Below are positions 1 through 64,000 of a stretch of DNA of 64,000 nt, piece by piece. Source of the stretch: Selenomonas dianae (GTDB lineage Bacteria; Bacillota; Negativicutes; Selenomonadales; Selenomonadaceae). Each line of letters opens with the position of its first letter. Positions within the stretch are counted from its first letter, which is position 1. The position numbers were made by a program, and so were the translations under genes. The stretch spans positions 248,001 to 312,000 of the forward strand of contig NZ_CP128650.1 in assembly GCF_030644225.1 (NCBI RefSeq), given 5' to 3'. Below the pieces are notes generated by a model. It saw only the letters and a program-made list of their open reading frames with translations, ran no database searches and was not told the DNA's origin.

Positions 1-299
1 TTTTGGAGGTATTCGGGGAGTGTATTCATGGATTCTGCGTCCCACATACCGTGACAAAACAGCAGCTCGAGCCGCCCGTTTCCGTCGAGGTCGGTGACGG
101 CAAAGCGCGTCCGGGCAGGGTCAAATGACGTGCCGTCCTGCCGGTCGGTCTGCTCCGCAAGAGCATCGTCCCGCCAGAGTGCTTCGGCAGCGGCGATCGT
201 CTCGATCTGTACGGCGGACGGGGGGGCAGCGGCGGCGGACGCCGCGCATGTGAGGGCGGCACAGGCGACGCTCAGTGTGCTTTTGAGCGGAATGTTCAT
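1..299 (-). CDS. Secreted protein with calcium-loop-like motif, partial (C-terminus outside window)
   Basis: The reading frame starts at ATG 299 behind a GGAAGG ribosome site and runs off the left edge, so only about 99 residues are visible. Residues 1-25 form a Sec signal peptide (basic start, Ala-rich core). The motif VTDLDGNGRLELLF (D70, D72, N74) resembles the DxDxNG loop of EF-hand or dockerin calcium sites. It is a paralogue of the next two genes on the same strand, which share the signal peptide, an IA-AE-LW type segment and this motif. The function of the family is unknown to me; calcium binding is inferred from the motif only. Confidence 0.75.
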   Translation of the reverse strand, partial: MNIPLKSTLSVACAALTCAASAAAAPPSAVQIETIAAAEALWRDDALAEQTDRQDGTSFDPARTRFAVTDLDGNGRLELLFCHGMWDAESMNTLPEYLQ

Positions 300-317
300 T
301 GGATACTTCCTTCCGGG

Positions 318-1196
318 TTACCCCTTCCCGTCCATAACGCCGTAGACAAAGCCTGCCCACGAGGCGGCGAGGGCTTTCTGCGGATCGCGGTTCAGCTCAT
401 CACCGCTCATCCAGTGCACAGCACTGGACGGCGTGTAGATCCGATAAAAGTCCTGATAAAACCCCGTCTGTGCAAAATCCGCAGGGCTCATCTCGCGATG
501 GGCGGGATCGTCGTCGTAGATGCTGGCGGAGAGGGGAACCTCCTCGATGCGGTCGATGTCATAGACGTTGTAATAGCCGTTTTCCTCTGCGAGCAGTTCG
601 CACGTGACGACGCCGTCTACGATGGCAATCTGCTGATAGGCGACGGTATAGCTATAGTGGCCGTGCTCGTCCTTTGTGATGGTTCGCGTGCAGATGTTGT
701 ACGGACGCGTGCCGTTGGCGTTCACCTGATGGAGCGCATACAGCCCCGTGAGATCGGGTGCGCCGTAGCCGTTCTCCGTCTCGGGGAGGCGGGCAAGGCG
801 ACCGTCCGTGCCGATCTCGTAGACTGCCATGGCGAGTGCTGTGGGGATGTCACGGAGGGGATACGGGGTAATGCCCTCTGCAACAGGCAGCATGGCGGCG
901 TGTCGGAAGAGCAGTTCGAGACGTCCGTTGCCGTCGAGATCGGTGACGGCGAAATATGTGCGGGAGGGGGTGAAGGAAAGCAGATGCAGCTGTGCTATAT
1001 CGTCGTCGTCATACTGGGGCATGGCGAACTCATCCTTCCAGAGCTTTTCCGCCTTGGCGATGGTGTTCAGCTGTTTCTTTGCTGCCGCAGGCGAGGTGAT
1101 GTGCTGTGCGGTGGTGGAGACGGCAGAAGCGGATGCCGTGCCTGTGAGCATGAGCGCGGCAAGTGCCGCGAGGATGGTTTTTTTCAATCGCTTCAT
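318..1196 (-). CDS. Secreted hypothetical protein, tandem paralogue 2
   Basis: A 292-residue protein with an N-terminal signal peptide (residues 1-25, cleavage near ASA-SA). It carries the family motif VTDLDGNGRLELLF at 85-97 with acidic ligands D86, D88 and N90, and a C-terminal WMSGDEL...LAASWAGFVYG block shared with the downstream paralogue. The start is supported by AGGAGGTAC upstream of ATG 1196. It lies 18 bp from the partial copy and 70 bp from the third copy, so the three probably arose by tandem duplication and may be co-transcribed. It is exported to the periplasm or envelope; no enzymatic motif is visible. Confidence 0.8.
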   Translation of the reverse strand: MKRLKKTILAALAALMLTGTASASAVSTTAQHITSPAAAKKQLNTIAKAEKLWKDEFAMPQYDDDDIAQLHLLSFTPSRTYFAVTDLDGNGRLELLFRHAAMLPVAEGITPYPLRDIPTALAMAVYEIGTDGRLARLPETENGYGAPDLTGLYALHQVNANGTRPYNICTRTITKDEHGHYSYTVAYQQIAIVDGVVTCELLAEENGYYNVYDIDRIEEVPLSASIYDDDPAHREMSPADFAQTGFYQDFYRIYTPSSAVHWMSGDELNRDPQKALAASWAGFVYGVMDGKG

Positions 1197-1266
1197 GGTG
1201 TACCTCCTCTGGGGAATTGCTGATAAAATAGATCTTCAGATTGGTGCAGAATATATCCGTGCGTCC

Positions 1267-2157
1267 TCAGCGCAGTCCATAGGAAAAACCGTACCACGAG
1301 GCGGCGAGGAGGGGGCGGACATTCGCGCGGAAGTCCGCCTTGCGGAAGTCCGCGCCGCTCATCCAACATACCGATCCGCACACCGCCGGTTTTTTATCAA
1401 AGGCTTCGTGAAACGACGACCCCTCAAAATTCGAGGGGGTGAGTTCCGTGTCGCCTACGCGCACGAGGCGGGGGATGGCTTCGGGCATACCTTCCTCATA
1501 GATGCCGAAGGAGCCTTCCTCTGTCGCATCCAGTCTGCAAAAGAGTGTATTGTCCGTGAGCCAGAGTGTCTGATAGAGGATGCGGTAGGGCTGCACCGGT
1601 GCGCCCCACTCTTTGGCGTTCTCGCGTACGAGTGTGTGGATGTGATAGAGACGTGCGCCTCCCATCGCCGCGCTGATCTCGTGGACATACTGGAGCTTCC
1701 TGAGGTCGGGCGCATCCGCTGTGACATCGCCGTTCAGGATGTCGATCTTCACGGGCGCAAGCCGTGTGCCGTCCTCCGTGACCTCATAGATGAACGCATG
1801 AACACCGATGGGGACGGCGGAGACATGCTCCATACCTTTGATAAAGCCGGCGGGTTTCTTCTGCATCCGTGCAGCGGAGACAATCTCCTTGGAGATGCGG
1901 CTTGTGCGGAAGATGACTTCGAGCCGCCCGTTCGCATCGAGATCGGTGACGGCGATGTCAAGGGTGGGGTAGTCATGCGTGGCAAAGCGCATATAGCGGC
2001 TGTCGGCATCGGCGAGGTGTTCGAGCACCTCATTCCATGCCTCGTCCGCATTTGCGATCGTGTCGAGCTGTCGCTCGGTGTCGACGGTCGCATGGACGGG
2101 GGCTGCGCCGAGGAGCAGGACGGAAATGAGCGCGCCTGCAGCAAATTGTCGGAGCAT
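1267..2157 (-). CDS. Secreted hypothetical protein, tandem paralogue 3
   Basis: A 296-residue secreted paralogue. The signal peptide covers residues 1-23 (cleavage near VHA-TV). The DxDxNG-like loop is present as VTDLDANGRLEVIF (D72, D74, N76), so the glycine of copies 1 and 2 is replaced by alanine. The C-terminal LAASWYGFSYG matches the LAASWAGFVYG of copy 2. AAAGGAGG lies upstream of ATG 2157. It follows lemA by 17 bp on the same strand, so a lemA-led transcript may extend through this cluster. Function is unknown. Confidence 0.8.
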   Translation of the reverse strand: MLRQFAAGALISVLLLGAAPVHATVDTERQLDTIANADEAWNEVLEHLADADSRYMRFATHDYPTLDIAVTDLDANGRLEVIFRTSRISKEIVSAARMQKKPAGFIKGMEHVSAVPIGVHAFIYEVTEDGTRLAPVKIDILNGDVTADAPDLRKLQYVHEISAAMGGARLYHIHTLVRENAKEWGAPVQPYRILYQTLWLTDNTLFCRLDATEEGSFGIYEEGMPEAIPRLVRVGDTELTPSNFEGSSFHEAFDKKPAVCGSVCWMSGADFRKADFRANVRPLLAASWYGFSYGLR

Positions 2158-2174
2158 GATGCGCCTCCTTTCTG

Positions 2175-2744
2175 TCAGAACTTCACCTCGGGGACGGCGT
2201 CCGCGCCCTCTTTTGCTTTGAATTGGGGCTTTTGCGTCATGCCCATAGATCCCGCGAGGAACATACCGGGGAAGGTGGAGATTGTGACGTTGTACTGACG
2301 CACCGCCTCGTTGTAGTCGCGCCGTGCGACGGCAATGCGGTTCTCAGATCCCGACAGCTCGCGCATGAGTTCGAGGTACTGTGTGTTCGCCTTGAGGTCG
2401 GGGTACGCCTCGGCGATGGCGAAGAGACGTCCGAGTGCGCCCGTCAGCTCTGCGTTCGCCGCATCCATCTGCTCCACGCCCTGCGCACCTGCGAGTTTGG
2501 TACGTGCGTTTACAACCTCCTCGATGATGGTCTTTTCGTGGATGTCATAGCCCTTGACCGTGTTCACGAGGTTCGGGATGAGGTCGCTGCGCCGCTGCAT
2601 CTGGTTCTCGACCTGTCCGTAGGCGGCATCGACGCGGATCTCCGCCTCCTTCAGCCCGTTATAGAGAGAGATGAAGCCGAAGATGCAGCCGAGGATGACG
2701 ACGATGAGAATGACACCGACGGAGATAACGCCCTTGTTGTTCAT
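2175..2744 (-). CDS. lemA: LemA family membrane protein
   Basis: A 189-residue LemA-family protein. One transmembrane helix (about 6-28) is followed by the LemA signature: LYNGLKEAEIRVDAAYGQVE, then QRRSDLIPNLVNTVKGY and a helical E-rich body. ATG 2744 was chosen because GGAAG sits 8-10 nt upstream and because the family starts directly with the membrane helix; the open frame upstream crosses a palindromic repeat and is not part of the protein. LemA genes commonly neighbour TPM-domain proteins, and the next upstream gene is one. The protein is expected in the inner membrane with its coiled-coil domain outside. Its biochemical role is not known. Confidence 0.93.
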   Translation of the reverse strand: MNNKGVISVGVILIVVILGCIFGFISLYNGLKEAEIRVDAAYGQVENQMQRRSDLIPNLVNTVKGYDIHEKTIIEEVVNARTKLAGAQGVEQMDAANAELTGALGRLFAIAEAYPDLKANTQYLELMRELSGSENRIAVARRDYNEAVRQYNVTISTFPGMFLAGSMGMTQKPQFKAKEGADAVPEVKF

Positions 2745-2777
2745 GGTGAAAACTTCCTTTCGTGTAGATCCCTGCGC

Positions 2778-2852
2778 GTTCCACGCGAACACCTCGTTGC
2801 ACAAGTGATCGCGCAATTTACGCACTTGCCCCACGAGGGCTTGCTTAGGAAC
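2778..2852. repeat. Short member of the dispersed palindromic repeat family
   Basis: About 75 bp between the TPM gene and lemA. The ends GTTCC and GGAAC are inverted, and the outer-arm sequences (ACGCGAACACCTCGTT, GGGCTTGCTTAGG) match the longer copies near 34.7, 46.0 and 50.9 kb. The inner stem is missing, so this looks like a deleted or short form. Confidence 0.65.
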
Positions 2853-2874
2853 ATCGCATGATCGCCTCTCATAA

Positions 2875-4173
2875 CTACCAATTCCCCGACGCACCGCCGC
2901 CGCCCGAGGAGCCGCCGCCGTAGCTGCCGCCGCCCGAGGAGCCACCGCCGCCGTAGGAGGGACGATCATCGTCGTCGTCGTAGGTGCCGCCGATTCCGCC
3001 GTACGGCGTATAACCGTATTTGCCCGAGGAGAGGAGGTTCAGCAGGGAAGCGAGCGAGAAAAAGGCAATACTGAACACCTGCCCCACCATCCAGAGGATG
3101 AGCAGGAGGATCGGGATACAGATGAGGAAGCCGAAGAGATAGACGTAGAACGGCTCACTGCCGCCCTCGTCGATGGAGTCGGGGACAGTCACATGGGCAT
3201 TCGTGCACAGCCGTGCGCTGACTATGGCGTAGCCCTTTCGGATCTCTTCGGAAATGTCGTCCTTGTCGAAGGGGAACTCGGAGCGGATACGATTGGTGGC
3301 GTAGGTCGTGTCGTGCTCCTGCTCCATCTCGGTCAGGGCAGGTCCGAACAGGAAGAACACCTCGCGCTCTTCCTTTGCGATAAAGAGCAGAGCCGTTTTC
3401 CCCTGTGCCGCGTCCTTCAGCTGCCAGTCCGCAAAGAGCTGCTGCGCAAACCGCTCTGCATTTACGCCCTTCAGCGTCGGCATGGTGACGACAATCATCT
3501 GTGCGCCCGTCGCGTTCGTGAGGTCTCCGCCCATCTGCTCAATCGCTGCCGCATCCTCGGGCATCAGTATGTCGCCAAAGTCAGCCACTGCGCCGAGATG
3601 TGCGGGCTTTGCGGGGATGCCGAGCGCCGCACCGAGACTTTCGAGCCCCACGCCGTACTCCGCACACGTCTTTTGCGTGAGCGTGATGTACGCCGTGAGG
3701 ATCGCGGGGGAGTAGTTCTCCTTGCGGAATTCCCCTTTCATCGCGTCGAGGACGCTGCCCGCATAGCCGTCCGTGATCGCGCCCTCCAGTCCGTAGCCGA
3801 CCTCGATGCGGAACGCGCGGTCGTCCTTCGCGATGAGCAGGAGCACGCCGTTATTCATCCGTGCATCGCCGATGCCCCAGCTGCGAAAGAGTTCGTTCGC
3901 GTACGTCTCGATGTCTGCGGTGCCGAGCGTCGGTACGGTGACGACGACGATCTCCGCCTTTGTCTTTGCGCGAAGCTCCGCACCGATCTTTTTGATCTGT
4001 GCCGCGTCCGCGGGCGTGACCATGCCCGCCGTGTCGACGATGTACGACCGCTGCGCGGGCTTTGCGAGCAGATCGCTTTCGGCGGCATCCGCCGCAGGGC
4101 TGCCGCTGAGAAGAAGTACCGCGAGCATGAGGAGGAGCGCGAGGTATGCCCGCAGATGTTTCTCACTGTTCAT
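2875..4173 (-). CDS. Double TPM-domain membrane protein with Gly-Ser-rich tail
   Basis: A 432-residue exported membrane protein. A signal peptide (about 1-31) is followed by two TPM domains. The first contains YIVDTAGMVTPADAAQI, VVVTVPTL and the NNGVLLLIAKDDRAFRIEVGYGLEG segment; the second, about 190-330, is more diverged and lacks the clear NNG core. A membrane helix near 345-370 precedes a short cytoplasmic-type stretch, poly-Asp and a Gly/Ser/Tyr-rich tail ending GASGNW, typical of YgcG-like proteins. The start at 4173 has GAAAGGATG upstream. It lies immediately upstream of lemA. TPM domains are linked to photosystem repair in plants; their bacterial role is unclear. Confidence 0.85.
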   Translation of the reverse strand: MNSEKHLRAYLALLLMLAVLLLSGSPAADAAESDLLAKPAQRSYIVDTAGMVTPADAAQIKKIGAELRAKTKAEIVVVTVPTLGTADIETYANELFRSWGIGDARMNNGVLLLIAKDDRAFRIEVGYGLEGAITDGYAGSVLDAMKGEFRKENYSPAILTAYITLTQKTCAEYGVGLESLGAALGIPAKPAHLGAVADFGDILMPEDAAAIEQMGGDLTNATGAQMIVVTMPTLKGVNAERFAQQLFADWQLKDAAQGKTALLFIAKEEREVFFLFGPALTEMEQEHDTTYATNRIRSEFPFDKDDISEEIRKGYAIVSARLCTNAHVTVPDSIDEGGSEPFYVYLFGFLICIPILLLILWMVGQVFSIAFFSLASLLNLLSSGKYGYTPYGGIGGTYDDDDDRPSYGGGGSSGGGSYGGGSSGGGGASGNW

Positions 4174-4306
4174 GAATACCACATCCTTTCGCGTACAAAT
4201 CATAGTGCGATAATACTATTGTAGCATATTTTTGAAGATTGCGTAACTGTCACATATGACAGGTTCAAACGTCCTTTTTGAAAGATCTCTGTTGCTTTTC
4301 GACTTC

Positions 4307-4336
4307 TTGACATTGCGAATGGCGCATCTTTACAAT
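4307..4336 (+). promoter_or_regulatory. Sigma-70-type promoter of hicAB
   Basis: TTGACA at 4307-4312 and TACAAT at 4331-4336, 18-bp spacer, about 45 bp upstream of hicA. Confidence 0.6.
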
Positions 4337-4380
4337 TGGAGGGAAAATGGTATTATATAATGAGAAAGCAGGTGTAGCCG

Positions 4381-4632
4381 GTGGGACATTATGAAAAGTT
4401 ACTCCAAAAAATAGAAAATAATCCTGCTGACGTTACTTTTGATGAGCTGGAAAAATTGATGACGAAGGTAGGCGGATTTACTTGTCGATCGGGGAAAGGA
4501 GATCACTATACGTTTTCACATCCGCGTCTGCAGGAGATTCTGACCGTGGATTCGAGAGGGAAGCGTCGTCCGCTGAAGGCGATCTATGTGAAACGGGCAC
4601 TCGTGCTGTATAAACGGGTTGTGGAGAGATAA
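4381..4632 (+). CDS. hicA: HicA family mRNA interferase toxin
   Basis: An 83-residue HicA/YcfA-type toxin. It has the dsRBD-like fold pattern FDELEKLMTKVGGF followed by the catalytic-histidine motif GKGDHYTFSHP, and a C-terminal ALVLYKRVVE helix. The start is a GTG at 4381. HicA toxins cleave mRNA and are silenced by HicB. The gene lies 12 bp upstream of hicB, so the two form one operon behind a good promoter. Assignment as a toxin is by family, not by test. Confidence 0.88.
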   Translation: MGHYEKLLQKIENNPADVTFDELEKLMTKVGGFTCRSGKGDHYTFSHPRLQEILTVDSRGKRRPLKAIYVKRALVLYKRVVER

Positions 4633-4644
4633 AGGAGTGTATGT

Positions 4645-4869
4645 ATGATGGTTGATATTGACGCATATCAGGTGACGATTTCTGCATTGTCCGTGGAGGA
4701 TGGCGGAGGCTTCTTGGCTGAGGTGTTTGAACTCCCGGGGTGTATGGCGGATGGAGAAACGAAGGAGGAGGCGCTGCGGAACATTTCGGATGCGATCGTT
4801 TCGTGGATTGAAACGGCAAAAGCTGAGGGACGCACGGTACCCGCTCCGAAACTGGCGGCAGCTGTATAA
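4645..4869 (+). CDS. hicB: HicB family antitoxin, short form
   Basis: A 74-residue HicB-type protein with the family's partial RNase H-like fold: GGFLAEVFELPGCMADGETKEEALRNISDAIVSWIETA. Many HicB antitoxins are longer and carry a C-terminal HTH or ribbon-helix-helix DNA-binding domain; here the protein stops soon after the core fold, so autorepression through its own DNA-binding domain is not expected. It follows hicA directly and is closed by a terminator. Confidence 0.85.
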   Translation: MMVDIDAYQVTISALSVEDGGGFLAEVFELPGCMADGETKEEALRNISDAIVSWIETAKAEGRTVPAPKLAAAV

Positions 4870-4886
4870 TCTGCGCTGCACACAAA

Positions 4887-4910
4887 AAGCCCCCGCATAT
4901 GCGGGGGCTT
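4887..4910. terminator. Hairpin between convergent hicB and sucD
   Basis: A perfect 12-bp inverted repeat (AAGCCCCCGCAT/ATGCGGGGGCTT), A-rich before it and TTCGTT after it. It lies between convergent genes and may serve both. Confidence 0.75.
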
Positions 4911-4929
4911 CGTTATGCTGTAAATTATC

Positions 4930-5835
4930 TCAGCAGGTGTGGCACTTGTCGTAGAGACCCTTCTCCTTGAGGAGCCTCACCATGGTCTCGCCGATGTGTG
5001 CGACGGTGTCGGCGACGGGGATGCCCGCCGCACCCAGGGCGGCAACCTTGTCCGCTGCCGTACCCTTGCCGCCGGAGATGATTGCGCCTGCATGACCCAT
5101 GCGCTTGCCCGGAGGCGCCTGACGGCCGGCGATAAACGCGGACACAGGTTTGTCCTTCATATTTTCCTGAATCCACTTCGCGGCATCTTCCTCCGCCGTG
5201 CCGCCGATCTCACCGATGATGAGGACGGCATAGGTGTCGGGATCGTCCTTGAAGAGCTGCAGCGCGTCGATGAAGTCCGTGCCCTTGACGGGGTCGCCGC
5301 CGATGCCGACGGTGGTCGTCTGACCGATGCCCGCGTTCGTGAGTTGGAACGCCGCCTCATAGGTGAGGGTGCCGGAGCGCGAGATGAGTCCGACGTGGCC
5401 GGGCTTGCTGACCGTGCCGGGTGTGATGCCGAGCTTGGACTGCTGCGCGGTGAGGAGCCCGGGGCAGTTCGGTCCAACGAGGCGGGTCTTTTTGCCCTGC
5501 ATATAGCGGCGTACCTTCACCATGTCGAGCACGGGGATGTGCTCGGTGATGCAGACGACGAGGTCGAGATCCGCATCGACCGCCTCAAGGATGGAGTCCG
5601 CCGCGAAGCGTGCGGGGACGTAGACGACGGAGGCAGTTGCACCCGTCGCCTTCACGGCATCTGCAACGGTATTGAATACGGGTACGCCCTCGACGGTCTG
5701 CCCCGCTTTGCCGGGGGTGACGCCGCCGACGATCTTTGTGCCGTAGTCGAGCATCTGCTTCGTGTGGAACATGGCGGCCTTGCCGGTGATGCCCTGGACA
5801 ATGACCTTGGTGTCCTTATCAATCATTACTGACAT
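4930..5835 (-). CDS. sucD: Succinyl-CoA synthetase, alpha subunit
   Basis: A 301-residue CoA-binding and phosphohistidine subunit of succinate-CoA ligase (ADP/GDP forming), which interconverts succinyl-CoA and succinate with substrate-level phosphorylation. It shows the CoA-binding Rossmann start ([11 protein letters not shown]), the GPNCPG motif, [11 protein letters not shown], and the phosphohistidine region [13 protein letters not shown] near residue 248. Length is normal for the family. It is 19 bp downstream of sucC, forming a sucCD operon. In Selenomonas-type fermenters it fits succinate/propionate metabolism (inference). Confidence 0.96.
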
Positions 5836-5854
5836 TGTATGACCTCCCTTTCGA

Positions 5855-7045
<1,191 letters not shown>

Positions 7046-7189
7046 TTAGTCAATCCTCCCTTAATTTTTGTGAGCAGAACTCATTGATACATATTATCTT
7101 ACCCTCCTTTTATCGAAAAGTCTAGGAATTTTGCATAAACGAACGATTGAAAAAAGCATGATGGTCATAAGGAATTTCTATAGATGGTA

Positions 7190-8263
7190 TTATAATTCTT
7201 CGAGCACATAGACGGTCTCCGCCTCCCAGACCTCTCCCATGCGCAGCTCGGGCTGTGGAAAATGCGGGTTTGCGGGCGCGTTCGGGAAGAATTGTGTTTC
7301 AAGGCAGAAGCCTCCGCGCCGTGGGAACTGTTTGCCGCCCTTGCCGATGAGCGGACGCTTCGCGAGGGAGTTTGCCGTGTAGAACTGCATCCCGACCTGC
7401 GTCGTGTAGCAGGAGAGGGCAAGCCCCGTCTTTTCCGATGTGACGCGTGCCGCCTTTTTGAGATGGGAGTATGGCTCGGGCGCGATGTCGCCGCGCAGCA
7501 CCCAGTTGTGATCGTAGCCGCCCGCAAACTGCAACTGGTCATAGTCCGCGTCGATGCGCTCGCCAATGCGGTGCGGCGCAGTGAAGTCCATCGGCGTTCC
7601 AAAGACGCTGAGGATACGTCCGTCGGGCAGGGACTCCGCATCCGCCCACGTGAACTCGTCGGCGTAGATCTCCGCCGTGTGATCGAGCACGCTGTCAGCG
7701 GTACACCCCTCCAGGTTGAAATAGGTATGGTTCGTGAGGTTGCAGATCGTGTCCGCGTCGCTGACGGCGCGGTAGGAGATGGAGAGTGCATCGTCGTCCG
7801 TGAGGCGGTAGGCGACCTTTGCCTCGAAGTTGCCGGGGTAGCCGCCCTCGCCGTCGGGGCTGATCGCCGTGAACTCCACGCCGCCCTCGACGATCTCCGC
7901 CATCCAGAGGTGGTAGTGCAGCCCGTTTGAGCCGCCGTGGATGTGGTTCTGCTTTTTTGATCCTGTGTTCAGCTCCAGCTGATAGGGACGCCCCGCGACC
8001 GTGATACGCCCGCCCGCGATGCGGTTCGCGTGCCGTCCGACAATCGCCCCCATCGAGGCGGTGTCGCGGACATAGTCTTCGCCCGTTTCATAGCCGAGCA
8101 CGATGTCGAGCGGTGCGCCGTGTACCATGCGCTCGAACTTCACCAGCCGCGCCCCGTAGGTTGTGACAGCGACGCGTGTGCCGCGTCCGTTCGTGAGTGT
8201 ATAGAGGTCGATCCGCTCTCCCCCCGGCATCGTTCCAAACGGTTCCATCTTTAATTCCGTCAT
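7190..8263 (-). CDS. galM: Aldose 1-epimerase (mutarotase)
   Basis: A 357-residue GalM-type protein that interconverts alpha and beta anomers of hexoses such as galactose or glucose. Visible motifs: VVGRHANRI near residue 80, the HIHGGSNGLHYHLW segment with candidate catalytic histidines, NHTYFNL, and the C-terminal FCLETQFFPNAPANP containing the catalytic glutamate. ATG 8263 is preferred because GGGGGGA lies just upstream and the family begins near there. No other sugar-catabolism gene is adjacent, so it appears to be a single-gene unit. Confidence 0.93.
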   Translation of the reverse strand: MTELKMEPFGTMPGGERIDLYTLTNGRGTRVAVTTYGARLVKFERMVHGAPLDIVLGYETGEDYVRDTASMGAIVGRHANRIAGGRITVAGRPYQLELNTGSKKQNHIHGGSNGLHYHLWMAEIVEGGVEFTAISPDGEGGYPGNFEAKVAYRLTDDDALSISYRAVSDADTICNLTNHTYFNLEGCTADSVLDHTAEIYADEFTWADAESLPDGRILSVFGTPMDFTAPHRIGERIDADYDQLQFAGGYDHNWVLRGDIAPEPYSHLKKAARVTSEKTGLALSCYTTQVGMQFYTANSLAKRPLIGKGGKQFPRRGGFCLETQFFPNAPANPHFPQPELRMGEVWEAETVYVLEEL

Positions 8264-8339
8264 TGTAGATTCCCCCCGTGCGGCTGTGCCGCCATCCAGA
8301 AATGGCAATCGAAAAAATCACCTTCATTTTATCACATAA

Positions 8340-8546
8340 TCATCTGTTTGCCACGAAAAAGGAAGAAATAATTGCGCCGACGGGGCAGTCCTCCGCCGCT
8401 TCGAGCGCATCGTCCTCCTCGGTTGGTACGGGCTGGCGCACGAGTACGGCGGAGCGTGCCGTGCGGTCGATGCGAAAGACGGCGGGCAGACGTTCGGCAC
8501 ACATCCCGCAGGAGACGCACGCGGCGTCGTCGATGGATAGTTTCAT
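8340..8546 (-). CDS. 4Fe-4S ferredoxin
   Basis: A 68-residue single-cluster ferredoxin. The cysteine pattern CVSCGMC followed about 40 residues later by EDCPVGAI gives the four ligands of one [4Fe-4S] cluster, and the acidic composition fits an electron carrier. The start is ATG 8546, with GGGAGAGG upstream; an in-frame TTG five codons earlier would overlap that ribosome site. It is probably transcribed alone, after the terminator that follows ptsI. The redox partner is not evident locally. Confidence 0.88.
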   Translation of the reverse strand: MKLSIDDAACVSCGMCAERLPAVFRIDRTARSAVLVRQPVPTEEDDALEAAEDCPVGAIISSFFVANR

Positions 8547-8565
8547 GGAAGCCTCTCCCAAATGA

Positions 8566-8594
8566 AAATCCCTGCCGCACCGAAGCGCGGCAGG
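8566..8594 (-). terminator. Terminator after ptsI
   Basis: 8-bp GC stem CCTGCCGC/GCGGCAGG with an 8-nt loop, followed on the minus strand by ATTTT. Confidence 0.65.
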
Positions 8595-8680
8595 AATTCC
8601 GAATCAAATATAATACACGCACACAGTATGACGTAGAACGACGTTCTTGTCTGTGCTTTTTGCAACAATGAGCGATTCCC

Positions 8681-10414
8681 TTAGATCCTTGCGCTCGCGT
8701 CCGAGCCTTCGAGCATCTTGTGCAGGTAGGCGCGAATCTCGACGCCGTGTTCCATCTTCATGACATCGGCGAGGAGTTCCTTTGCCTGTGTCGAGGTGAC
8801 GGAGCGGATCATCTCCTTGACGCGCGGGATGCTCGGCGCACTCATGGAGAGTTCCGTGATGCCCATGCCGAGCAGGATGACGGCGGCGTACGGGTCGCTC
8901 GCCATCTCGCCGCACATACCCGCCCAGATGCCGCGCTCACGCGCACTCTGGATCGTGCGCTGGATGAGGCGGAGGACAGCGGGGTTGAACGGGTTGTAGA
9001 GGTGCGCGATCTGTGCGTTGCCCCGGTCAACCGCGAGCGTGTACTGGATGAGGTCGTTCGTCCCGATGCTGAAGAAGTCGACGTACTGGGAGAGCAGCGG
9101 CGAGACGACGGCAGCGGCAGGCGTTTCGACCATGATGCCCACCTGTACGTCGTCGGAGTACTCCTTGCCCTCGTGGGTGAGCTCCACCTTTGCCTGTTCG
9201 ACGAGTTTCTGTACGCGTTGGATCTCGCTGACGCTGATGACCATGGGAACCATCATCGCCGCCTTGCCATAGAGACCTGCGCGCAGGATCGCCTTGATCT
9301 GCGGGAGGAAGAGGTCGTGACGGTCAAGGCTGATTCTGAGGGCGCGGTAGCCGAGGAACGGATTCTCCTCGGGGTCGATGTTGAGGTAGGGCAGGGGCTT
9401 GTCGCCGCCGATGTCCATGGTGCGGATGACGCAGATGTGGCCGCCGCACTTTTCGACCGCAGCGCGGTATGCCTTGAACTGATCTTCCTCCGTCGGGATC
9501 GTCGTGGAGCCCATAAAGACGAACTCGGAGCGGAAGAGCCCCACGCCCTCCGCGCCGTACGTGAGTGCGTTATCCACGTCCATGTGCGTGCCGATGTTCG
9601 CCGTGAGTTCGATGCGTACGCCGTCCTTGGTCACGGCGGGCAGATCCTTGAGCGCGGCGTAGTGCGCCGCGAGCTTTTTCTGCTCTTCGATCTTGGTCTG
9701 ATAGAGCGAACGCTCCGCCTCGGTCGGGCGGATGATGATGTCGCCGCGGCTGCCGTCGAGGATGATCTCGTCCTCGTCATGAATGAGGTTGATCTTGTCG
9801 CCGATGCCGAGCACGGTCGGGATCGCGCGTGCCTTGGCGATGATGACGACGTGGCTCGTCGCGCTGCCCGAGCCGAGGATCACGCCCGCGATCTGATCCG
9901 TTGGCATCCCCGCCACGACGGACGGCTCGATCTCCTCGCCGCAGAGGATGACCTGACCCGCGCCGATCTCCGGTTCTTTGACCCCGAGGACGTATTTCGC
10001 GATGCGCTTGCCCACGTCGCGCAGATCGACCGCACGCGCAGCGAAGTACTCGTCCTCCATCTGCTCGAACAGCTGCGCCTGATCACTGGCGGCGTCAAGG
10101 ATGCCCTGCGGCGCACTGCCCGTCTCCTCGATCTTTGTCTTGATGTTCTCCGCCATCATCGGATCCTGCACCATCATGCGGTGCGCCTCAAGGATTGCCG
10201 CCTGTTCGGTCTGCTCCTCCTTGCGGAGGCGGTCGATGGTCGCGAGCAGGATCTCCGTGACGGCGGTGAGTGCCGCCTCCGCCTTGCCCTGTTCCTCTGC
10301 GATCGAGCCGGGCTTGTATGCCGCGAGATAGCCGTCGAGGTTCTGTCCCGCGAGCATGACCTTTCCGACGGCGATGCCGGAGATAACGCCTTTTCCACGG
10401 ATGCTTTCCGCCAT
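8681..10414 (-). CDS. ptsI: PTS enzyme I (phosphoenolpyruvate-protein phosphotransferase)
   Basis: A 577-residue enzyme I, which moves phosphate from PEP to HPr in the sugar phosphotransferase system. The N-terminal HPr-binding/phosphohistidine domain carries the active-site histidine in GSGSATSHVV (H188). The C-terminal PEP-binding barrel shows GLFRSEFVFMG, IRTMDIGGDKPLPY, GTNDLIQYTLAVDRGN and the active-site cysteine in WAGMCGEMA. Length matches the family. It lies 77 bp downstream of ptsH, so both are probably one operon. No sugar-specific EII is in the window. Confidence 0.97.
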   Translation of the reverse strand: MAESIRGKGVISGIAVGKVMLAGQNLDGYLAAYKPGSIAEEQGKAEAALTAVTEILLATIDRLRKEEQTEQAAILEAHRMMVQDPMMAENIKTKIEETGSAPQGILDAASDQAQLFEQMEDEYFAARAVDLRDVGKRIAKYVLGVKEPEIGAGQVILCGEEIEPSVVAGMPTDQIAGVILGSGSATSHVVIIAKARAIPTVLGIGDKINLIHDEDEIILDGSRGDIIIRPTEAERSLYQTKIEEQKKLAAHYAALKDLPAVTKDGVRIELTANIGTHMDVDNALTYGAEGVGLFRSEFVFMGSTTIPTEEDQFKAYRAAVEKCGGHICVIRTMDIGGDKPLPYLNIDPEENPFLGYRALRISLDRHDLFLPQIKAILRAGLYGKAAMMVPMVISVSEIQRVQKLVEQAKVELTHEGKEYSDDVQVGIMVETPAAAVVSPLLSQYVDFFSIGTNDLIQYTLAVDRGNAQIAHLYNPFNPAVLRLIQRTIQSARERGIWAGMCGEMASDPYAAVILLGMGITELSMSAPSIPRVKEMIRSVTSTQAKELLADVMKMEHGVEIRAYLHKMLEGSDASARI

Positions 10415-10491
10415 GTTTATACCCCCCTATGAAAAAACGCCGCGAGGCGACAGTGTACTGCAAAACCTCGGGCGTCCCCCTATCGTATGGA

Positions 10492-10758
10492 TTACTCCTC
10501 GCCGAACTTCGAGTTGACGAGATCCGCAAGAGCCTTCACGGCATCCGCCTCATCCGCGCCCTCGGCAATGATGGTGAGCTCCGTGCCCTTGACGAGCCCC
10601 ATGCTCATGAGCATGAGAATGCTCTTGGCATCGACCTTCTTGCCCTTCGCCTCGATCTGGATCTTGGATTTGAACTTGGTCGCCGTCTGGACGAACACCG
10701 ATGCGGGACGTGCGTGGATGCCCGTCTTGTTCTCGATCATAACTGTTTCCTGCGTCAT
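10492..10758 (-). CDS. ptsH: HPr phosphocarrier protein
   Basis: An 88-residue HPr. The phospho-acceptor His15 lies in KTGIHARPAS, and the regulatory Ser46 lies in DAKSILMLMSMGLVKG, the site phosphorylated by HPr kinase in Firmicutes. ATG 10758 is chosen because GGGAGAGG precedes it and it gives the standard His15/Ser46 numbering; an in-frame ATG five codons upstream would include the ribosome site. It accepts phosphate from enzyme I (next gene) and passes it to EIIA proteins. Conserved Ser46 suggests catabolite control through HprK/CcpA (family knowledge). Confidence 0.96.
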   Translation of the reverse strand: MTQETVMIENKTGIHARPASVFVQTATKFKSKIQIEAKGKKVDAKSILMLMSMGLVKGTELTIIAEGADEADAVKALADLVNSKFGEE

Positions 10759-11026
10759 GTGAACCTCTCCCATCCGATATAAGTTGATTCATCCGATATT
10801 CTCCTCGCGTGCGCTGTATCTTTTTGCACGCGAATGAACGTCATAGTTATTATACTATAAAACGGGACATGAAAAAAGGGCAGAAATAAAAAAGTTTTGT
10901 GCGACTTTTTGGGGGATTTTCCGAAGCAGAGAAGGAGTTTTCGTGTTTGTGTCGAAACTATCTTAGAATACCTGCGGCGTGTCTGCTGCATTGGACGTTG
11001 GTGAGGAGCAAGGGGGGGCGAGGACA

Positions 11027-11848
11027 ATGCCGTCGCAGATTCGCCCGTCTTCGCTGGTGCTCGCCGTGCTGATGAGTGTCGGTCTTGTCGTGGGGAGCAT
11101 TGTGCTCCGTCCGCCGCTGACCCGGACGCTGTACATCCAGTATGCGGCGCTGATCGCGGGGGCGGGGCTCATCGTGACGCTCTACAATTATTTTCTGACG
11201 CTGCGTGTGCGCAGGCGTGCACAGCAGGATGCGAAGGAAATAATCCCGCCGCTGTCGCCGAGCGAGCTGCCGATGCCGCCGCCGCAGGAGGCGGACACTG
11301 CGACAGATCCCCCCTGTGCCTACGCGGCGACAACGGAGACGGCACTGCCGGAGGCGTCGTTTCCCGCTGCCACAGCGCATCCTCTCCCCGCAGAGGAGCG
11401 GGATGCCGCCCCCGCAGTCCGGCGGGATCCGGCACAGAGCACGCCCCCGCAGGAGGCGGAGGATCTGCCGGAGAACATGGATGCCCTGCTGGATGTCGCC
11501 TACGAGGCGGCGGAGGACAATCCGCTGCGGGCCGTTGCGGCATATCGCCGTGCACTTGCACGCTATCCGGACGACTCCTATGTCCCGTATCTCATCATCG
11601 AGCTCACGACGCTCTACAAGCGTTTTGGGGACTACGAAGCGGCGCTCGCCCTCTTTGATGAGGCGTGTGCGCTCCCTGTCATTGCAAAGAACGCCGTCAT
11701 GGTGCAGGAGTTTGAGCGCTCCCGCAGAGCCTTGACCGTCGTTTCCCATATGCTCCGTGCGCAGGGGACGCCTGCGCTGCCGTTCGGCGAGGTGTCGAAG
11801 GAACTGCTTGCCGAGGCGGATCGGCGGGCACAGGAGTTGAGAACCTGA
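11027..11848 (+). CDS. Membrane-anchored protein with C-terminal TPR-like region
   Basis: About 273 residues. Two hydrophobic helices near the N-terminus (SLVLAVLMSVGLVVGSIVL and IQYAALIAGAGLIVTLYNYF) are followed by basic RVRRRAQQ, a Pro/Ala/Glu-rich linker (about 75-150) and a helical TPR-like region: ALLDVAYEAAEDNPLRAVAAYR then LITTLYKRFGDYEAALALFDEA-type repeats. ATG 11027 was chosen over a GTG at 10979 because AGGGGGG/GCGAGG precede it. It is 27 bp upstream of the PRC-barrel gene. Probably an envelope scaffold or adaptor; the precise function is unknown. Confidence 0.7.
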   Translation: MPSQIRPSSLVLAVLMSVGLVVGSIVLRPPLTRTLYIQYAALIAGAGLIVTLYNYFLTLRVRRRAQQDAKEIIPPLSPSELPMPPPQEADTATDPPCAYAATTETALPEASFPAATAHPLPAEERDAAPAVRRDPAQSTPPQEAEDLPENMDALLDVAYEAAEDNPLRAVAAYRRALARYPDDSYVPYLIIELTTLYKRFGDYEAALALFDEACALPVIAKNAVMVQEFERSRRALTVVSHMLRAQGTPALPFGEVSKELLAEADRRAQELRT

Positions 11849-11875
11849 CATTTTTGGTAAAATGGAGGAATACAC

Positions 11876-12898
11876 ATGAAGAAAAGCGTTGACATTCTGG
11901 GGCTTCCTGTCATCAGTATCACCGAGGGACGCGAGCTCGGCATGAGCAAGACGCTGCTCATCGACGCGCCGAACCGCGTTGTAGCGGCGATCACGATCGA
12001 GGACGAGGACTGGTATCGCGGCGTCAAGCTCATTCCCTATGATAATGTCATTGCGGTCGGCGAGGATGCCGTCACGATCAACAACAGCGAGAACATCCTG
12101 ACGCTGGATGCGGCGGGCGATTTCGAGACCCTGCTCGACGACAACATCCGCGTGATCGGGACGAAGGCGATTACGCGCTCGGGCGTGATCCAGGGCACGA
12201 TCTCCGAGATCTTCATCGGCGAGGACGGCAGCATCGAAAAGTGCGAGATCACGACACCGGAGGGCATGGCGTCCGAGGTGACGGCGGATCAGGTTTCCAT
12301 CTTCGGAAAGGAAGTCACAGTCATCTCCCCGGAGGGCGATGCCGGAAAAAAATCTGACGCAGCGGCTGCACCGGCGGCACCCGCTGTGACAGCGCCCGCA
12401 GATCCTGTGCCTGCGGCTGAGCCGGTGATTGAGGAAACTCCCGCCGTAGAAGCTGCGCCCGTCGCTGCGATGCCCGTGATCGAGGAGTCCGCACCCGTGG
12501 CGGAGGCTGCTCCTGTGGTGGAGCCCCCGATGGAGGAGGCCGCGCCTGTCGCTGCTCCGGCAGCTCCTGCAGAGGAGCCGGCACCGACCGCCGCGCCGGC
12601 GATGCCTGAGCCTGAGCCAGCCCCCGCGCCGGTGGCGCATCCTGCGATGGCGGTGGTTGAGGATCCGGCACCGGCCGAACCCGCTCCGGCTGCGGCAGAG
12701 CCCGCCGAGGACAAGAGCGCGGAGCGCGTGAACGAGGATCGTCACCGCCGATTCCTGCTCGGCAAGAAGGCGACACGCACGATCAAGATGGACAACGGTG
12801 TCGTCATCGTCGAGGCGGGCGCGGACATCACCGAGGAAGTCCTGCAGAAGGCGAAGCTCGGCAACAAGTTCATCGAGCTCTCGATGAGCGCACAGTAA
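11876..12898 (+). CDS. PRC-barrel domain protein with Ala/Pro/Glu-rich linker
   Basis: A 340-residue protein. Two PRC-barrel units are visible: residues 3-75 (DILGLPVISITEGRELGMSKTLLID ... GVKLIPYDNVIAVG) and about 80-150 (TLLDDNIRVIGTKAITRSG ... GTISEIFIGEDGSIEKCEI). A long low-complexity stretch of Ala, Pro, Glu and Val (about 160-275) follows, then a conserved-looking C-terminal segment RRFLLGKKATRTIKMDNGVVIVEAGADITEEV. PRC barrels act in RNA processing or as membrane-associated adaptors. It is probably co-transcribed with the upstream TPR protein. Specific role unknown. Confidence 0.78.
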   Translation: MKKSVDILGLPVISITEGRELGMSKTLLIDAPNRVVAAITIEDEDWYRGVKLIPYDNVIAVGEDAVTINNSENILTLDAAGDFETLLDDNIRVIGTKAITRSGVIQGTISEIFIGEDGSIEKCEITTPEGMASEVTADQVSIFGKEVTVISPEGDAGKKSDAAAAPAAPAVTAPADPVPAAEPVIEETPAVEAAPVAAMPVIEESAPVAEAAPVVEPPMEEAAPVAAPAAPAEEPAPTAAPAMPEPEPAPAPVAHPAMAVVEDPAPAEPAPAAAEPAEDKSAERVNEDRHRRFLLGKKATRTIKMDNGVVIVEAGADITEEVLQKAKLGNKFIELSMSAQ

Positions 12899-12916
12899 CC
12901 GTATATAAACCGAATA

Positions 12917-12996
12917 AGGGGAGCTGACAGCAGTCGGCTGAGAGGGGATGATGCGTCCCGACCCACAACCTGATTTGGATAATGCCAACGTAGGGA
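12917..12996 (+). promoter_or_regulatory. TPP (THI-box) riboswitch aptamer
   Basis: The strongly conserved THI-box elements are present in order: GGGGAGC, CTGAGAGG, GACCC and CCTGATTTGGATAATGCC...GTAGGGA. It lies directly upstream of thiM-thiD and a terminator hairpin, so it should end transcription when thiamine pyrophosphate is plentiful. The aptamer segment ATGCCAAC (12982-12989) is exactly complementary to GTTGGCAT (13025-13032) in the terminator loop, a candidate switching contact. Confidence 0.95.
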
Positions 12997-13010
12997 TATA
13001 TGTGCAGAGC

Positions 13011-13046
13011 ACGCGGCTATGTCAGTTGGCATGGCCGCGTTTTTTG
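13011..13046 (+). terminator. Riboswitch-controlled terminator upstream of thiM
   Basis: Stem ACGCGGC/GCCGCGT followed by TTTTTT, between the TPP aptamer and thiM. Its loop carries the aptamer-complementary octamer. Confidence 0.85.
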
Positions 13047-13078
13047 TGTGAAATCACTTTTACGACGGAGGAAATATC

Positions 13079-13900
13079 ATGAACACACGAACCCTCGACC
13101 AAATCCGCGCGGCATCCCCGCTCGTCCACTGCATTACAAACTATGTCACCGTCAATGACGTGGCGAACGTCCTGCTCGCCATCGGGGCGCGTCCCATCAT
13201 GGCGGACGATTCGGAGGAGGTGGAGGAGATCACCGCCCTCTGTGCGGGGCTCTGCCTCAACATCGGCACACTCAACGCGCGAACCATCCCGAGCATGATC
13301 GCAGCGGGAAAGCGTGCACGCGTTCTTGGTCATCCCGTTGTGCTCGACCCCGTCGGCGCAGGCGCGAGCGCGCTGCGCACCGCGACCGCACTGCGTATTT
13401 TGGACGAGGTTCGCCCTGCCTTGATTCGCGGTAATATTTCTGAGATTCGCACGCTTGCCGTCGGGAGCGGCGCGACACAGGGCGTTGACGCGAGTGCGGC
13501 GGATGCCGTCACCGAGGAAAACCTCATGGCTTCGGCAGATGCTCTGCGCACCTTTGCCGCACGCACGGGCGCAGTCGTCGCAGTCACGGGCGCAATCGAC
13601 CTCGTGACGAACGGGAGCGACTGCTATGCCATCCGAAACGGACGCGCGGAGATGGCACGTGTCACAGGCACGGGCTGCCAGCTCTCCGCGCTCCTCGCCG
13701 CCGCCCTTGCCGCCGTCCCGTCCGATCCGCTCGCGGCAGCCGCCGAGACCGTCGCACTCATGGGGGCGGCGGGCGAGATCGCATGGGTGCAGATGGGGGA
13801 GTGCGACGGCAATGCGACCTATCGCACGCGGATCATTGACGCTGTTTATTGCCTGACGGACGAAGAACTCGCCGCGCGTATGAACATTATGAAACTCTGA
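13079..13900 (+). CDS. thiM: Hydroxyethylthiazole kinase
   Basis: A 273-residue ThiM kinase, which phosphorylates 4-methyl-5-(2-hydroxyethyl)thiazole for thiamine salvage. The substrate site is seen in SPLVHCITNYVTVNDVANVLLA near the N-terminus; VLDPVGAGAS and the anion-hole/catalytic-cysteine motif VTGTGCQLSALLAAAL follow. GACGGAGG is upstream of ATG 13079. It is controlled by the TPP riboswitch and followed 12 bp later by thiD. Confidence 0.96.
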   Translation: MNTRTLDQIRAASPLVHCITNYVTVNDVANVLLAIGARPIMADDSEEVEEITALCAGLCLNIGTLNARTIPSMIAAGKRARVLGHPVVLDPVGAGASALRTATALRILDEVRPALIRGNISEIRTLAVGSGATQGVDASAADAVTEENLMASADALRTFAARTGAVVAVTGAIDLVTNGSDCYAIRNGRAEMARVTGTGCQLSALLAAALAAVPSDPLAAAAETVALMGAAGEIAWVQMGECDGNATYRTRIIDAVYCLTDEELAARMNIMKL

Positions 13901-13912
13901 GGAGGATGTACG

Positions 13913-14716
13913 ATGAAAATGTATACGGCGCTCACCATCGCGGGCAGTGATTCGAGCGGCGGCGCGGGGATTCAAGCGGATCTCAAGACCATGACCGCGC
14001 ACGGCGTTTACGGCATGAGCGCAATCACCGCACTCACTGCGCAGAACACCACGGGTGTCACGGACATCCTAGGCGTCCCGCCCGCATTCCTCGCGGCACA
14101 GCTCGATGCCGTCTTTACCGACATCCCGCCCGATGCCGTAAAGATCGGCATGGCTCATGGTGCTGCGCTCATCCGCATCATTGCGGAGAAGCTCGATGCA
14201 TACCATGCGCGGAACGTCGTCGTTGATCCCGTCATGGTCGCAACGAGCGGGGCGCGGCTCATCAGCGAAGATGCCGTTGCGGCACTCGTATCGTTGCTCC
14301 TGCCGCGTGCGACCATCATCACGCCGAACATCCCCGAGGCGGAGGTGTTGTCCGACCTGCGCATCACCGACCGCACCCATATGACCGCAGCGGCGACGCG
14401 GATCTACGAGCGCACGCATACCGCCGTCCTGATGAAGGGGGGACACAGCGTCGACGATGCGAACGATCTGCTCGTCGATGGAAACGGTGCGCGATGGTTC
14501 GAGGGACGGCGCATTGCGACCACAAACACCCATGGAACGGGCTGCACCCTTTCCAGTGCGATTGCCGCGAACCTCGCACGCGGCATGGACTTGGATACGG
14601 CAGTCGAACGCGCGAAGGCATACCTCTCGGGCGCGCTCGCTGCGGGGCTCGACCTCGGCGCGGGCAGCGGCCCGCTCGCGCATGGATTTGATTTGAGGAG
14701 TGAATTTATATGCTAG
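13913..14716 (+). CDS. thiD: Hydroxymethylpyrimidine/phosphomethylpyrimidine kinase
   Basis: A 267-residue ThiD, a ribokinase-fold enzyme phosphorylating HMP and HMP-P in thiamine synthesis. Motifs: TIAGSDSSGGAGIQADLKT near the N-terminus, VVDPVMVATSG, ITPNIPEAEVL and the catalytic GTGCTLSSAIAANLA. It is co-transcribed with thiM under the TPP riboswitch. The last codons contain GAGGAG, which also acts as a ribosome site for a 26-codon open frame overlapping its end. A thiE gene, often found next in such operons, is absent. Confidence 0.96.
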   Translation: MKMYTALTIAGSDSSGGAGIQADLKTMTAHGVYGMSAITALTAQNTTGVTDILGVPPAFLAAQLDAVFTDIPPDAVKIGMAHGAALIRIIAEKLDAYHARNVVVDPVMVATSGARLISEDAVAALVSLLLPRATIITPNIPEAEVLSDLRITDRTHMTAAATRIYERTHTAVLMKGGHSVDDANDLLVDGNGARWFEGRRIATTNTHGTGCTLSSAIAANLARGMDLDTAVERAKAYLSGALAAGLDLGAGSGPLAHGFDLRSEFIC

Positions 14717-14790
14717 ACACACGCACCCGCAGGCGCACCCTCGCCTACGTCCTCCTGCGCTTCCTGCTGCCAAAGCTGCGGCGGGATTGA
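14710..14790 (+). other. 26-codon open frame after thiD, possible operon-end remnant
   Basis: ATG 14710 overlaps the thiD stop and has GAGGAG 9 nt upstream. It encodes a very basic peptide (MLDTRTRRRTLAYVLLRFLL..., 26 residues). It occupies the usual position of thiE in thiM-thiD-thiE operons but shows no ThiE similarity beyond position. It may be a decayed gene start, a small protein or chance. The rest of 14717-14899 holds no other gene. Confidence 0.25.
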
Positions 14791-14844
14791 ATGGATTTGC
14801 GCGGGGGCGATGTTGCCGCACGCATTTTTCGCTCCGTAAGTTCA

Positions 14845-14878
14845 AAAAAAGAGGGGAAGCCGGAATATGGCTTCCCCT
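14845..14878 (-). terminator. Terminator of the FMN-binding protein gene
   Basis: Stem AGGGGAAGCC/GGCTTCCCCT followed on the minus strand by TTTTTTT. Confidence 0.85.
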
Positions 14879-14899
14879 CAACATATTTACAGCATATTG

Positions 14900-15319
14900 T
14901 TAGAGCCGGATGTGCTCGATGTGCCTCATATCCACGGTGACGACCGCCGCATCGAAGGCGATCTCGTAGAGGATGAGATCGTCGCCGACTTCGTCGATGG
15001 TCTCCTGATAGCGCGGGATCTTTGCGGCAAACAGGGGCGCGAGGTCATAGACCGTATGCGCCGACTTCACGGCTCTTCCGCTCGCGCGGACGTGCTCTAC
15101 GGTATCGTTGTGCGGAACGGTGGTAAAGGCGGTGTTCGGATTCGCCGCGAGCTCGATCACCTTCTCGTTGTCCTTGAACGTGGCGAAGTAGATGCGGTGC
15201 TCCTCGGGCGCGTAGTAGAAATTCACAATGCGCACGTGCGGCAGCCCGTCCGTTGTTGTTGCAAGCGCGATTTCGCGCTGCTCGCGCATGATGCGCTCAA
15301 ACGCATCCCTCATGTTCAT
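14900..15319 (-). CDS. Pyridoxamine 5'-phosphate oxidase-like FMN-binding protein
   Basis: A 139-residue split-barrel flavoprotein. The pattern is typical: MRDAFERIMREQREIALATTTDGLPHVRIVNFYY, then YFATFKDNEKVIELAANPNTAFTTVP and a GRAVKS strand. It is too short and lacks the C-terminal signature of true PdxH, so it belongs to the general PNPOx-like family (FMN or heme/F420 binding in relatives). GAGGAAAAC precedes ATG 15319. It is a single-gene unit with its own terminator. Substrate unknown. Confidence 0.82.
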   Translation of the reverse strand: MNMRDAFERIMREQREIALATTTDGLPHVRIVNFYYAPEEHRIYFATFKDNEKVIELAANPNTAFTTVPHNDTVEHVRASGRAVKSAHTVYDLAPLFAAKIPRYQETIDEVGDDLILYEIAFDAAVVTVDMRHIEHIRL

Positions 15320-15387
15320 CTGTTTTCCTCAATTCGTATCGTGGTGTGCTTTCGTACGCCTCCCGCAGGCGTGCGCCGCTGAGGGCG

Positions 15388-15441
15388 GCAAGGGGACTGC
15401 AGCGCGCGGGTATAAGCCCTCATGCCGCAGTCCCCTGCGTG
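15388..15441 (-). terminator. Large hairpin downstream of the chemoreceptor gene
   Basis: Arms CAGGGGACTGC and GCAGTCCCCTTG flank a loop of about 25 nt that can fold further. The U-tract is poor, so termination is inferred from position only. Confidence 0.45.
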
Positions 15442-15455
15442 TTCCTGTCTGTGAT

Positions 15456-17588
15456 TTATACGCGGAACCTGCCGATCTCGCCTTGCAGCTCGGTGGCGAT
15501 CTCCGCGAGGCCCTCGCTCGCCTTGGCGATGTCGTGCAGAGCGTTCGTCTGCGTTTCGACCCCCGCGCTGCCCTCCTCGCTCGTGGCGGCATTCTCCTCT
15601 GCGATGGCGGAGAGGTTCTGTACCACCTCGGCGATGGCGTGATTCTTCTGTGCGATTTCCTCGGCGGTTTTGTTGAGGCGGCTGACGACGGAGTCGGTCA
15701 CGTCGACTGCCTCGGAGATGCGGTCAAACTGATGCTTCGTCTTGTCGAGGTCGACCTTGCTATCCGCGACGAGGTGTTTGGACACATCCATCGTGTCGAC
15801 TGCCTGCTGCGATTTTTCCTTGAGCTCGCGGATGATCTCGCCGATCTCGTCAGTGAATCCCTTGGACTGCTCGGCGAGCTTGCGGATCTCCTCGGCGACG
15901 ACGGCGAAGCCCTTGCCCGCCTCGCCCGCGCGTGCCGCCTCAATCGCTGCATTCAGTGCGAGCAGGTTCGTCTGTGCCGAGATGGACTGGATCATTGCGC
16001 TGGCTTCCTCGATGCGCTCCGCGCTCTGGTTCGTCTCATCGACGACCTGTGCGACCTGTTCCGTCGCCTTCGATGTGGCGGTCGATTTTTCGATCAGTTC
16101 GGCGAGGATCTTGGAGCCTTCGTCCTTGCGGTATTTGATGTTGCCGGCAGCCTCATTGAGCTCGCCCAACACCTTTTCGTTGACATCGGCGAGATGCTCG
16201 ATCTCCTCCAGATGCAGAGCGGCGTCCTGTGTTTCCTGCGCCTGACTGGTCGCGCCCTCGGCGATGTTATGGATCGCAGAGGCGACGTTGTTCGCCGAGT
16301 CTGCCGTAGACTGTGCCGTCGCCGTCAACTCCTCGCTGGTCGCCGCGACGGACTGCGAGGCACCATTGATTTTGCCGACCATCTCGCGCAGGGCGTTCGC
16401 CATGCGGCGCAGCTCAGTGGCAATCGTGCCGATCTCATCCGTGCGTCCGAGGAACTCGTGGATGCGCTGATTGTTCTCCGCGCGCAGATCGAGGCGGGCG
16501 AAGTTCGCGATCATCCCGGCGAGTGCGCTGATCGGGTCGGCAATCCGCTTGTGGATGAAGAGCGAGAGCAGGGCGATGAGCAGGATCGTGCACAGCACCG
16601 CGATGCCGACACAGACGAGAACCATGTGCTTTGCCTTGCCGACAAAGATGTCATACTCCGTCACCGAGAGGAGTGCCCACTGTGCATCGACCCCCTCAAG
16701 GTGGAGCGGGGAGAAGACTAAGACCGATTTCTCCCCCGTCGTATTGGAGTTCCTGGTTTCGGAGTATTCGCTGTCGTCAAAGATCCGCGCGATCTGCTCC
16801 TGTGTGATGTTCGCGGTCTGATAGTAGTTCTCCATGATGCGGCTCGGATCCAGACCGTTTGCGATCAGCGTACCCTTGTCCGTGAAGAGCGCGTAGAACT
16901 CCTGCTTCGAACTCATCTGCGCAATGGCATCCTGCAGATTGTTGACGTTGATGTCCATGAGAACGACACCAAGATACCTGCCGTTTTCCATGATGGGGAA
17001 GCTCAGCGTGATGAGCAGCGTTTTCTTTCCGTGGTCGTCATAGTAGTACGGCTCGGTCAGGTGGGGCTTCAGCGACTTCTTCGGCTCCTTGTACCACTCG
17101 CTGCTGTCGACATCGTTGAGCGCACTCAGCCCGTTCGTGCGCGAGACATACATATTGAGCCGTCCCGTGGGATCGCCGAACGGTGCGCCCGCCATTGCGG
17201 CATCGTTGCCGTCGTAGGCGTTCGGCTCAAAGATGATGCCGGCACCCGTGAGGTTCGGATTCACGTCGAGCGCTGCGTTGAGGTAGTCCGGAATGCGGTT
17301 GCGTGACCGCATCTGCACCGGATGGCTCATCTCCTCATGGAGGAGGGACTGGATCAAATCTGCGGTGTTTCTCGCGGAGTTGTACTGATCCTCGATCGAG
17401 GCTCCGATTTTACCCGTCGCCTCAAATTTTTCCGCCGTTCCGCGCTCGCTGAGCGCCTCAAACGACATATAGGCGACGACCGCCATCACGATTGCCACCA
17501 TGACGACGACACCCAGCGCTACCATTGCGTTGATTTGAAATCCGATGCCGCGTCCCGTTCCCGGTTGTTCTTTCATTGCTTCCTGCAT
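15456..17588 (-). CDS. Methyl-accepting chemotaxis protein (Cache-type sensor)
   Basis: A 710-residue chemoreceptor. Transmembrane helix 1 spans about 20-45; a periplasmic double-Cache-like sensor domain (about 50-330, with [20 protein letters not shown] and [18 protein letters not shown]) follows; helix 2 lies at about 335-360, then HAMP ([21 protein letters not shown]). The signalling hairpin contains the conserved tip with [18 protein letters not shown] and [26 protein letters not shown] supports ATG 17588. Cache domains usually bind small organic ligands. It is transcribed alone; 17589-17859 holds its AT-rich leader and the OPT terminator. Confidence 0.95.
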
Positions 17589-17805
17589 GGTTTTTCAGCT
17601 CCTTTGATAGGGTAACCGTAAATAAAAATGGATATAGTTCTCCTTTCCGTATGGGGATCTTCTTAAAGACTTGACGCTAGTATAGTATATTATGGGAGGG
17701 GATACAAGCACAAATTTTCCAAGAAATAAAATGATAATGATAGTATTTAAAGAAATTTCAAAAAGTTATTGATTGCATCGAACTTCCAATGCTGTAACGC
17801 ATATG

Positions 17806-17836
17806 AAAACACGCCGCCCGACGAACGGACGGCGTG
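17806..17836 (-). terminator. Terminator of the OPT transporter gene
   Basis: Stem CACGCCGCCCG/...CGGACGGCGTG (one mismatch) followed on the minus strand by TTTTC. Confidence 0.75.
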
Positions 17837-17859
17837 CCTGTGTCAAAGACCAGGAGCGG

Positions 17860-19887
17860 TCAGGACGATTTCTTTCCGCTCAGCACAACCTTGCTGAAGA
17901 GGGCGAGGATGCCGAAGAAAACGAGGAGGCCGAGCATCTCTGCGGTATCGGCGAAGTCGCTGCCGACCATTGCGAGCGGTGCCTCGCCGCCGCCGTTCGA
18001 AACGGAGACGACGATGACACCTGCAAGCAGGACGCCGACGATGGACTCGCCGACGATGAGCCCCGAGGCGAAGAGTGTGCCGCGCCTGAGACCTGCCGCC
18101 TCGGCGTTCGAGCCGCCGGTCTTACGCATATGGCGGTTGAGGACGTAGCCGAGGATCGCACCGACAACGAGCGGCGTCTGGATGACGGGCGGGAGGTAGA
18201 TGCCCATGCCGACGGCGAGCGGCGGCAGACAGAGATTCTTTGTCGTGCGCTTGAGGAAGAGATCGATCAGGACGAGGATCACGCCCACGCCGATGCCGAT
18301 ATAGATGTACTCCCACGCGAGTTTGCTGGAGAAGATGCCCTGTGCGATGGTGGTCATGAGCACAGCCTGCGGCGCGGAGAGCGCCTGTGCGGGATCCATT
18401 CCCGGACGCGGCATCGCGCCGGGGAAGCCGTACGCCTCATAGAGGAGATTCAGCACGGGGGCGATGACGAGTGCGCCGACCACGCAGCCGATGAGGAGCG
18501 CGACCTGCTGCCGCCACGGCGTTGCTCCGACGAGCCAGCCCGTCTTGAGATCCTGCATATTGTCGTTCGAGATGCAGGCGATGGCAAGGATGATCGAGGT
18601 GGTAAAGATGGCGGTCGCCGTCGCGAACTTCTCGCCGCCCGGCATCTCAAAGATGCCGAACGAGGAGCAGAGCGCATACATGACGAGAGAGGCGACAATG
18701 ATGCCGAGGATGCCGATGCCCGAGATCGGACTGGAGGATGTGCCGACAAGACCCGCCATGTAGGCGCAGGCGGCAGCGACGAAGAAGCCCATGAGAACCG
18801 AAACGCCGACCCCGACAATCGAGAAGATCAGCTTTTGGCTCGGCGGAATCTGCTCCGGGCTGACGAACATAAAGAAGATGGCAAGAAGCCCGATGACTGT
18901 GACCGTAAAGACGAGCGCGATGCTCTTCATCGACATATCAATGTCCATGCGGTGCAGTCCCTTTTCCTCGCCGGTCGTGCGTGCGCCCGCAATGGACTCC
19001 TTCACGCCGTCGATCACGGGGCGCGCGAGGGTGATGAGCGTCCAGATCGCCGCTACGCCCATCGCGCCCGCGCCGATGAGACGTACCTTCTGCTGGTAGA
19101 TCATCCCGGCGAATTTCTGCATCGCCATGCCGTCGGGCGGCATCTCCGCCATGGTGAAGTAGGGGACGAACCCCGCCCATGCGATAGCGATTCCCGTCAG
19201 CATGGCAAGTCCGCTCGCAATGCCGATCAGGTAGCCCGCACCCACGAGCGCGGTGGAGTAGCCCAGAGGCAGCTGTGTCATGCCTCGCCCGACGTGAAAC
19301 CACGCCGAGAGCGAACCGCCGAGCACCTGCAGACCGTTCGTGAGGAATGCGACCACGCTCGCGACCGCGCTGCCCGCGAGGATCTCCTTCAGTCCGGAAT
19401 CGGTCTTGCCGTCCGCCTTGGTCTGGCTGCCGACCTTCAGAATCTCGGCGGCGGCAACGCCCTCGGGATATGCGAGATCGCTGTGGACGACCATCGCGCG
19501 GCGCAGCGGGATGGTAAAGAGCACGCCGAGACAGCCGCCGCACGCAGAAACCACGAGTGTCTGCCAAAACTGGAAGCCGTGCCAGTAGCCGATCATGAGC
19601 ATACCCGGGATGATGAAGATGATGGCGGACAGCGTTCCCGCTGCCGATGCCTGTGTCTGCACCATGTTGTTCTCAAGGATGTTCGCGTCCTTTGCCATCT
19701 TCAGAATCGCCATCGAGATGACCGCCGCCGGGATTGCCGACGAGAACGTCAGGCCGACCTTGAGCCCGAGGTACACATTCGATGCCGTGAAGATGATCGT
19801 GAGGATCGCACCGAGCAGCATACCGCGCACGGTAAGCTCGGGGAGCCGCAGCTCGTGTTGCATAAACTCGTTCTGCGCATCTTTCAT
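17860..19887 (-). CDS. OPT family oligopeptide transporter
   Basis: A 675-residue polytopic membrane protein of the OPT superfamily, which imports oligopeptides or metal chelates. The N-terminus has the hallmark LPELTVRGMLLGAILTIIFTASNVYLGLKVGLTFSSAIPAAVI-type helix pair (only part needed for recognition), then many hydrophobic helices including AYPEGVAAAEILKVG and PRPGMDPAQALSAPQA. ATG 19887 is chosen because AGGTGA lies 8-9 nt upstream; the open frame extends 17 codons further without a ribosome site. It is a single-gene unit. The substrate cannot be inferred from sequence. Confidence 0.93.
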   Translation of the reverse strand: MKDAQNEFMQHELRLPELTVRGMLLGAILTIIFTASNVYLGLKVGLTFSSAIPAAVISMAILKMAKDANILENNMVQTQASAAGTLSAIIFIIPGMLMIGYWHGFQFWQTLVVSACGGCLGVLFTIPLRRAMVVHSDLAYPEGVAAAEILKVGSQTKADGKTDSGLKEILAGSAVASVVAFLTNGLQVLGGSLSAWFHVGRGMTQLPLGYSTALVGAGYLIGIASGLAMLTGIAIAWAGFVPYFTMAEMPPDGMAMQKFAGMIYQQKVRLIGAGAMGVAAIWTLITLARPVIDGVKESIAGARTTGEEKGLHRMDIDMSMKSIALVFTVTVIGLLAIFFMFVSPEQIPPSQKLIFSIVGVGVSVLMGFFVAAACAYMAGLVGTSSSPISGIGILGIIVASLVMYALCSSFGIFEMPGGEKFATATAIFTTSIILAIACISNDNMQDLKTGWLVGATPWRQQVALLIGCVVGALVIAPVLNLLYEAYGFPGAMPRPGMDPAQALSAPQAVLMTTIAQGIFSSKLAWEYIYIGIGVGVILVLIDLFLKRTTKNLCLPPLAVGMGIYLPPVIQTPLVVGAILGYVLNRHMRKTGGSNAEAAGLRRGTLFASGLIVGESIVGVLLAGVIVVSVSNGGGEAPLAMVGSDFADTAEMLGLLVFFGILALFSKVVLSGKKSS

Positions 19888-20140
19888 GCAAGAATCACCT
19901 GTCCTTTTGTCCAATAAAGAAAAAAATAACAACAGCATTATAACACAAGAATGATGAATATGAAATTATAAATTATTGTATACAGAAAATTGATGACAAA
20001 ATGAATTCGTGCATCGGACGGCATTGGCGGTTCCGTTCGGCGTGTCCTCCGCGATTTTGGTGGGTGGAACGGGGGAGCTTGTGCCGTCATTCCATGGGGG
20101 AGCACGGATCAATTCAGTGGGGCGGCGATTCTCAAAAACG

Positions 20141-20184
20141 CAAAATAAAACCGCCGACAGACTTTCTCGTCATCTGTCGGCGGT
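20141..20184 (-). terminator. Terminator of the structured RNA
   Basis: 11-bp GC-rich stem ACCGCCGACAG/CTGTCGGCGGT, 13-nt loop, followed on the minus strand by TTTTATTTTGCGTTTTT. It is placed 22 nt after the 3' strand of the RNA's closing helix. Confidence 0.9.
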
Positions 20185-20699
20185 CATGAGGAAAATACGG
20201 GAAGTGATAGGTAACTCTCCTGCATCTACACGATCTCTGCTTCATTCCGTACCACAGCTAGCATGGGGCGCGGAACTTTCCTTCCAAACGCTGAGAAACT
20301 ACCTCGACATACATCCGGCGCATCCCCCGCAACTCCGCTCGCGGGAAACCATTCCTCCACGCCGCGCCATGTACGCCCCTGTGCCCGTCCTCTGCGGGCT
20401 GCCGCATTCCCTGTCGCACCTCTGATACATCCGTCCCGTCGCGCGCCGGGACTCGACCCTCCTGTGCGAACCTCCGGATCTTCTGCGGCCATTCAATGAC
20501 CCATCGGAATCTCCTCCCAGTCCGTCAAGGAACTCCGGCCGTGCCGGCTTCGCCATCGGCGAAGCTGCACCGCCGTATCCCTCTCCAACAACCGTCGGTC
20601 AACACTGTGGAAACTCCGGAGAACTCGTCCCATATGTTTACGGCTCATATGGGAGCGCCTGTCCTGAATCAAGCGATCTGCGAATCCTCCTTAACTATC
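20145..20699 (-). ncRNA. Candidate large structured non-coding RNA (~555 nt)
   Basis: This fills the only gap over 300 bp without a protein gene. A perfect sigma-70 promoter (20703-20731) starts it and a strong terminator ends it. The extreme 5' and 3' ends pair: 20691-20699 with 20206-20214 (GATAG-x-TAA with TTA-x-CTATC), continued by CGC-a-GATC near 20675-20682 with GATCGTG, and GCTTgATTC (20666-20674) with GAATgAAGC (20239-20247). Clear local hairpins are CCCATATG/CATATGGG (20629-20653) and GCTTCGCC/GGCGAAGC (20547-20565). Short open frames inside have no good ribosome site and Arg/Gly-rich products. It lacks the hallmark sequences of RNase P RNA, tmRNA and SRP RNA. From 19939 to 20140 I see only the leader of the OPT gene. 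Confidence 0.72.
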
Positions 20700-20702
20700 T
20701 TT

Positions 20703-20731
20703 AGTATAGTCAAACTTCAGAAGATTGTCAA
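20703..20731 (-). promoter_or_regulatory. Consensus promoter of the structured RNA
   Basis: On the minus strand TTGACA (20726-20731) and TATACT (20703-20708) with exactly 17 bp between. The start is expected near 20697-20699, where the closing helix of the RNA begins. Confidence 0.9.
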
Positions 20732-20860
20732 TACCGTAAAAAGAAAAATTTGAGGAATTGCCGCTCAAAAATTTGTGATGCGTTTGTCCGTACTTCTCCC
20801 ATGACAGAGCCGGCACGTCAAGCAATGCAGCTGCCTGATGTGCCGGCCTTGTCGTTTCGG

Positions 20861-21982
20861 TTATTCGGTGATTTCACGCACGATGGCGAGCGTCAGCTCC
20901 GCCGCGTCATAGAGATCCTGCTCGTGGATGCTCTCCTCCTTCGTGTGGCAGTCCGTCATGCCGACGCCGAGGACGGTCGTCGGCACACCGTAGGCATTGA
21001 AGTGGTTCGCATCCGAGCCGCCGCCCTCCTCCTCCAGCACGACGGGGAAGCCGAGCTGTTCTGCGGCGCGGCGCAGATAGCGGATGGGGAGCGCGTCGGG
21101 GGGCAGTTCGTAGGGATCGTAGTCCTTTTTGATGTCGATTTCTGCGGTACAGTCCGTCCCGTCGAGGGCTGCGTTTACACTGTCCACCATACGCTGTGTG
21201 AGTGCGTCCAGTTTCGCCTTGTCGCGGCTGCGCGTTTCAAAGTTCAGCGTGCAGAACTCGGCGACGACGTTGGTCGCTGTGCCGCCCTCAATCTTGCCGA
21301 CGTTGCAGGTGGTCTCCTCGTCGATGCGCCCCTGCGGAACGGCAGTGAGCACTCTGCCCGCTGCGGTGATGGCGTTCCTTCCTGCGTCGGGGTCGATGCC
21401 CGCGTGCGCCGCCTTGCCCACGATGCGTACGGCAAGCTGATTCTTGCCGGGGGCTTTGAACGCGGCTGTGCCGGCGTGTCCGTGCGTGTCGAGCGTATAG
21501 CCGAGGTCAGCGTGCAGGAGACCCGTATCCAGACAGCGCGAGCCGTTGACGCCGCCCTCCTCGGCGACGGTAAAGACGATCTGGAGATCGCCGTGCGGGA
21601 TGTTTTGCTCTTTCAGACAGCGCAGCGTTTCGAGGATGGCGACAACGCCCGCCTTGTCGTCCGCGCCGAGAATGGTCGTGCCGTCGGAGCGGATGATGCC
21701 GTCCTTGAGGGTCGGCTTGATGTTCGTGCACGGTTCGACACAGTCCATATGTGCCGTCAGCATGACGGTGGGGACGCCTGCGACCGTGCCTTTGAAGTTC
21801 GCGACGATATTGCCCGTGTTTCCGCCGAGCGCCTTGCCTGCCCCGTCCTCGTGAATCTCCGCCGCACCGAGGTCACGCAGGCGCGTTGTCAGCAGATCGG
21901 CGATTTCGCGCTCATCGAGCGTGGAGCAGCGGATGGAAACCAACTCGAAAAACTCGTCCAGTACGCGCTTTTTGTCAATCAT
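20861..21982 (-). CDS. M20 family metallopeptidase (PepT-like)
   Basis: A 373-residue zinc aminopeptidase of the M20 tripeptidase-like group. Metal and catalytic motifs in order: MLTAHMDCVEPC (His and catalytic Asp), ILGADDKAGVVAILE (bridging Asp), FTVAEEGGVNGS (catalytic Glu and metal Glu), DTHGHAG, KAAHAGIDPDAGRNAI (dimer domain His) and DCHTKEESIHEQDL near the C-terminus (last metal His). It lies 6 bp downstream of the DcuC-type transporter gene on the same strand, so the two form an operon and may link peptide or amino-acid turnover to dicarboxylate exchange. Confidence 0.9.
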   Translation of the reverse strand: MIDKKRVLDEFFELVSIRCSTLDEREIADLLTTRLRDLGAAEIHEDGAGKALGGNTGNIVANFKGTVAGVPTVMLTAHMDCVEPCTNIKPTLKDGIIRSDGTTILGADDKAGVVAILETLRCLKEQNIPHGDLQIVFTVAEEGGVNGSRCLDTGLLHADLGYTLDTHGHAGTAAFKAPGKNQLAVRIVGKAAHAGIDPDAGRNAITAAGRVLTAVPQGRIDEETTCNVGKIEGGTATNVVAEFCTLNFETRSRDKAKLDALTQRMVDSVNAALDGTDCTAEIDIKKDYDPYELPPDALPIRYLRRAAEQLGFPVVLEEEGGGSDANHFNAYGVPTTVLGVGMTDCHTKEESIHEQDLYDAAELTLAIVREITE

Positions 21983-21988
21983 AGCTGC

Positions 21989-23269
21989 CTACTTTCCGAG
22001 GAAGAGGACGATCATAAAGGTGATCGTGGCGAGCAGCATCGGGAGCGCGTTGCGCTTCGAGAGCTCCATCGGGCTGACCTTGGCAAGTCCTGCACACACG
22101 AGCGCCGCACCCGCGACAGGGGACATGGAGCGTCCGATCGAGCCCGCCATCTGCGCGAGCGAGCCGAGGTCGATGATGCTCATGCCGAACGATGCCGCCT
22201 GTGGGGTAATCGCGCCGTTGAACGCGAGCGCCGCTGCATCGCCCGAGCCGGAGATCACGGCGATGATGAATGGCCCGAACGCGCCCGCCATCTTGGCGAC
22301 GGACTCCGAACCCTTCATCGCCTCAATCAGCGCATCCGTGAGCCCCATTGCCGCCATGCCGGCGGTAAAGACGGCGGCGGCGACGATGAGACCGATGACG
22401 CCGCCGTATGCCTCGCCCATGCCGTCAAAGAACTTCTTCGTGATCTCCTGCGGGTTCTGCCGCGTGACGATGAGGGCGAGCACCGTGCCGACGATCATCG
22501 CCGTTGGGACATCCGTGAGCGGCAGGACGGCGATCTGCTTGCTGCCGAGCACGAGCAGGACGAGCGGAACGAGGGGGACGAGCGCGTAGATCGGGTTGAC
22601 TTTGAAATTCCTGCCGCCCTCCTCCTTTTCGAGCTGTGCATGATAGGCGAGACGGCGCGCCTCATCGGGCCCTTCCTTACGTATTGTTGCAATGATGGTC
22701 AGTGCGACAACGGCGACGATGGATGCGACAATCGCGGCGGGCACCTGTGCCATGATGACGGTCATGAGATCGGTCTGCGCGAGATCGGCGACGAAGATGT
22801 TGTGCGCCTGTCCCGGGCTGATGGCACTGCCCCACGTCCCCGCGAGCACTGCCGCACCTGCCATCGCGGGATGAACGCCCGCTGCCATGAGCGTCGGGAT
22901 GAGGATGCTGCCGACCGCCGCCGAGCAGCCCGCCGCGCTCGGGATGGCGATGTTGATCCACCACGTCAGCAGCGTTGCGAGCGGGATGAGGATGAACTTG
23001 CTCCGCGTAATCACACCCGAGATGGACTCGACGAGATGGCGGTCACAGGTCGTGATCTTCATGACGAACGAGAAGCCCATGACCGTACAGATCACGGGCA
23101 CGAGTGAGCCGTGTACCATCGTCTTGCTGAACGTCGCGACTGCATTGCCCGTGACACCGCCGATGAAGCACATGAGAAAGCCGGCTGCGAGCAGCACCAT
23201 GCGTGTCTCGTACTTCTTGATGATGGCGGCAAAGGCTAGAATGACAATGATTCCACCTGCAATTGCCAA
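21989..23269 (-). CDS. DcuC family C4-dicarboxylate transporter
   Basis: A 426-residue polytopic membrane protein with about 12 hydrophobic helices. Features typical of DcuC-like anaerobic C4-dicarboxylate carriers include MGFSFVMKITTCDRHLV, IPSAAGCSAAVGSILIPTLMAAGVHPAMAGAA-type re-entrant regions and GTWGSAISPGQAHN. It would exchange fumarate, succinate or aspartate. The adjacent aspartase gene on the same strand supports this: aspartate would be taken up, deaminated to fumarate and reduced. It precedes the M20 peptidase by 6 bp. Confidence 0.85.
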   Translation of the reverse strand: MAIAGGIIVILAFAAIIKKYETRMVLLAAGFLMCFIGGVTGNAVATFSKTMVHGSLVPVICTVMGFSFVMKITTCDRHLVESISGVITRSKFILIPLATLLTWWINIAIPSAAGCSAAVGSILIPTLMAAGVHPAMAGAAVLAGTWGSAISPGQAHNIFVADLAQTDLMTVIMAQVPAAIVASIVAVVALTIIATIRKEGPDEARRLAYHAQLEKEEGGRNFKVNPIYALVPLVPLVLLVLGSKQIAVLPLTDVPTAMIVGTVLALIVTRQNPQEITKKFFDGMGEAYGGVIGLIVAAAVFTAGMAAMGLTDALIEAMKGSESVAKMAGAFGPFIIAVISGSGDAAALAFNGAITPQAASFGMSIIDLGSLAQMAGSIGRSMSPVAGAALVCAGLAKVSPMELSKRNALPMLLATITFMIVLFLGK

Positions 23270-23414
23270 TGAAAAGACCTCCTTTGATACGTTGATAAAG
23301 ACCCTAAAACAATATAAAATTTCGACAAAAAGAAAGATACTCCTTCCATTTATCGAAAAAGAGCGGGAACGCGCACAAAAGGGAAGTACCGCCCATGATA
23401 CTCCCCTTCGTTCG

Positions 23415-24803
23415 CTACTCTGCGATCCCCGGACGCGTCATCTGGCGCGGCGAGAGGATGTGATTCAGTTCTTTTTTCGTGAGGATGCCCTGATCGAGGA
23501 TGATCTCGCGGATGGGCTTGCCCGTGGTATATGCCTCACGCGCCAGTTCGGCGGACTTCTCATAGCCGATGTGCGGCAGGAGCGCCGTCACGATGCCGAC
23601 GCTGTTGTCGAGCCACTTCTGACACTGCTCGACGTTCGGCTTCAGATCGACGAGGAGCTTGTCAACGAAGGTGTTCACCGCGCGCGTGATGTAGTTCAGA
23701 GAGTTGAACATATTGAACGCCATGACCGGCTCCATGACGTTCAGCTCGAACTGGCCGTTCTCCACGCCGAGCGTCACGGCGAGATCGCCCACGATGACCT
23801 GATAGCACGCCTGGTCGAGCACCTCGGCAATGACGGGGTTGACCTTGCCCGGCATGATGGACGAGCCCGGCTGACGCATCGGGAGATGCAGCTCGTTCAG
23901 CCCGCAGCGCGGCCCCGATGCCATGAGGCGGAAATCGTTTGCGAGCTTGATGAGGACGAGCGCCGCATTTTTGAGCGCGGAGGAGAAATCGGCGAACGCG
24001 TCTGTGTTGTTCGTCGCGTCGATGATGTTCTGCGAGGTGCGGTACTGCTCGCCCGTGATCTCGGAGAGACGCTTTGCGACCGCCTTGATGTAGGCGGGCT
24101 CGGCGTTCAGCCCCGTGCCGATCGCAGTGCCGCCCATGTTGATCGTATGGATGTGGCGCAGGACATAGCGGATGCGGCGCATGGAGCGGCGCACGGCAGA
24201 CGCGTACGAGCCCATCTCCTGTCCGAGCGTGATGGGAACGGCATCCTGTAGATGGGTGCGTCCCATCTTGAGGATCGCGCGGTACGCCGTCGCCTTTTTC
24301 TCAAGCTCCGTGGCGAGGCGGTCGAGCGCAGCGAGAAAGACCGCTCCCTTTGCCGAGAGGCAGACCTTGATGCCCGTCGGGAATGCGTCGTTGGTGGACT
24401 GCGCCATGTTCGCGTGGTTGTTCGGCGAGATGATGTCGTAGCGTCCCTTCGGCTCGCCGCGCAGCTCAAGCGCACGGTTGCAGAGCACCTCGTTCATGTT
24501 CATGTTGATGGACGTGCCCGCGCCGCCCTGGATCGGGTCGACGGGGAACTGCTCGATGAGACTGCCCGCGATGATCTCATCCGCCGCGCGTACGAGCACG
24601 TCGCCGATTTCGTGCGGCAGACGGCCCGTGTCCATGTTTGCGAGTGCCGCCGCCTTTTTTACCTGCGCGAGTGCCTTGATGAAGTCGGGGTCGAGCTTCT
24701 GCCCCGTGATGTTGAAATTTTCAATGGCACGCATCGTCTGCACGCCATAGTAGACATCATCGGGGACTTCCAGTTCGCCGAGAAAATCGTGTTCCTTTCT
24801 CAT
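23415..24803 (-). CDS. aspA: Aspartate ammonia-lyase
   Basis: A 462-residue member of the fumarase/aspartase superfamily, converting L-aspartate to fumarate and ammonia. The N-terminus RKEHDFLGELEVPDDVYYGVQT matches aspartases more than FumC. Other motifs: GGAGTSINMNMNEVLCNRA, GRTHLQDAVPITLGQE and the flexible catalytic loop GSSIMPGKVNPVIAE. ATG 24803 has AAAGGAGAG upstream; the longer open frame would run through the regulatory region. A perfect palindrome lies 40 bp upstream. It is placed next to a C4-dicarboxylate transporter. Confidence 0.93.
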   Translation of the reverse strand: MRKEHDFLGELEVPDDVYYGVQTMRAIENFNITGQKLDPDFIKALAQVKKAAALANMDTGRLPHEIGDVLVRAADEIIAGSLIEQFPVDPIQGGAGTSINMNMNEVLCNRALELRGEPKGRYDIISPNNHANMAQSTNDAFPTGIKVCLSAKGAVFLAALDRLATELEKKATAYRAILKMGRTHLQDAVPITLGQEMGSYASAVRRSMRRIRYVLRHIHTINMGGTAIGTGLNAEPAYIKAVAKRLSEITGEQYRTSQNIIDATNNTDAFADFSSALKNAALVLIKLANDFRLMASGPRCGLNELHLPMRQPGSSIMPGKVNPVIAEVLDQACYQVIVGDLAVTLGVENGQFELNVMEPVMAFNMFNSLNYITRAVNTFVDKLLVDLKPNVEQCQKWLDNSVGIVTALLPHIGYEKSAELAREAYTTGKPIREIILDQGILTKKELNHILSPRQMTRPGIAE

Positions 24804-24842
24804 GGTGCTCTCTCCTTTGCCTTTTGAGGAACTTTTCAACAA

Positions 24843-24859
24843 TTGTATACAGTATACAA
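24843..24859. promoter_or_regulatory. 17-bp palindrome upstream of aspA, candidate operator
   Basis: TTGTATACAGTATACAA is a perfect inverted repeat, overlapping TATACT-like -10 sequence on the minus strand. The shape (T-GT-tac-AC-A) resembles operators of GntR/FadR-type repressors; the regulator is not in the window. Confidence 0.55.
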
Positions 24860-24876
24860 CATAAACAAAGAAATGG

Positions 24877-25146
24877 CTATATTTTTTTTCGCAAGAAAGA
24901 GAGAGCGGTGTAGGTACCGATCTCCTGTCCCATGCCAAAATTTTCTTTGGAGCCGACGTAGACGCTGATTTTGTGGCGGAGTTTTTTGGTTTCGTCCCGC
25001 CATCCCGTCATTCCGACGGCAAAGATGTCCGTATAGTCCGTGTAGTGGAGCATGGCGTTGGCATAGTGTACCGCGGCATTGACCGCATAGGCGTTGATGT
25101 TGCTGAAGTTCGGCTCCACCGACGGTACGGAGGCTTTCTTTTTCAT
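24877..25146 (-). pseudogene. Truncated N-terminal fragment resembling a restriction-type N6-adenine methylase
   Basis: An 89-residue open frame from ATG 25146 (AAAGGAGC upstream). The sequence NINAYAVNAAVHYANAMLHYTDYTDIFAVGMTG followed by YVGSKENFGMG...YTALSFL resembles the N-terminal segment found in large type I/type IIG restriction-modification methylases, where a nuclease-like region precedes the methylase domain. Here the protein stops before any methylase motif. The good ribosome site suggests it may still be translated. A standalone small protein cannot be excluded; the family link is from memory of the pattern and is moderate. Confidence 0.45.
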
Positions 25147-25227
25147 GCGCGTTGCTCCTTTGTTCTTGTGATGAGGGATTACTGTTTCATGAAAATCATA
25201 GCGTGCAGCTGACGGATTGTCAAACGG

Positions 25228-25270
25228 CAAAAAAACACGGACACAATGCATAGTGCATTGTGCCCGTGTT
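25228..25270 (-). terminator. Terminator of the Hsp20 gene
   Basis: Long near-perfect stem of about 17 bp (AACACGGACACAATGCA with TGCATTGTGCCCGTGTT), then TTTTTTT on the minus strand. Confidence 0.88.
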
Positions 25271-25283
25271 CCTTTTCGGGAGA

Positions 25284-25739
25284 TCAGTGAATCTCGATCT
25301 GCTTGCGTGCGGGTGCGTCCGCCGTCTTTGGCAGGTTTACCTGCAGCACGCCGTCCTTGAACTCGGCGTGGATGTTCGCGTCGTCGATGCCGTCGATGTA
25401 GAACGAGCGGCTGACTTCGCCCGTGTGACGCTCGCGGCGGATGTAGTTGCCAGCGTCGTCCTTCTCGTCGTTGGACTCACTGTGCGAGGCGGCAATCGTG
25501 AGATAGCCGTTCTCGTAGTGGAGGGCGATGTCCTCCTTCGTCATGCCCGGCAGGTCGGCGGTCAGCTCGTAGTGGTCGCCGCTGTCCTTCACGTCCACCT
25601 TGAACGAGGCGGCGCCCCAGTTCGCAGCGGGGAAGTCGTGGAAGAAGGAATCGCGCATCGCGTCGAAGAGTGCAAACGGATTCGCGCTGTCACGCTGCGT
25701 GAGATTCCGGCGTCCGGCAAAAGGTACAAGTCCAAACAT
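25284..25739 (-). CDS. Small heat-shock protein, Hsp20/alpha-crystallin family
   Basis: A 151-residue small chaperone that holds unfolding proteins. The alpha-crystallin domain spans about 40-140: FKVDVKDSGDHYELTADLPGMTKEDI, YENGYLTIAA, the RRERHTGEVSRSFYIDG segment and AEFKDGVLQVNLPK. ATG 25739 has AAGGAG upstream. It has its own promoter about 110 bp upstream, leaving a long leader that could carry post-transcriptional control. No CIRCE element (TTAGCACTC-N9-GAGTGCTAA) is visible. It is divergent from the ArsC/Spx-like gene. Confidence 0.95.
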   Translation of the reverse strand: MFGLVPFAGRRNLTQRDSANPFALFDAMRDSFFHDFPAANWGAASFKVDVKDSGDHYELTADLPGMTKEDIALHYENGYLTIAASHSESNDEKDDAGNYIRRERHTGEVSRSFYIDGIDDANIHAEFKDGVLQVNLPKTADAPARKQIEIH

Positions 25740-25849
25740 GATGATCAACTCCTTAGAGATGCTGCGGCGGTACACTGTTTGGAATGCACGCCGCTGTTCG
25801 TTGTTGTTTGATTGGGAAGGTGCTGCTTGTTGTTCACCTTTCGATTGTT

Positions 25850-25877
25850 ATTATACCTCAAATAGTCAAAAAGTCAA
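25850..25877 (-). promoter_or_regulatory. Promoter of the Hsp20 gene
   Basis: Minus strand TTGACT (25872-25877) and TATAAT (25850-25855), 16-bp spacer. The leader to the ATG is about 105 nt. Confidence 0.65.
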
Positions 25878-25895
25878 TAGGTCAAAAAGAAAAAT

Positions 25896-25923
25896 TTGAA
25901 AAATTTTTGGGAGGGACTATAAT
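25896..25923 (+). promoter_or_regulatory. Promoter of the ArsC/Spx-like gene
   Basis: TTGAAA (25896-25901) and TATAAT (25918-25923), 16-bp spacer, divergent from the Hsp20 promoter. Confidence 0.6.
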
Positions 25924-25966
25924 GGAGAACGTAATGTGATGGATTTCCTGCAAGGAGAGATGAGGC

Positions 25967-26329
25967 ATGGATAAAGAAGTTCTTTTTATCGGCTATCCGA
26001 AGTGCTCGACCTGCCAGAAGGCGGAGAAGTTTCTGCGGGCGCACGGCTGTGAGGCTCCGATGCGCGATATTGTGACGGAGAAGCCGACGGCGGAGGAGCT
26101 GCGTACGTGGCACGCACGGAGCGGGCTGCCGCTGAAGCGGTTCTTCAATACGAGCGGGATGCTCTACCGTGAGCTGGGGCTGAAGGACAAGCTGCCCTCA
26201 ATGACGGAGGAGGAGCAGTACGCTGTGCTCGCCTCGGACGGGATGCTCGTAAAGCGTCCGCTCCTCATCACGCATGACCGTGTGTGCACGGGTTTCCGTG
26301 AACAGGAGTGGGCGGAGATTTTTGCGTGA
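25967..26329 (+). CDS. ArsC/Spx family thioredoxin-fold protein
   Basis: A 120-residue protein of the arsenate reductase/Spx superfamily. The N-terminal redox motif is GYPKCSTCQKAEKFL (CxxC), then RDIVTEKPTAEELRTWH, FFNTSGMLYRELGL and the KRPLLI cis-proline segment typical of the family. The CxxC and the RDI...KRPLL order fit YffB/MgsR-like members rather than a classical ArsC with a single cysteine. It could be a redox regulator or reductase; no ars gene is adjacent. It is followed closely by a YeiH exporter, suggesting one operon. Confidence 0.85.
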   Translation: MDKEVLFIGYPKCSTCQKAEKFLRAHGCEAPMRDIVTEKPTAEELRTWHARSGLPLKRFFNTSGMLYRELGLKDKLPSMTEEEQYAVLASDGMLVKRPLLITHDRVCTGFREQEWAEIFA

Positions 26330-26342
26330 GAGAGGTGTATGT

Positions 26343-27326
26343 ATGAAACGCGAATACATGGACGGCATTTTCTATGCGCTGCTCTTTGCGATCCCGGCGT
26401 ACATTCTGGGGCTGTATTTTCCGATTGTGGGCGGCCCTGTGTTCGGCATCCTGCTCGGTATGCTGTTCGCGAAGAAGCGGCGGCCGAAGACGACCGAGAG
26501 CGGGATCAAATTTACGGGCAAGAAGATTTTGCAGTATGCGATCATCTTGCTCGGCTTTGAGATGAATCTCTTTCATGTGGTGGAGGTCGGGGAGCAGTCG
26601 CTCTATGTCATGATCTTCACGCTGCTTGCGGCGTTCGGCGCGGCGTTCCTGATGGGAAAGGTTCTGGGGATGGATCGCGATATGACCGCGCTTGTCGGCG
26701 CGGGGACGGCGATCTGCGGCGGCTCTGCGATTGCGGCGGTCGCGCCCGTCATTGGGGCGAAGGATCGGGATGTTGTGATCTCGATTGCGACGATCTTTTT
26801 CTTCAATGTGCTTGCGGTCTTTATCTTCCCGTTCCTCGGACACAGCTGGGGAATGTCGGATGCGGGCTTCGGGATGTGGGCGGGGACGGCGATCAACGAC
26901 ACGTCATCCGTGGTCGCAGCGGGCTATGCCTACAGCCATGATGCAGGTGCGTACGCGACGATTGTGAAGCTGACGCGCACGCTGATGATTGTGCCGGTCT
27001 GCCTGTTCTTCGCCTTGCTCATGATGCGCAGTGCGGCGCAGAGCGGCGCGGGTTTCTCGCTGAAGCGCATCTTCCCAATGTTTGTGCTCTACTTTGTGCT
27101 CGCGTGCATTGTGAACACGACAGGCATTCTCCCCGCCGAAGTTTCGCACGGGCTTGGGATGCTCGGCAAGTTCTCGATTGTGCTCGCGATGAGTGCAATC
27201 GGGCTGAACACGGATCTGCCGTCGCTCATCAAACACGGGACGCGTCCGCTCCTGCTCGGCATGGTCTGCTGGATCGCCGTCGCGGGTACGTCGCTCATCG
27301 TGCAGCACGCGTTGGGGCTTTTATAA
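26343..27326 (+). CDS. YeiH/UPF0324 family putative sulfate exporter
   Basis: A 327-residue integral membrane protein with about 9-10 helices. Family motifs are visible: GIKFTGKKILQYAIILLGFEMNL, VGAGTAICGGSAIAAVAPVIGAKDRDV, and GMWAGTAINDTSSVVAAGYAYS. ATG 26343 follows GAGAGG. The family is annotated as sulfate or sulfonate-related exporters; direct substrate evidence is thin. It lies 13 bp after the ArsC/Spx-like gene and 9 bp before the glycosylase-like gene, so the three are probably one transcript. Confidence 0.9.
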   Translation: MKREYMDGIFYALLFAIPAYILGLYFPIVGGPVFGILLGMLFAKKRRPKTTESGIKFTGKKILQYAIILLGFEMNLFHVVEVGEQSLYVMIFTLLAAFGAAFLMGKVLGMDRDMTALVGAGTAICGGSAIAAVAPVIGAKDRDVVISIATIFFFNVLAVFIFPFLGHSWGMSDAGFGMWAGTAINDTSSVVAAGYAYSHDAGAYATIVKLTRTLMIVPVCLFFALLMMRSAAQSGAGFSLKRIFPMFVLYFVLACIVNTTGILPAEVSHGLGMLGKFSIVLAMSAIGLNTDLPSLIKHGTRPLLLGMVCWIAVAGTSLIVQHALGLL

Positions 27327-27335
27327 GGAGAAATC

Positions 27336-27944
27336 ATGATGGAAGAGCATGAAATTGAGCTGCGTCCGTTCCCTCCGTTTCTGCCGCCGAACGCAACGGT
27401 GATGATGATGGGGACGTTCCCGCCAAAGCCGGAGAAGCGGACGATGGAGTTCCACTATCCGAATTTCCAAAACGATATGTGGCGTGTCTACGGGTTGGTA
27501 TTCTTCGGCGATGCGATGCACTTTCAGCATGGGGAAGAAAAGGCGTTTGACGCGGAGAAGATCAAGGCGTTCCTCACGGAGCGCGGCATCGCCTCCTGTC
27601 CGACGGTGCGCCGCGCGATTCGTGAACACGACAATGCCTCGGACGCGTTTCTTGAGGTGGTGGAGAAGGTCGATCTGCCCGCCGTGCTCGCCGAGATTCC
27701 GCGCTGCCGCCGCATCTGCACGACGGGCGGCAAGGCGACGGAGATCCTGCTCACGCTGCTTGCGACGGAGGTCAAGGCAAAGGATTTCAAAACGGGGATG
27801 ACCATTGCCGCACGCTGCGGCGACCGCGACCTCCTCGTCACGCGACTCCCGTCTACCTCACGCGCCTATCCGATGAAGCTCGAAAAGAAGGCGGAGGCAT
27901 ATCGGAAGTTTTTCGTTGAGGCGGGATTTACGGTGGCAGAATGA
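27336..27944 (+). CDS. Uracil-DNA glycosylase superfamily protein
   Basis: A 202-residue protein of the UDG-like superfamily. The N-terminal MMMGTFPPKPEKRTMEFHYPNFQNDMWR corresponds to the motif where the catalytic/uracil pocket residues sit in family members, and the C-terminal LLVTRLPSTSRAYPMKLEKKAEAY resembles the HPSP-like DNA-intercalation loop with Leu-Pro-Ser-Thr. It probably excises deaminated or mismatched bases, but the family also contains members of unproven activity. It ends the transcript before a strong terminator. Confidence 0.8.
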   Translation: MMEEHEIELRPFPPFLPPNATVMMMGTFPPKPEKRTMEFHYPNFQNDMWRVYGLVFFGDAMHFQHGEEKAFDAEKIKAFLTERGIASCPTVRRAIREHDNASDAFLEVVEKVDLPAVLAEIPRCRRICTTGGKATEILLTLLATEVKAKDFKTGMTIAARCGDRDLLVTRLPSTSRAYPMKLEKKAEAYRKFFVEAGFTVAE

Positions 27945-27946
27945 TA

Positions 27947-27980
27947 AAACGAGGATTGCCGCATACGGCAATCCTCGTTT
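27947..27980. terminator. Bidirectional terminator between glycosylase gene and HigA-like gene
   Basis: Perfect inverted repeat AAACGAGGATTGCCG/CGGCAATCCTCGTTT flanked by A and T tracts, between convergent genes. Confidence 0.9.
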
Positions 27981-27985
27981 TTTGG

Positions 27986-28291
27986 TCAGCCCACAATGGA
28001 ACATTGGTTGTTTTCGAGCAAGTGAAGCAGTCGGCTGGATGGTCCCGACGGTTGATTCCTACCGGTTTCCCATGCTTTGACGGTGCGGCAGGAAACACCG
28101 AAGTAAGAAGCAAATGTCCTTTGCGTTACTCCTTCCCGTTGACGAATGCTCTTGATTCGTTCCGGCGAATAGATTGGCACGGTCGCTATTTCGAGCGTAC
28201 GGTGTTCTCTTTGAAGTTTCGTGTCGCCGCTCTCTGCATCGGCCATAGCCTCGTCTATGGCGGCAGACAGAACGGAAAAGGCTGTACTCAT
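27986..28291 (-). CDS. XRE/HigA-type antitoxin
   Basis: A 101-residue protein with an N-terminal acidic helix region and a C-terminal helix-turn-helix: IKSIRQREGVTQRTFASYFGVSCRTVKAWETGRNQPSGPSSRLL. The order fits HigA/MqsA-like antitoxins that bind their toxin and the operon promoter. Its start overlaps the stop of the upstream RelE-like toxin gene by 4 bp (ATGA), so translation is coupled. A perfect palindrome in the operon promoter is a likely binding site. Confidence 0.85.
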   Translation of the reverse strand: MSTAFSVLSAAIDEAMADAESGDTKLQREHRTLEIATVPIYSPERIKSIRQREGVTQRTFASYFGVSCRTVKAWETGRNQPSGPSSRLLHLLENNQCSIVG

Positions 28292-28632
28292 TCCGGTATC
28301 CTCCTTTTTTGTAGAGATTTCTCAAGTTGTTCGATTTGCTTCTTGAGGATTGTGCATTCCGCAGAAGAAAGGTTTTCCTGTTCGTTTTTGGCAAAGACAG
28401 CAAACAGATAGATGCGTTCGTATTCTTCGAAGTCGACATAACAGATGCGGACACTGCCGCGCTTTCCACGATGCTCATACGGAAATCGCATCTTACGCAG
28501 ACGCCCTGTACCCTGAATCACATTGCCCAATTTCGGATGCTGCAAGAGCGCATACTCCAAGCGGCGTAAATCTTTGTCGGTAAAATGAAGGCGTTTCCAC
28601 TCTTTGAGAAATACCGTTGCTTGGATAAACAT
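28288..28632 (-). CDS. RelE/HigB-type toxin
   Basis: A 114-residue RelE/ParE-superfamily toxin. Motifs: LTDKDL-like FTDKDLRRLEYALLQHPKLGNVIQGTGRLRKMRF, then RGKRGSVRICYVDFEEYERIYLFAVFAKNEQENLS, the typical core of this group. Such toxins cleave mRNA at the ribosome. I start it at ATG 28632 (MFIQ), which matches the family N-terminus; a GTG eight codons upstream (28656) sits just after GAGG and remains possible. The toxin precedes the antitoxin, as in higBA. Confidence 0.85.
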   Translation of the reverse strand: MFIQATVFLKEWKRLHFTDKDLRRLEYALLQHPKLGNVIQGTGRLRKMRFPYEHRGKRGSVRICYVDFEEYERIYLFAVFAKNEQENLSSAECTILKKQIEQLEKSLQKRRIPE

Positions 28633-28671
28633 TCTGGATAGTTTCAGTGGAATCACCTGCCTCTTGAAGAT

Positions 28672-28701
28672 AGTTTACTACGATTGAATCGTGATCGTCA
28701 A
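28672..28701 (-). promoter_or_regulatory. Promoter and palindromic operator of the HigBA-like operon
   Basis: Minus strand TTGACG (28696-28701) and TAAACT (28672-28677), 18-bp spacer. The spacer contains the perfect palindrome ACGATTGAATCGT (28680-28692), ideally placed for repression by the antitoxin. Confidence 0.6.
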
Positions 28702-28702
28702 G

Positions 28703-28741
28703 AAAAAATGGCACGATACAAGCGTCTGCTCATACCGTGCC
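28703..28741 (-). terminator. Terminator of purA
   Basis: GGCACGGTATGAGCAGACGC-type arm pairing with TATCGTGCC, then TTTTTT on the minus strand. Confidence 0.75.
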
Positions 28742-28758
28742 GTTTGTTATGCGATTCC

Positions 28759-30045
28759 TTAGAAAAGATCCTCAGCGAGGATGATGGTCTGCTCGCGCGA
28801 GGGTCCGACGGAAACGATGCCGAGGGCGATGCCCGTGACCTCTGCCATGCGTGCAAGGTATTTGCGCGCGTTCTCGGGCAGCGCGTCGTAGCTGCGGATG
28901 CCCGAGATGTCCGTCTTCCACCCGGGGAAGGTCTCGTAGACGGGTTCGACCTCGGCGAGGATATTGAGGCTCGCGGGAACGCCCTTCAGCAACTCACCCC
29001 GATACTTGTAGCCCGTGCAGATCTTGATCTCGTCGAAGCCGTCGAGGATGTCAAGGCGCGTGACTGCCATGTAGTCGATCCCTGAGAGCAGCCCTGCGTG
29101 ACGGACGACGACGGCATCGAGCCAGCCCGTGCGGCGCGGACGTCCCGTGACCGTGCCGAACTCATGCCCTGCCTCGCGCAGTTTCTCACCAATCTCATTG
29201 AGCTGCTCGGTGGGGAAGGGACCCTCGCCGACGCGTGTGCAGTATGCTTTCACAACGCCGACGACCTTGTTGATCTTCTTCGGCGCAACGCCTGCGCCGA
29301 TGGTGACGCCGCCCGAGATGGGGTGCGATGCGGTGACGTATGGGTACGTTCCGTAGTCGATGTCGAGCATGGTCGCCTGTGCGCCCTCAAAGAGCACCTT
29401 GCGTCCTGCGTCGATCTCCTCGTTGATGAGGGGGATGGTGTCGGTGACGAGCGGGCGCAGACGCTCGGCGTAGCCCTGATACTCCTTCAGAACTTCCTCG
29501 TAGTCGAGCGGTTCGTGGTGGTAGACGGCGGCAAGTTCGCCGTTCTTATTGTCGAGGTTTTTCTTGAGTTTTTTCGCAAACTCGTCCTTTTCCATGAGGT
29601 CGCAGACGCGGATGCCGATGCGGTCGTCGCGATCCATGTAGCAGGGGCCGATGCCACGCCCCGTCGTGCCGATCTTGTCCGCGCCGCGCTGCGCGTCGCC
29701 GATGCCGTCCATGAGGCGGTGATAGGGCATGACGACGTGGGCACGGTCGGAGATACGGATATTCGAGGTGTCGATGCCGCGTGCCTCCATAGCGTCCATT
29801 TCCTGTAAGCACACCTCAGGGTCAAAGGCGACACCGTTCGCGATGATGTTGTGTGTACCCTTGTAGAGGATGCCCGAGGGGAGAAGGCGCAGCTTGTACT
29901 CCTCACCTGCAGCGACGACGGTATGCCCCGCGTTGCAGCCGCCCTGGAAGCGGACGACGGTGTCCGCCTTGCTTGCGAGGTAGTCGACGATCTTTCCCTT
30001 GCCCTCGTCGCCCCACTGCGTTCCCGTGATAACGATGGTTGACAT
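28759..30045 (-). CDS. purA: Adenylosuccinate synthetase
   Basis: A 428-residue PurA, which joins IMP and aspartate using GTP in AMP synthesis. Motifs: TQWGDEGKGKIVDYLA (P-loop-like) at the N-terminus, GGCNAGHTV, IGTTGRGIGPCYMDRDDRIGI, FEGAQATMLDIDYGTYPYVT and the C-terminal GPSREQTI. Length is normal. It is 24 bp downstream of purB, giving a purB-purA operon covering both steps that use or release the aspartate-derived group. Confidence 0.97.
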   Translation of the reverse strand: MSTIVITGTQWGDEGKGKIVDYLASKADTVVRFQGGCNAGHTVVAAGEEYKLRLLPSGILYKGTHNIIANGVAFDPEVCLQEMDAMEARGIDTSNIRISDRAHVVMPYHRLMDGIGDAQRGADKIGTTGRGIGPCYMDRDDRIGIRVCDLMEKDEFAKKLKKNLDNKNGELAAVYHHEPLDYEEVLKEYQGYAERLRPLVTDTIPLINEEIDAGRKVLFEGAQATMLDIDYGTYPYVTASHPISGGVTIGAGVAPKKINKVVGVVKAYCTRVGEGPFPTEQLNEIGEKLREAGHEFGTVTGRPRRTGWLDAVVVRHAGLLSGIDYMAVTRLDILDGFDEIKICTGYKYRGELLKGVPASLNILAEVEPVYETFPGWKTDISGIRSYDALPENARKYLARMAEVTGIALGIVSVGPSREQTIILAEDLF

Positions 30046-30069
30046 AGATATAGTCCCCTTTATTTTTTC

Positions 30070-31362
30070 TCAGAGTCCGAAGCGTGCAAAGATGGAGTCC
30101 ACATGACGCAGGAAATAGGTGTGGTCGAAACATGCTTCGATTTCATCCTGCGTGAGATGGGCGGCGATGTCCGCGTCCTTTTCGATGTTCGTACGGAAAT
30201 CCTCGTTGTCGAGCCAGCGCTTCATGGCGTTGCGCTGTACCCAGACGTAGGCGGTCTGGCGCAGCACTCCCTTGTTGACGAGTGCCGTGAGGATGCGCTG
30301 ACTGTAGATCAGTCCGCCCGTGCGGTTCATGTTGTGCATCATGGCATCGGGGTAGACCAGCAGCTTGTCCACGATGTTCGTCAGCTTGTGCAGACAGTAG
30401 TCCACGTTGATGGTCGTGTCGGGCAGGATGACGCGCTCGACGGAGGAGTGCGAGATGTCGCGTTCATGCCAGAGGGTGATGTTTTCGAGTGCTGCGACGG
30501 CGTTGCCGCGCACGAGACGCGCCATGCCGGAGACGCGCTCGCAGTTGATCGGGTTGCGCTTGTGCGGCATCGCGGACGAGCCCTTCTGTCCCGGCTTGAA
30601 GAACTCCTCCGCCTCGCGGATGTCCGTGCGCTGGAGGCTGCGGATCTCCGTTGCGATCTTCTCCATCGTGCCCGCAAGGATGGCGAGCGTTGTGATGAAC
30701 TCCGCGTGACGGTCGCGCTGAATGACCTGCGTGGCAAGGCTGACGGGCGTGAGCCCCAGTTTTTTGCACGTCAGCTCTTCGATGCGCGGGTCGATGTTGG
30801 AGTAGGTGCCGACCGCGCCCGAGAGCTTACCGACGGAGACGATCTCCTTCGCACGCGTCAGGCGCTCGATGTCGCGGTCGATCTCGCCGCTCCACAGGAG
30901 CAGCTTCAGTCCGAACGTCATCGGCTCTGCGTGAATGCCGTGCGTGCGTCCGATGCACGGGGTCTGACGGAACTCCTCGGCACGGCGGCGTAGTACTTCA
31001 CGGAAGGCATGAAGATCCTCCAGGATGATCGCAGCGGCATCGCGCATCATGATGCAGTATGCCGTATCCTTCACGTCGCTTGAGGTCAGCCCCTTGTGGA
31101 TGTACTTCGAGTCCTCGCCGACATTTTCCTCCAGATTCGTGAGAAATGCAATGATGTCGTGATCGGTGGTCTTTTCGATCTCGTTGATGCGTGCGACATC
31201 GAACTTGGCGTTCGCCTTGATGTTCTGCACGGCGGCGGCGGGGATCTCGCCCAGCTCCGCCATCGCCTCGCATGCGGCAAGCTCCACGTTCAGAATGGTT
31301 TGCCACTCGTTTTGCAGCGACCAGAGACGCCCCATCTCCGAGCGTGTATATCTCTCTATCAT
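30070..31362 (-). CDS. purB: Adenylosuccinate lyase
   Basis: A 430-residue PurB of the fumarase superfamily, releasing fumarate from adenylosuccinate and SAICAR. It starts [15 protein letters not shown]; the catalytic regions are [15 protein letters not shown] (His) and the loop [17 protein letters not shown] 31362 has AGGAGGAAAC upstream; ten extra upstream codons lack support. It is the first gene of purB-purA, behind a near-consensus promoter. Confidence 0.97.
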
Positions 31363-31406
31363 GTGTTTCCTCCTGTTCATGGAAATGAACATAACTCAAC
31401 AGTCTT

Positions 31407-31435
31407 ATCATATATCGTGCGGCGTGGAATGTCAA
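31407..31435 (-). promoter_or_regulatory. Promoter of purB-purA
   Basis: Minus strand TTGACA (31430-31435) and TATGAT (31407-31412), 17-bp spacer, about 45 bp upstream of purB. Confidence 0.75.
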
Positions 31436-31545
31436 TCACGGGGCGCACGGTGAACGACGTATACATCATAGAAAGAATTTATCTTTTATTATTTTCATTT
31501 CATAAATTTGGATGTATAATGGTATCCATAAAAGGGGGTGTGATG

Positions 31546-32286
31546 ATGTTCCGTCGTATACTTGCCGTGGGCGATGTGCATGGTCATATGGATGCACTGC
31601 GCGCCCTATGGAAAAAGATCGAATTCGACGATAAACAGGATATGCTGGTTTTTCTCGGCGACTACATCGACCGCGGTCCTGCACCGGTGGAGGTGCTTCG
31701 CTTTGTACGGGCACAGGTGGAGCGTCATGCGAATGTGTATGCCCTCTGCGGCAACCATGAGGCGATGATGCTCGGCTACATCGACGCGTACGGGCTGGGC
31801 AGAACGCTGCGCGGGCATTTTGACATCTGGCTGATGAACGGCGGCAAGGTGACGAAAAAGCAGCTTGCCGCACTGCCGGCGGCAGAGTCGGAGGAACTTG
31901 TCTCCTTCGTGCGGGAGCGTCCGCTCTATCATCGCGTCCGGCATGACGGACAGCGCATCCTGTTCGTTCATGCGGGGGTGCATCCCACGCGAAAGGATCA
32001 GACCGCCGAGGATCTGCTGTGGATTCGTGAGCCGTTCCTCGACCACTATCGCGGCAGTGAACTGGTCGTCGTCGGGCATACGCCAACGCAGTTGATCGGT
32101 GGGCACGACATGGAACGGAATACGCCGCTCTTTTTGGAGAACAACATCATTGCGTGCGATACGGGGAGCTTTCTCCCCGGCGGGCGCATCAGCTGCGTGG
32201 ATGTGGGGCGCTATCTCGACCTGCGCAGCGCGGGGCGGACGCCCACATCGGCGGAACTTGCCGCGTGTTATGTGCAGTCGGCGTGA
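31546..32286 (+). CDS. PPP-type metallophosphoesterase
   Basis: A 246-residue calcineurin-like phosphoesterase of the bacterial PPP (serine/threonine phosphatase or Ap4A hydrolase-like) group. Metal motifs: GDVHGHMDALRAL, GDYIDRGPAPVE, CGNHEAMML, VHAGVHPTRK and VVGHTPT. Two ATG codons are adjacent (31543 and 31546); the second has better spacing to AGGGGGTG. It is followed 47 bp later by an unrelated, exported metallophosphatase. Substrate unknown. Confidence 0.9.
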   Translation: MFRRILAVGDVHGHMDALRALWKKIEFDDKQDMLVFLGDYIDRGPAPVEVLRFVRAQVERHANVYALCGNHEAMMLGYIDAYGLGRTLRGHFDIWLMNGGKVTKKQLAALPAAESEELVSFVRERPLYHRVRHDGQRILFVHAGVHPTRKDQTAEDLLWIREPFLDHYRGSELVVVGHTPTQLIGGHDMERNTPLFLENNIIACDTGSFLPGGRISCVDVGRYLDLRSAGRTPTSAELAACYVQSA

Positions 32287-32333
32287 ATTTTTGAAGGAGA
32301 TTCGGGGATTGGGGATACACAAGGGAAATATCT

Positions 32334-33641
32334 ATGTCGAATGAAACGAAGTTGAGCCGCCGCAGATTTTTGAAGGCGGCTGCGGCACTGGGCGTGCTTG
32401 GGGCGGGTGGCGCGGCGCTCTGGCACATGGGGCTGAGCCGCCTCAAGGATTTTGGACTGCCGCGCACCGCGCAGGTGATCTATGCGGAGCGGCTGCGTCA
32501 GATCGTGGCGGAGGACAACGGGCGCGGGCGCACCATCATGTGGGATCTTGTTGTGCCGCTGGAGAATCAGGTGCTCGAACTGCGTCTGCCGCGCGAAGAT
32601 CGGGCGCGGACGTACCCCGTGCGCGAGGCTTTTTTTACGGACGATGGTCTGACGCTCTATCAGTATGCTGCGGAGCCGGATCAGCTCACGCCCGGTACGC
32701 ACTACCGTTACCGCATTGTGGCGGGGACGGCGGCGACAGACTGGCAGGATCTCTATGCGCCGCTGCCGGACGAGCCTTACAAGATGCTCATTTTCCCCGA
32801 CGCGCAGTCGGCGAACTACGGGGACTGGCAGCAGCTCGCGCATCTCGCGTGGGCGCGCAATACGGACGCGCAGCTCTTTGCGTGCATGGGCGATCTCGTG
32901 GACAATGGTGAGGATCGCACGCAGTGGGCGGCATTTTTTCGCGGTGTCGAGGAGGTGATGCGCGTCATTCCGGGCGCACCCGTCATGGGCAACCATGAGA
33001 CGTATAATCTGGAATGGAAAACGCGTCTGCCCGAGGCATATCTGAATTATTTCAAAACCCCGCCGAACGGGAGCAAGGAGTTCGAACGATACTACTATTC
33101 GTTTGACCACGGCGCGGTACACTACATCGTGCTCTGCACGCAGCAGAAGGAACTCGTGGGATTCAAGGACGGGTTGGTCGCTGAGCAGCTGTCATGGATC
33201 CGCCGCGATCTCAAGGCGCACAGAAAACGCTGGAACGTCGTCCTCATGCACAAGGATGTCCTGCAATACCGCATCCACGGACGCCCCGAGCGGGAGGAGG
33301 GGATCGACGAGGAGAACGGGCTCGTGTGGATGCCCGTATTCGACGAGCTTGCGATTGATGTCGTCTTTACGGCGCATCTGCACACCTATCGCAACCGCGG
33401 TCACATCTATCATTTTACAAAAACGCCGGACAAGAAAGGCCCGCTCTACATCCTCACGGGCGTTGCGGGCGATGTGCGCTATCCGAATCTCTGGATCGAC
33501 CATGCCTTTGACGAGGCGACGCTGCCGCAGCCCGAGACGGACAACTATCTCACGATGGAGGTCGCGCATGACGCGCTTGAGATCGCTTGCTTCCTGCCCG
33601 ACGGCACGGAGATGGATCGCGTGCGTGTGACGAAGCGATAG
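32334..33641 (+). CDS. Tat-exported metallophosphatase, purple-acid-phosphatase-like
   Basis: A 435-residue protein with a twin-arginine signal (SRRRFLK at 8-14, then an Ala/Gly/Leu-rich helix). An N-terminal fibronectin-like strand region (about 50-130, HYRYRIVAG near 122) precedes a metallophosphatase domain: IFPDAQ (degenerate first motif), ACMGDLVDNGE, VMGNHETYN, VVLMHKD and FTAHLHTYRNR. The order matches purple-acid-phosphatase-like enzymes. It would act in the periplasm, after folding with its metals in the cytoplasm, on phosphate esters. Confidence 0.9.
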   Translation: MSNETKLSRRRFLKAAAALGVLGAGGAALWHMGLSRLKDFGLPRTAQVIYAERLRQIVAEDNGRGRTIMWDLVVPLENQVLELRLPREDRARTYPVREAFFTDDGLTLYQYAAEPDQLTPGTHYRYRIVAGTAATDWQDLYAPLPDEPYKMLIFPDAQSANYGDWQQLAHLAWARNTDAQLFACMGDLVDNGEDRTQWAAFFRGVEEVMRVIPGAPVMGNHETYNLEWKTRLPEAYLNYFKTPPNGSKEFERYYYSFDHGAVHYIVLCTQQKELVGFKDGLVAEQLSWIRRDLKAHRKRWNVVLMHKDVLQYRIHGRPEREEGIDEENGLVWMPVFDELAIDVVFTAHLHTYRNRGHIYHFTKTPDKKGPLYILTGVAGDVRYPNLWIDHAFDEATLPQPETDNYLTMEVAHDALEIACFLPDGTEMDRVRVTKR

Positions 33642-33672
33642 CGGGGGCAGCGCTGATAAATTCGCATTCCTA

Positions 33673-33701
33673 TTGAAAAAATGTGCTCGTTGTTGTATAA
33701 T
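33673..33701 (+). promoter_or_regulatory. Promoter of the small convergent RNA
   Basis: TTGAAA (33673-33678) and TATAAT (33696-33701), 17-bp spacer. Start expected near 33708. Confidence 0.75.
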
Positions 33702-33707
33702 ACGCAT

Positions 33708-33798
33708 AGAAAAAGGTGCTATCGTGTAAACGGTCAGCCCCTTGTAGAAGGAATGTAATCCGCCTATAGGTTGGCTGCTAGGGGCGGATTACTTTTTT
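33708..33798 (+). ncRNA. Small RNA convergent with a hydrophobic-peptide mRNA, candidate type I antitoxin
   Basis: About 91 nt from a good promoter to a strong terminator (stem GTAATCCGCC 33755-33764 with GGCGGATTAC 33783-33792, then TTTTTT). It contains no open frame longer than one codon after an ATG. Its 3' end is antisense to the end of the small peptide gene at 33789-33851. It shares GGTGCTATC and ACGGTCA with the 5' region of the opposing transcript, in the same RNA sense, so those segments are related but not complementary. The layout recalls Fst/RNAII and TxpA/RatA. Confidence 0.65.
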
Positions 33799-33851
33799 AT
33801 CAGTAACACTAGAACGATTAGCAGTAACAGAGTTATGTTTGTTTCGTTCAT
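33789..33851 (-). CDS. Small hydrophobic peptide, candidate type I toxin
   Basis: A 20-codon gene encoding MNETNITLLLLIVLVLLIKK: short polar start, one transmembrane segment, two C-terminal lysines. GAGGTGA lies 6 nt upstream of ATG 33851, an excellent ribosome site. That site is buried in a hairpin (33853-33884), and the stop codon lies in the terminator stem shared with a convergent small RNA. These are hallmarks of membrane-acting type I toxins such as Fst or TxpA. The toxin role is inferred; the sequence is not one I recognise. Confidence 0.65.
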   Translation of the reverse strand: MNETNITLLLLIVLVLLIKK

Positions 33852-33852
33852 C

Positions 33853-33884
33853 GTCAATCACCTCATTTCGAGGCCGTGATTGAC
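33853..33884 (-). promoter_or_regulatory. Hairpin sequestering the ribosome site of the small peptide
   Basis: GTCAATCA-cgg-CCTC pairs with GAGG-TGATTGAC around a 5-nt loop (12 bp, 3-nt bulge). The GAGG is the Shine-Dalgarno sequence, so translation should be blocked in the folded mRNA. Confidence 0.75.
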
Positions 33885-33912
33885 CGTCCACCGAATAGAT
33901 AGCACCAGTTGC

Positions 33913-33950
33913 ATTATAACACATTGGACAGTCTGTGTACTGTCTTTTTT
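33913..33950 (-). promoter_or_regulatory. Promoter region of the small peptide gene with palindrome
   Basis: TATAAT (33913-33918, minus strand), start expected near 33906. The -35 match is poor, but the place is occupied by the palindrome GACAGT-N6-ACTGTC (33928-33945) next to an A8/T8 tract. It could be an operator; read on the plus strand it is also a short hairpin followed by T8. Confidence 0.5.
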
Positions 33951-33962
33951 TTGCGAAAATGT

Positions 33963-34017
33963 TTGTAAACCAGAACAAAATAAACTGGTTGACAGTGAAA
34001 CACGAAACGTGTATGAT
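33963..34017 (+). promoter_or_regulatory. BirA-type biotin operator overlapping the bioY promoter
   Basis: TTGTAAACC (33963-33971) and GGTTGACAG (33987-33995) form an inverted repeat with a 15-bp spacer, close to the TTGTAAACC-N15/16-GGTTTACAA BirA site. The right half includes the -35 TTGACA (33989-33994); TATGAT (34012-34017) follows after 17 bp. Binding of BirA-biotinyl-AMP would block RNA polymerase. Confidence 0.8.
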
Positions 34018-34066
34018 AAAGCAAGTTTATTTTACGGATAAATATGCTTGGAGGTATCAGAAGATT

Positions 34067-34603
34067 ATGAAGCTACGAGAAATGATCCTTTGCGGGCTCT
34101 TTATTGCGCTCGTTGCGGTCGGCGCGTTCGTCCGCATCCCGGTTGGAACGGACGTATATACGCTCCAGTTCCTCTTTACACTACTCGCGGGGCTGATGCT
34201 CGGGGCGCGGCTCGGTGCGCTCGCGATCGGGACGTATGTGCTGATGGGACTGGTCGGGATTCCCGTCTTTGCCTCGGGCGGCGGGCCCTCGTATGTGCTT
34301 CAGCCGACGTTCGGCTACCTCGTGGGCTTCATTGTGCAGGGTTGGGTGACGGGCGCGTTTGTTCGCACGGGCGCGCCGACGTTCCGTCGTGCACTGACGG
34401 CGTGCCTTTTAGGCATGGTGGTGGTCTATGTCTTTGGCATTTCGTATTTCTACTTCGCATCGAACTACATCATCGACGCGCCGATCGGGTTCTGGGTGGC
34501 GATCTGGTACTGCGGGGTCTTGCAGGTTCTGCCGGACTTCCTGCTCTGTGTCGCGGCGGCGTACATCGGCGTGCGGACACAGAAGGCGGGACTTTGGCTG
34601 TAA
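34067..34603 (+). CDS. bioY: BioY biotin transporter (ECF S component)
   Basis: A 178-residue membrane protein with six helices. BioY features: FIALVAVGAFVRIPVG near the N-terminus, PVTLQ-like VYTLQFLFTLLAGLMLGARLGALA, GLVGIPVFASGGGPSYVLQPTFGYL and a C-terminal LPDFLLCVAAAY. ATG 34067 follows GGAGG at a slightly long spacing. BioY takes up biotin alone or with an EcfAAT module. It is preceded by a BirA operator and followed by bioD and bioA; a palindromic repeat separates bioY from bioD. Confidence 0.93.
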   Translation: MKLREMILCGLFIALVAVGAFVRIPVGTDVYTLQFLFTLLAGLMLGARLGALAIGTYVLMGLVGIPVFASGGGPSYVLQPTFGYLVGFIVQGWVTGAFVRTGAPTFRRALTACLLGMVVVYVFGISYFYFASNYIIDAPIGFWVAIWYCGVLQVLPDFLLCVAAAYIGVRTQKAGLWL

Positions 34604-34625
34604 TGGAAGCTGGCTGTGAGGTGTG

Positions 34626-34784
34626 ATGCCTCCTAAGCGAACCATAGTGGAGCAAGCGGAAACGAGGGCACGTTCTGCCCCCCTGCGGATTTCTTTCGTT
34701 CAAGCGTAGCGCGTTTGAAATCCGCAGGTATTTCGGCAGATAAGTGCCTGACCGCTTGCGTAACTAAGTGTTCGCGTGGAGCAT
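34626..34784. repeat. Dispersed palindromic repeat, copy between bioY and bioD
   Basis: 159 bp in inverted orientation relative to the copies at 46.0 and 50.9 kb. Ends ATGC-CTCC and GGAG-CAT are inverted; inner stem CTGCGGATTTC/GAAATCCGCAG. It lies just upstream of bioD. Confidence 0.8.
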
Positions 34785-34811
34785 TACACCGCGCATGGAG
34801 GAGAGTACACG

Positions 34812-35492
34812 ATGGGCAAGGCATTATTTATTACAGGCACGGGTACGGACATCGGCAAGACCTACGTCACGGGGCTGATTGTGAAAAAACTCGTGGATGC
34901 GGGGCTGCGTGCGGGCTACTACAAGGCGGCTCTCTCGGGGGCGGAGGTGGCTGCGGACGGCACGCTGCTGCCGGGAGATGCGCTCCATGTCGCACGCGTC
35001 GCGCATCTTGCGGCGGAGGATACAACGGTTTCCTATGTTTACCGCGACGCCGTATCCCCTCATCTCGCCGCGCAGATCGAGGATCGTCCGATGGATTTCG
35101 ACAAGGTGGAGCGGGACTTTCGCGCGGCAAAGGAGCGGACGGAGTATCTGACCGTCGAGGGCAGCGGCGGCATCATCTGCCCCCTGCGCTGGGACAATGA
35201 GGAGCACGTTATTCTGGACGATCTCGCCCTGCGGCTCGGGCTCTCTGCGCTTGTCGTCGCGGACGCGGGGCTCGGCACGATCAACGCCGCCGTCCTCACA
35301 GCGGAGCATTTGAAGATGCGTGGCATTCCGCTGAGGGGATTCATCTTTAACAATTGGCAGGGCGGCGCGATGCAGGAGGACAATGTGCGGATGGTGGAGA
35401 TCCTGACGGGAGCACGCGTGCTTGCCTGTGTAGAGCACGGTGCTGCAAAGCTGCCGATGGCGGCGGACGCACTTGCCGCATTGTATCAGTAA
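34812..35492 (+). CDS. bioD: Dethiobiotin synthetase
   Basis: A 226-residue ATPase that closes the ureido ring of dethiobiotin from DAPA and CO2. The P-loop is FITGTGTDIGKTYVTG (K16); the DAPA-site lysine is in GYYKAALSGAE; EGSGGIICPL and the nucleotide-binding region follow. ATG 34812 is preceded by GGAGGAGAG; the frame extends upstream into the repeat without support. It is 21 bp before bioA. bioF and bioB are not in the window. Confidence 0.94.
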   Translation: MGKALFITGTGTDIGKTYVTGLIVKKLVDAGLRAGYYKAALSGAEVAADGTLLPGDALHVARVAHLAAEDTTVSYVYRDAVSPHLAAQIEDRPMDFDKVERDFRAAKERTEYLTVEGSGGIICPLRWDNEEHVILDDLALRLGLSALVVADAGLGTINAAVLTAEHLKMRGIPLRGFIFNNWQGGAMQEDNVRMVEILTGARVLACVEHGAAKLPMAADALAALYQ

Positions 35493-35513
35493 CGGAGAAA
35501 GAAGGAGAGCATT

Positions 35514-36860
35514 ATGCCGACGATTGAGGAGCGCGATCTGCGCCATATCTGGCATCCGTGCGCACAGATGAAGGACTATGAGGAACTGCCGCCCATGGTG
35601 ATAGACCACGCAAAGGGCGCGTGGCTCTACGATGTGCACGGGCATTCCTATCTCGACATCGTGAGTTCGTGGTGGGCGAACCTCCTCGGGCACGCGAACG
35701 AGAAGATCAATGCGCGGATTGCGGCGCAGCTTGACCGCCTCGAACACGTCATCTTTGCGAATTTCTCCCACCGCCCCGCGATTGAACTCGCCGAGCGGCT
35801 TGCCGCGCTCGTGCCCGAGGGACTGACGAAGTTCCACTTCAACGACAACGGATCGTCGGCGGTCGAGGCGGCGCTCAAGATGGCGTTCCAATACTGTCAG
35901 CAGACGGGGCGCACGGAGAAAACCCGCTTTATGTGCCTTTCGGAGGGCTACCACGGCGAGACCATCGGCGCACTCTCGGTTGGGAGCATGGATCTCTTTG
36001 CCGAGATGTACAAACCCATGATGATGGACAACATTCACGTCGAGGCTCCCGACTGCTACCGCTGTCCGTACGGGAAACAGCGCGGGAACTGTGACTGTGC
36101 GTGCATTGAGCACGCGGAGCGTGCCTTTGCACAGCACGGGCACGAAACGGCAGCGATGATCGTCGAGCCGCTGCTCCAAGGGAGTGCGGGGATGCGCATC
36201 TACCCCGAGGAATACCTCAGAAAACTGCGTGCGCTCTGTGATACCTATGATGTGCTCCTTATCGCGGACGAGATCGCGACGGGCTTCGGGCGTACGGGAC
36301 GGCTTTTTTCGTGTGAGCGTGCGGGCGTCTCGCCCGATCTCATGTGCCTCTCGAAGGGGTTGACGGGCGGCTATATGCCGATGTCCATTACCATCGTTAA
36401 GGAAAAGATCTACGAGGCGTTCTATGCCGACTGGAGCGAGGGCAAGGCGTTCATGCATAGTCATACCTATGCGGGCAATCCGCTCGGCTGTGCGGCCGCG
36501 CTTGCGGTGCTCGACATCCTCGACGAGGAAAATGTATTGGAGCAGGCGGAGCATACCGCCGCGTGGCTGACAGAGCGGATGACGGAGGCGTTCGGCGCAC
36601 ATCCAAACGTCGGCGAGATCCGTCACATCGGACTGATTCACGCCGTCGAGCTCGTCGAGGATCGCGCGGAGAAACGTTCCTTTGACAGTGCGCGCCGCCT
36701 CGGCTACGCCATCTATCGCCGTGCGCTGAAACATGGTCTGCTGCTGCGTCCGCTCGGCGACGTGCTCTACTTCAATCCGCCGCTCAACATCGGTATGCCC
36801 GATCTCGAAATCGCCATTGAGCGCATGAAGCTCTCGATGGACGAAGTGCTCGGGGCGTAA
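35514..36860 (+). CDS. bioA: Adenosylmethionine-8-amino-7-oxononanoate aminotransferase
   Basis: A 448-residue PLP enzyme of fold type I making DAPA from KAPA. Motifs: IWHPCAQMKDYEELPPMVI at the N-terminus (typical BioA start), SSWWANLLGHAN, FNDNGSSAVEAALKMAFQYC, GYHGETIGALSVG, the Asp of LLIADEIATGFGRTG and the PLP lysine in LSKGLTGGYMPM near residue 282. It ends the bio cluster before a terminator. Confidence 0.96.
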   Translation: MPTIEERDLRHIWHPCAQMKDYEELPPMVIDHAKGAWLYDVHGHSYLDIVSSWWANLLGHANEKINARIAAQLDRLEHVIFANFSHRPAIELAERLAALVPEGLTKFHFNDNGSSAVEAALKMAFQYCQQTGRTEKTRFMCLSEGYHGETIGALSVGSMDLFAEMYKPMMMDNIHVEAPDCYRCPYGKQRGNCDCACIEHAERAFAQHGHETAAMIVEPLLQGSAGMRIYPEEYLRKLRALCDTYDVLLIADEIATGFGRTGRLFSCERAGVSPDLMCLSKGLTGGYMPMSITIVKEKIYEAFYADWSEGKAFMHSHTYAGNPLGCAAALAVLDILDEENVLEQAEHTAAWLTERMTEAFGAHPNVGEIRHIGLIHAVELVEDRAEKRSFDSARRLGYAIYRRALKHGLLLRPLGDVLYFNPPLNIGMPDLEIAIERMKLSMDEVLGA

Positions 36861-36872
36861 ACGGCGACAAGG

Positions 36873-36900
36873 GAGACATCCGATGGGTGTCTCTTTTTTT
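36873..36900 (+). terminator. Terminator of the bio cluster
   Basis: Stem GAGACA/TGTCTC with a 9-nt loop, then TTTTTTT. Confidence 0.75.
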
Positions 36901-36925
36901 GGTGAAAAGCTGTAGCGTATGGTGA

Positions 36926-36954
36926 TTGAACGAAATGCCCTTCAATGTTATAAT
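36926..36954 (+). promoter_or_regulatory. Promoter of the DUF2939-like gene
   Basis: TTGAAC (36926-36931) and TATAAT (36949-36954), 17-bp spacer, 30 bp upstream of the start codon. Confidence 0.7.
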
Positions 36955-36984
36955 GACAGTGATTTTCATGAAGGGGGTGCGGCG

Positions 36985-38085
36985 ATGCCGATGGATGAGT
37001 TTGCGTGGCGCGTGCGTCTGGCACGGCGGCGCAAGGCACATCAGCGCAAATTTATGCTGGCGGCGGCACTGATCGCACTGACGATGCTGGCAATTGCGTG
37101 GTACCTCGCCTACTACATTCAGCGTCCCGTCTATGCCTTGGAGCAGGCGGCACAGGCAGCTGCCGGGCACGATACGGAGCTTTTTCTGCGGCGCGTGGAC
37201 ATCGCCGCCGTCGCCGGTGCGGGCTATGACGATCTCACCTATGTCCTCTTTGCACGCGATACGAGCCTCAAGGCGGCGGAGCGCAGTGCTTCCGGCAAGT
37301 TCTATGAGAGCATCAAAGACAGCGTTGCGGATGGATTTGTACGTACGATTGAGAACGCTGTGCGGACGGGGCTGTGGGCGGAGCCGGACGGCACGGATGA
37401 GCTGAAGGGACGGCAGCTCGGCATCGACTTTGAGTATCTGATGGAGTGCAGTCATCTGCGGGATACGGAGCTTGTGTCCATTGATTCTGTCGTACGCGAC
37501 GGGCGTGCGGCGTCGGCGACTGTCACCGTGCGCGACGGCGGCACGGGGCTTGCGTTCCCCCTGCAGCTGCGCATGGAGAAGGGCGATACGGGATGGCGGA
37601 TCGTGCGCATCGTGAACTACCGTGCCTATCTTGAGGCGGTTCAGACGGCATCCGCCGCAGATACCGCGCGGTACATCGAGGCGACACGTCCGATTGTGGA
37701 TCGCTACAACGGTGTGTTCCGCACGGCGCAGCGCGAGTTCCGCAGTCTGACGGAAACGGCATGGAGCACCTATACGACGGAGCGGCGCAAAGCTCTCATA
37801 AATCTTTTGCAGGAGAATATGATCCCTGTGCTGAAAAAATACCAACGCGAGCTGGATGCCGTGGAGATCCCGCGCGGTGCGCAGTATCTCGCCGCACAGC
37901 GGAAGGCGGCGACGGAGGCCTCCATCGCCTCGTACGAGAGCTTTGTGAAGGGGCTTGACAAGGGGATGCCCGAGGACTTTGCCCGTGCCGAAACCCTCCA
38001 CAAGAAGGCACTGACGTACGACCTGCGCGTCGGCGACATGATCCGGCGCAGCGCGGTGAGCGAGGAGACCCCCGCGACCCCGTGA
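36985..38085 (+). CDS. Membrane-anchored protein, DUF2939-like
   Basis: A 366-residue protein: basic N-terminus (RLARRRKAHQRK), one transmembrane helix (about 24-46), then PVYALEQAAQAAAGHDTELFLRRVDIAAV, which resembles the DUF2939 pattern of a start-up helix before a VDF-type strand. The rest is mixed alpha/beta with no enzyme motif. GGGGGTG precedes ATG 36985. It is a single gene between two terminators. The domain assignment is moderate; function unknown. Confidence 0.65.
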   Translation: MPMDEFAWRVRLARRRKAHQRKFMLAAALIALTMLAIAWYLAYYIQRPVYALEQAAQAAAGHDTELFLRRVDIAAVAGAGYDDLTYVLFARDTSLKAAERSASGKFYESIKDSVADGFVRTIENAVRTGLWAEPDGTDELKGRQLGIDFEYLMECSHLRDTELVSIDSVVRDGRAASATVTVRDGGTGLAFPLQLRMEKGDTGWRIVRIVNYRAYLEAVQTASAADTARYIEATRPIVDRYNGVFRTAQREFRSLTETAWSTYTTERRKALINLLQENMIPVLKKYQRELDAVEIPRGAQYLAAQRKAATEASIASYESFVKGLDKGMPEDFARAETLHKKALTYDLRVGDMIRRSAVSEETPATP

Positions 38086-38096
38086 GAAGTATATAG

Positions 38097-38141
38097 AAAA
38101 AGGTCTTACCATACGCGACTGTGCGTGTGATAAGACCTTTT
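38097..38141. terminator. Bidirectional terminator between DUF2939-like gene and MATE gene
   Basis: Stem AAAAGGTCTTA/TAAGACCTTTT with an inner CACGC-like hairpin, between convergent genes. Confidence 0.8.
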
Positions 38142-39617
38142 CTATATGGAAATTTGTACGGATGTGCGCCGCAGCGCCCTACGGCATCCCATCCACAGCA
38201 GCCCCGCCATGACAAAGAAGCTGGCACTGTAGGCACTGTAGACGATGTGCATGGAGTGGATGCCGACGATGTCCCACGCAAAGCACCACGCGACGCGGAA
38301 GATGCAATAGGCGGCGAGGGCGGTCAGCATGGGATAGAGTGTGTCGCCGAGGCCGCGCAGCGCACCGATGTAGATTTGATTGATGCCGTAGAGGAAGTAG
38401 AAGGGGAATGTGTAGTACACAGCGTCAAGCGCATTTGCCACAACGGCGGGATCGTCGGTAAAGAGGGCGATGAGCGCGGGGGCGGCAAGCCCTGCGGCGA
38501 GCGCCATGCCCATTGCCCCGCCCGCCGCAATCCGGAGACTCATGCGCAGCCCCTCCCGTACGCGTGCGAGATCGTGCGCACCGACATTCTGTCCGATGAA
38601 GCTCGTGAGCGCGATGCCGAACGCAAAGAGGGGGTAGTAGAGGAAACCCTCGATGCGTGCGTAGACGGTCATGCCCGCCATCGCCGCATAGCCGAACGAG
38701 TTGATGTAGGTCTGGATGACGAGGGAGGAGATGCTCATAAAGACCGCCTGAAGTCCTGCGGGAATGCTCGTACCGAGGATGGGCAGGAGATGGCGCGGGG
38801 TGAAAAAGGGGCGGGTAAGGCGCAGTTGCCACGCGCCGCGCAGACAAAGGAGCTTGTGCAGGGCGAGGAGCGCGGAGACATACTGCGCCGCGACAGTCGC
38901 CATCGCCGCACCCGCGATCCCGCACGGGATAACGATGAGGAGGAGCACATCAAGGGCGATGTTGAGCACGACGGCGACGGCGAGGTAGTGGAGCGCACTC
39001 GTCGTATTGCCGAGGGCGCGCAGAATTGCCGCCGCTGTGTTGTAGAGGAGCTGTGCGAGCATCCCGCCGAGCGCGATGCGCAGATAGAGACCCGCCTGCG
39101 GGATGAGATCGGCGGGCGTGGAGAGTGCCGTGAGCAGCGGTTCGGTCAGCAGGATGCCTGCCGCCGTGAAGAGCACGGCAAAGGTGATGACTGTGACGAA
39201 GATGCTCTGTACGAGCGCACTCAGACGGTCATACTGCTTTTCCCCGTAGAGATGCGAAACGAGGACACTGAGCCCCGCCGAGAATCCGATGAAGAAATTG
39301 ACCATGACGGAGAGGACAAGGCTCGACGTGCCGACAGCGGCGAGCGCCTCCGCGCCGAGCACCTGCCCGACGAGGGCGGTGTCAGCGATGGTGTAGAACT
39401 GTTGGAGCAGCTGCGAGAGCAGAATCGGCAGCATGAAGATAAGCAGCTGGCGCACAATCGCGCCGCGTGTAAAGTCCTGCTGATCCGCACTGTGAAAGAG
39501 CAGAACGTGCAGATGATGCAAATTGTGATGGAGAAAGTCGTACGTGAGCGGATTGCGTATACCGTAGATGCGCTCGTGCCGTTTGAGGGCGTGGAGCTTG
39601 CTGAGCATTTCTTTCAT
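38142..39617 (-). CDS. MATE family efflux transporter
   Basis: A 491-residue multidrug/toxic compound extrusion protein with 12 predicted helices in two halves. First half: RQLLIFMLPILLSQLLQQFYTIADTALVGQVLG and AAVGTSSLVLSVMVNFFIGFSAG; second half: LGTSIPAGLQAVFMSISSLVIQTYINSFG and GINQIYIGALRGLGDTLYPM. Such pumps use Na+ or H+ gradients. The start is uncertain: ATG 39617 lacks a clear ribosome site, and an internal ATG at 39608 is as likely. It is transcribed after the metQ terminator. Confidence 0.9.
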   Translation of the reverse strand: MKEMLSKLHALKRHERIYGIRNPLTYDFLHHNLHHLHVLLFHSADQQDFTRGAIVRQLLIFMLPILLSQLLQQFYTIADTALVGQVLGAEALAAVGTSSLVLSVMVNFFIGFSAGLSVLVSHLYGEKQYDRLSALVQSIFVTVITFAVLFTAAGILLTEPLLTALSTPADLIPQAGLYLRIALGGMLAQLLYNTAAAILRALGNTTSALHYLAVAVVLNIALDVLLLIVIPCGIAGAAMATVAAQYVSALLALHKLLCLRGAWQLRLTRPFFTPRHLLPILGTSIPAGLQAVFMSISSLVIQTYINSFGYAAMAGMTVYARIEGFLYYPLFAFGIALTSFIGQNVGAHDLARVREGLRMSLRIAAGGAMGMALAAGLAAPALIALFTDDPAVVANALDAVYYTFPFYFLYGINQIYIGALRGLGDTLYPMLTALAAYCIFRVAWCFAWDIVGIHSMHIVYSAYSASFFVMAGLLWMGCRRALRRTSVQISI

Positions 39618-39654
39618 AATGAGATATTTTATCACATAGGAGGGGATATGCAAA

Positions 39655-39686
39655 CAAAAAACAGGAGAACCGTGCGGTTCTCCTGT
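39655..39686 (-). terminator. Terminator of metNIQ
   Basis: Perfect 11-bp stem ACAGGAGAACC/GGTTCTCCTGT, 4-nt loop, followed on the minus strand by TTTTTT. Confidence 0.9.
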
Positions 39687-39699
39687 GCGCTGTTGCAGA

Positions 39700-40506
39700 T
39701 CAGAATGCGGGGATGATTGCGCCCTTGTACTTCTCATTGATGAAGTTCTTGACCGCCTCGGAGTGGAGCGCCTTGATGAGCGCTTGGATCTCGGGGCGGC
39801 TCTCATCGCCCTGACGGACGACGAGGATGTTGACGTACGGGGAGGTCTTGTCCTCCATAAAGAGCGCGTCACGTGTCGGGACAAGATCCGCCTGCATTGC
39901 CCAGTTCGTGTTGATGACGGAGATGTCCACATCGTCGAGCGTGCGCGGCAGCTGCGGCGCCTCGATCTCCTTGAACTGGAGCTTTTTCGGATTGTCCGTG
40001 ACATCCTGCACGGTCGCGGCCGCACCGACACCGTCCTTCAGCTTTAGAAGTCCTGCACGCTCAAGGAGGAGCAGGGCGCGTCCGCCGTTCGTCGGATCGC
40101 TCGGGATGGAGACCTGTGCGCCGTCCTTGATCTCATTGATGTTCTTGATCTTGTGCGAGTAGATGCCCATCGGCTCGACGTGGACACCGAGGACGTTCGC
40201 GAGTTTCAGCTCGGGATGCTCGGTGACAAAGTTCTTGAGGTACGGCTCGTGCTGAAAGAAGTTCGCGTCGATCTCCTTGTCGTTCGTCGCGAGGTTCGGC
40301 TGTACATAGTCGTTGAACTCGACGATTTCGAGTTTGATGCCTTCCTTTGCGAGTTCGGGTTTTACAACCTCAAGGATCTCGGCGTGCGGCACGGGAGATG
40401 CGCCGACTTTGATAACCTTTTCTGTCTTGCCGCTGTCCGCGCCGCCACCACAGCCGACGAGAGCAAGGGTGGCGAGGGCAAGTACGAGGGTGAGTAGTTT
40501 CTTCAT
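39700..40506 (-). CDS. metQ: Methionine-binding lipoprotein MetQ
   Basis: A 268-residue substrate-binding lipoprotein of the NlpA family. The lipobox is TLALVGC with Cys19. The mature part shows IKVGASPVPHAEILEVVKP, VEFNDYVQPNLATNDKEIDANFFQHEPYL and EPMGIYSHKIKN, all typical MetQ. It captures D/L-methionine in the periplasm for MetN-MetI. The gene order metN-metI-metQ on the minus strand is standard. No SAM riboswitch was found upstream of the operon. Confidence 0.95.
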   Translation of the reverse strand: MKKLLTLVLALATLALVGCGGGADSGKTEKVIKVGASPVPHAEILEVVKPELAKEGIKLEIVEFNDYVQPNLATNDKEIDANFFQHEPYLKNFVTEHPELKLANVLGVHVEPMGIYSHKIKNINEIKDGAQVSIPSDPTNGGRALLLLERAGLLKLKDGVGAAATVQDVTDNPKKLQFKEIEAPQLPRTLDDVDISVINTNWAMQADLVPTRDALFMEDKTSPYVNILVVRQGDESRPEIQALIKALHSEAVKNFINEKYKGAIIPAF

Positions 40507-40522
40507 AAAGACCTCCTTAAAA

Positions 40523-41176
40523 TTATCTCTTGTTCAGTCGCGCGGCGAGAGCATTGCCCGCAAACTGCACGAGTTGGACGAGAATGATGAGGATGACGAC
40601 AGTTGCGATCATGATGTCGGGGCGGAATCTCTGGTAGCCGTAGCGGATGGCGAGGTCGCCCAGACCGCCGCCGCCGATGGCTCCCGCCATTGCCGACTCG
40701 CCGACGAGGGCGATGATAACGGTCGTGAGCTGGCTCACGATGCCGGGCATGGACTCAGGGAGCAGCACGCGCGTGATGATCTGCATCGGTGTCGCGCCCA
40801 TCGCGAGCGCCGCCTCAATGAGACCGTGCGGCACCTCGCGCAGTGAGGTCTCCACCTGCCGTCCGATGAAGGGGACGGAGGCAATGACGAGCGGTACCAT
40901 CGCCGCCGTTGTTCCGATGGCAGAGCCGACGATGAGACGCGTCAGCGGAATGATCGCCACCATCAGGATGATAAACGGGATGGAGCGCACGGCGTTGACA
41001 ATGCCGCCAACGAGGCGGTTCACCATCGGTGTGTCGAGAATCCCGCCCCGCGCCGTGACGTGCAGGAGCACGCCGAGCGGCACGCCGAGGACGGTCGAGA
41101 TCGCCATGCTGACGATCACCATGTAGAGTGTTTCGCCCAGCGCCTTAGTTAAGAGGGGCATCATTTCGGCGGACAT
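40523..41176 (-). CDS. metI: Methionine ABC transporter permease MetI
   Basis: A 217-residue permease with five helices and the EAA loop REVPHGLIEAALAMGATPMQII that contacts the ATPase. The N-terminal ETLYMVIVSMAISTVLGVPLGVLL matches MetI. ATG 41176 has a near-perfect AGGAGGTGAT upstream and lies 32 bp inside the end of metN, so the two genes overlap and are translationally coupled. Confidence 0.95.
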   Translation of the reverse strand: MSAEMMPLLTKALGETLYMVIVSMAISTVLGVPLGVLLHVTARGGILDTPMVNRLVGGIVNAVRSIPFIILMVAIIPLTRLIVGSAIGTTAAMVPLVIASVPFIGRQVETSLREVPHGLIEAALAMGATPMQIITRVLLPESMPGIVSQLTTVIIALVGESAMAGAIGGGGLGDLAIRYGYQRFRPDIMIATVVILIILVQLVQFAGNALAARLNKR

Positions 41177-42197
41177 AGCCGATCACCTCCTGTTTCAAAT
41201 GCTGTGCGGACAGATACGAGATCGCCGCCTCAATGTCCCTGCGCTCCCCGCGTATGCCGATGATCATGCGTCCGAACGGCAGCTCCTTGATCTGGTCGAG
41301 TGTCCCGTAGAGCATCGTGACCTCGATATCGGGGAAGAGGCGGATCATATCTGCGAGTACGGGGTCGTCCGCATTCTCCCCGAGGAAGGTGAGGCGCAGC
41401 AGCATATAGCTGTCCGGGCTCGGCGTTTCTTCGATGGGATTCCCACGGAACGCCGTCGGCAGCTCGTTCGAGAGAAGAACGCTGATGAACTCCTTTGTAA
41501 TCTTCTCGCGCGGCGCGGTGAACACATCCACCACGTCGCCCTCCTCGGCGATGACACCGCCGTCGATCACGGCGACGCGATCGCAGATGTCCTTGATGAC
41601 CTGCATCTCGTGCGTGATGACGACGACCGTCAGCCCCATACGGCGGTTGATGTCGCGGATGAGTGCGAGGATGGATTTCGTCGTCTGCGGATCGAGCGCC
41701 GAGGTCGCCTCATCGCACAGCAACACCTTTGGATCGTTCGCGAGCGCACGTGCGATGCCGACGCGCTGCTTCTGTCCGCCCGAGAGCTGGCTCGGATACG
41801 CATCCGCCTTGTCTGCAAGCCCCACGAGTGCAAGCAGCTCCGTGACCTTTGGCCGGATTTCGTCTGCGGATTTGCCCGCGAGCTTCAGCGGGAATGCGAC
41901 ATTGTCGTAGACTGTTGCGGAGGACAGCAGGTTGAAATGCTGGAAGATCATGCCGATCCGGCGGCGTTCCTCGCGCAGCTCGCTCTCGCTCATCTTCATG
42001 AGGTCACGTCCGCCCACAAGCACCTCTCCGCTCGTCGGACGTTCGAGCATATTGATGCAGCGGATGAGCGTCGATTTGCCCGCGCCCGACAGCCCGATGA
42101 TGCCGTAGATCGTGCCGCGTCCGATATGGAGGTCGATGCCGCGCAGCGCGTGGATGTCCCCCTCATATGTTTTGGTAATATTTTTCAGATGTATCAT
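41145..42197 (-). CDS. metN: Methionine ABC transporter ATP-binding protein MetN
   Basis: A 350-residue ATPase. Walker A GLSGAGKST (about 38-46), signature LSGGQKQRVGIARAL, Walker B VLLCDEATSALD and the switch His in VVITHEM are intact. The C-terminal part from about 265 (SYMLLRLTFLGENADDPVLADM ... YLSAQHLKQEVIGYV) fits the NIL domain that binds methionine and gives feedback inhibition. It is the first gene of the operon. Confidence 0.96.
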   Translation of the reverse strand: MIHLKNITKTYEGDIHALRGIDLHIGRGTIYGIIGLSGAGKSTLIRCINMLERPTSGEVLVGGRDLMKMSESELREERRRIGMIFQHFNLLSSATVYDNVAFPLKLAGKSADEIRPKVTELLALVGLADKADAYPSQLSGGQKQRVGIARALANDPKVLLCDEATSALDPQTTKSILALIRDINRRMGLTVVVITHEMQVIKDICDRVAVIDGGVIAEEGDVVDVFTAPREKITKEFISVLLSNELPTAFRGNPIEETPSPDSYMLLRLTFLGENADDPVLADMIRLFPDIEVTMLYGTLDQIKELPFGRMIIGIRGERRDIEAAISYLSAQHLKQEVIGYVRRNDAPLN

Positions 42198-42399
42198 ATG
42201 ATTGTTTTCCTTTGGCTGAGATTCCGATTAAACGTAGCACACACACGGCTTTTTGTCAACATTCCCAACCACGGTGCGCGATAAATGGTATTAGATTCTC
42301 TCTATGAATAAATAAAAAAGATTCTGTTGTCAGTGAGGGCAATCTCGGCTATAATAGGAGCAGACCATTGCAGAACAGTTTCCTCTGTGAGAAAAGATA

Positions 42400-42428
42400 T
42401 TGCTAATGAGAATCGTTTGCGCTATAAT
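42400..42428 (+). promoter_or_regulatory. Promoter with Fur-box-like operator
   Basis: TTGCTA (42400-42405), 17-bp spacer, TATAAT (42423-42428). The spacer holds AATGAGAATCGTT (42405-42417), close to the core of the Fur consensus GATAATGATAATCATTATC. It precedes the DUF3793 and flavodoxin genes. Confidence 0.65.
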
Positions 42429-42492
42429 AGTGTATCGGTCGATTCTTCGGAGGCATATGTACGGCACTCCGGCACAGAGGGGGGATACTACG

Positions 42493-43059
42493 ATGCGTTG
42501 TCCAGATTTTGAGCATCTGCTCGGTTATCACGCTGCACCCCTGCTGGCGGGTCTGACGGCAGGAAGTCTGCTGTCCTTTCAAAAGAGCCGCTTTCAGGAT
42601 TTTGACGCACTGCTCGCGTCCTATGAGCCATGTTTTTCCTGCAAGGGGATCTCGACGTTCCGCGTCGCCGAGGGCGAGGAGTACGTCCTCATCCTGTTTT
42701 ATCGCGCGGAGCTTGTATCACGCGCACTTGCCGCACCGCAGGCGCAGGACATCCTGTGCGGGGCGGGCTACCGTCTGACGGACAGCATGGAGGAGCGGCT
42801 TGAGTTTCTGCGCCTCCGTATGCGTGTCCGCAAGACGCTCCCGCCGGAGGTCGGACTTTTCCTCGGCTATCCGCCGGAGGATGTGCGGGCGTTCATCGAA
42901 CGGCGCGGGCAGGACTTCGTCTACAGCGGATACTGGAAGGTCTACACGAACGAGGCTGAGGCGCGTGCGCTCTTTGAGCGGTACTCGGTCTGTACGCAGG
43001 AGTTCTGTACGCGGCTTGAGGCGGGACGTCCCCTTGCCGAGTTGGTACAGGCAGTATAG
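42493..43059 (+). CDS. DUF3793 family protein
   Basis: A 188-residue protein of the DUF3793 type: FEHLLGYHAAPLLAGLTAGSLLSF at the N-terminus, then a CxxC-like CFSCKG, LILFYRAELV, and the characteristic FLGYPPEDVRAFIERRGQDFVYSGYWKVYTN. ATG 42493 follows GAGGGGGGAT. These proteins often occur near flavodoxins and iron-related genes, as here, with a flavodoxin 40 bp downstream and a Fur-type operator upstream. The function is unknown; a role in iron limitation is inferred. Confidence 0.85.
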   Translation: MRCPDFEHLLGYHAAPLLAGLTAGSLLSFQKSRFQDFDALLASYEPCFSCKGISTFRVAEGEEYVLILFYRAELVSRALAAPQAQDILCGAGYRLTDSMEERLEFLRLRMRVRKTLPPEVGLFLGYPPEDVRAFIERRGQDFVYSGYWKVYTNEAEARALFERYSVCTQEFCTRLEAGRPLAELVQAV

Positions 43060-43099
43060 AGAGCGCAGAGCGCTCAAGATTCTATGAGGAGGATTTCAC

Positions 43100-43534
43100 A
43101 TGGCAAAGGTAGCAGTTGTGTACTGGTCCGGCACGGGCAACACGCAGAAGATGGCAGAGGCCGTCGTCGAGGGCGTACAGGGTGCGGGCGCTGATGTTGA
43201 GTGCTTTGAGGTAGACAGCTTCTCCGTCGATCAGATCGACGGTTATGACGGTCTCGCGCTCGGTTGCCCCTCGATGGGTGCGGAGGAGCTTGAGGAGGGC
43301 TCGTACGAGCCGTTCTTTGCTGGGGCGGTTGAGAGCGGCAAGCTTTCCGGCAAGCCGGTTGTGCTCTTCGGCTCGTGGGGCTGGGGTGCAGGTGCGTGGA
43401 TGGAGACTTGGTCCGAGCGCACGAAGGAAGCCGGTGCGAATCTCGTCGATACGTTCATCGTTGAGAACGAGCCGGACGATGAGGGGATCGAGGGCAGCAA
43501 GAACCTCGGTGCAGCACTCGTCGGCGCGTGCTGA
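43100..43534 (+). CDS. Flavodoxin
   Basis: A 144-residue short-chain flavodoxin. The FMN phosphate loop is YWSGTGNTQKMAEAV near the N-terminus; the isoalloxazine loops are GCPSMGAEELEEGSYEPFF and FGSWGWGAGAWMETWSER. It replaces ferredoxin as electron carrier under iron shortage in many bacteria, which agrees with the Fur-like site upstream of the preceding gene. AGGAGG precedes ATG 43100. Confidence 0.94.
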   Translation: MAKVAVVYWSGTGNTQKMAEAVVEGVQGAGADVECFEVDSFSVDQIDGYDGLALGCPSMGAEELEEGSYEPFFAGAVESGKLSGKPVVLFGSWGWGAGAWMETWSERTKEAGANLVDTFIVENEPDDEGIEGSKNLGAALVGAC

Positions 43535-43713
43535 TCGGATACAGCGCAGCTTGATTTGACAGAAAAGAGTCGCTTCGCGCGGGGCGGCTCTTTTTCTATG
43601 AGCATTGATATTTGTTGGCAGGATTTTTTGACCTGTATGGAGAATCCATAAAAGATATGTGTTTTGCATAATTTCGCTTTGTGCGATTGCGGATCAGGAA
43701 GGGCGGATGATCT

Positions 43714-44583
43714 ATGGAGACTGAGGCAGCGGCGGCCGCCGTGCAGACGGCGGGGTTCATACACCCTGTCATGGCAGATGTGATGACGATATTGTCGTTT
43801 GTCCTTGTTATGGCGAGCGTCGGTATTGCCGCCATTGCAACGCATTATGCGTGGCGGCAGACGGGCGGTACGGTCGATGTGATCGAGGGACACGTTTCAT
43901 GGCTGCGCACGGAGGCGGAGCGTCTGGCGGCAGAGATCCAGGCATCTGTAACGAAGGATTCTCAGACGGCGGAGGAGCTTGCAAAGCTCAAGGAGCAGGT
44001 CAGTCTGCTGGAGATCCGCATCCTGCAGGTCGAGGAGCAGGCAAAGCAGTTTGCCGTGGACATCGAGGCACTCAAGGAGCGTCCTGCCGCAGCACCGGAA
44101 CCCGAGCCCGAGCCGGAGGAGGAGATCGACCTCGATGCCCTGCTTGAGAGTAAACCCATCTGGCAGGATCTCCTTGACGACTATCACGCACTGCGCGAAA
44201 CTTTTTCGCCCGAGCGCGGCGTAGAACTGTGCGCCCCCTTTATCGCCAAGTACGGGCTGCACCTCCTCATTTGCTCGGATCATACCGCCGTCGAGAACGG
44301 CAAGGCAATGCCGAAGTTCGAGACCGTCGAGGATCTGAACGATGCCACGTTCTGGGCGTACGACATCCCGGGACAGCCGAACGACTTCGCCGTTCTCCCG
44401 AGCCCCATGTTCCCGTACGATCAGAAGATGCACGAGGAAGCGGGGATGAAGGAAACCTTCGCCGCACGCTACGAGACGGGCAAGAGCTACGACCGCCTTA
44501 CCGTCGAGATGCCTGCGCTCTTCTCTCTGAAGGGCAGCCAGTGGAACATCGAGCAGCCGGGGCTTCTGAAGCTTGAGGAGTGA
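43714..44583 (+). CDS. Membrane-anchored coiled-coil protein of unknown function
   Basis: A 289-residue protein. One transmembrane helix (about 20-45) is followed by a coiled coil (about 55-125: HVSWLRTEAERLAAEI ... LKEQVSLLEIRILQVEEQA), an acidic Pro/Glu linker and a globular C-terminal domain from about 145 with FIAKYGLHLLICSDHT and FWAYDIPGQPNDFAVLPSP. I do not recognise the C-terminal domain. It is monocistronic and ends before a strong terminator. Confidence 0.65.
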   Translation: METEAAAAAVQTAGFIHPVMADVMTILSFVLVMASVGIAAIATHYAWRQTGGTVDVIEGHVSWLRTEAERLAAEIQASVTKDSQTAEELAKLKEQVSLLEIRILQVEEQAKQFAVDIEALKERPAAAPEPEPEPEEEIDLDALLESKPIWQDLLDDYHALRETFSPERGVELCAPFIAKYGLHLLICSDHTAVENGKAMPKFETVEDLNDATFWAYDIPGQPNDFAVLPSPMFPYDQKMHEEAGMKETFAARYETGKSYDRLTVEMPALFSLKGSQWNIEQPGLLKLEE

Positions 44584-44600
44584 GTGCTGTTGTGCAATGG

Positions 44601-44640
44601 AAAGAGCCGCACCGAGGCGTGATCTCGGTGCGGCTCTTTT
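44601..44640. terminator. Bidirectional terminator
   Basis: Long stem AAAGAGCCGCACCGAG/CTCGGTGCGGCTCTTT between convergent genes. Confidence 0.9.
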
Positions 44641-44660
44641 GCGTGTGATGCGAACTGTTG

Positions 44661-45914
44661 TCATTCTTTGAGGCATGCCTGTAAAAGAATCTGATTGATG
44701 AGGATGTCGATGTTTGCGGGGGCAATGGCAGCACCGTTCGTTAGGGCTTTCCATGCGCCCGCGTAGTCCTTCGTGCGGATGAGGGCGACGGCGAGGGCGC
44801 TGTAGCTGTCCGCGTTCTGTGGGGCGCGGCGGACGGCGTCGCGCAGCGGAGTAACCGCCTTCGCGGGGCTGTTCTCAGCGAGGAGGGTGAGCCCGTAGTT
44901 GTGGAGGGCGGCGGCATCGTCGGGGGTGACCTTCAGATACACTTCGTAGGCGCGGCGGGCTTCCTTGACGTTTCCTGCGCCCGTATGGGCGAGTGCAATG
45001 CCGAGGTATGGCTCGGTGCGTTTCGTATTGCGCTTCCGTGCGGCGGTGAAGTCGGCAAGTGCCTCGGTGTATGCATTGCGATGGAGGTAGACGAGCCCGC
45101 GATAGATGTAGTTGTCGGCATCGCCCGCCTGCATGATGTGTGCGTTCGCGGCGCGCAGAGATGCATCGGAGCCGTCGGGCTGACGTGCGCGGTCGCGGAT
45201 GATGATGATCTCCTGCCCGTAGTTCTTGCCGGGGACTGCCCAGACACCATTGAGCTGTGTCCAGTGTGTGAGCTGTCCGTAGATGTCGGGGCGGTTCGTG
45301 CGGATGAGGTCGTAGCGCGGGTCGGCGATGGGGCTGCGCGGCGGCTCTTTGCGGCTGTAGGCAAGGAGGTGCTGGATGTGGGCGCGTGCGCCTGTGCGGA
45401 GGTCGGGGAAGGAGAGCCCCTTTACACCGTTTCCGGTCGCGCCAAGCCCGCAGAAATTATTTTGTTTCCAGTCGACATCGCCACCGTACGCAAAGAAGCC
45501 CGTTTCCTTGAACGCCTGTGCGAGTGCGAGATCGGCACGCACACCCTCGTGCTCTGCCTCCTCGTAGTAGGCATGGACGAGTTCCTCGGGCGTACCCGTG
45601 AGCTTCGGCTTCGGGTTGCGGCGCAGGAGGTAGGCGAGCATCTGCTCCTCGGTCGCCGCCGCCTCGCCCATGATGGTGATTTCCGTCGGCTCTGCGGTGG
45701 GCATTGGGAGGATGTCGAGGTTTGCCGCCGGTACGGCGAAGTGCAGCCCTGCGGCAAGTTTTGCATCCACGGTCATCCCCTGCGGAATCGTGGCGGGAAA
45801 TGCGGGACGTGGGATGCTCGGCGCGGGTTCGGTCTGTGCCGCATACGCAGGGGCGGCACAGAGGAGTGCGGCAGCGGCGAGGGCTGCGGAGAGGTTTTTG
45901 CGGAACACAGGCAT
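44661..45914 (-). CDS. Exported glucosaminidase-like domain fused to TPR repeats
   Basis: A 417-residue exported protein. Signal peptide 1-25; a linker; a glucosaminidase-type domain at about 100-240 with ELVHAYYEEAEHEGVRADLALAQAFKETGFFAYGG (catalytic Glu in FKETGFF), NNFCGLGATG and GARAHIQHLLAY; then TPR repeats to the end (YIYRGLVYLHRNAYTEALADF, AYEVYLKVTPDDAAALHNYGLTLL, AVRRAPQNADSYSALAVALI). The domain cuts peptidoglycan glycan strands in relatives. A hydrolase plus TPR in one chain suggests recruitment to a cell-wall complex. Confidence 0.85.
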   Translation of the reverse strand: MPVFRKNLSAALAAAALLCAAPAYAAQTEPAPSIPRPAFPATIPQGMTVDAKLAAGLHFAVPAANLDILPMPTAEPTEITIMGEAAATEEQMLAYLLRRNPKPKLTGTPEELVHAYYEEAEHEGVRADLALAQAFKETGFFAYGGDVDWKQNNFCGLGATGNGVKGLSFPDLRTGARAHIQHLLAYSRKEPPRSPIADPRYDLIRTNRPDIYGQLTHWTQLNGVWAVPGKNYGQEIIIIRDRARQPDGSDASLRAANAHIMQAGDADNYIYRGLVYLHRNAYTEALADFTAARKRNTKRTEPYLGIALAHTGAGNVKEARRAYEVYLKVTPDDAAALHNYGLTLLAENSPAKAVTPLRDAVRRAPQNADSYSALAVALIRTKDYAGAWKALTNGAAIAPANIDILINQILLQACLKE

Positions 45915-45946
45915 TTTCCTTTCGGTGAAAGATGTTCATCTGTGCA

Positions 45947-46112
45947 GTGCAAGCTCCACGCGAACACCTCGTTACGCAAGTGATCGTGCGCTTGTACGCT
46001 TAAATACCGTCGGACTTCTTAAACGCGCTTCGCTTGAACGAAAGAAATCCGACGGGGCGTACCACGCACTTTACTTACTTGCTCCACTAGGGTTCGCTTA
46101 GGGGCTTTGCAC
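45947..46112. repeat. Dispersed palindromic repeat, copy near 46.0 kb
   Basis: 166 bp with inverted ends GTGCAAGC/GCTTTGCAC. Compared with the copy at 50.9 kb, both strands of the inner stems change together: GTCGGA/TCCGAC here against TGCGGA/TCCGCA there, and GTACG/CGTAC against TCTGCC/GGCAGA. Confidence 0.85.
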
Positions 46113-46137
46113 GATACGAATCATACATTGCGGAACA

Positions 46138-46914
46138 TCACTTCGCCCCGTAGAGCATACCGATGCCGCGCATCATGAAGCGGACAGGCGCGGGCATGGG
46201 GATGTTTCGCTCGGTGTTCGGGAGATAGGAGATGTCGGCGATGCCCTTCTCCCGCAGGTAGGCGACGAATTCGTCCATGTCGCCGTACATATCCTTGTTT
46301 CCAAACGTATCGTGCAGAGCGAACGCGCCGCCCTTTTTCAGTACGCGCAGAGCCTCCTCCACGAGCATGAATTTATCCTTTTGCGTACGTACTTCGTGAA
46401 AGACGAAGTTGCTCACAACAGCGTCGAAATGATTGTCGGGGAAGTCGAGTTTTGCTGCGTCGCCGTGCCGAAATGTGCAGCGATCAGCAACGCCCTCGGC
46501 GGCGGCGTTTGCCTCGCACTGCGCCTGTCCGTAGTTCCACATCGGCGGCCAGTAGTCGATGCCATGGATCTCGGCGAGCGGGAAGTGTTTCGCCGCCGCA
46601 ATGCTCAGGGCGCCCGAGCCGCAGCCGACTTCGAGGATGTTTCCGATACCGTCCCACGGCAGTCGGTCGAGCAAATAGCTGTGGATGCGGCGCATGAGTC
46701 CGCCGCCCTCGAAGTCGAAGACGCGACGGCAGTAGTACATATAGAGAACGACGACGGTCGCGACGAAGGAGAGAATGGCGAGGATGAAGAAGGGGGCAGT
46801 CACGCGGTCATATATGAGCGCATAGAGCGTGGTGAGCACGTAGAGCCCCCCCGCAATCCATACGAGGGTTTTCATCATCGGCGTGGAAATCCAGTTGCCG
46901 TAGTTCGTTTTCAT
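46138..46914 (-). CDS. Membrane-anchored SAM-dependent methyltransferase
   Basis: A 258-residue protein. Two N-terminal transmembrane helices (about 15-60: LVWIAGGLYVLTTLYALIY and APFFILAILSFVATVVVLYMYY) precede a class I methyltransferase: ILEVGCGSGALSIAAA (SAM motif I), IHGIDYWPPMW, GDAAKLDFPDNHFDAVVSNFVFHEV and LKKGGAFALHDTFG. ATG 46914 has AAGGAGACGG upstream. It overlaps the HD-domain gene by 4 bp, so the two are coupled. The substrate is unknown; a membrane lipid or quinone is a guess. Confidence 0.85.
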   Translation of the reverse strand: MKTNYGNWISTPMMKTLVWIAGGLYVLTTLYALIYDRVTAPFFILAILSFVATVVVLYMYYCRRVFDFEGGGLMRRIHSYLLDRLPWDGIGNILEVGCGSGALSIAAAKHFPLAEIHGIDYWPPMWNYGQAQCEANAAAEGVADRCTFRHGDAAKLDFPDNHFDAVVSNFVFHEVRTQKDKFMLVEEALRVLKKGGAFALHDTFGNKDMYGDMDEFVAYLREKGIADISYLPNTERNIPMPAPVRFMMRGIGMLYGAK

Positions 46915-47489
46915 AGTTCCGTCTCCTTCTTCAGCCCTGTAATCACTTCGTCGACCTCGCGGTTGACCTCTGCACGCAACTCTTTGAGTACGGGGGAGAA
47001 TGCTGCTTCCTTCACGCCGTAGGTGCGCTGCAGATCGTATTCGAGCGGCAGCCATGTGTTGGGGTCGCCCTCGTTGTGCGTGATGACCGCCTCCATGCGG
47101 TCGAGTGCCTTGACGATTTTCGCTTCCTCGGTTTCCATTGCGTCCATTTCAGCGAAAAGGGAGCGTACCTCTGCGGCGTAGGGGGCGGGCAGTGAGGCAA
47201 TCCATGCATCGCGGCGTTCATGCTCATGTGCGCGGTCGGCATCGGTCTTTTTAAATGTCGGTATATCGCCCGTAAAGACCTCGCCCATATCGTGCAGGAG
47301 CGCCATGAGGAGGACGCGCGTGAGGTCGGCATTGGGAAACTGGTCGCGCAGAAAGTACGCCATCAGCGCCATCCGCCAGCTGTGCTCGGCGACACTCTCC
47401 TGCCGGCCCGACTTCATCCACGCGTGGCGCGTGCGCTCCTTGAGCCCCGCGACGCAGTGAACGATGGCGAGATAGTCCTTTGGCGACAT
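46911..47489 (-). CDS. HD-domain phosphohydrolase (YfbR-like)
   Basis: A 192-residue HD-domain protein. The metal-binding residues are seen as the His of ESVAEHSWRMAL, the HD doublet in LLMALLHDMGEVFTGDIP and the acidic ALDRMEAVI helix. The order matches YfbR-like 5'-deoxynucleotidases and related HD hydrolases. It overlaps the methyltransferase gene by ATGA. Confidence 0.88.
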   Translation of the reverse strand: MSPKDYLAIVHCVAGLKERTRHAWMKSGRQESVAEHSWRMALMAYFLRDQFPNADLTRVLLMALLHDMGEVFTGDIPTFKKTDADRAHEHERRDAWIASLPAPYAAEVRSLFAEMDAMETEEAKIVKALDRMEAVITHNEGDPNTWLPLEYDLQRTYGVKEAAFSPVLKELRAEVNREVDEVITGLKKETEL

Positions 47490-47545
47490 AGCTGCTCCCT
47501 TCGTATGGTTGAGAAATCGTTTCTATTATAACATAGGGGGGAAAT

Positions 47546-47573
47546 AAAAAAACCCCGTCATGTAGACGAGGGG
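47546..47573 (-). terminator. Terminator overlapping the 3' end of the toxin gene
   Basis: Stem CCCC(T)CGTC/GACGGGG, loop TACAT, followed on the minus strand by TTTTTTT. The toxin stop codon lies inside it. Confidence 0.75.
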
Positions 47574-48145
47574 ATAATGCTATGAAGTTTCTGCCATTCC
47601 CGCATGGCAGATTCCAACTGTGAAAAAGTGCAATGTCTTTTTTGAACAACACCGGTCTTCTTTTGCTTTTGATATAATTTTTGCGCCTTGGCAAGAATCT
47701 TTTCCTTTATATCCAGACAAAACCGATATTCTTTGCGAAATAAATCGTAGTATCGACGATCTTGCAAGTCTTCAAATTCGATTCGTTCAAAACATCCCGA
47801 TGGAACGGGAATCATCTTTTTTATGTCTAAAACTGCCAATATGTGTATTTTCTCGTTAGAGGTTGATGCTTTGTAAATCTGATTCGGAAAATTTGTGTTG
47901 GAATCTACCATCTCATAGACTAAAAAGTGTTCATCAGTAACATTCTTCCAGCCTATATGCTTCGTTTTTGCAGAGGAAAGTGGAATAAAATAAGAATACT
48001 CCTCTAAACCGATGATAACACCGACGAACGGTTTCATGCTATTGTGATAGGAAGCGTTGTAATACACTTCGGAATCCGCATTATGCAGATGTTGAAGATA
48101 GTCAGGTGCGATGGAGTAAAATCCAAAATTCGTTATGTGAAGCAT
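47558..48145 (-). CDS. ToxN/AbiQ-type endoribonuclease toxin (type III TA)
   Basis: A 195-residue protein with the ToxN/AbiQ pattern: FYSIAPDYLQHLHNADSEV at the N-terminus, then KPFVGVIIGLEEYSYFIPLSSAKTKH, where PLSSAK (S57, S58, K60) aligns with the PLTSPK active site of ToxN, then ILAVLDIKKMIPVP and a C-terminal YYDLFRKEYRFC helix. Size fits the family (about 170-200). GGAGG precedes ATG 48145. The coding DNA is AT-rich against its surroundings, a sign of transfer. Such toxins cut RNA and abort phage infection. The upstream repeats supply the RNA antitoxin. Confidence 0.88.
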   Translation of the reverse strand: MLHITNFGFYSIAPDYLQHLHNADSEVYYNASYHNSMKPFVGVIIGLEEYSYFIPLSSAKTKHIGWKNVTDEHFLVYEMVDSNTNFPNQIYKASTSNEKIHILAVLDIKKMIPVPSGCFERIEFEDLQDRRYYDLFRKEYRFCLDIKEKILAKAQKLYQKQKKTGVVQKRHCTFSQLESAMREWQKLHSIIPSST

Positions 48146-48158
48146 AAAACCTCCAAAT

Positions 48159-48271
48159 GAAAACAGAGGGAATCATCCCTCTGTAAGCTTAAAGTTTCAC
48201 CTTTGGATTCAGGTAGTGAGACACCTACTTTAATGTTCCACCTTTAGCGGTAGCGGGACACCATCTCTTTA
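48159..48271 (-). ncRNA. Type III RNA antitoxin with two imperfect tandem repeats
   Basis: From a consensus promoter to a terminator hairpin (ACAGAGGGA/TCCCTCTGT, 48163-48184) placed just before the toxin gene. Two tandem repeats of 37-38 nt lie at 48226-48262 and 48188-48225; they share GGTGTC-C-CTACC and AAAGGTG-AAC-TTAA. This is the standard plan: repeats are cut into short RNAs that bind the toxin, and the leaky terminator sets the toxin dose. Known relatives with two or three repeats exist (CptI, antiQ). Confidence 0.82.
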
Positions 48272-48276
48272 CCCGT

Positions 48277-48305
48277 AGTATACTAAATTAGCAAAGCTGT
48301 GTCAA
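48277..48305 (-). promoter_or_regulatory. Consensus promoter of the type III toxin-antitoxin locus
   Basis: Minus strand TTGACA (48300-48305) and TATACT (48277-48282), exactly 17 bp apart; the RNA antitoxin repeats begin within about 10 nt of the start. Confidence 0.88.
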
Positions 48306-48377
48306 GGGGAAATGTATTCATACGACAGGTGTAGAACAAGTGAAATGCATCTGAAATGAAAGTGTTTCCCATTACCC

Positions 48378-48406
48378 TTGTCAACACGCCGCGCATATAG
48401 TATAGT
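48378..48406 (+). promoter_or_regulatory. Promoter of pheA-aroF
   Basis: TTGTCA (48378-48383) and TATAGT (48401-48406), 17-bp spacer, 24 bp upstream of the GTG start. Confidence 0.65.
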
Positions 48407-48429
48407 AGATTCCTATAGGAGGAATGTGT

Positions 48430-49287
48430 GTGAGACAGAAAATGGGCGTGCTCGGTCCTGTGGGGACGCACAGCGAGGCGGCGGCACGCTATCTCATGGC
48501 GTGGCAGAGCATGGATCGTGAGATCGTCTGCTTCGGCGACATCGGAGAGTGCCTGCACGCGGTGGAAACGGGGGCAGTGGATTCCGCATTTGTGCCCGTG
48601 GAGAACTCTCTTGAGGGTGCGATCGCTGTCACGCTCGATGCGCTTGCACGCTCGGATACGCTGCGCGTGCGGCGCGAGGTGATCTGGCCCGTGCACAACT
48701 ATCTGATGGCGCGGCGCAGCGATGGGGAGATCCGCGTGGTTTACTCGCACGCGCAGCCCATCGCACAGTGCCGCGACTTCCTCCTGCAACACTATCCGCA
48801 GGCGGAACTCATCAAGACGGCGAGCACGGCGCGCGCGGCGGAGATCGTCGGCGCGTCTCCGGTGGAGGCCGGAGCGGCGGCAATCTGTACGCGTCGTGCA
48901 GGTGTGCTCAACGGTTTGGTCGAAATCGCGGGCAGGATCGAGGATCGCGGCTCGAACTGCACACGTTTCTTCGAGGTCGTGCGAGATGGGGCTGCCATGT
49001 CGCACGTAGAGGCTGCGGATACCGTTCTCCTCGTCTGTCAGATTGACGGTACGCGTCCGGGCGCACTCTACGATGTGCTCGGCGAATTTGCGCATCGCGT
49101 GGTGAACCTCACGCGCATTGAGTCACGTCCCGCGCGGACGGAACTTGGCGCGTATCTGTTTTTTTTCGATCTCGATGCGCACAGCGCTGCGGATGCCGTG
49201 CGTGCGTCCATCAATGCCGTCGCGGAGAAGAGCGTGTGGCTGAAGGTGCTCGGTGTTTTCTCCGTACATACGGCGCACAATGAATAG
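48430..49287 (+). CDS. pheA: Prephenate dehydratase
   Basis: A 285-residue enzyme making phenylpyruvate from prephenate. The catalytic domain begins [17 protein letters not shown] and contains [19 protein letters not shown] and the catalytic-threonine motif NCTRFFEV (family TRF). A C-terminal ACT domain, with [26 protein letters not shown], binds phenylalanine for feedback control. I prefer GTG 48430, 7 nt after AGGAGG; the in-frame ATG at 48424 lies too close to it. It is 14 bp upstream of aroF. Confidence 0.94.
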
Positions 49288-49301
49288 TAAGGAGCAATGC
49301 A

Positions 49302-50336
49302 ATGGTTGTTATTATGAATGTGGATGCCTCGCAGGAGGATATTGACAGCGTCATTCGTGCCATCGAGGAGCAGGGGCTTGCGGCAAAGGTGATGGAGGGC
49401 GCACGGCAGAAGATTGTCGGCGTGATCGGCGACAAGACGAAGCTCGCGGCGACACCGCTCGATGCGATGCACGGTGTTGAAACGACGGTCGCCATCTCCA
49501 AGAGCTACAAGCTCGCGAGCCGCGAGTTCCATCCCGCGCCGACGGTGATCGACATTCGCGGCGTGAAGATCGGCGACGGGACCCCTGTCGTCATGGCGGG
49601 ACCCTGCGCCGTCGAGTCGCGGGAGCAGCTGCTCGAAACGGCAGAGATCGTGAGGGCGGGCGGTGCACAGTTCATCCGCGGCGGCGCGTACAAGCCGCGC
49701 ACCTCGCCCTATGCGTTCCAAGGGCTTGAGGAGGAGGGGCTGAAATATCTCGCCGAGGTACGCGAAAAGACAGGGCTTTCCGTTGTGACCGAGGTGACGG
49801 TGGTCGAGGCAGTCGATACCGTCGCCGCCTACGTCGACCTCCTCCAGATCGGCGCACGCAATATGCAGAACTTTGGCCTCCTGCGTGCGGTCGGGCGTGC
49901 GGGCAAGCCCGTCATGCTCAAGCGCGGACTTGCCGCGACCATCGACGAGTGGCTGAATGCGGCAGAGTACATCATGAACGAGGGCAACCCGAACGTGATC
50001 CTCTGCGAGCGCGGCATCCGCACCTATGAAACGTACACGCGCAACACGTTCGACATCAGCGCAATTGCGGCGATCAAGCATCTCTCACACCTGCCGATCA
50101 TCGCCGACCCGAGTCACGGCACGGGGAAATGGCGCATGATCAAGCCGATGTCGCTTGCCTCCATCGCGGCGGGCGCGGACGGGCTCATCATCGAGGTACA
50201 TCCGAACCCCGCGCGCGCCCTCTCCGATGGTCCGCAGTCGCTTACGCCCGAGAACTACCGTGACCTCATGGAGAGCGTGCAGAAGCTCAGCCGCTTCATG
50301 GCGGAGGAGAAGATCGCGCCGATGGTGATGGAGTAA
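49302..50336 (+). CDS. aroF: 3-deoxy-7-phosphoheptulonate synthase (DAHP synthase)
   Basis: A 344-residue DAHP synthase of the small, bacterial AroF/AroA(beta) type, first step of the shikimate pathway. An N-terminal ferredoxin-like regulatory domain ([18 protein letters not shown] ... VGVIGDK, about 1-70) precedes the barrel: [54 protein letters not shown] and [10 protein letters not shown]. The symbol follows Bacillus-type naming and is approximate. It is co-transcribed with pheA, linking entry and a phenylalanine branch. Confidence 0.95.
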
Positions 50337-50352
50337 CGTCATAGACATAGAA

Positions 50353-50386
50353 AACGGGACGATTCGAGCGAATCGTCCCGTTGTTG
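50353..50386. terminator. Terminator between aroF and ridA
   Basis: Perfect 14-bp inverted repeat AACGGGACGATTCG/CGAATCGTCCCGTT between convergent genes, followed by GTTGT. Confidence 0.85.
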
Positions 50387-50402
50387 TATCTTTGAAAAGG
50401 GG

Positions 50403-50774
50403 TCAAACCTCCGCAATGACCTCGATCTCGCAGAGTGCTCCTGCGGGCAGTGCCTTTGCGGCGACACAGGAGCGGGCGGGCTTCCCGGTGAAGTGGCGGG
50501 CATAAACTTCGTTGAACGCGGCAAAGTCGCCCATGTCCGCGAGGAAGCAGGTGGTCTTGACGACGCGCGAGAGGTCGGTGCCGGCGGCGGCGAGCACAGC
50601 TCTGAGATTCGCGCAGACCTGCGCCGCCTGTCCCTCGACGGTATCCGAGGTGATCTTTCCTGCGGCGGGGTCGATGCCGATCTGTCCCGAGGTATAGACG
50701 AGGCTGCCGACGCGCATCGCCTGACTGTATGGGCCGAGGGCGGCGGGGGCGCTATCGCTGTGAATCGTTTCCAT
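50403..50774 (-). CDS. ridA: RidA family enamine/imine deaminase
   Basis: A 123-residue YjgF/RidA protein that hydrolyses reactive enamines and imines formed by PLP enzymes. Motifs: PAALGPYSQAMRVGSLVYTSGQIGIDPAAG, VVKTTCFLADMGDFAAFNEVYA and the catalytic arginine in KPARSCVAAKALPAGALCEIEVIA. ATG 50774 has GGAGATTTT upstream; the open frame continues into a palindromic repeat but that is not coding. Confidence 0.95.
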   Translation of the reverse strand: METIHSDSAPAALGPYSQAMRVGSLVYTSGQIGIDPAAGKITSDTVEGQAAQVCANLRAVLAAAGTDLSRVVKTTCFLADMGDFAAFNEVYARHFTGKPARSCVAAKALPAGALCEIEVIAEV

Positions 50775-50810
50775 TGTAAAATCTCCTATCTCATCGGCTG
50801 TTTTTGTGTG

Positions 50811-50970
50811 TATGCCCCGCGCAAACACCTCGTTACGCAAGTGATCGTGTGCTTATCTGCCGAAATACCTGCGGACTTCTTAAACGCGCTTCGCTTGAAC
50901 GAAAGAAATCCGCAGGGGGCAGAACGCACCCTTTACTCACTTGCTCCACTAGGGTTTGCTTTGGGGCATA
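50811..50970. repeat. Dispersed palindromic repeat, copy near 50.9 kb
   Basis: 160 bp with inverted ends TATGCCCC/GGGGCATA. Nested inverted arms: CCT-GTTACGCAAGTGA with TCACTTGCTCCACTAGG, TCTGCC with GGCAGA, CTGCGGA with TCCGCAG, around an inner ACGCGCTTCGCTTGAACGA segment. It lies upstream of ridA. Confidence 0.85.
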
Positions 50971-51065
50971 TCACTACCATTCCATACATAATCCTATTTT
51001 CATTCGTAAAAAAGGAAGCCGTTTCGCAAACAAGCGGCTTCCTTTCATTTGTTATCGTTGATTTC

Positions 51066-52481
51066 TTAGTGGATCGTCGTGACGCGGACGGCGACGGAGC
51101 CGCCCTCGTTGTAGGTCATGCCCGCGACCATGACGATCTTGTCGCCCTGCTTGACATAGCCGTGCGAGAGTGCGCCGCGCGTGCAGGACTCGATCATGTC
51201 CTCGACGCTCGTCCACTTGCGTCCCTGCATGGGGTAGACACCCCAGCGCAGGTTGATGTGGCGCGCGATCATCGGGTTTGGCGCGTAGGCGACGATCATC
51301 GACTTCGGGCGGTACTTCGACACAACGCGCGTCGTATAGCCCGACTGGGTCGGTGTGAGAATCGCGGCGGCGCTCGTTTCATAGGCGAGCTGCACCGTCG
51401 CGTGCGAAACGGCATCCGTCACCGAGGAGCGTTCGCGGATACTGCGCGAGCGGATGATCGTGTCATACTCCAACGACTCCTCCATACGCAGGGCAATCGT
51501 GCTCATCGTTTTGACCGCCTCGACAGGGTAGTCGCCGCTTGCCGTCTCGCCCGAGAGCATGATCGCATCCGCGCCGTCGAAGATCGCGTTGCCGACATCC
51601 GAGACCTCCGCGCGGGTCGGACGCGGGTTCGTCGTCATGGATTCGAGCATCTGTGTCGCGACGATGACGGGCTTGCCGACCGCGTTGCACTTGCGGATGA
51701 TCTCTTTTTGGATGACCGGCACATCCTCCGCCGGCACCTCAACGCCGAGGTCGCCGCGTGCGACCATGATGCCGTCCGAAACGGCGAGGATTTCGTCAAA
51801 GTTGTTGACCCCCGCGAGATTTTCGATCTTCGGAATGATCTCCATATGACCGCCGTGCTTTGCGATCAGATGGCGGATCTCCTCCACGTCCGCCGGACGC
51901 TGGATGAACGATGCCGCAACGAAGTCCATGTCGTTCTCGATGCCGAAGATGATGTCGCGCTCGTCCTGCTCGGAGATCGCAGGCAGTCCCAACTCGACAC
52001 CCGGTGCCGCCACACGTTTGCGCGTGGACATCGGCCCTGAGTTCTGCACGGTCGTCACGATGTCCTTGCCGCGAATCTCATCGACGACAAGTCCGACGAG
52101 ACCGTCCGAGAGGAGCAGCGTGTCGCCCGGCTTTACCTCGTTGTAGAGGTTCTTGTGATTGACGCTGACGTGCGTCGCATCGCCCGGTGCATCGTCATGG
52201 GTTAGCGTGAACTTCTGTCCCTTTTCGAGCTGTACCTTGCCGCCTGCAAACTCGCCGAGACGCATCTCCGGCCCCTTCGTGTCGAGGATGAGCGAGATCA
52301 CCTTGCCCGATCGCTCCGCCGCCGCACGCACCTTGTTGATGCGCACAAGATGCTCATCATGCGTGCCGTGCGAGAAGTTGAAGCGCGCACAGTTCATCCC
52401 GTTCTCAATGAGCGCGTCAACAATTCCCTCGGGATCCGTCGCCGGACCCTGTGTGCAGATAATTTTTGTCTTTTTCAGCAT
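51066..52481 (-). CDS. pyk: Pyruvate kinase
   Basis: A 471-residue pyruvate kinase converting PEP and ADP to pyruvate and ATP. Motifs: KIICTQGPATDP at the N-terminus, ARFNFSHGTHDEH, LDTKGPEMRLG, the catalytic region MEIIPKIENLAGVNNFDEIL, VARGDLGVEVP and the switch VIVATQMLESM. It has the classic length without the C-terminal PEP-utilising extension of some Bacillus enzymes. Monocistronic. Confidence 0.97.
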   Translation of the reverse strand: MLKKTKIICTQGPATDPEGIVDALIENGMNCARFNFSHGTHDEHLVRINKVRAAAERSGKVISLILDTKGPEMRLGEFAGGKVQLEKGQKFTLTHDDAPGDATHVSVNHKNLYNEVKPGDTLLLSDGLVGLVVDEIRGKDIVTTVQNSGPMSTRKRVAAPGVELGLPAISEQDERDIIFGIENDMDFVAASFIQRPADVEEIRHLIAKHGGHMEIIPKIENLAGVNNFDEILAVSDGIMVARGDLGVEVPAEDVPVIQKEIIRKCNAVGKPVIVATQMLESMTTNPRPTRAEVSDVGNAIFDGADAIMLSGETASGDYPVEAVKTMSTIALRMEESLEYDTIIRSRSIRERSSVTDAVSHATVQLAYETSAAAILTPTQSGYTTRVVSKYRPKSMIVAYAPNPMIARHINLRWGVYPMQGRKWTSVEDMIESCTRGALSHGYVKQGDKIVMVAGMTYNEGGSVAVRVTTIH

Positions 52482-52602
52482 ATCATGTCCCCCGCTTTTT
52501 AGGAATCACTGATAAGGTGCTTCCCTTGTCCCTGAAACTTACTACTACTCATATTTTACACTCTTTTTAGAAAGAAGTAAAGGAAGGGATCAGCTAATTT
52601 GC

Positions 52603-52869
52603 TCAGACGGTTGTGGAACGGGAAGGCATCTCACTGCACTTTATATAGCCGTCATGCGGTCCATCATTATTGTTACGACAAGGAGGACACCAACTATGGA
52701 CACCATCGGGATTGGCAGGTGTCTCTCTTTTTGGGGTGTTCCCGAAAAAACTTCTTAAATAGAAAATATGCTCTTGTTCTTTGCTGCATACAGAGCAGTT
52801 GGGACAGGATTTATAGTCCTCGATGGTTTGAGATTCGTTTAACTCTTTTTTACAATGTTTACACAGCAT
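52603..52869 (-). CDS. Small cysteine-rich zinc-ribbon-like protein in the restriction-modification locus
   Basis: An 88-residue protein with CKHC near the N-terminus, CPNCSVC in the middle and CPPC followed by RNNNDGPHDGYIKC; the spacing suggests one or two zinc sites. GGAGG precedes ATG 52869. It is the last gene of an AT-rich cluster, 89 bp downstream of the restriction enzyme gene on the same strand. I do not recognise it. It might be an HNH-like accessory, a regulator or an unrelated passenger. Confidence 0.6.
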   Translation of the reverse strand: MLCKHCKKELNESQTIEDYKSCPNCSVCSKEQEHIFYLRSFFGNTPKRETPANPDGVHSWCPPCRNNNDGPHDGYIKCSEMPSRSTTV

Positions 52870-52958
52870 ACACGTCTACCTCCGAACCTTAATAGTTGTA
52901 CCATTTTGACATCAATAGAGTAACATGATTGCACATCCAACTCAAGAAAAATTTATTT

Positions 52959-54254
52959 TCATGATTGTGTTAATTTGATCATCCAAGTTACCCATGCTAT
53001 CACCGTGGATGAACGGCGTTTGTATGTATTTTCACTTTTAAGATTGTAAAGGTGAGAACCCTGCATAAGTTTTACAATTTCTTGAATAGTCGGCGATATG
53101 CCGAAATCCATATAATGGGTAAATACTTTCTTAAAGACTTCATGTTGTAAGATTGCTGTGCAAAAAGCCAAGTGACGTTGTTTGTAATTTGAATTTATGA
53201 TTTTTTTACCCTTTGCAGTTAAGTAAAATAGAGATGGTAGGTCGTTGTTACAGCACTTATCAACAAGTCCTAGGTATCTTGCGGCGTTCGTATAATAATC
53301 GGCTTGGCGCAGATCGAAAGCATATTCCTCCGAGATTTCTTCGCAGGTCAATGTGTGTATGTTTAGTATTTCACATAGACTGATGAGGCGTTCGAAACTA
53401 TCTGCTTGTGGGAATGGAATTGGTGGTTCGGTAACAGTTTGTGTATTTGCTGCAATTTCCTGTATTTCGGAAAGTTGGATGCTTGTATCTTCGAACGAAT
53501 ACCTTTTGTGTTTGATAAGCTCCAAGGAATTATAATAAGCCGGATTTTGGAATTGATATTCATACAGATGGCATATTCCGTTGGAATACACGAAAAAGAT
53601 TGGATGAACGGGCTTGGTGATTCGGCTGTGCCAAATGCGATAGGGATAGTATAATTGACGTATGAGGAAATCTTCCGCCAAGTCCATTTTCGCTTCGATG
53701 ATAGATAAACGGTGAATACCCTCAAATGCTGCATCAATTTCGATTTGTGCATTTGTTACAGTAATCCGGTTGACAGCGTCATTGGTTGTATTTTGAATTC
53801 CAAATGCAAACGTTCCGGAACCCATGCGTCCCGATACAGTAGCGATGAGATCTTCATCTTCTAAGAAATCTGCAAGTATGCCGGAGGCGAGCGCACAATT
53901 TATTGCAATCGCCTCACTTGAAATGCGAGCGACATCAAGACTTTGTATATGATCCGGCAGGGATACCTTTGTTATCGTATGATCGAGTGTTTGAAATGGT
54001 TGATAGGCTTCCATATGAGCGATGATGTATTCGCCGCGTGAGATTGGTAAAATCGCTAGATTGTTTTTCGTGAATATCTCCGGCAAATTGATCTTATGGT
54101 CGATTTTCGCCATAAGTCTCGGCTCGCGGAAAACTCTCATCTGAGAGGCAGAAACGATAAAAGAACCATCTTTCTCAATATGCGAAAGAACCTTGTATTT
54201 TTGAAATAAGGATTCCCATGCACGGTCATTTTGCTTACCGGTAGTGTTACTCAT
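52959..54254 (-). CDS. Type II restriction endonuclease (putative)
   Basis: A 431-residue protein overlapping the adenine methylase gene by 8 bp. A PD-(D/E)xK-like core is visible at about 178-215: QIEIDAAFEGIHRLSIIEAKMDLAEDFLIRQLYYPYR, with an Asp and the E-x-K pair in IIEAK. The C-terminal part looks like a winged-helix region (YYTNAARYLGLVDKC, LFYLTAKGKKIIN), as in some MboI-unrelated type II enzymes. The recognition site cannot be read from sequence. Codon use and base composition are AT-rich, suggesting transfer. Confidence 0.75.
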   Translation of the reverse strand: MSNTTGKQNDRAWESLFQKYKVLSHIEKDGSFIVSASQMRVFREPRLMAKIDHKINLPEIFTKNNLAILPISRGEYIIAHMEAYQPFQTLDHTITKVSLPDHIQSLDVARISSEAIAINCALASGILADFLEDEDLIATVSGRMGSGTFAFGIQNTTNDAVNRITVTNAQIEIDAAFEGIHRLSIIEAKMDLAEDFLIRQLYYPYRIWHSRITKPVHPIFFVYSNGICHLYEYQFQNPAYYNSLELIKHKRYSFEDTSIQLSEIQEIAANTQTVTEPPIPFPQADSFERLISLCEILNIHTLTCEEISEEYAFDLRQADYYTNAARYLGLVDKCCNNDLPSLFYLTAKGKKIINSNYKQRHLAFCTAILQHEVFKKVFTHYMDFGISPTIQEIVKLMQGSHLYNLKSENTYKRRSSTVIAWVTWMIKLTQS

Positions 54255-55083
54255 AATTTCTTATCACCACTTCATCGACGTGCCCCCTCTTAGAGGCGTT
54301 GGAGTTTATTGCGCGTTTTGCGCGAACGGGAGTGATGTCGTAATCGGCGTATTGTTCACGGATGAACTCTGTTGCCGAATTGGAGAGCATAAATTTGATT
54401 TTGCGTCGTGTCAGTTCGTCACAACATTCTCTCAGACGAACCTGTTCCGTACGATCAAATCCACCTCTTGTATATCCTGTGAAATTAGCGGTATCGGAAA
54501 CGGGATCGTATGGGGGATCTAAATAAACAAACGTTCCTTTAGATACGTTCGATAGGACTTCGGCATAGTCTGTATTGGTGAAGGTTAGTTGTGTGCTTTG
54601 GAAATAGTTGCTGACGGCTCTTAATGTAGGCGCACTTACAATGTTCGGTTTTTTGTAATGACCATATGGCGCGTTAAATTCCCCGGCATTGTTTACACGA
54701 AAAAGACCATTATAACAGGTTTTGTTCAGATAGATGATACGAGCGGCACGCTGCACCTTGGAGCGTTGGAGGTAGGTTTCACTGTCCCTGTCCCAATCCC
54801 TGATAGAGTAAAAGTATTTCTCCTCGTTTTTGTGTTCGCTCAATGCGGCAATAAGTGCGTCTACATCATCTCGGATCACTTCGTAGATGTTAATAAGCTC
54901 TGCATTTATATCATTAACATAAGCAATTTTAGGTTGTAATGAGAACAAAACAGCTCCTCCACCCACGAACGGTTCACAATAGGCTGTGATTTTCTTAGGG
55001 AACAGAGGGGTTAGATCATCTATGAGTTGACGCTTGCCGCCGACCCATTTTACAACAGGGGCTACAAGAACGTTTTTCCGCAT
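54247..55083 (-). CDS. DNA adenine methylase (Dam/D12 class)
   Basis: A 278-residue N6-adenine methyltransferase of the alpha (D12) class. Motifs in class order: VVKWVGGKRQLIDDL (SAM/motif X-like), YCEPFVGGGAVLF (motif I), LNKTCYNGLFRVNNAGEFN, and the catalytic FVYLDPPYDPVS (DPPY). Members often modify GATC or related sites. It leads the restriction operon, so DNA would be protected before the nuclease is made; it overlaps the nuclease gene by 8 bp. Confidence 0.93.
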   Translation of the reverse strand: MRKNVLVAPVVKWVGGKRQLIDDLTPLFPKKITAYCEPFVGGGAVLFSLQPKIAYVNDINAELINIYEVIRDDVDALIAALSEHKNEEKYFYSIRDWDRDSETYLQRSKVQRAARIIYLNKTCYNGLFRVNNAGEFNAPYGHYKKPNIVSAPTLRAVSNYFQSTQLTFTNTDYAEVLSNVSKGTFVYLDPPYDPVSDTANFTGYTRGGFDRTEQVRLRECCDELTRRKIKFMLSNSATEFIREQYADYDITPVRAKRAINSNASKRGHVDEVVIRNYE

Positions 55084-55121
55084 AAGATACGCTCTCTTTC
55101 TATAGATTTTCTTACAGAGTT

Positions 55122-55150
55122 ATCCTAGCATATTGACATAAAGAGTTCAA
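55122..55150 (-). promoter_or_regulatory. Promoter of the restriction-modification operon
   Basis: Minus strand TTGAAC (55145-55150) and TAGGAT (55122-55127), 17-bp spacer, about 40 bp before the methylase ATG. Confidence 0.6.
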
Positions 55151-55209
55151 TGGAAAGAGCGGTATGTTTTATGTTTTGTTTCTTTTAAAGAAGAATACAG
55201 GAATGCAAT

Positions 55210-55239
55210 TTGACAAATCTTTGTCCTTTCCATTATGAT
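55210..55239 (+). promoter_or_regulatory. Promoter of the alanine symporter gene
   Basis: TTGACA (55210-55215) and TATGAT (55234-55239), 18-bp spacer. Confidence 0.7.
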
Positions 55240-55269
55240 GTAATCTATTCTTTTGGGAAGGGTGATTTT

Positions 55270-56703
55270 ATGGATTTCCTCAACTCTGCGGTTGGCTCGG
55301 TCAACGATTTTCTGTGGACTTATATCATCATCGTTGTGCTCGTCGGCTGCGGTCTGTGGTTCACATTCTCGACTGGCTTCGTTCAGCTGCGTGCGCTGCC
55401 CGAGATGGTACGCCTGCTCGCGGGGGATCTTGGGCGTCGCCCGAGCGGACGCAAGGCGATCTCCTCGTTCCAAGCGTTCTGCGTCAGCACCGCCTCACGC
55501 GTCGGCGTCGGCAATATCGCGGGCGTTGCGATCGCCATCGTGACGGGCGGCCCCGGCGCTGTGTTCTGGATGTGGGTCATCGCCTTCATCGGGACGGCGA
55601 CGGGCTTCGTCGAGAGCACGCTCGCACAGATCTACAAGATCCCGCGCGGACACGGTCTCTTTCACGGCGGCCCTGCGTACTACATCCGGAATGCGCTCGG
55701 GCAGCCGGCGGTGGCAAAACTCTTTGCCGTGCTCATCTCCGTGACGTTCGGTCTCATCTACGTATCCGTACAGGCAAACACGATCGCGCTCTCGATGGAG
55801 AAGTCGTTCGGCATTGATACATGGGTGATGGGGGCTGTGCTCGCCGTACTTGCGGGCGCGGTCATCTTCGGCGGGATGCACCGCATCGCCGCGTTCGCAT
55901 CTCTCCTCGTACCTGTTATGGCGGGCATCTATCTCCTCATCGCGCTCAGCGTCATCCTCATGCACATAGATCAGGTACCGGCGATGTTTGCGCTCATCCT
56001 GCATGATGCGTTCAGTCCGCAGGCAGCAGTCGGCGGCGGCATCGGCACGGTCATCCTCACGGGCGTTCGCCGCGGGCTGTTCTCGAACGAGGCGGGCGAG
56101 GGCTCGATCCCGAACGCAGCGGCGACGGCGAACGTCACGCACCCTGTCAAGCAGGGGCTTGTACAGGCGTTTGGTGTCTACGTCGATACGTGGATCGTCT
56201 GCTCCGCGACCGCGTTCATCGTCCTCCTCACAGGACAGTACACCATCGGCGGCGATACGACGGGCATCGCCCTCGCGCAGGACTCGCTCGCAAGCGTCTT
56301 TGGTCCGTGGGCGTCCAGTCTCCTCGCCGTCCTCATCTTCCTCTTTGCATTCAGCTCCGTTGTCGGCAACTGCTACTATGGGGAGGTCAACATCCCGTTT
56401 TTCGGCGGGAATACACGGCGACTTCTCACCGTCTACCGCCTCGCCGTCGTTTGCATGACCTTTTTCGGCTGCGTCGCCGCGCTCAGTCTCGTGTGGAACC
56501 TCGCCGACCTATTTATGGCGATGATCTGCCTCACGAACCTCTACGCCATCGCACGCCTCGCACCGCTTGCACGCCTCGCACTCACGGACTATCTCGCACA
56601 GAAGGCGGCGGGCAAGAACCCCGTATTCGATCCTGCGGTTATGCCCGACCGACGTGGCATCGTGGGATGGGACGAGGAGCAGTTTCACCCGCAAAAACAC
56701 TGA
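55270..56703 (+). CDS. Sodium:alanine/glycine symporter (AGCS family)
   Basis: A 477-residue carrier with about 11 helices. The AGCS signature is seen in FCVSTASRVGVGNIAGVAIAI, GGPGAVFWMWVIAFIGTATGFVESTLAQIYK and GVRRGLFSNEAGEGSIPNAAATA. It moves alanine or glycine with Na+. ATG 55270 follows AAGGGTGAT. It is monocistronic, between its own promoter and a terminator. Confidence 0.95.
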   Translation: MDFLNSAVGSVNDFLWTYIIIVVLVGCGLWFTFSTGFVQLRALPEMVRLLAGDLGRRPSGRKAISSFQAFCVSTASRVGVGNIAGVAIAIVTGGPGAVFWMWVIAFIGTATGFVESTLAQIYKIPRGHGLFHGGPAYYIRNALGQPAVAKLFAVLISVTFGLIYVSVQANTIALSMEKSFGIDTWVMGAVLAVLAGAVIFGGMHRIAAFASLLVPVMAGIYLLIALSVILMHIDQVPAMFALILHDAFSPQAAVGGGIGTVILTGVRRGLFSNEAGEGSIPNAAATANVTHPVKQGLVQAFGVYVDTWIVCSATAFIVLLTGQYTIGGDTTGIALAQDSLASVFGPWASSLLAVLIFLFAFSSVVGNCYYGEVNIPFFGGNTRRLLTVYRLAVVCMTFFGCVAALSLVWNLADLFMAMICLTNLYAIARLAPLARLALTDYLAQKAAGKNPVFDPAVMPDRRGIVGWDEEQFHPQKH

Positions 56704-56741
56704 CATAGCACATAACTCTCGACAAATGAATATAAAATCAT

Positions 56742-56774
56742 ACGTCGCAGGTGTGAAAAATCTGCGACGTTTTT
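56742..56774 (+). terminator. Terminator of the symporter gene
   Basis: Perfect 9-bp stem ACGTCGCAG/CTGCGACGT, 11-nt loop, then TTTTT. Confidence 0.85.
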
Positions 56775-56795
56775 GTATTTTTTATGGCAAAACTA

Positions 56796-56824
56796 TTTCA
56801 ATTTATGATAAACCATGGTAGAAT
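56796..56824 (+). promoter_or_regulatory. Possible promoter of the autotransporter gene
   Basis: TTTCAA (56796-56801) and TAGAAT (56819-56824), 17-bp spacer. Confidence 0.45.
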
Positions 56825-56888
56825 TGTCCCGATTAACAAATAGAAGTGATATGTTTTACAGTTTAGATGGATTTAGGAGGCGAACTAC

Positions 56889-59800
56889 TTGTTCAAAGAA
56901 ATGAAATCACGTCGTCTGGCACTGCTCGTTGCAATCGCGCTCGGTGGTGGCGGATTCCTTTCGTCTGCGCAGAGTGTATCTGCGGCGGATGTGACGGGGA
57001 ATAATGTTGAGATTGACAGCGCGCATGAGCCGTTGAATAATGCCAAAGATGACCAGAATACACCGTTCGGCACAGCGGCGGGATTCATCCATGAGGGATC
57101 CAATAGCGGTAATGTGACGAACAATACCCTGACATTCAAAGACCATCTCTACGGAAGGGAAGTGTTCGGCGGATTTACCTTTGGCAAGGGCAACGTGACG
57201 GGGAACAAGGTCTTTATCAATCCGGCGACAGCTACGCCCCCCGGCTCCATCGTAAATGCGGCATATGGCGGTGTGACGGACGGCGGCGGGAGTGTCGAAG
57301 ACAATCACGTCACATTTAATGGGACGCGTGCGAATGGCGACATCATTGGCGGTATGACGACGAGAAAGTCATACGCTAAGGATGGGCGCGGCAATGGTGC
57401 GGCAAAGAAGAATACGGCGACGCTTGAAGGCGGTACGGTAGATACTGTCTACGGTGGATATACCGGAGAGGGGAGCGATGGCGACGTAGTCGGCAATACG
57501 GCACTCGTTAAGGGCGGCGTGGTGACGACTGATGTCTACGGCGGATATGCTGCTCAGGGTGGCGCAGCGAAGGACAATATTGCCAAAATTACAAACGGAA
57601 CGGTCAATGGAACCATCTATGGCGGTTATGCTGCGGAGAAGGATGTCACAGGCAACCGCGTTACCGTCTCGGGTGGCAGTGTGGGGTCAAGCGTCTATGG
57701 TGGAAAAGCCGGTGTCGGAAATGCCACAAATAATACCGTCACGATTGCAGGAACCGGCACTGTGGGACAACACGTTTATGGCGGTGGATCGACGGGAGGC
57801 GATGCCATAAACAACACGGTCAACCTCGGCGACGGTACGAGCAATGCGGTGGGAACGATTACCGGAACAATTTTCGGCGGCAGAACCTCGTCGGCGAAGG
57901 ATCAGACGACGGGGAACACGCTTAACGTCAACGCCAATGCACAGGCGGGCAACATTGAGAACTTCTCGACCATCAATTTTGATTTCAGTCATGTAGATAC
58001 GAGCCGCACGCTGCTCAAATTGGTCAATACGTACAACAATAAAACGAAGCTCCAAAGCCTCGATCAGCTTCATGTGAAAAATGCAAAGGTCGGCGGCGGT
58101 ACGCTGATCGAGAACGCGCACGGCTTTGAGCTTGGTAATTCTACGGATGTAGGGCGAACAGAAGGTCAGACGGAAACCATCATCAAGAAGGATATGGGTG
58201 CCAAGAAGATCATCTATCGTACCTACCAGTTTAAGAACGCGACGGAAAAGGATACGGATGGTCTAACAACATGGGGCGGGCGCTCCCTGCTCGGCAATAC
58301 AACGACGAAAAACGAAATAACGCTGACCGGACATCATGGTGGACAGGATGTCTATGGCGGGTGGACAAGCGGCACGGGCTCGACGGCGACGGGAGAGAAC
58401 GCGAAGAACCACAGCATCGACAACAAGATCACGTTCAACGGAGCGGCGAGCGATACGGTGGGTAATATGTTCGGCGGCTTGACGGTCTCGACGGGCGGTA
58501 ATGCGACGGGCAACCGTGCGGTGCTGAAGGAGGGCAAGGTGACTGGTTCGCTGACCGGCGGCTCTGTGGGGGGGAACGGCGGCAGCGCGACGGGCAACTT
58601 TGTCGACATCGAGGGCGGCGAGGTGGTCGGTACAACCTATGGCGGCTCTGTCGGCAGCACGGGCAAGGCGGAGAAGAATATCGTTACGGTTACGGGCGGG
58701 ACGGTAAAGGGCGACATCTATGGCGGTAAGTCGACCAGCGGCAACGCGACGGGTAACGAGGTCACTATCAAGGGTGGCTCTGCGACGAACAGCGATGTCT
58801 ATGGTGGTGAGTCGGCGAGCGGCGACGCGACGGGTAACACGGTCACCGTTACGAAAGGATCGGTGCGCAACATCGACGGCGGACGCACGGGGAGCGGAAA
58901 CGCGACGGGCAACACCGTCAATATTGGCGATGGGAAATCGGACTATACGGGGAGCATCTCCGGCAAGATCAACGGTGGCAGCAGCTCGGGGGGCGGCAGA
59001 GATTATACAACGGGCAATACGCTGAACCTCTACGATAACGCCACGGCAGCCAACATTAACAATTTTGCCGAGATCAATTTCCGTTTCAATCAATACGTGG
59101 ATACGACGGCAACCTTCCTGACGCTGAATGATGGGGGCGGAACGACGATTCGCAGTCTCAGCGACATCAATGTGCACGGCGCGCACGCGATGAAGGGCAC
59201 GCTGATTAGGAACGCGCATGGCGTTACCGTCTCGGATAACAAGCATCGCCTTGTCAAGACTATGTCGGATACGAACAAGGAGTTCGTTCTTGCAAAAGGA
59301 ACGAACGAGATCACCTACGAGGGGTATTCCTTTGCCCATCAGACGACACCGACGACCGCTCAAAACGGTGCGGATACAGACACATGGGGCGGACGCTCTG
59401 TCGGCGGCAATTCGACGCATGACAATGAGATTACCGTGAACAGCGACAGTCATACGAACGTCTACGGCGGCTGGACGAGCGGTGAGGGCACGACAGCAGC
59501 GGACAAGAACAACAGCTACAAGAACAAGGTTACCGTTAAGGGATCTGCGACGGTCAGCGGCAAAGTCTACGGCGGCTTTACCGATGTGGCGGGCGGTACG
59601 GCGACGGGCAACACCGTCACCGTTGAGAAAGACCTCAACGCCGACCTCGTCGGCGGCAAGGCTGCGGCTGAGGCATCGGACAACACCGTGAATGTCACCA
59701 ATGCCACGGTTAAGTCCGTCACGGGCGGCGAAGGCACGACGACGAACAACAACACCGTCAATCTCAACGGTGCAGCCGTCAATGGCGCAGTCAAGGGCGG

Positions 59801-62558
59801 CACGCAGGCAACCGGCAAGGATAACACGCTGAATGTCAAGGGGGAGAACTCTGCGCAGAGCGTTGAGGGCTTCCAGAAGATGAACTTCAACACGAACGGC
59901 GTTGCTGCAGACGGCACAATGCTGAACGTCACGGGCAGTACAAAGACGAAGGTGAACTGGAACACACTGAAGGTGGACGGCAATGGGCGCAACATCAGTC
60001 TGCTGAAGAACAACCACGGAATCGACTTCGGTAGCACTTACACCGATGGGGATGTGAAGTCCGGTCTGAGCGCAGATAAAAAGAGCGAGACGAATGTCAG
60101 CGTCACTGCGGATAAGAAAGAGATCAAGTACACCGGCTATCAGTTCACGGGTGTCACGACGGCATCTGTCGATGGAACAAAGGCATATGGTGGTGTCTCC
60201 AAGGCAGGCAACGCAACGCATAACAACAGAATTACCGTAAATGGCAGCTATACGGAGGTGTACGGCGGCCATACGACCGGCACGAGCGACACGGCGGTCG
60301 AGAAGAAGAACAGCCACGATAATACCGTCACGATCACGGGCGGTACGCTCGGCAAGGTCTACGGCGGCTATACGGATGTGGACGGCGGCACGACGGAGAA
60401 CAACACCGTCAACCTCGGTGACGGGACGAATCCGCTTGCGCCGAGCACAACGATTGCAGAGATTCACGGCGGCAACAAGTCTGCGAAGGGCAACACGCTG
60501 AATGTCAACACGGCGGCGACGGTCGGTAAGATCGAGAATTTCTCCACGGTCGCGTTCAAGAATGCCGCCTCAAAGCTGACGCTGACGCAGGCAGGGGCGA
60601 ACTTTGACCTTGACTCCATCAAGGCTGACTTTGCGGCGACAGAGAGCGAGGTCGAGCTCGTCGAGAATGCAAACGGTCTGACGCTGAGGGGCGGCAAAAC
60701 ATTCCGCACGGAACTGAGCAAGGACGGCACGAAGGAAACGAACATCGAGGCGCGTGACGATAAGAAGATTGTTCGCTATGGCTATACCGTTGCAGGAGCA
60801 ACAGCGGCAACGACGCTCGGCACTGAGATGTGGGGTGGTCGCTCTGCGGCGGGCAACACGACCACGGGCAATCGCATCTCTGTGAATGACGGCAGCGGCA
60901 CCATGACAGTCTACGGCGGCTATACCAGCGGCAAGGGCGGCACGGCGGCGGATAAGAATGACAGCCATACGAACACCGTCACCGTCACGGGCGGCAATAT
61001 GACCGTCTACGGCGGCTGGACGAATGTCGCGGCCGGCAAGGCGGTGTCGAATACGGTGAACGTGACCGCCGATGCACAGGGGACGCTCGTCGGCGGCTAC
61101 TCCGCGAACGGTGAGGCATCGAACAACGTGGTCGATGTCAGGAATGCTGTCTTTACCGGCAATATCACAGGCGGTCAGGGAACGGCAGCAAACTACAACG
61201 TGATCCGTCTCCGCAATGCGTCGGTCAGGGGTACGATCACAGGCGGTATTGCACCGAATGTCAAGGACAACACGCTTGAGGTTTCCTATGGCACGGGTGC
61301 CTCCTCGTCGGTCGGCGACATCACCAATGTCCAGAGACTCCATTTCGATATGGAGAATGCGCCTGTGAGCAATGCGAACCCTCTGCTGAAGCTGACGAAT
61401 GTCAGCGGTGGCGGCGACAAGAATCTCACGGGGATGAAGTTCGCTGTTGCACGCAGTGGAGCAACGAAGAAGCTCGAAAAGGGCGACACGTTCACGCTCA
61501 TGGAGAACACGACTGCCCCCGGGAAAAAGATCACGGTCGGCAGTGGCGTGACGGCAGAGGGCAGGGATGGCGTATCGCGCAACTATACGTTTGACATCTC
61601 GACGGATGCGACGGGCAAGCTCATCGCAACGGTCACGAAGGCGGGCATGGGCGAGCAGTCCAAGTCCATCGTCGAGACACGTGCGGGCGCGAGTGCGTTC
61701 CTGAACGACGGCGGCGACTATCTCGTAGGCTCCGGCATGGAGGCGGCGAAGAAAGAGGCGCGTGCAGCGGCACAGGCGGGCAACGGAGCATATGGGCTCT
61801 GGGCAGGCATGGGCGGCGGTGCGCTGCGTCACAAGACGGGCTCCTACGTCGATATGAAGGGCTGGAATCTCGGTCTCGGCTGGGCGCGTGAGAACGCTGT
61901 GCAGGCGGGTACGCTGACCTTTGGCCCATTCGTCGAGTACGGGCGCGGCAGCTATGACTCCTACCTCGACGACGGTACGCACGGCAGCGGCAAGACGAGC
62001 TTCTTCGGCGCGGGTATGATGGCGAAACTGGAGACGGGCAGCCACTGGATCGACGGCTCGCTGCGCGTCGGCAGGACGAAGAGCGACTACACAGGGCTTG
62101 CAACCTACGATACGACGAGCACTTACTACGGCGTGCAGGTCGGCGTGGGCAAGGACTTCCATGTGAACGAAACCGACACCGTCGGTGCATATGTGCGCTA
62201 CGCGTATTCGCATACAGCGGGGACGAGCGCACATCTGAGCAGCGGCGAAACGTATGACTTCGACGCGGTGAACTCGCATCGTCTGCGCATTGGTACGCGC
62301 TATACGCACGGCATGGCAGACTTTGCTCAGTTCTATGCAGGTCTTGCATGGGAGTATGAGTTCGACGGCGACGCACGTGCGACCTCGCAGGGCGACAGTG
62401 CACCGAGCCCCTCGCTGAAGGGCAGCAGTGCGCTCCTCGAACTCGGTTATCGGTTCGCGCCGCAGGGCAGCCGCATGAGCTACGATCTGAACCTCACCGG
62501 ATGGCAGGGCAAGCGTCAGGGCATCACGGGCGGTGCATCCGTCAAGTGGGCGTTCTGA
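56889..62558 (+). CDS. Type V autotransporter with modular beta-helix passenger
   Basis: A 1889-residue outer-membrane autotransporter. Start is TTG 56889, 8 nt after GGAGG. A signal peptide (1-33, ending VSAAD) is followed by a passenger of Gly/Asn/Thr-rich turns of the type NTVTVTGGTVKGDIYGG. Five related modules begin near residues 35, 440, 806, 1077 and 1292; modules 2 to 5 open with a Y-x-GY-F / WGGRS-GN-T / VYGGWTSG / TAADKN-S pattern and close with an ENF-strand and LIENAHG. The C-terminal barrel (about 1630-1889) starts GAYGLWAGMGGG and ends KWAF, the Phe needed by BAM. It probably forms an adhesin on the outer membrane; ligand unknown. Confidence 0.93.
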   Translation: MFKEMKSRRLALLVAIALGGGGFLSSAQSVSAADVTGNNVEIDSAHEPLNNAKDDQNTPFGTAAGFIHEGSNSGNVTNNTLTFKDHLYGREVFGGFTFGKGNVTGNKVFINPATATPPGSIVNAAYGGVTDGGGSVEDNHVTFNGTRANGDIIGGMTTRKSYAKDGRGNGAAKKNTATLEGGTVDTVYGGYTGEGSDGDVVGNTALVKGGVVTTDVYGGYAAQGGAAKDNIAKITNGTVNGTIYGGYAAEKDVTGNRVTVSGGSVGSSVYGGKAGVGNATNNTVTIAGTGTVGQHVYGGGSTGGDAINNTVNLGDGTSNAVGTITGTIFGGRTSSAKDQTTGNTLNVNANAQAGNIENFSTINFDFSHVDTSRTLLKLVNTYNNKTKLQSLDQLHVKNAKVGGGTLIENAHGFELGNSTDVGRTEGQTETIIKKDMGAKKIIYRTYQFKNATEKDTDGLTTWGGRSLLGNTTTKNEITLTGHHGGQDVYGGWTSGTGSTATGENAKNHSIDNKITFNGAASDTVGNMFGGLTVSTGGNATGNRAVLKEGKVTGSLTGGSVGGNGGSATGNFVDIEGGEVVGTTYGGSVGSTGKAEKNIVTVTGGTVKGDIYGGKSTSGNATGNEVTIKGGSATNSDVYGGESASGDATGNTVTVTKGSVRNIDGGRTGSGNATGNTVNIGDGKSDYTGSISGKINGGSSSGGGRDYTTGNTLNLYDNATAANINNFAEINFRFNQYVDTTATFLTLNDGGGTTIRSLSDINVHGAHAMKGTLIRNAHGVTVSDNKHRLVKTMSDTNKEFVLAKGTNEITYEGYSFAHQTTPTTAQNGADTDTWGGRSVGGNSTHDNEITVNSDSHTNVYGGWTSGEGTTAADKNNSYKNKVTVKGSATVSGKVYGGFTDVAGGTATGNTVTVEKDLNADLVGGKAAAEASDNTVNVTNATVKSVTGGEGTTTNNNTVNLNGAAVNGAVKGGTQATGKDNTLNVKGENSAQSVEGFQKMNFNTNGVAADGTMLNVTGSTKTKVNWNTLKVDGNGRNISLLKNNHGIDFGSTYTDGDVKSGLSADKKSETNVSVTADKKEIKYTGYQFTGVTTASVDGTKAYGGVSKAGNATHNNRITVNGSYTEVYGGHTTGTSDTAVEKKNSHDNTVTITGGTLGKVYGGYTDVDGGTTENNTVNLGDGTNPLAPSTTIAEIHGGNKSAKGNTLNVNTAATVGKIENFSTVAFKNAASKLTLTQAGANFDLDSIKADFAATESEVELVENANGLTLRGGKTFRTELSKDGTKETNIEARDDKKIVRYGYTVAGATAATTLGTEMWGGRSAAGNTTTGNRISVNDGSGTMTVYGGYTSGKGGTAADKNDSHTNTVTVTGGNMTVYGGWTNVAAGKAVSNTVNVTADAQGTLVGGYSANGEASNNVVDVRNAVFTGNITGGQGTAANYNVIRLRNASVRGTITGGIAPNVKDNTLEVSYGTGASSSVGDITNVQRLHFDMENAPVSNANPLLKLTNVSGGGDKNLTGMKFAVARSGATKKLEKGDTFTLMENTTAPGKKITVGSGVTAEGRDGVSRNYTFDISTDATGKLIATVTKAGMGEQSKSIVETRAGASAFLNDGGDYLVGSGMEAAKKEARAAAQAGNGAYGLWAGMGGGALRHKTGSYVDMKGWNLGLGWARENAVQAGTLTFGPFVEYGRGSYDSYLDDGTHGSGKTSFFGAGMMAKLETGSHWIDGSLRVGRTKSDYTGLATYDTTSTYYGVQVGVGKDFHVNETDTVGAYVRYAYSHTAGTSAHLSSGETYDFDAVNSHRLRIGTRYTHGMADFAQFYAGLAWEYEFDGDARATSQGDSAPSPSLKGSSALLELGYRFAPQGSRMSYDLNLTGWQGKRQGITGGASVKWAF

Positions 62559-62585
62559 GCATAGGCTAAAGTAAATATAGACAAC

Positions 62586-62635
62586 AAAAAGAGAGATCGG
62601 ATTTCCTCGAAGGAGGAGTCCGATCTCTCTTTTTA
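62586..62635. terminator. Terminator between autotransporter and vapC
   Basis: Stem AAAAAGAGAGATCGGA/TCCGATCTCTCTTTTT between convergent genes, with A and T tracts on both sides. Confidence 0.9.
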
Positions 62636-62647
62636 CTATACGAGTTA

Positions 62648-63052
62648 CTATACGAGATACACGCACGGCTCGTGATAATCTGCAAGCAACGTGTCATGCG
62701 TGAGAAATACCATGTTTTCGCATTTTGCTTGACAAATGAGCAGACGATCAAAGGGATCTTTGTGTGGTTTTGCCGTATCGGGGCGGTACAGTGATGACAG
62801 TGCGAAGATGTGACGGTCATGCAATGGAAGGCTCTGAAATCCTGCCTCCTGCGCATACACATCTATGGCTTGTGCGTTGATGGGCATTTGTGTCGGGTGT
62901 AGGAGATGTTTTAGCTCGATTTCCCAGAGCGAGATGATGCTGTAATAGACATCGTTTCCTGTATGCGTCAGGAGTTCTCCTGCCTTTTTTGGCAGCCTGT
63001 CATCATCAAGGAGCGCCCATAGGAGTATATGTGTATCGATGAGGTGTTTCAT
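62648..63052 (-). CDS. vapC: VapC-type PIN-domain ribonuclease toxin
   Basis: A 134-residue PIN-domain protein. Acidic active-site residues are visible in LIDTHILLWAL (first Asp), SLWEIELKHLL (Glu), HKDPFDRLLICQA (Asp pair) and LTHDTLLADY. This variant (LLDTHxxLW) is the common VapC type. It would cut specific tRNA or rRNA. It overlaps the antitoxin gene by 4 bp (ATGA). Confidence 0.92.
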   Translation of the reverse strand: MKHLIDTHILLWALLDDDRLPKKAGELLTHTGNDVYYSIISLWEIELKHLLHPTQMPINAQAIDVYAQEAGFQSLPLHDRHIFALSSLYRPDTAKPHKDPFDRLLICQAKCENMVFLTHDTLLADYHEPCVYLV

Positions 63053-63288
63053 GCAAGCCCCTCGAACAGGTCGGCGATCTCCTCGTCCCAGTGGTCGAAA
63101 TCGTCCGGAATGGTAAATTTCCCTTTTGCTGTGCCAAGTCGTTTCGGCGGTGTGATCGCTGTGGGTAACATGCCGGTTTTGTGTGCAGCGGTTGCCGGCA
63201 TTCGAGAATGACTGCTGTTATTTGCCGCGCACGATATGTGCAGCATTTTTTTGCGTGCGGCGTTGGTTTTGTATTTGACTTGACGCAT
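63049..63288 (-). CDS. VapB-like antitoxin
   Basis: A 79-residue protein preceding vapC. The C-terminus KGKFTIPDDFDHWDEEIADLFEG matches the toxin-wrapping tail of VapB/DUF2281-type antitoxins. The N-terminal part is basic and lacks an obvious ribbon-helix-helix. ATG 63288 follows AAAGGAGC; the frame continues upstream without a ribosome site. Confidence 0.82.
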   Translation of the reverse strand: MRQVKYKTNAARKKMLHISCAANNSSHSRMPATAAHKTGMLPTAITPPKRLGTAKGKFTIPDDFDHWDEEIADLFEGLA

Positions 63289-63322
63289 GAGAAACGCTCC
63301 TTTCTGAAAATCATTCAAGTAT

Positions 63323-63351
63323 ATGATACTACACCCCCCGATCTTTTTCAA
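63323..63351 (-). promoter_or_regulatory. Promoter of the VapBC-like operon
   Basis: Minus strand TTGAAA (63346-63351) and TATCAT (63323-63328), 17-bp spacer. Confidence 0.65.
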
Positions 63352-63391
63352 TCCGCGCGCAGCGTGCGCCGCATTATTTTCCGCGAAAGTC

Positions 63392-63420
63392 TTTACTTTT
63401 CGCTTCCTCTTTCGTACAAT
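63392..63420 (+). promoter_or_regulatory. Possible promoter of pfkA
   Basis: TTTACT (63392-63397) and TACAAT (63415-63420), 17-bp spacer. Confidence 0.5.
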
Positions 63421-63464
63421 ATAAACAATAAATGATTCATGCAGATAGGGACGGGGGATGTTTT

Positions 63465-64000
63465 ATGCTGAAAAAGGCGATTGCGGTTGTTACCTCGGGC
63501 GGAGACAGTCCGGGCATGAATGCGGCGGCGCGTGCGGTGGTGCGCACGGCGATCTATGAGGGCGTGGAGGTCTACGGCATCCATAACGGCTACAGCGGGA
63601 TGGTGCACGATGATATTGAAAAACTCACGACGCGCAGCGTCAGCGATCTCATCCAACGCGGCGGCACGTTCCTCGGCACGGCGCGCAGCAAGTCGTTCAT
63701 GACCCCCGAGGGGCGGCAGACGGCGTTCGAGAATCTGCGCAAGCGCGACATCGAGGGACTGGTCATCATCGGCGGCGACGGCTCTCTGACGGGCGGCTCG
63801 CTCCTCAGTAAGGAGACGGGGATGCCGATTGTTGGACTGCCGGGGACGATCGACAACGATGTCTGGGGCATGGACTATACCATCGGCTGTGATACGGCGT
63901 GCAATACGATTGTGGATGCGATCAACAAGCTGCGCGATACGGCTTCGGCGCACCGCCGCATCATCCTCGTCGAGGTCATGGGGCGGCACTCGGGCTGGCT
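63465..64000 (+). CDS. pfkA: ATP-dependent 6-phosphofructokinase, partial (C-terminus outside window)
   Basis: The first 178 residues of a bacterial PFK. Motifs: [21 protein letters not shown] (ATP loop), [22 protein letters not shown], the catalytic [22 protein letters not shown] and [11 protein letters not shown] at the edge. It phosphorylates fructose 6-phosphate. ATG 63465 follows GGGGGAT. Confidence 0.96.

Follow-up and report, generated by a model that had tools for sequence, protein, structure and literature searches.

A structured RNA gene of Selenomonas dianae, without an Rfam entry, that carries a conserved start-stop mini-ORF

The window analysed here is a stretch of 64,000 nucleotides from Selenomonas dianae (C1:248001-312000 on the 2.39-Mb chromosome), and positions refer to this window unless a chromosomal coordinate is given. 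An RNA gene lies on its minus strand at about 20697-20145; the expression and the function of this gene are predicted. It is preceded on the same strand by the -35 hexamer TTGACA (20726..20731) and the -10 hexamer TATACT (20703..20708), both invariant in all 14 genomes of the genus. The spacer between them is 17 nt here and, in the alignment of the 14 genus genomes (A2), 17 nt in 12 genomes and 16 nt in 2. The 5' end of the predicted RNA (20145..20697, minus strand) was placed about 6-7 nt past the -10 hexamer and the 3' end at the U-run of a terminator. With a single rule applied throughout (counting up to where the terminator stem ends), the predicted RNAs of the 14 genomes are 532-583 nt long. 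The terminator hairpin (20149..20185, minus strand; helix 28 of the consensus model) has a 14-bp stem (20185-20172/20162-20149) with covarying upper pairs and the loop TGACGAGAAAG within 20173-20161, and is followed by UUUUAUUUU. A simple terminator scan reported no terminator here, probably because its loop limit was 8 and this loop has 9 nucleotides.

Sixty genomes were searched with blastn: a homologue of the RNA was present in 14/14 genomes of the genus and in 0/46 others. Phage and plasmid collections were also searched as possible origins, and the RNA had no match in either. The sequence-only reading of this region had taken 20145-20699 for a large structured RNA read from the minus strand, framed by a TTGACA-17-TATACT promoter and a 3' terminator, and all three elements are borne out by the promoter, the terminator, the homologues and the covariation described below. 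Genes for an M20 peptidase and a DcuC-family carrier lie upstream of the RNA, at 20861-21982 and 21989-23269 (minus strand); the M20 peptidase was not found within 1.5 kb of the RNA in the other 13 genus genomes.

The same reading saw no credible protein in this region, and comparison with relatives agrees. The four minus-strand ORFs of 53-88 aa were mapped through the alignment onto the 13 other genus genomes and their stops were listed by frame; frame and openness were kept in 1, 0, 0 and 2 of the 13, respectively. Long stop-free stretches do occur in single genomes within this GC-rich RNA. None of the four ORFs is a conserved long reading frame across these relatives, and a protein-coding gene was rejected.

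Rfam gave a single match over the window, a TPP riboswitch (RF00059, 58.4 bits) at 12907-13013 on the plus strand, and nothing at the RNA. At E up to 10, the region 19900-20900 returned chance-level scores and no relevant family, and the covariance models of OLE, ROOL, GOLLD and raiA had no match there; SRP RNA, covered through the Rfam scan of the region, gave no match either. RNase P RNA (C1:1326291-1326650), tmRNA (C1:1910098-1910449) and 6S RNA (C1:435562-435737) were each located elsewhere in the genome, above cut-off, which rules out these three identities and agrees with the earlier remark that hallmark sequences of RNase P RNA and tmRNA are absent. The likeness to the OLE, ROOL and GOLLD class that had been proposed holds as far as a large structured RNA is concerned; membership of that class is an analogy, with no Rfam match. 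No description of the RNA or of its mini-ORF element was found in the literature searched (titles and the starts of abstracts, with few subscription papers). The RNA gene is real, conserved and structured, and has no Rfam entry.

The folding energy of the minus strand was -233.2 kcal/mol, against -205.9 ± 6.7 kcal/mol for shuffled sequences (z -4.1). The plus strand was equally extreme (z -4.3), so energy alone cannot assign the strand; the promoter, the terminator and the homologues do. RNAalifold was run on A2, which was also the basis of the covariation counts, and the consensus model contained 175 pairs in 28 helices, with 92.7% of cells paired. Changes on both sides were found in 48 pairs, against 23.1 ± 3.3 in shuffles (0/500 shuffles reached 48), and the double-change cells numbered 97, against 34.5 ± 5.1. 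When the partner was slid by 1-3 columns, 37-45% of cells were paired and 7-23 pairs were double-changed; the model was derived from the same alignment and is therefore favoured over its slid versions. Covariation supports the RNA fold. Most double changes fell in helices 4, 9, 16, 19 and 26 and in the terminator. Helix 4 is an 8-bp hairpin of the 5' domain (20629..20653, minus strand; 5/8 pairs double-changed, 96.4% of cells paired), helix 10 is a hairpin of the same domain with 7 bp in the consensus model (20548..20564, minus strand; 3/7 pairs double-changed), and helix 26 is the covarying stem of a 3'-domain hairpin (20244..20276, minus strand; 6/13 pairs double-changed).

Two long-range helices that had been proposed to close the molecule (20691-20699/20206-20214 and 20666-20682/20232-20247) did not gain support when they were checked for covariation in the homologues, and together they scored no better than shuffles. 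The first was 90% paired and nearly invariant; the second was disrupted in many genomes (45% and 80% paired in its two parts). The apex of the helix-26 hairpin is formed by the self-complementary palindrome GCUAGC (20257-20262), which was invariant (GCTAGC) in 14/14 genus genomes. Four single-sequence folds placed it in a loop in 2 cases and partly paired it in 2. The palindrome recurs in the type b RNAs described below and in the RNAs of groups g14 and g50, and a kissing dimer formed through it is possible.

Some 185-200 nt into the RNA, within a structured domain, lies a ribosome-binding site with an ORF of three codons. The sequence-only reading overlooked this element, together with the invariant terminator loop and the kinship of the RNA to a mostly short family. 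The Shine-Dalgarno region GGAGGAGATTCCG (20505..20517, minus strand) follows the pattern GGAGGNGANTCCRATGGG that is common to the family, and the mini-ORF reads ATG GGT CAT TGA (Met-Gly-His-stop; 20493..20504, minus strand). The core is GGAGG-NGANUCCR-AUG-GGN-(NNN)-stop, and the window RNA carries both core and stop. A search with GGAGGNGANTCCRATGGG, in which no stop was demanded, found 69 places in 52/189 genomes of the family and in 9/30 genera; the reversed pattern, used as a control, had 0 hits in the 189 genomes. The first in-frame stop came at codon 3 in 10 of these contexts, at codon 4 in 58 and at codon 6 in 1, so that codon 3 or codon 4 is a stop at 68/69 core sites. In the other frames, the first stop stood at the codon-4 index in 3/69 (+1) and 2/69 (+2), and never at the codon-3 index. 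The 69 sites are kin by descent, and the independent events are far fewer (a guess of 6-8 by eye).

The stop is retained while its type and position vary between groups: the 69 sites use TAA in 39 cases, TGA in 17 and TAG in 13. Codon 3 occurs in ten forms (CCG 19, CAT 11, CGG 7, AGG 4, CAG 4, TGG 4, CAC 3, TAT 2, TAC 2, TTT 2). The oral genus has MGH or MGY followed by TGA, the S. ruminantium group has MGW, MGR or MGP followed mostly by TAA, and others have MG-TAG. Since all three stop codons are used and residue 3 is variable, initiation with quick termination seems to be conserved, and not the peptide; we infer that selection acts on the start of a ribosome and its quick termination rather than on the peptide. 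In a wider set of 94 contexts (relaxed spacing, plus named contigs), one stop was at codon 6 (L095) and three cores ran on (L162, L186, L233). Those of L162 (Mesorhizobium) and L186 (Opitutales) resemble ordinary gene starts; L233 has two copies of ATGGGCAG, of which the second again reads Met-Gly-Arg-stop.

Helices 5 and 11 around the mini-ORF had zero double changes, so covariation leaves both uninformed. A near-invariant 3' segment, CTTCCCGTATTTTCCTC (20188..20204, minus strand), could form a helix with the mini-ORF region (AUGGG/CCCGU); this pairing, helix 11, is invariant, and covariation therefore neither supports nor refutes it. By thermodynamic folding the Shine-Dalgarno sequence is about half accessible, with a mean unpaired probability of 0.11-0.82 across the 14 genomes. 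Such folding gave no consistent fold switch, and a switch by folding alone was dropped.

The window RNA, found in the oral Selenomonas/Centipeda group (g1), represents the long form within a Selenomonadaceae RNA family that lacks an Rfam entry and is marked by the start-stop mini-ORF. Relatives in other genera of Selenomonadaceae are mostly shorter (about 170-440 nt, mostly ~170-200 nt), and the terminator loop UGACGAGAAAG is common to them and to the window RNA. A model of the 3' domain (R1) matched 25/189 family genomes, namely the 14 of the genus and 11 others, and 10 of these 11 carry the core. In those 10 the match rests on the terminator, which has a different stem and the apex GGTGACGAGAAAGCC where the window has GATGACGAGAAAGTC, and GGAGGAGANTCCRATGGG, the same motif as window 20517-20500, lies ~80-100 nt upstream of it. 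The exact apex 15-mer occurred once each in 6/8 genomes tested; it was absent from G154, where the shared loop was not seen at two loci, and from the window's genome, because the apex there reads GATGACGAGAAAGTC. A model of the 5' domain (R2) matched only the 14 genus genomes, and the full g1 core, TGA included, was found only in the 14 among 380 genomes of the class.

A model built from short RNAs of 172-199 nt (R3) matched 67/380 genomes of the class at E up to 0.01; a relative in G016 is longer, at ~440 nt. The R3 matches read in G027, G079, G276 and G014 have no core and seem to reflect the terminator, and within the genus R3 matched the terminator only. Eleven short-form loci had no Rfam match except tRNAs. 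The S. ruminantium group (g16, 22 genomes) holds two cores in 10 genomes, one in 9 and none in 3. Its type a RNA has the shared loop, and its type b RNA has GGTAATAGCTAGCCG and another terminator with the same core; the core, a promoter and the first few bases (AAGCNAAAGG) are common to the two types, and by eye little else is. The window RNA has the features of type a, with its own promoter and a terminator with the loop TGACGAGAAAG. Among 79 relaxed core sites in family genomes, promoter-like sequence was found upstream in 75, and the terminator loop lay within 480 nt of the core in 50. Some RNAs (G034, G026, G207, G205) have tandem cores, two or three in number. At L104, L124, L125 and L232 (g22, g14), two or three cores follow one another along the same strand over a few hundred bases.

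Outside the family, 84,980 species were scanned for the core with TRR as the fourth codon. The scan returned 62 stretches, mostly from Selenomonadaceae; 16 stretches with 17 sites were from elsewhere. By our own arithmetic, a pattern of this length should give some 15 hits by chance in the scan, so the number alone proves nothing. A stop stands at the fourth codon in 15/17 of these sites, a position at which the pattern permits only stops and TGG. Some of the outside sites gain weight from promoter-like sequence, which lies 14-45 nt upstream at 8/17 (L132 twice, L133, L135, L140, L149, L160, L181). At four clostridial sites (L135, L149, L156, L158) the core and a three-codon ORF are followed by a gene that begins, by eye, like one for a secreted protein, and the core is possibly a 5'-UTR element there. 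A Lachnospiraceae MAG (JAAVZI010000025.1, L132:6947-7231) has a 52-nt unit in 5.5 tandem copies, GAGGTACRGACCRATG then TAC ACA TAA, which amounts to an array of mini-ORFs; 5/7 such starts in the region stop after three codons. L133, L160, L181 and L132 (Lachnospiraceae) show promoter-like sequence and, close to the 5' end, the core GGAGGAGATTCCAATGGG with a three-codon ORF; repeats resembling GAGGTACRGACC come after it. These short units, which had no Rfam match, are a possible separate RNA family. The core-plus-stop pattern had one match in viral_contigs.

Our preferred reading, to which we give a rough probability of 0.48, is that of a ribosome-engaging structured RNA with the start-stop element as its functional centre. 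Beyond the observed gene structure, conservation, covariation, family membership and stop conservation, we infer that ribosomes engage the RNA, and the later steps follow as a proposal. The element consists of a strong Shine-Dalgarno sequence, AUG, a Gly codon, usually zero or one further codon and a stop. A ribosome would start at the mini-ORF and terminate almost at once, and an initiating or terminating ribosome would repeatedly be held on the RNA. Its occupancy would most likely either keep the RNA stable and switch the fold, or bring the RNA to the translation machinery, and the flanking domains, together with the terminator hairpin and its invariant loop, would offer sites for a protein or RNA partner. 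More broadly, we regard it as possible, at somewhat under even odds, that this is an RNA class spread over Selenomonadaceae and, in related forms, over Lachnospiraceae and other Clostridia, whose mini-ORF captures ribosomes without making a useful peptide and which serves as a ribosome-bound regulator or as a sensor of translation initiation.

The RNA might instead act in cis on the gene that follows it, as a leader of the attenuator or riboswitch-like kind, with conditional read-through of the terminator and the mini-ORF as leader peptide; we consider this rather unlikely. An OPT transporter gene (Pfam OPT for that of the window) lies downstream on the same strand in 12/14 genus genomes, as a leader would predict, and elsewhere a DUF362 gene follows the short type in several genera, as an IMPDH gene does the second type. 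In the other two genus genomes (G013, G002), however, no OPT gene was found within 1.5 kb downstream, and the downstream gene differs between genera (DUF362, IMPDH, ABC ATPase and MFS, one example each by Pfam and others by the same first residues). The type b RNA of L112, L113, L115 and L126 (g16), with an MGP-stop core, lies upstream of an IMPDH-like gene, which in L112 and L113 has its own promoter-like TTGACA.

Three sites have a convergent gene next to the RNA, which makes a leader role for that gene impossible there: G190 (type a) has a YvyF-like flagellar-region protein that scores below the cut-off of the YvyF model, G191 (type a) a protein resembling it by eye, and G022 (type b) an ADP-ribosylglycohydrolase. 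The intervals between RNA and co-oriented gene speak on both sides. In 11/17 there was no promoter-like sequence that beat shuffles, and that of L042 measures just 48 nt; yet 6/17 hold a good sigma-70-like promoter (equalled by at most 14/200 shuffles), including 3/3 genus intervals tested, and that of the window is TTGTCA-16-AATAAT (14 of 200 shuffles). Short of a systematic search, no antiterminator was noticed. The differing and sometimes convergent next genes argue that the RNA is not the leader of one gene; read-through into some neighbours may occur.

It is unlikely that the mini-ORF is a 5' stabiliser of the STAB-SD kind, where ribosome binding would only block an exonuclease and the rest of the RNA would do the work. 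The conserved stop beside a peptide that is not conserved would suit such a role, as would the eight outside sites with the core ~14-45 nt past promoter-like sequence and the four cores before secreted-like genes. Against it, the core of the window RNA lies deep within the molecule, in a structured domain. The STAB-SD of Bacillus mRNAs sits close to the 5' terminus and is not used to initiate translation (PMC4113751, as far as consulted), and a start and a stop codon would then be unneeded, which argues against this reading. In both, a Shine-Dalgarno sequence is present and the identity of any peptide made from it is immaterial; in the present RNAs, unlike STAB-SD, AUG and stop are conserved inside a structured RNA.

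Less likely again is a structural RNA motif (GGA...UCC, AUGGG/CCCAU) with the stop codon as a by-product. AUGGG can indeed pair with a downstream CCCAU in many short RNAs and with CCCGU in the genus, but this pairing shows no double changes, and the in-frame stop is kept while type, position and surroundings change. Stops of the GUAA form could partly persist as a GNRA-like loop, which leaves the TGA and TAG forms unexplained. An excess of GGA in the long form (298 against 215 ± 10 in shuffles), with ACANGGA-like sites raised in the short form (9 against 1.7 ± 1.2) and GGA at the expected level in six type b RNAs (25 against 25.2), suggested a sponge for the translational regulator CsrA. This reading is very improbable and is contradicted by carriers of the RNA that show no CsrA match (Mitsuokella, g10: G080, G022 and G081, 99-100% complete; also G034, 91% complete); in addition, CsrA occurs in 26/30 genera and the strict core in only 9.

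Against this background, the ribosome-engaging RNA that we favour can be set beside known systems. OLE, ROOL and GOLLD RNAs form homo-oligomers with kissing loops, according to the parts consulted of PMC12286853. Like them, the RNA described here is large and elaborately folded, has its own transcription unit and carries a palindromic loop that could kiss; unlike them, it has no Rfam match, is chromosomal, contains a conserved mini-ORF and has relatives of mostly ~170-200 nt. With uORF or attenuator leaders, of which the fthC motif is an example (PMC11109978, as far as consulted), it shares the presence, within a single RNA, of a Shine-Dalgarno sequence, an AUG, a stop in frame and a terminator; Selenomonas, Negativicutes and Mitsuokella are not mentioned in the main text of the fthC paper. 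Such leaders, as far as these sources go, have one consistent gene downstream, in contrast to the varying and at three sites convergent next gene found here.

The dual-function small RNAs SgrS and RNAIII encode peptides of tens of residues. As proposed here, the present RNA would likewise be a regulatory RNA that is also translated, with the difference that its product has as a rule 2-3 residues, which vary. A structured RNA gene normally counts as non-coding, and gene finders miss ORFs that are only a few codons long. If the proposal is true, the start-Gly-(X)-stop family would be a genetically tractable case in which selection acts on initiation and termination themselves and not on their product, and would open a testable route into one of the numerous large bacterial RNAs that have no known role.
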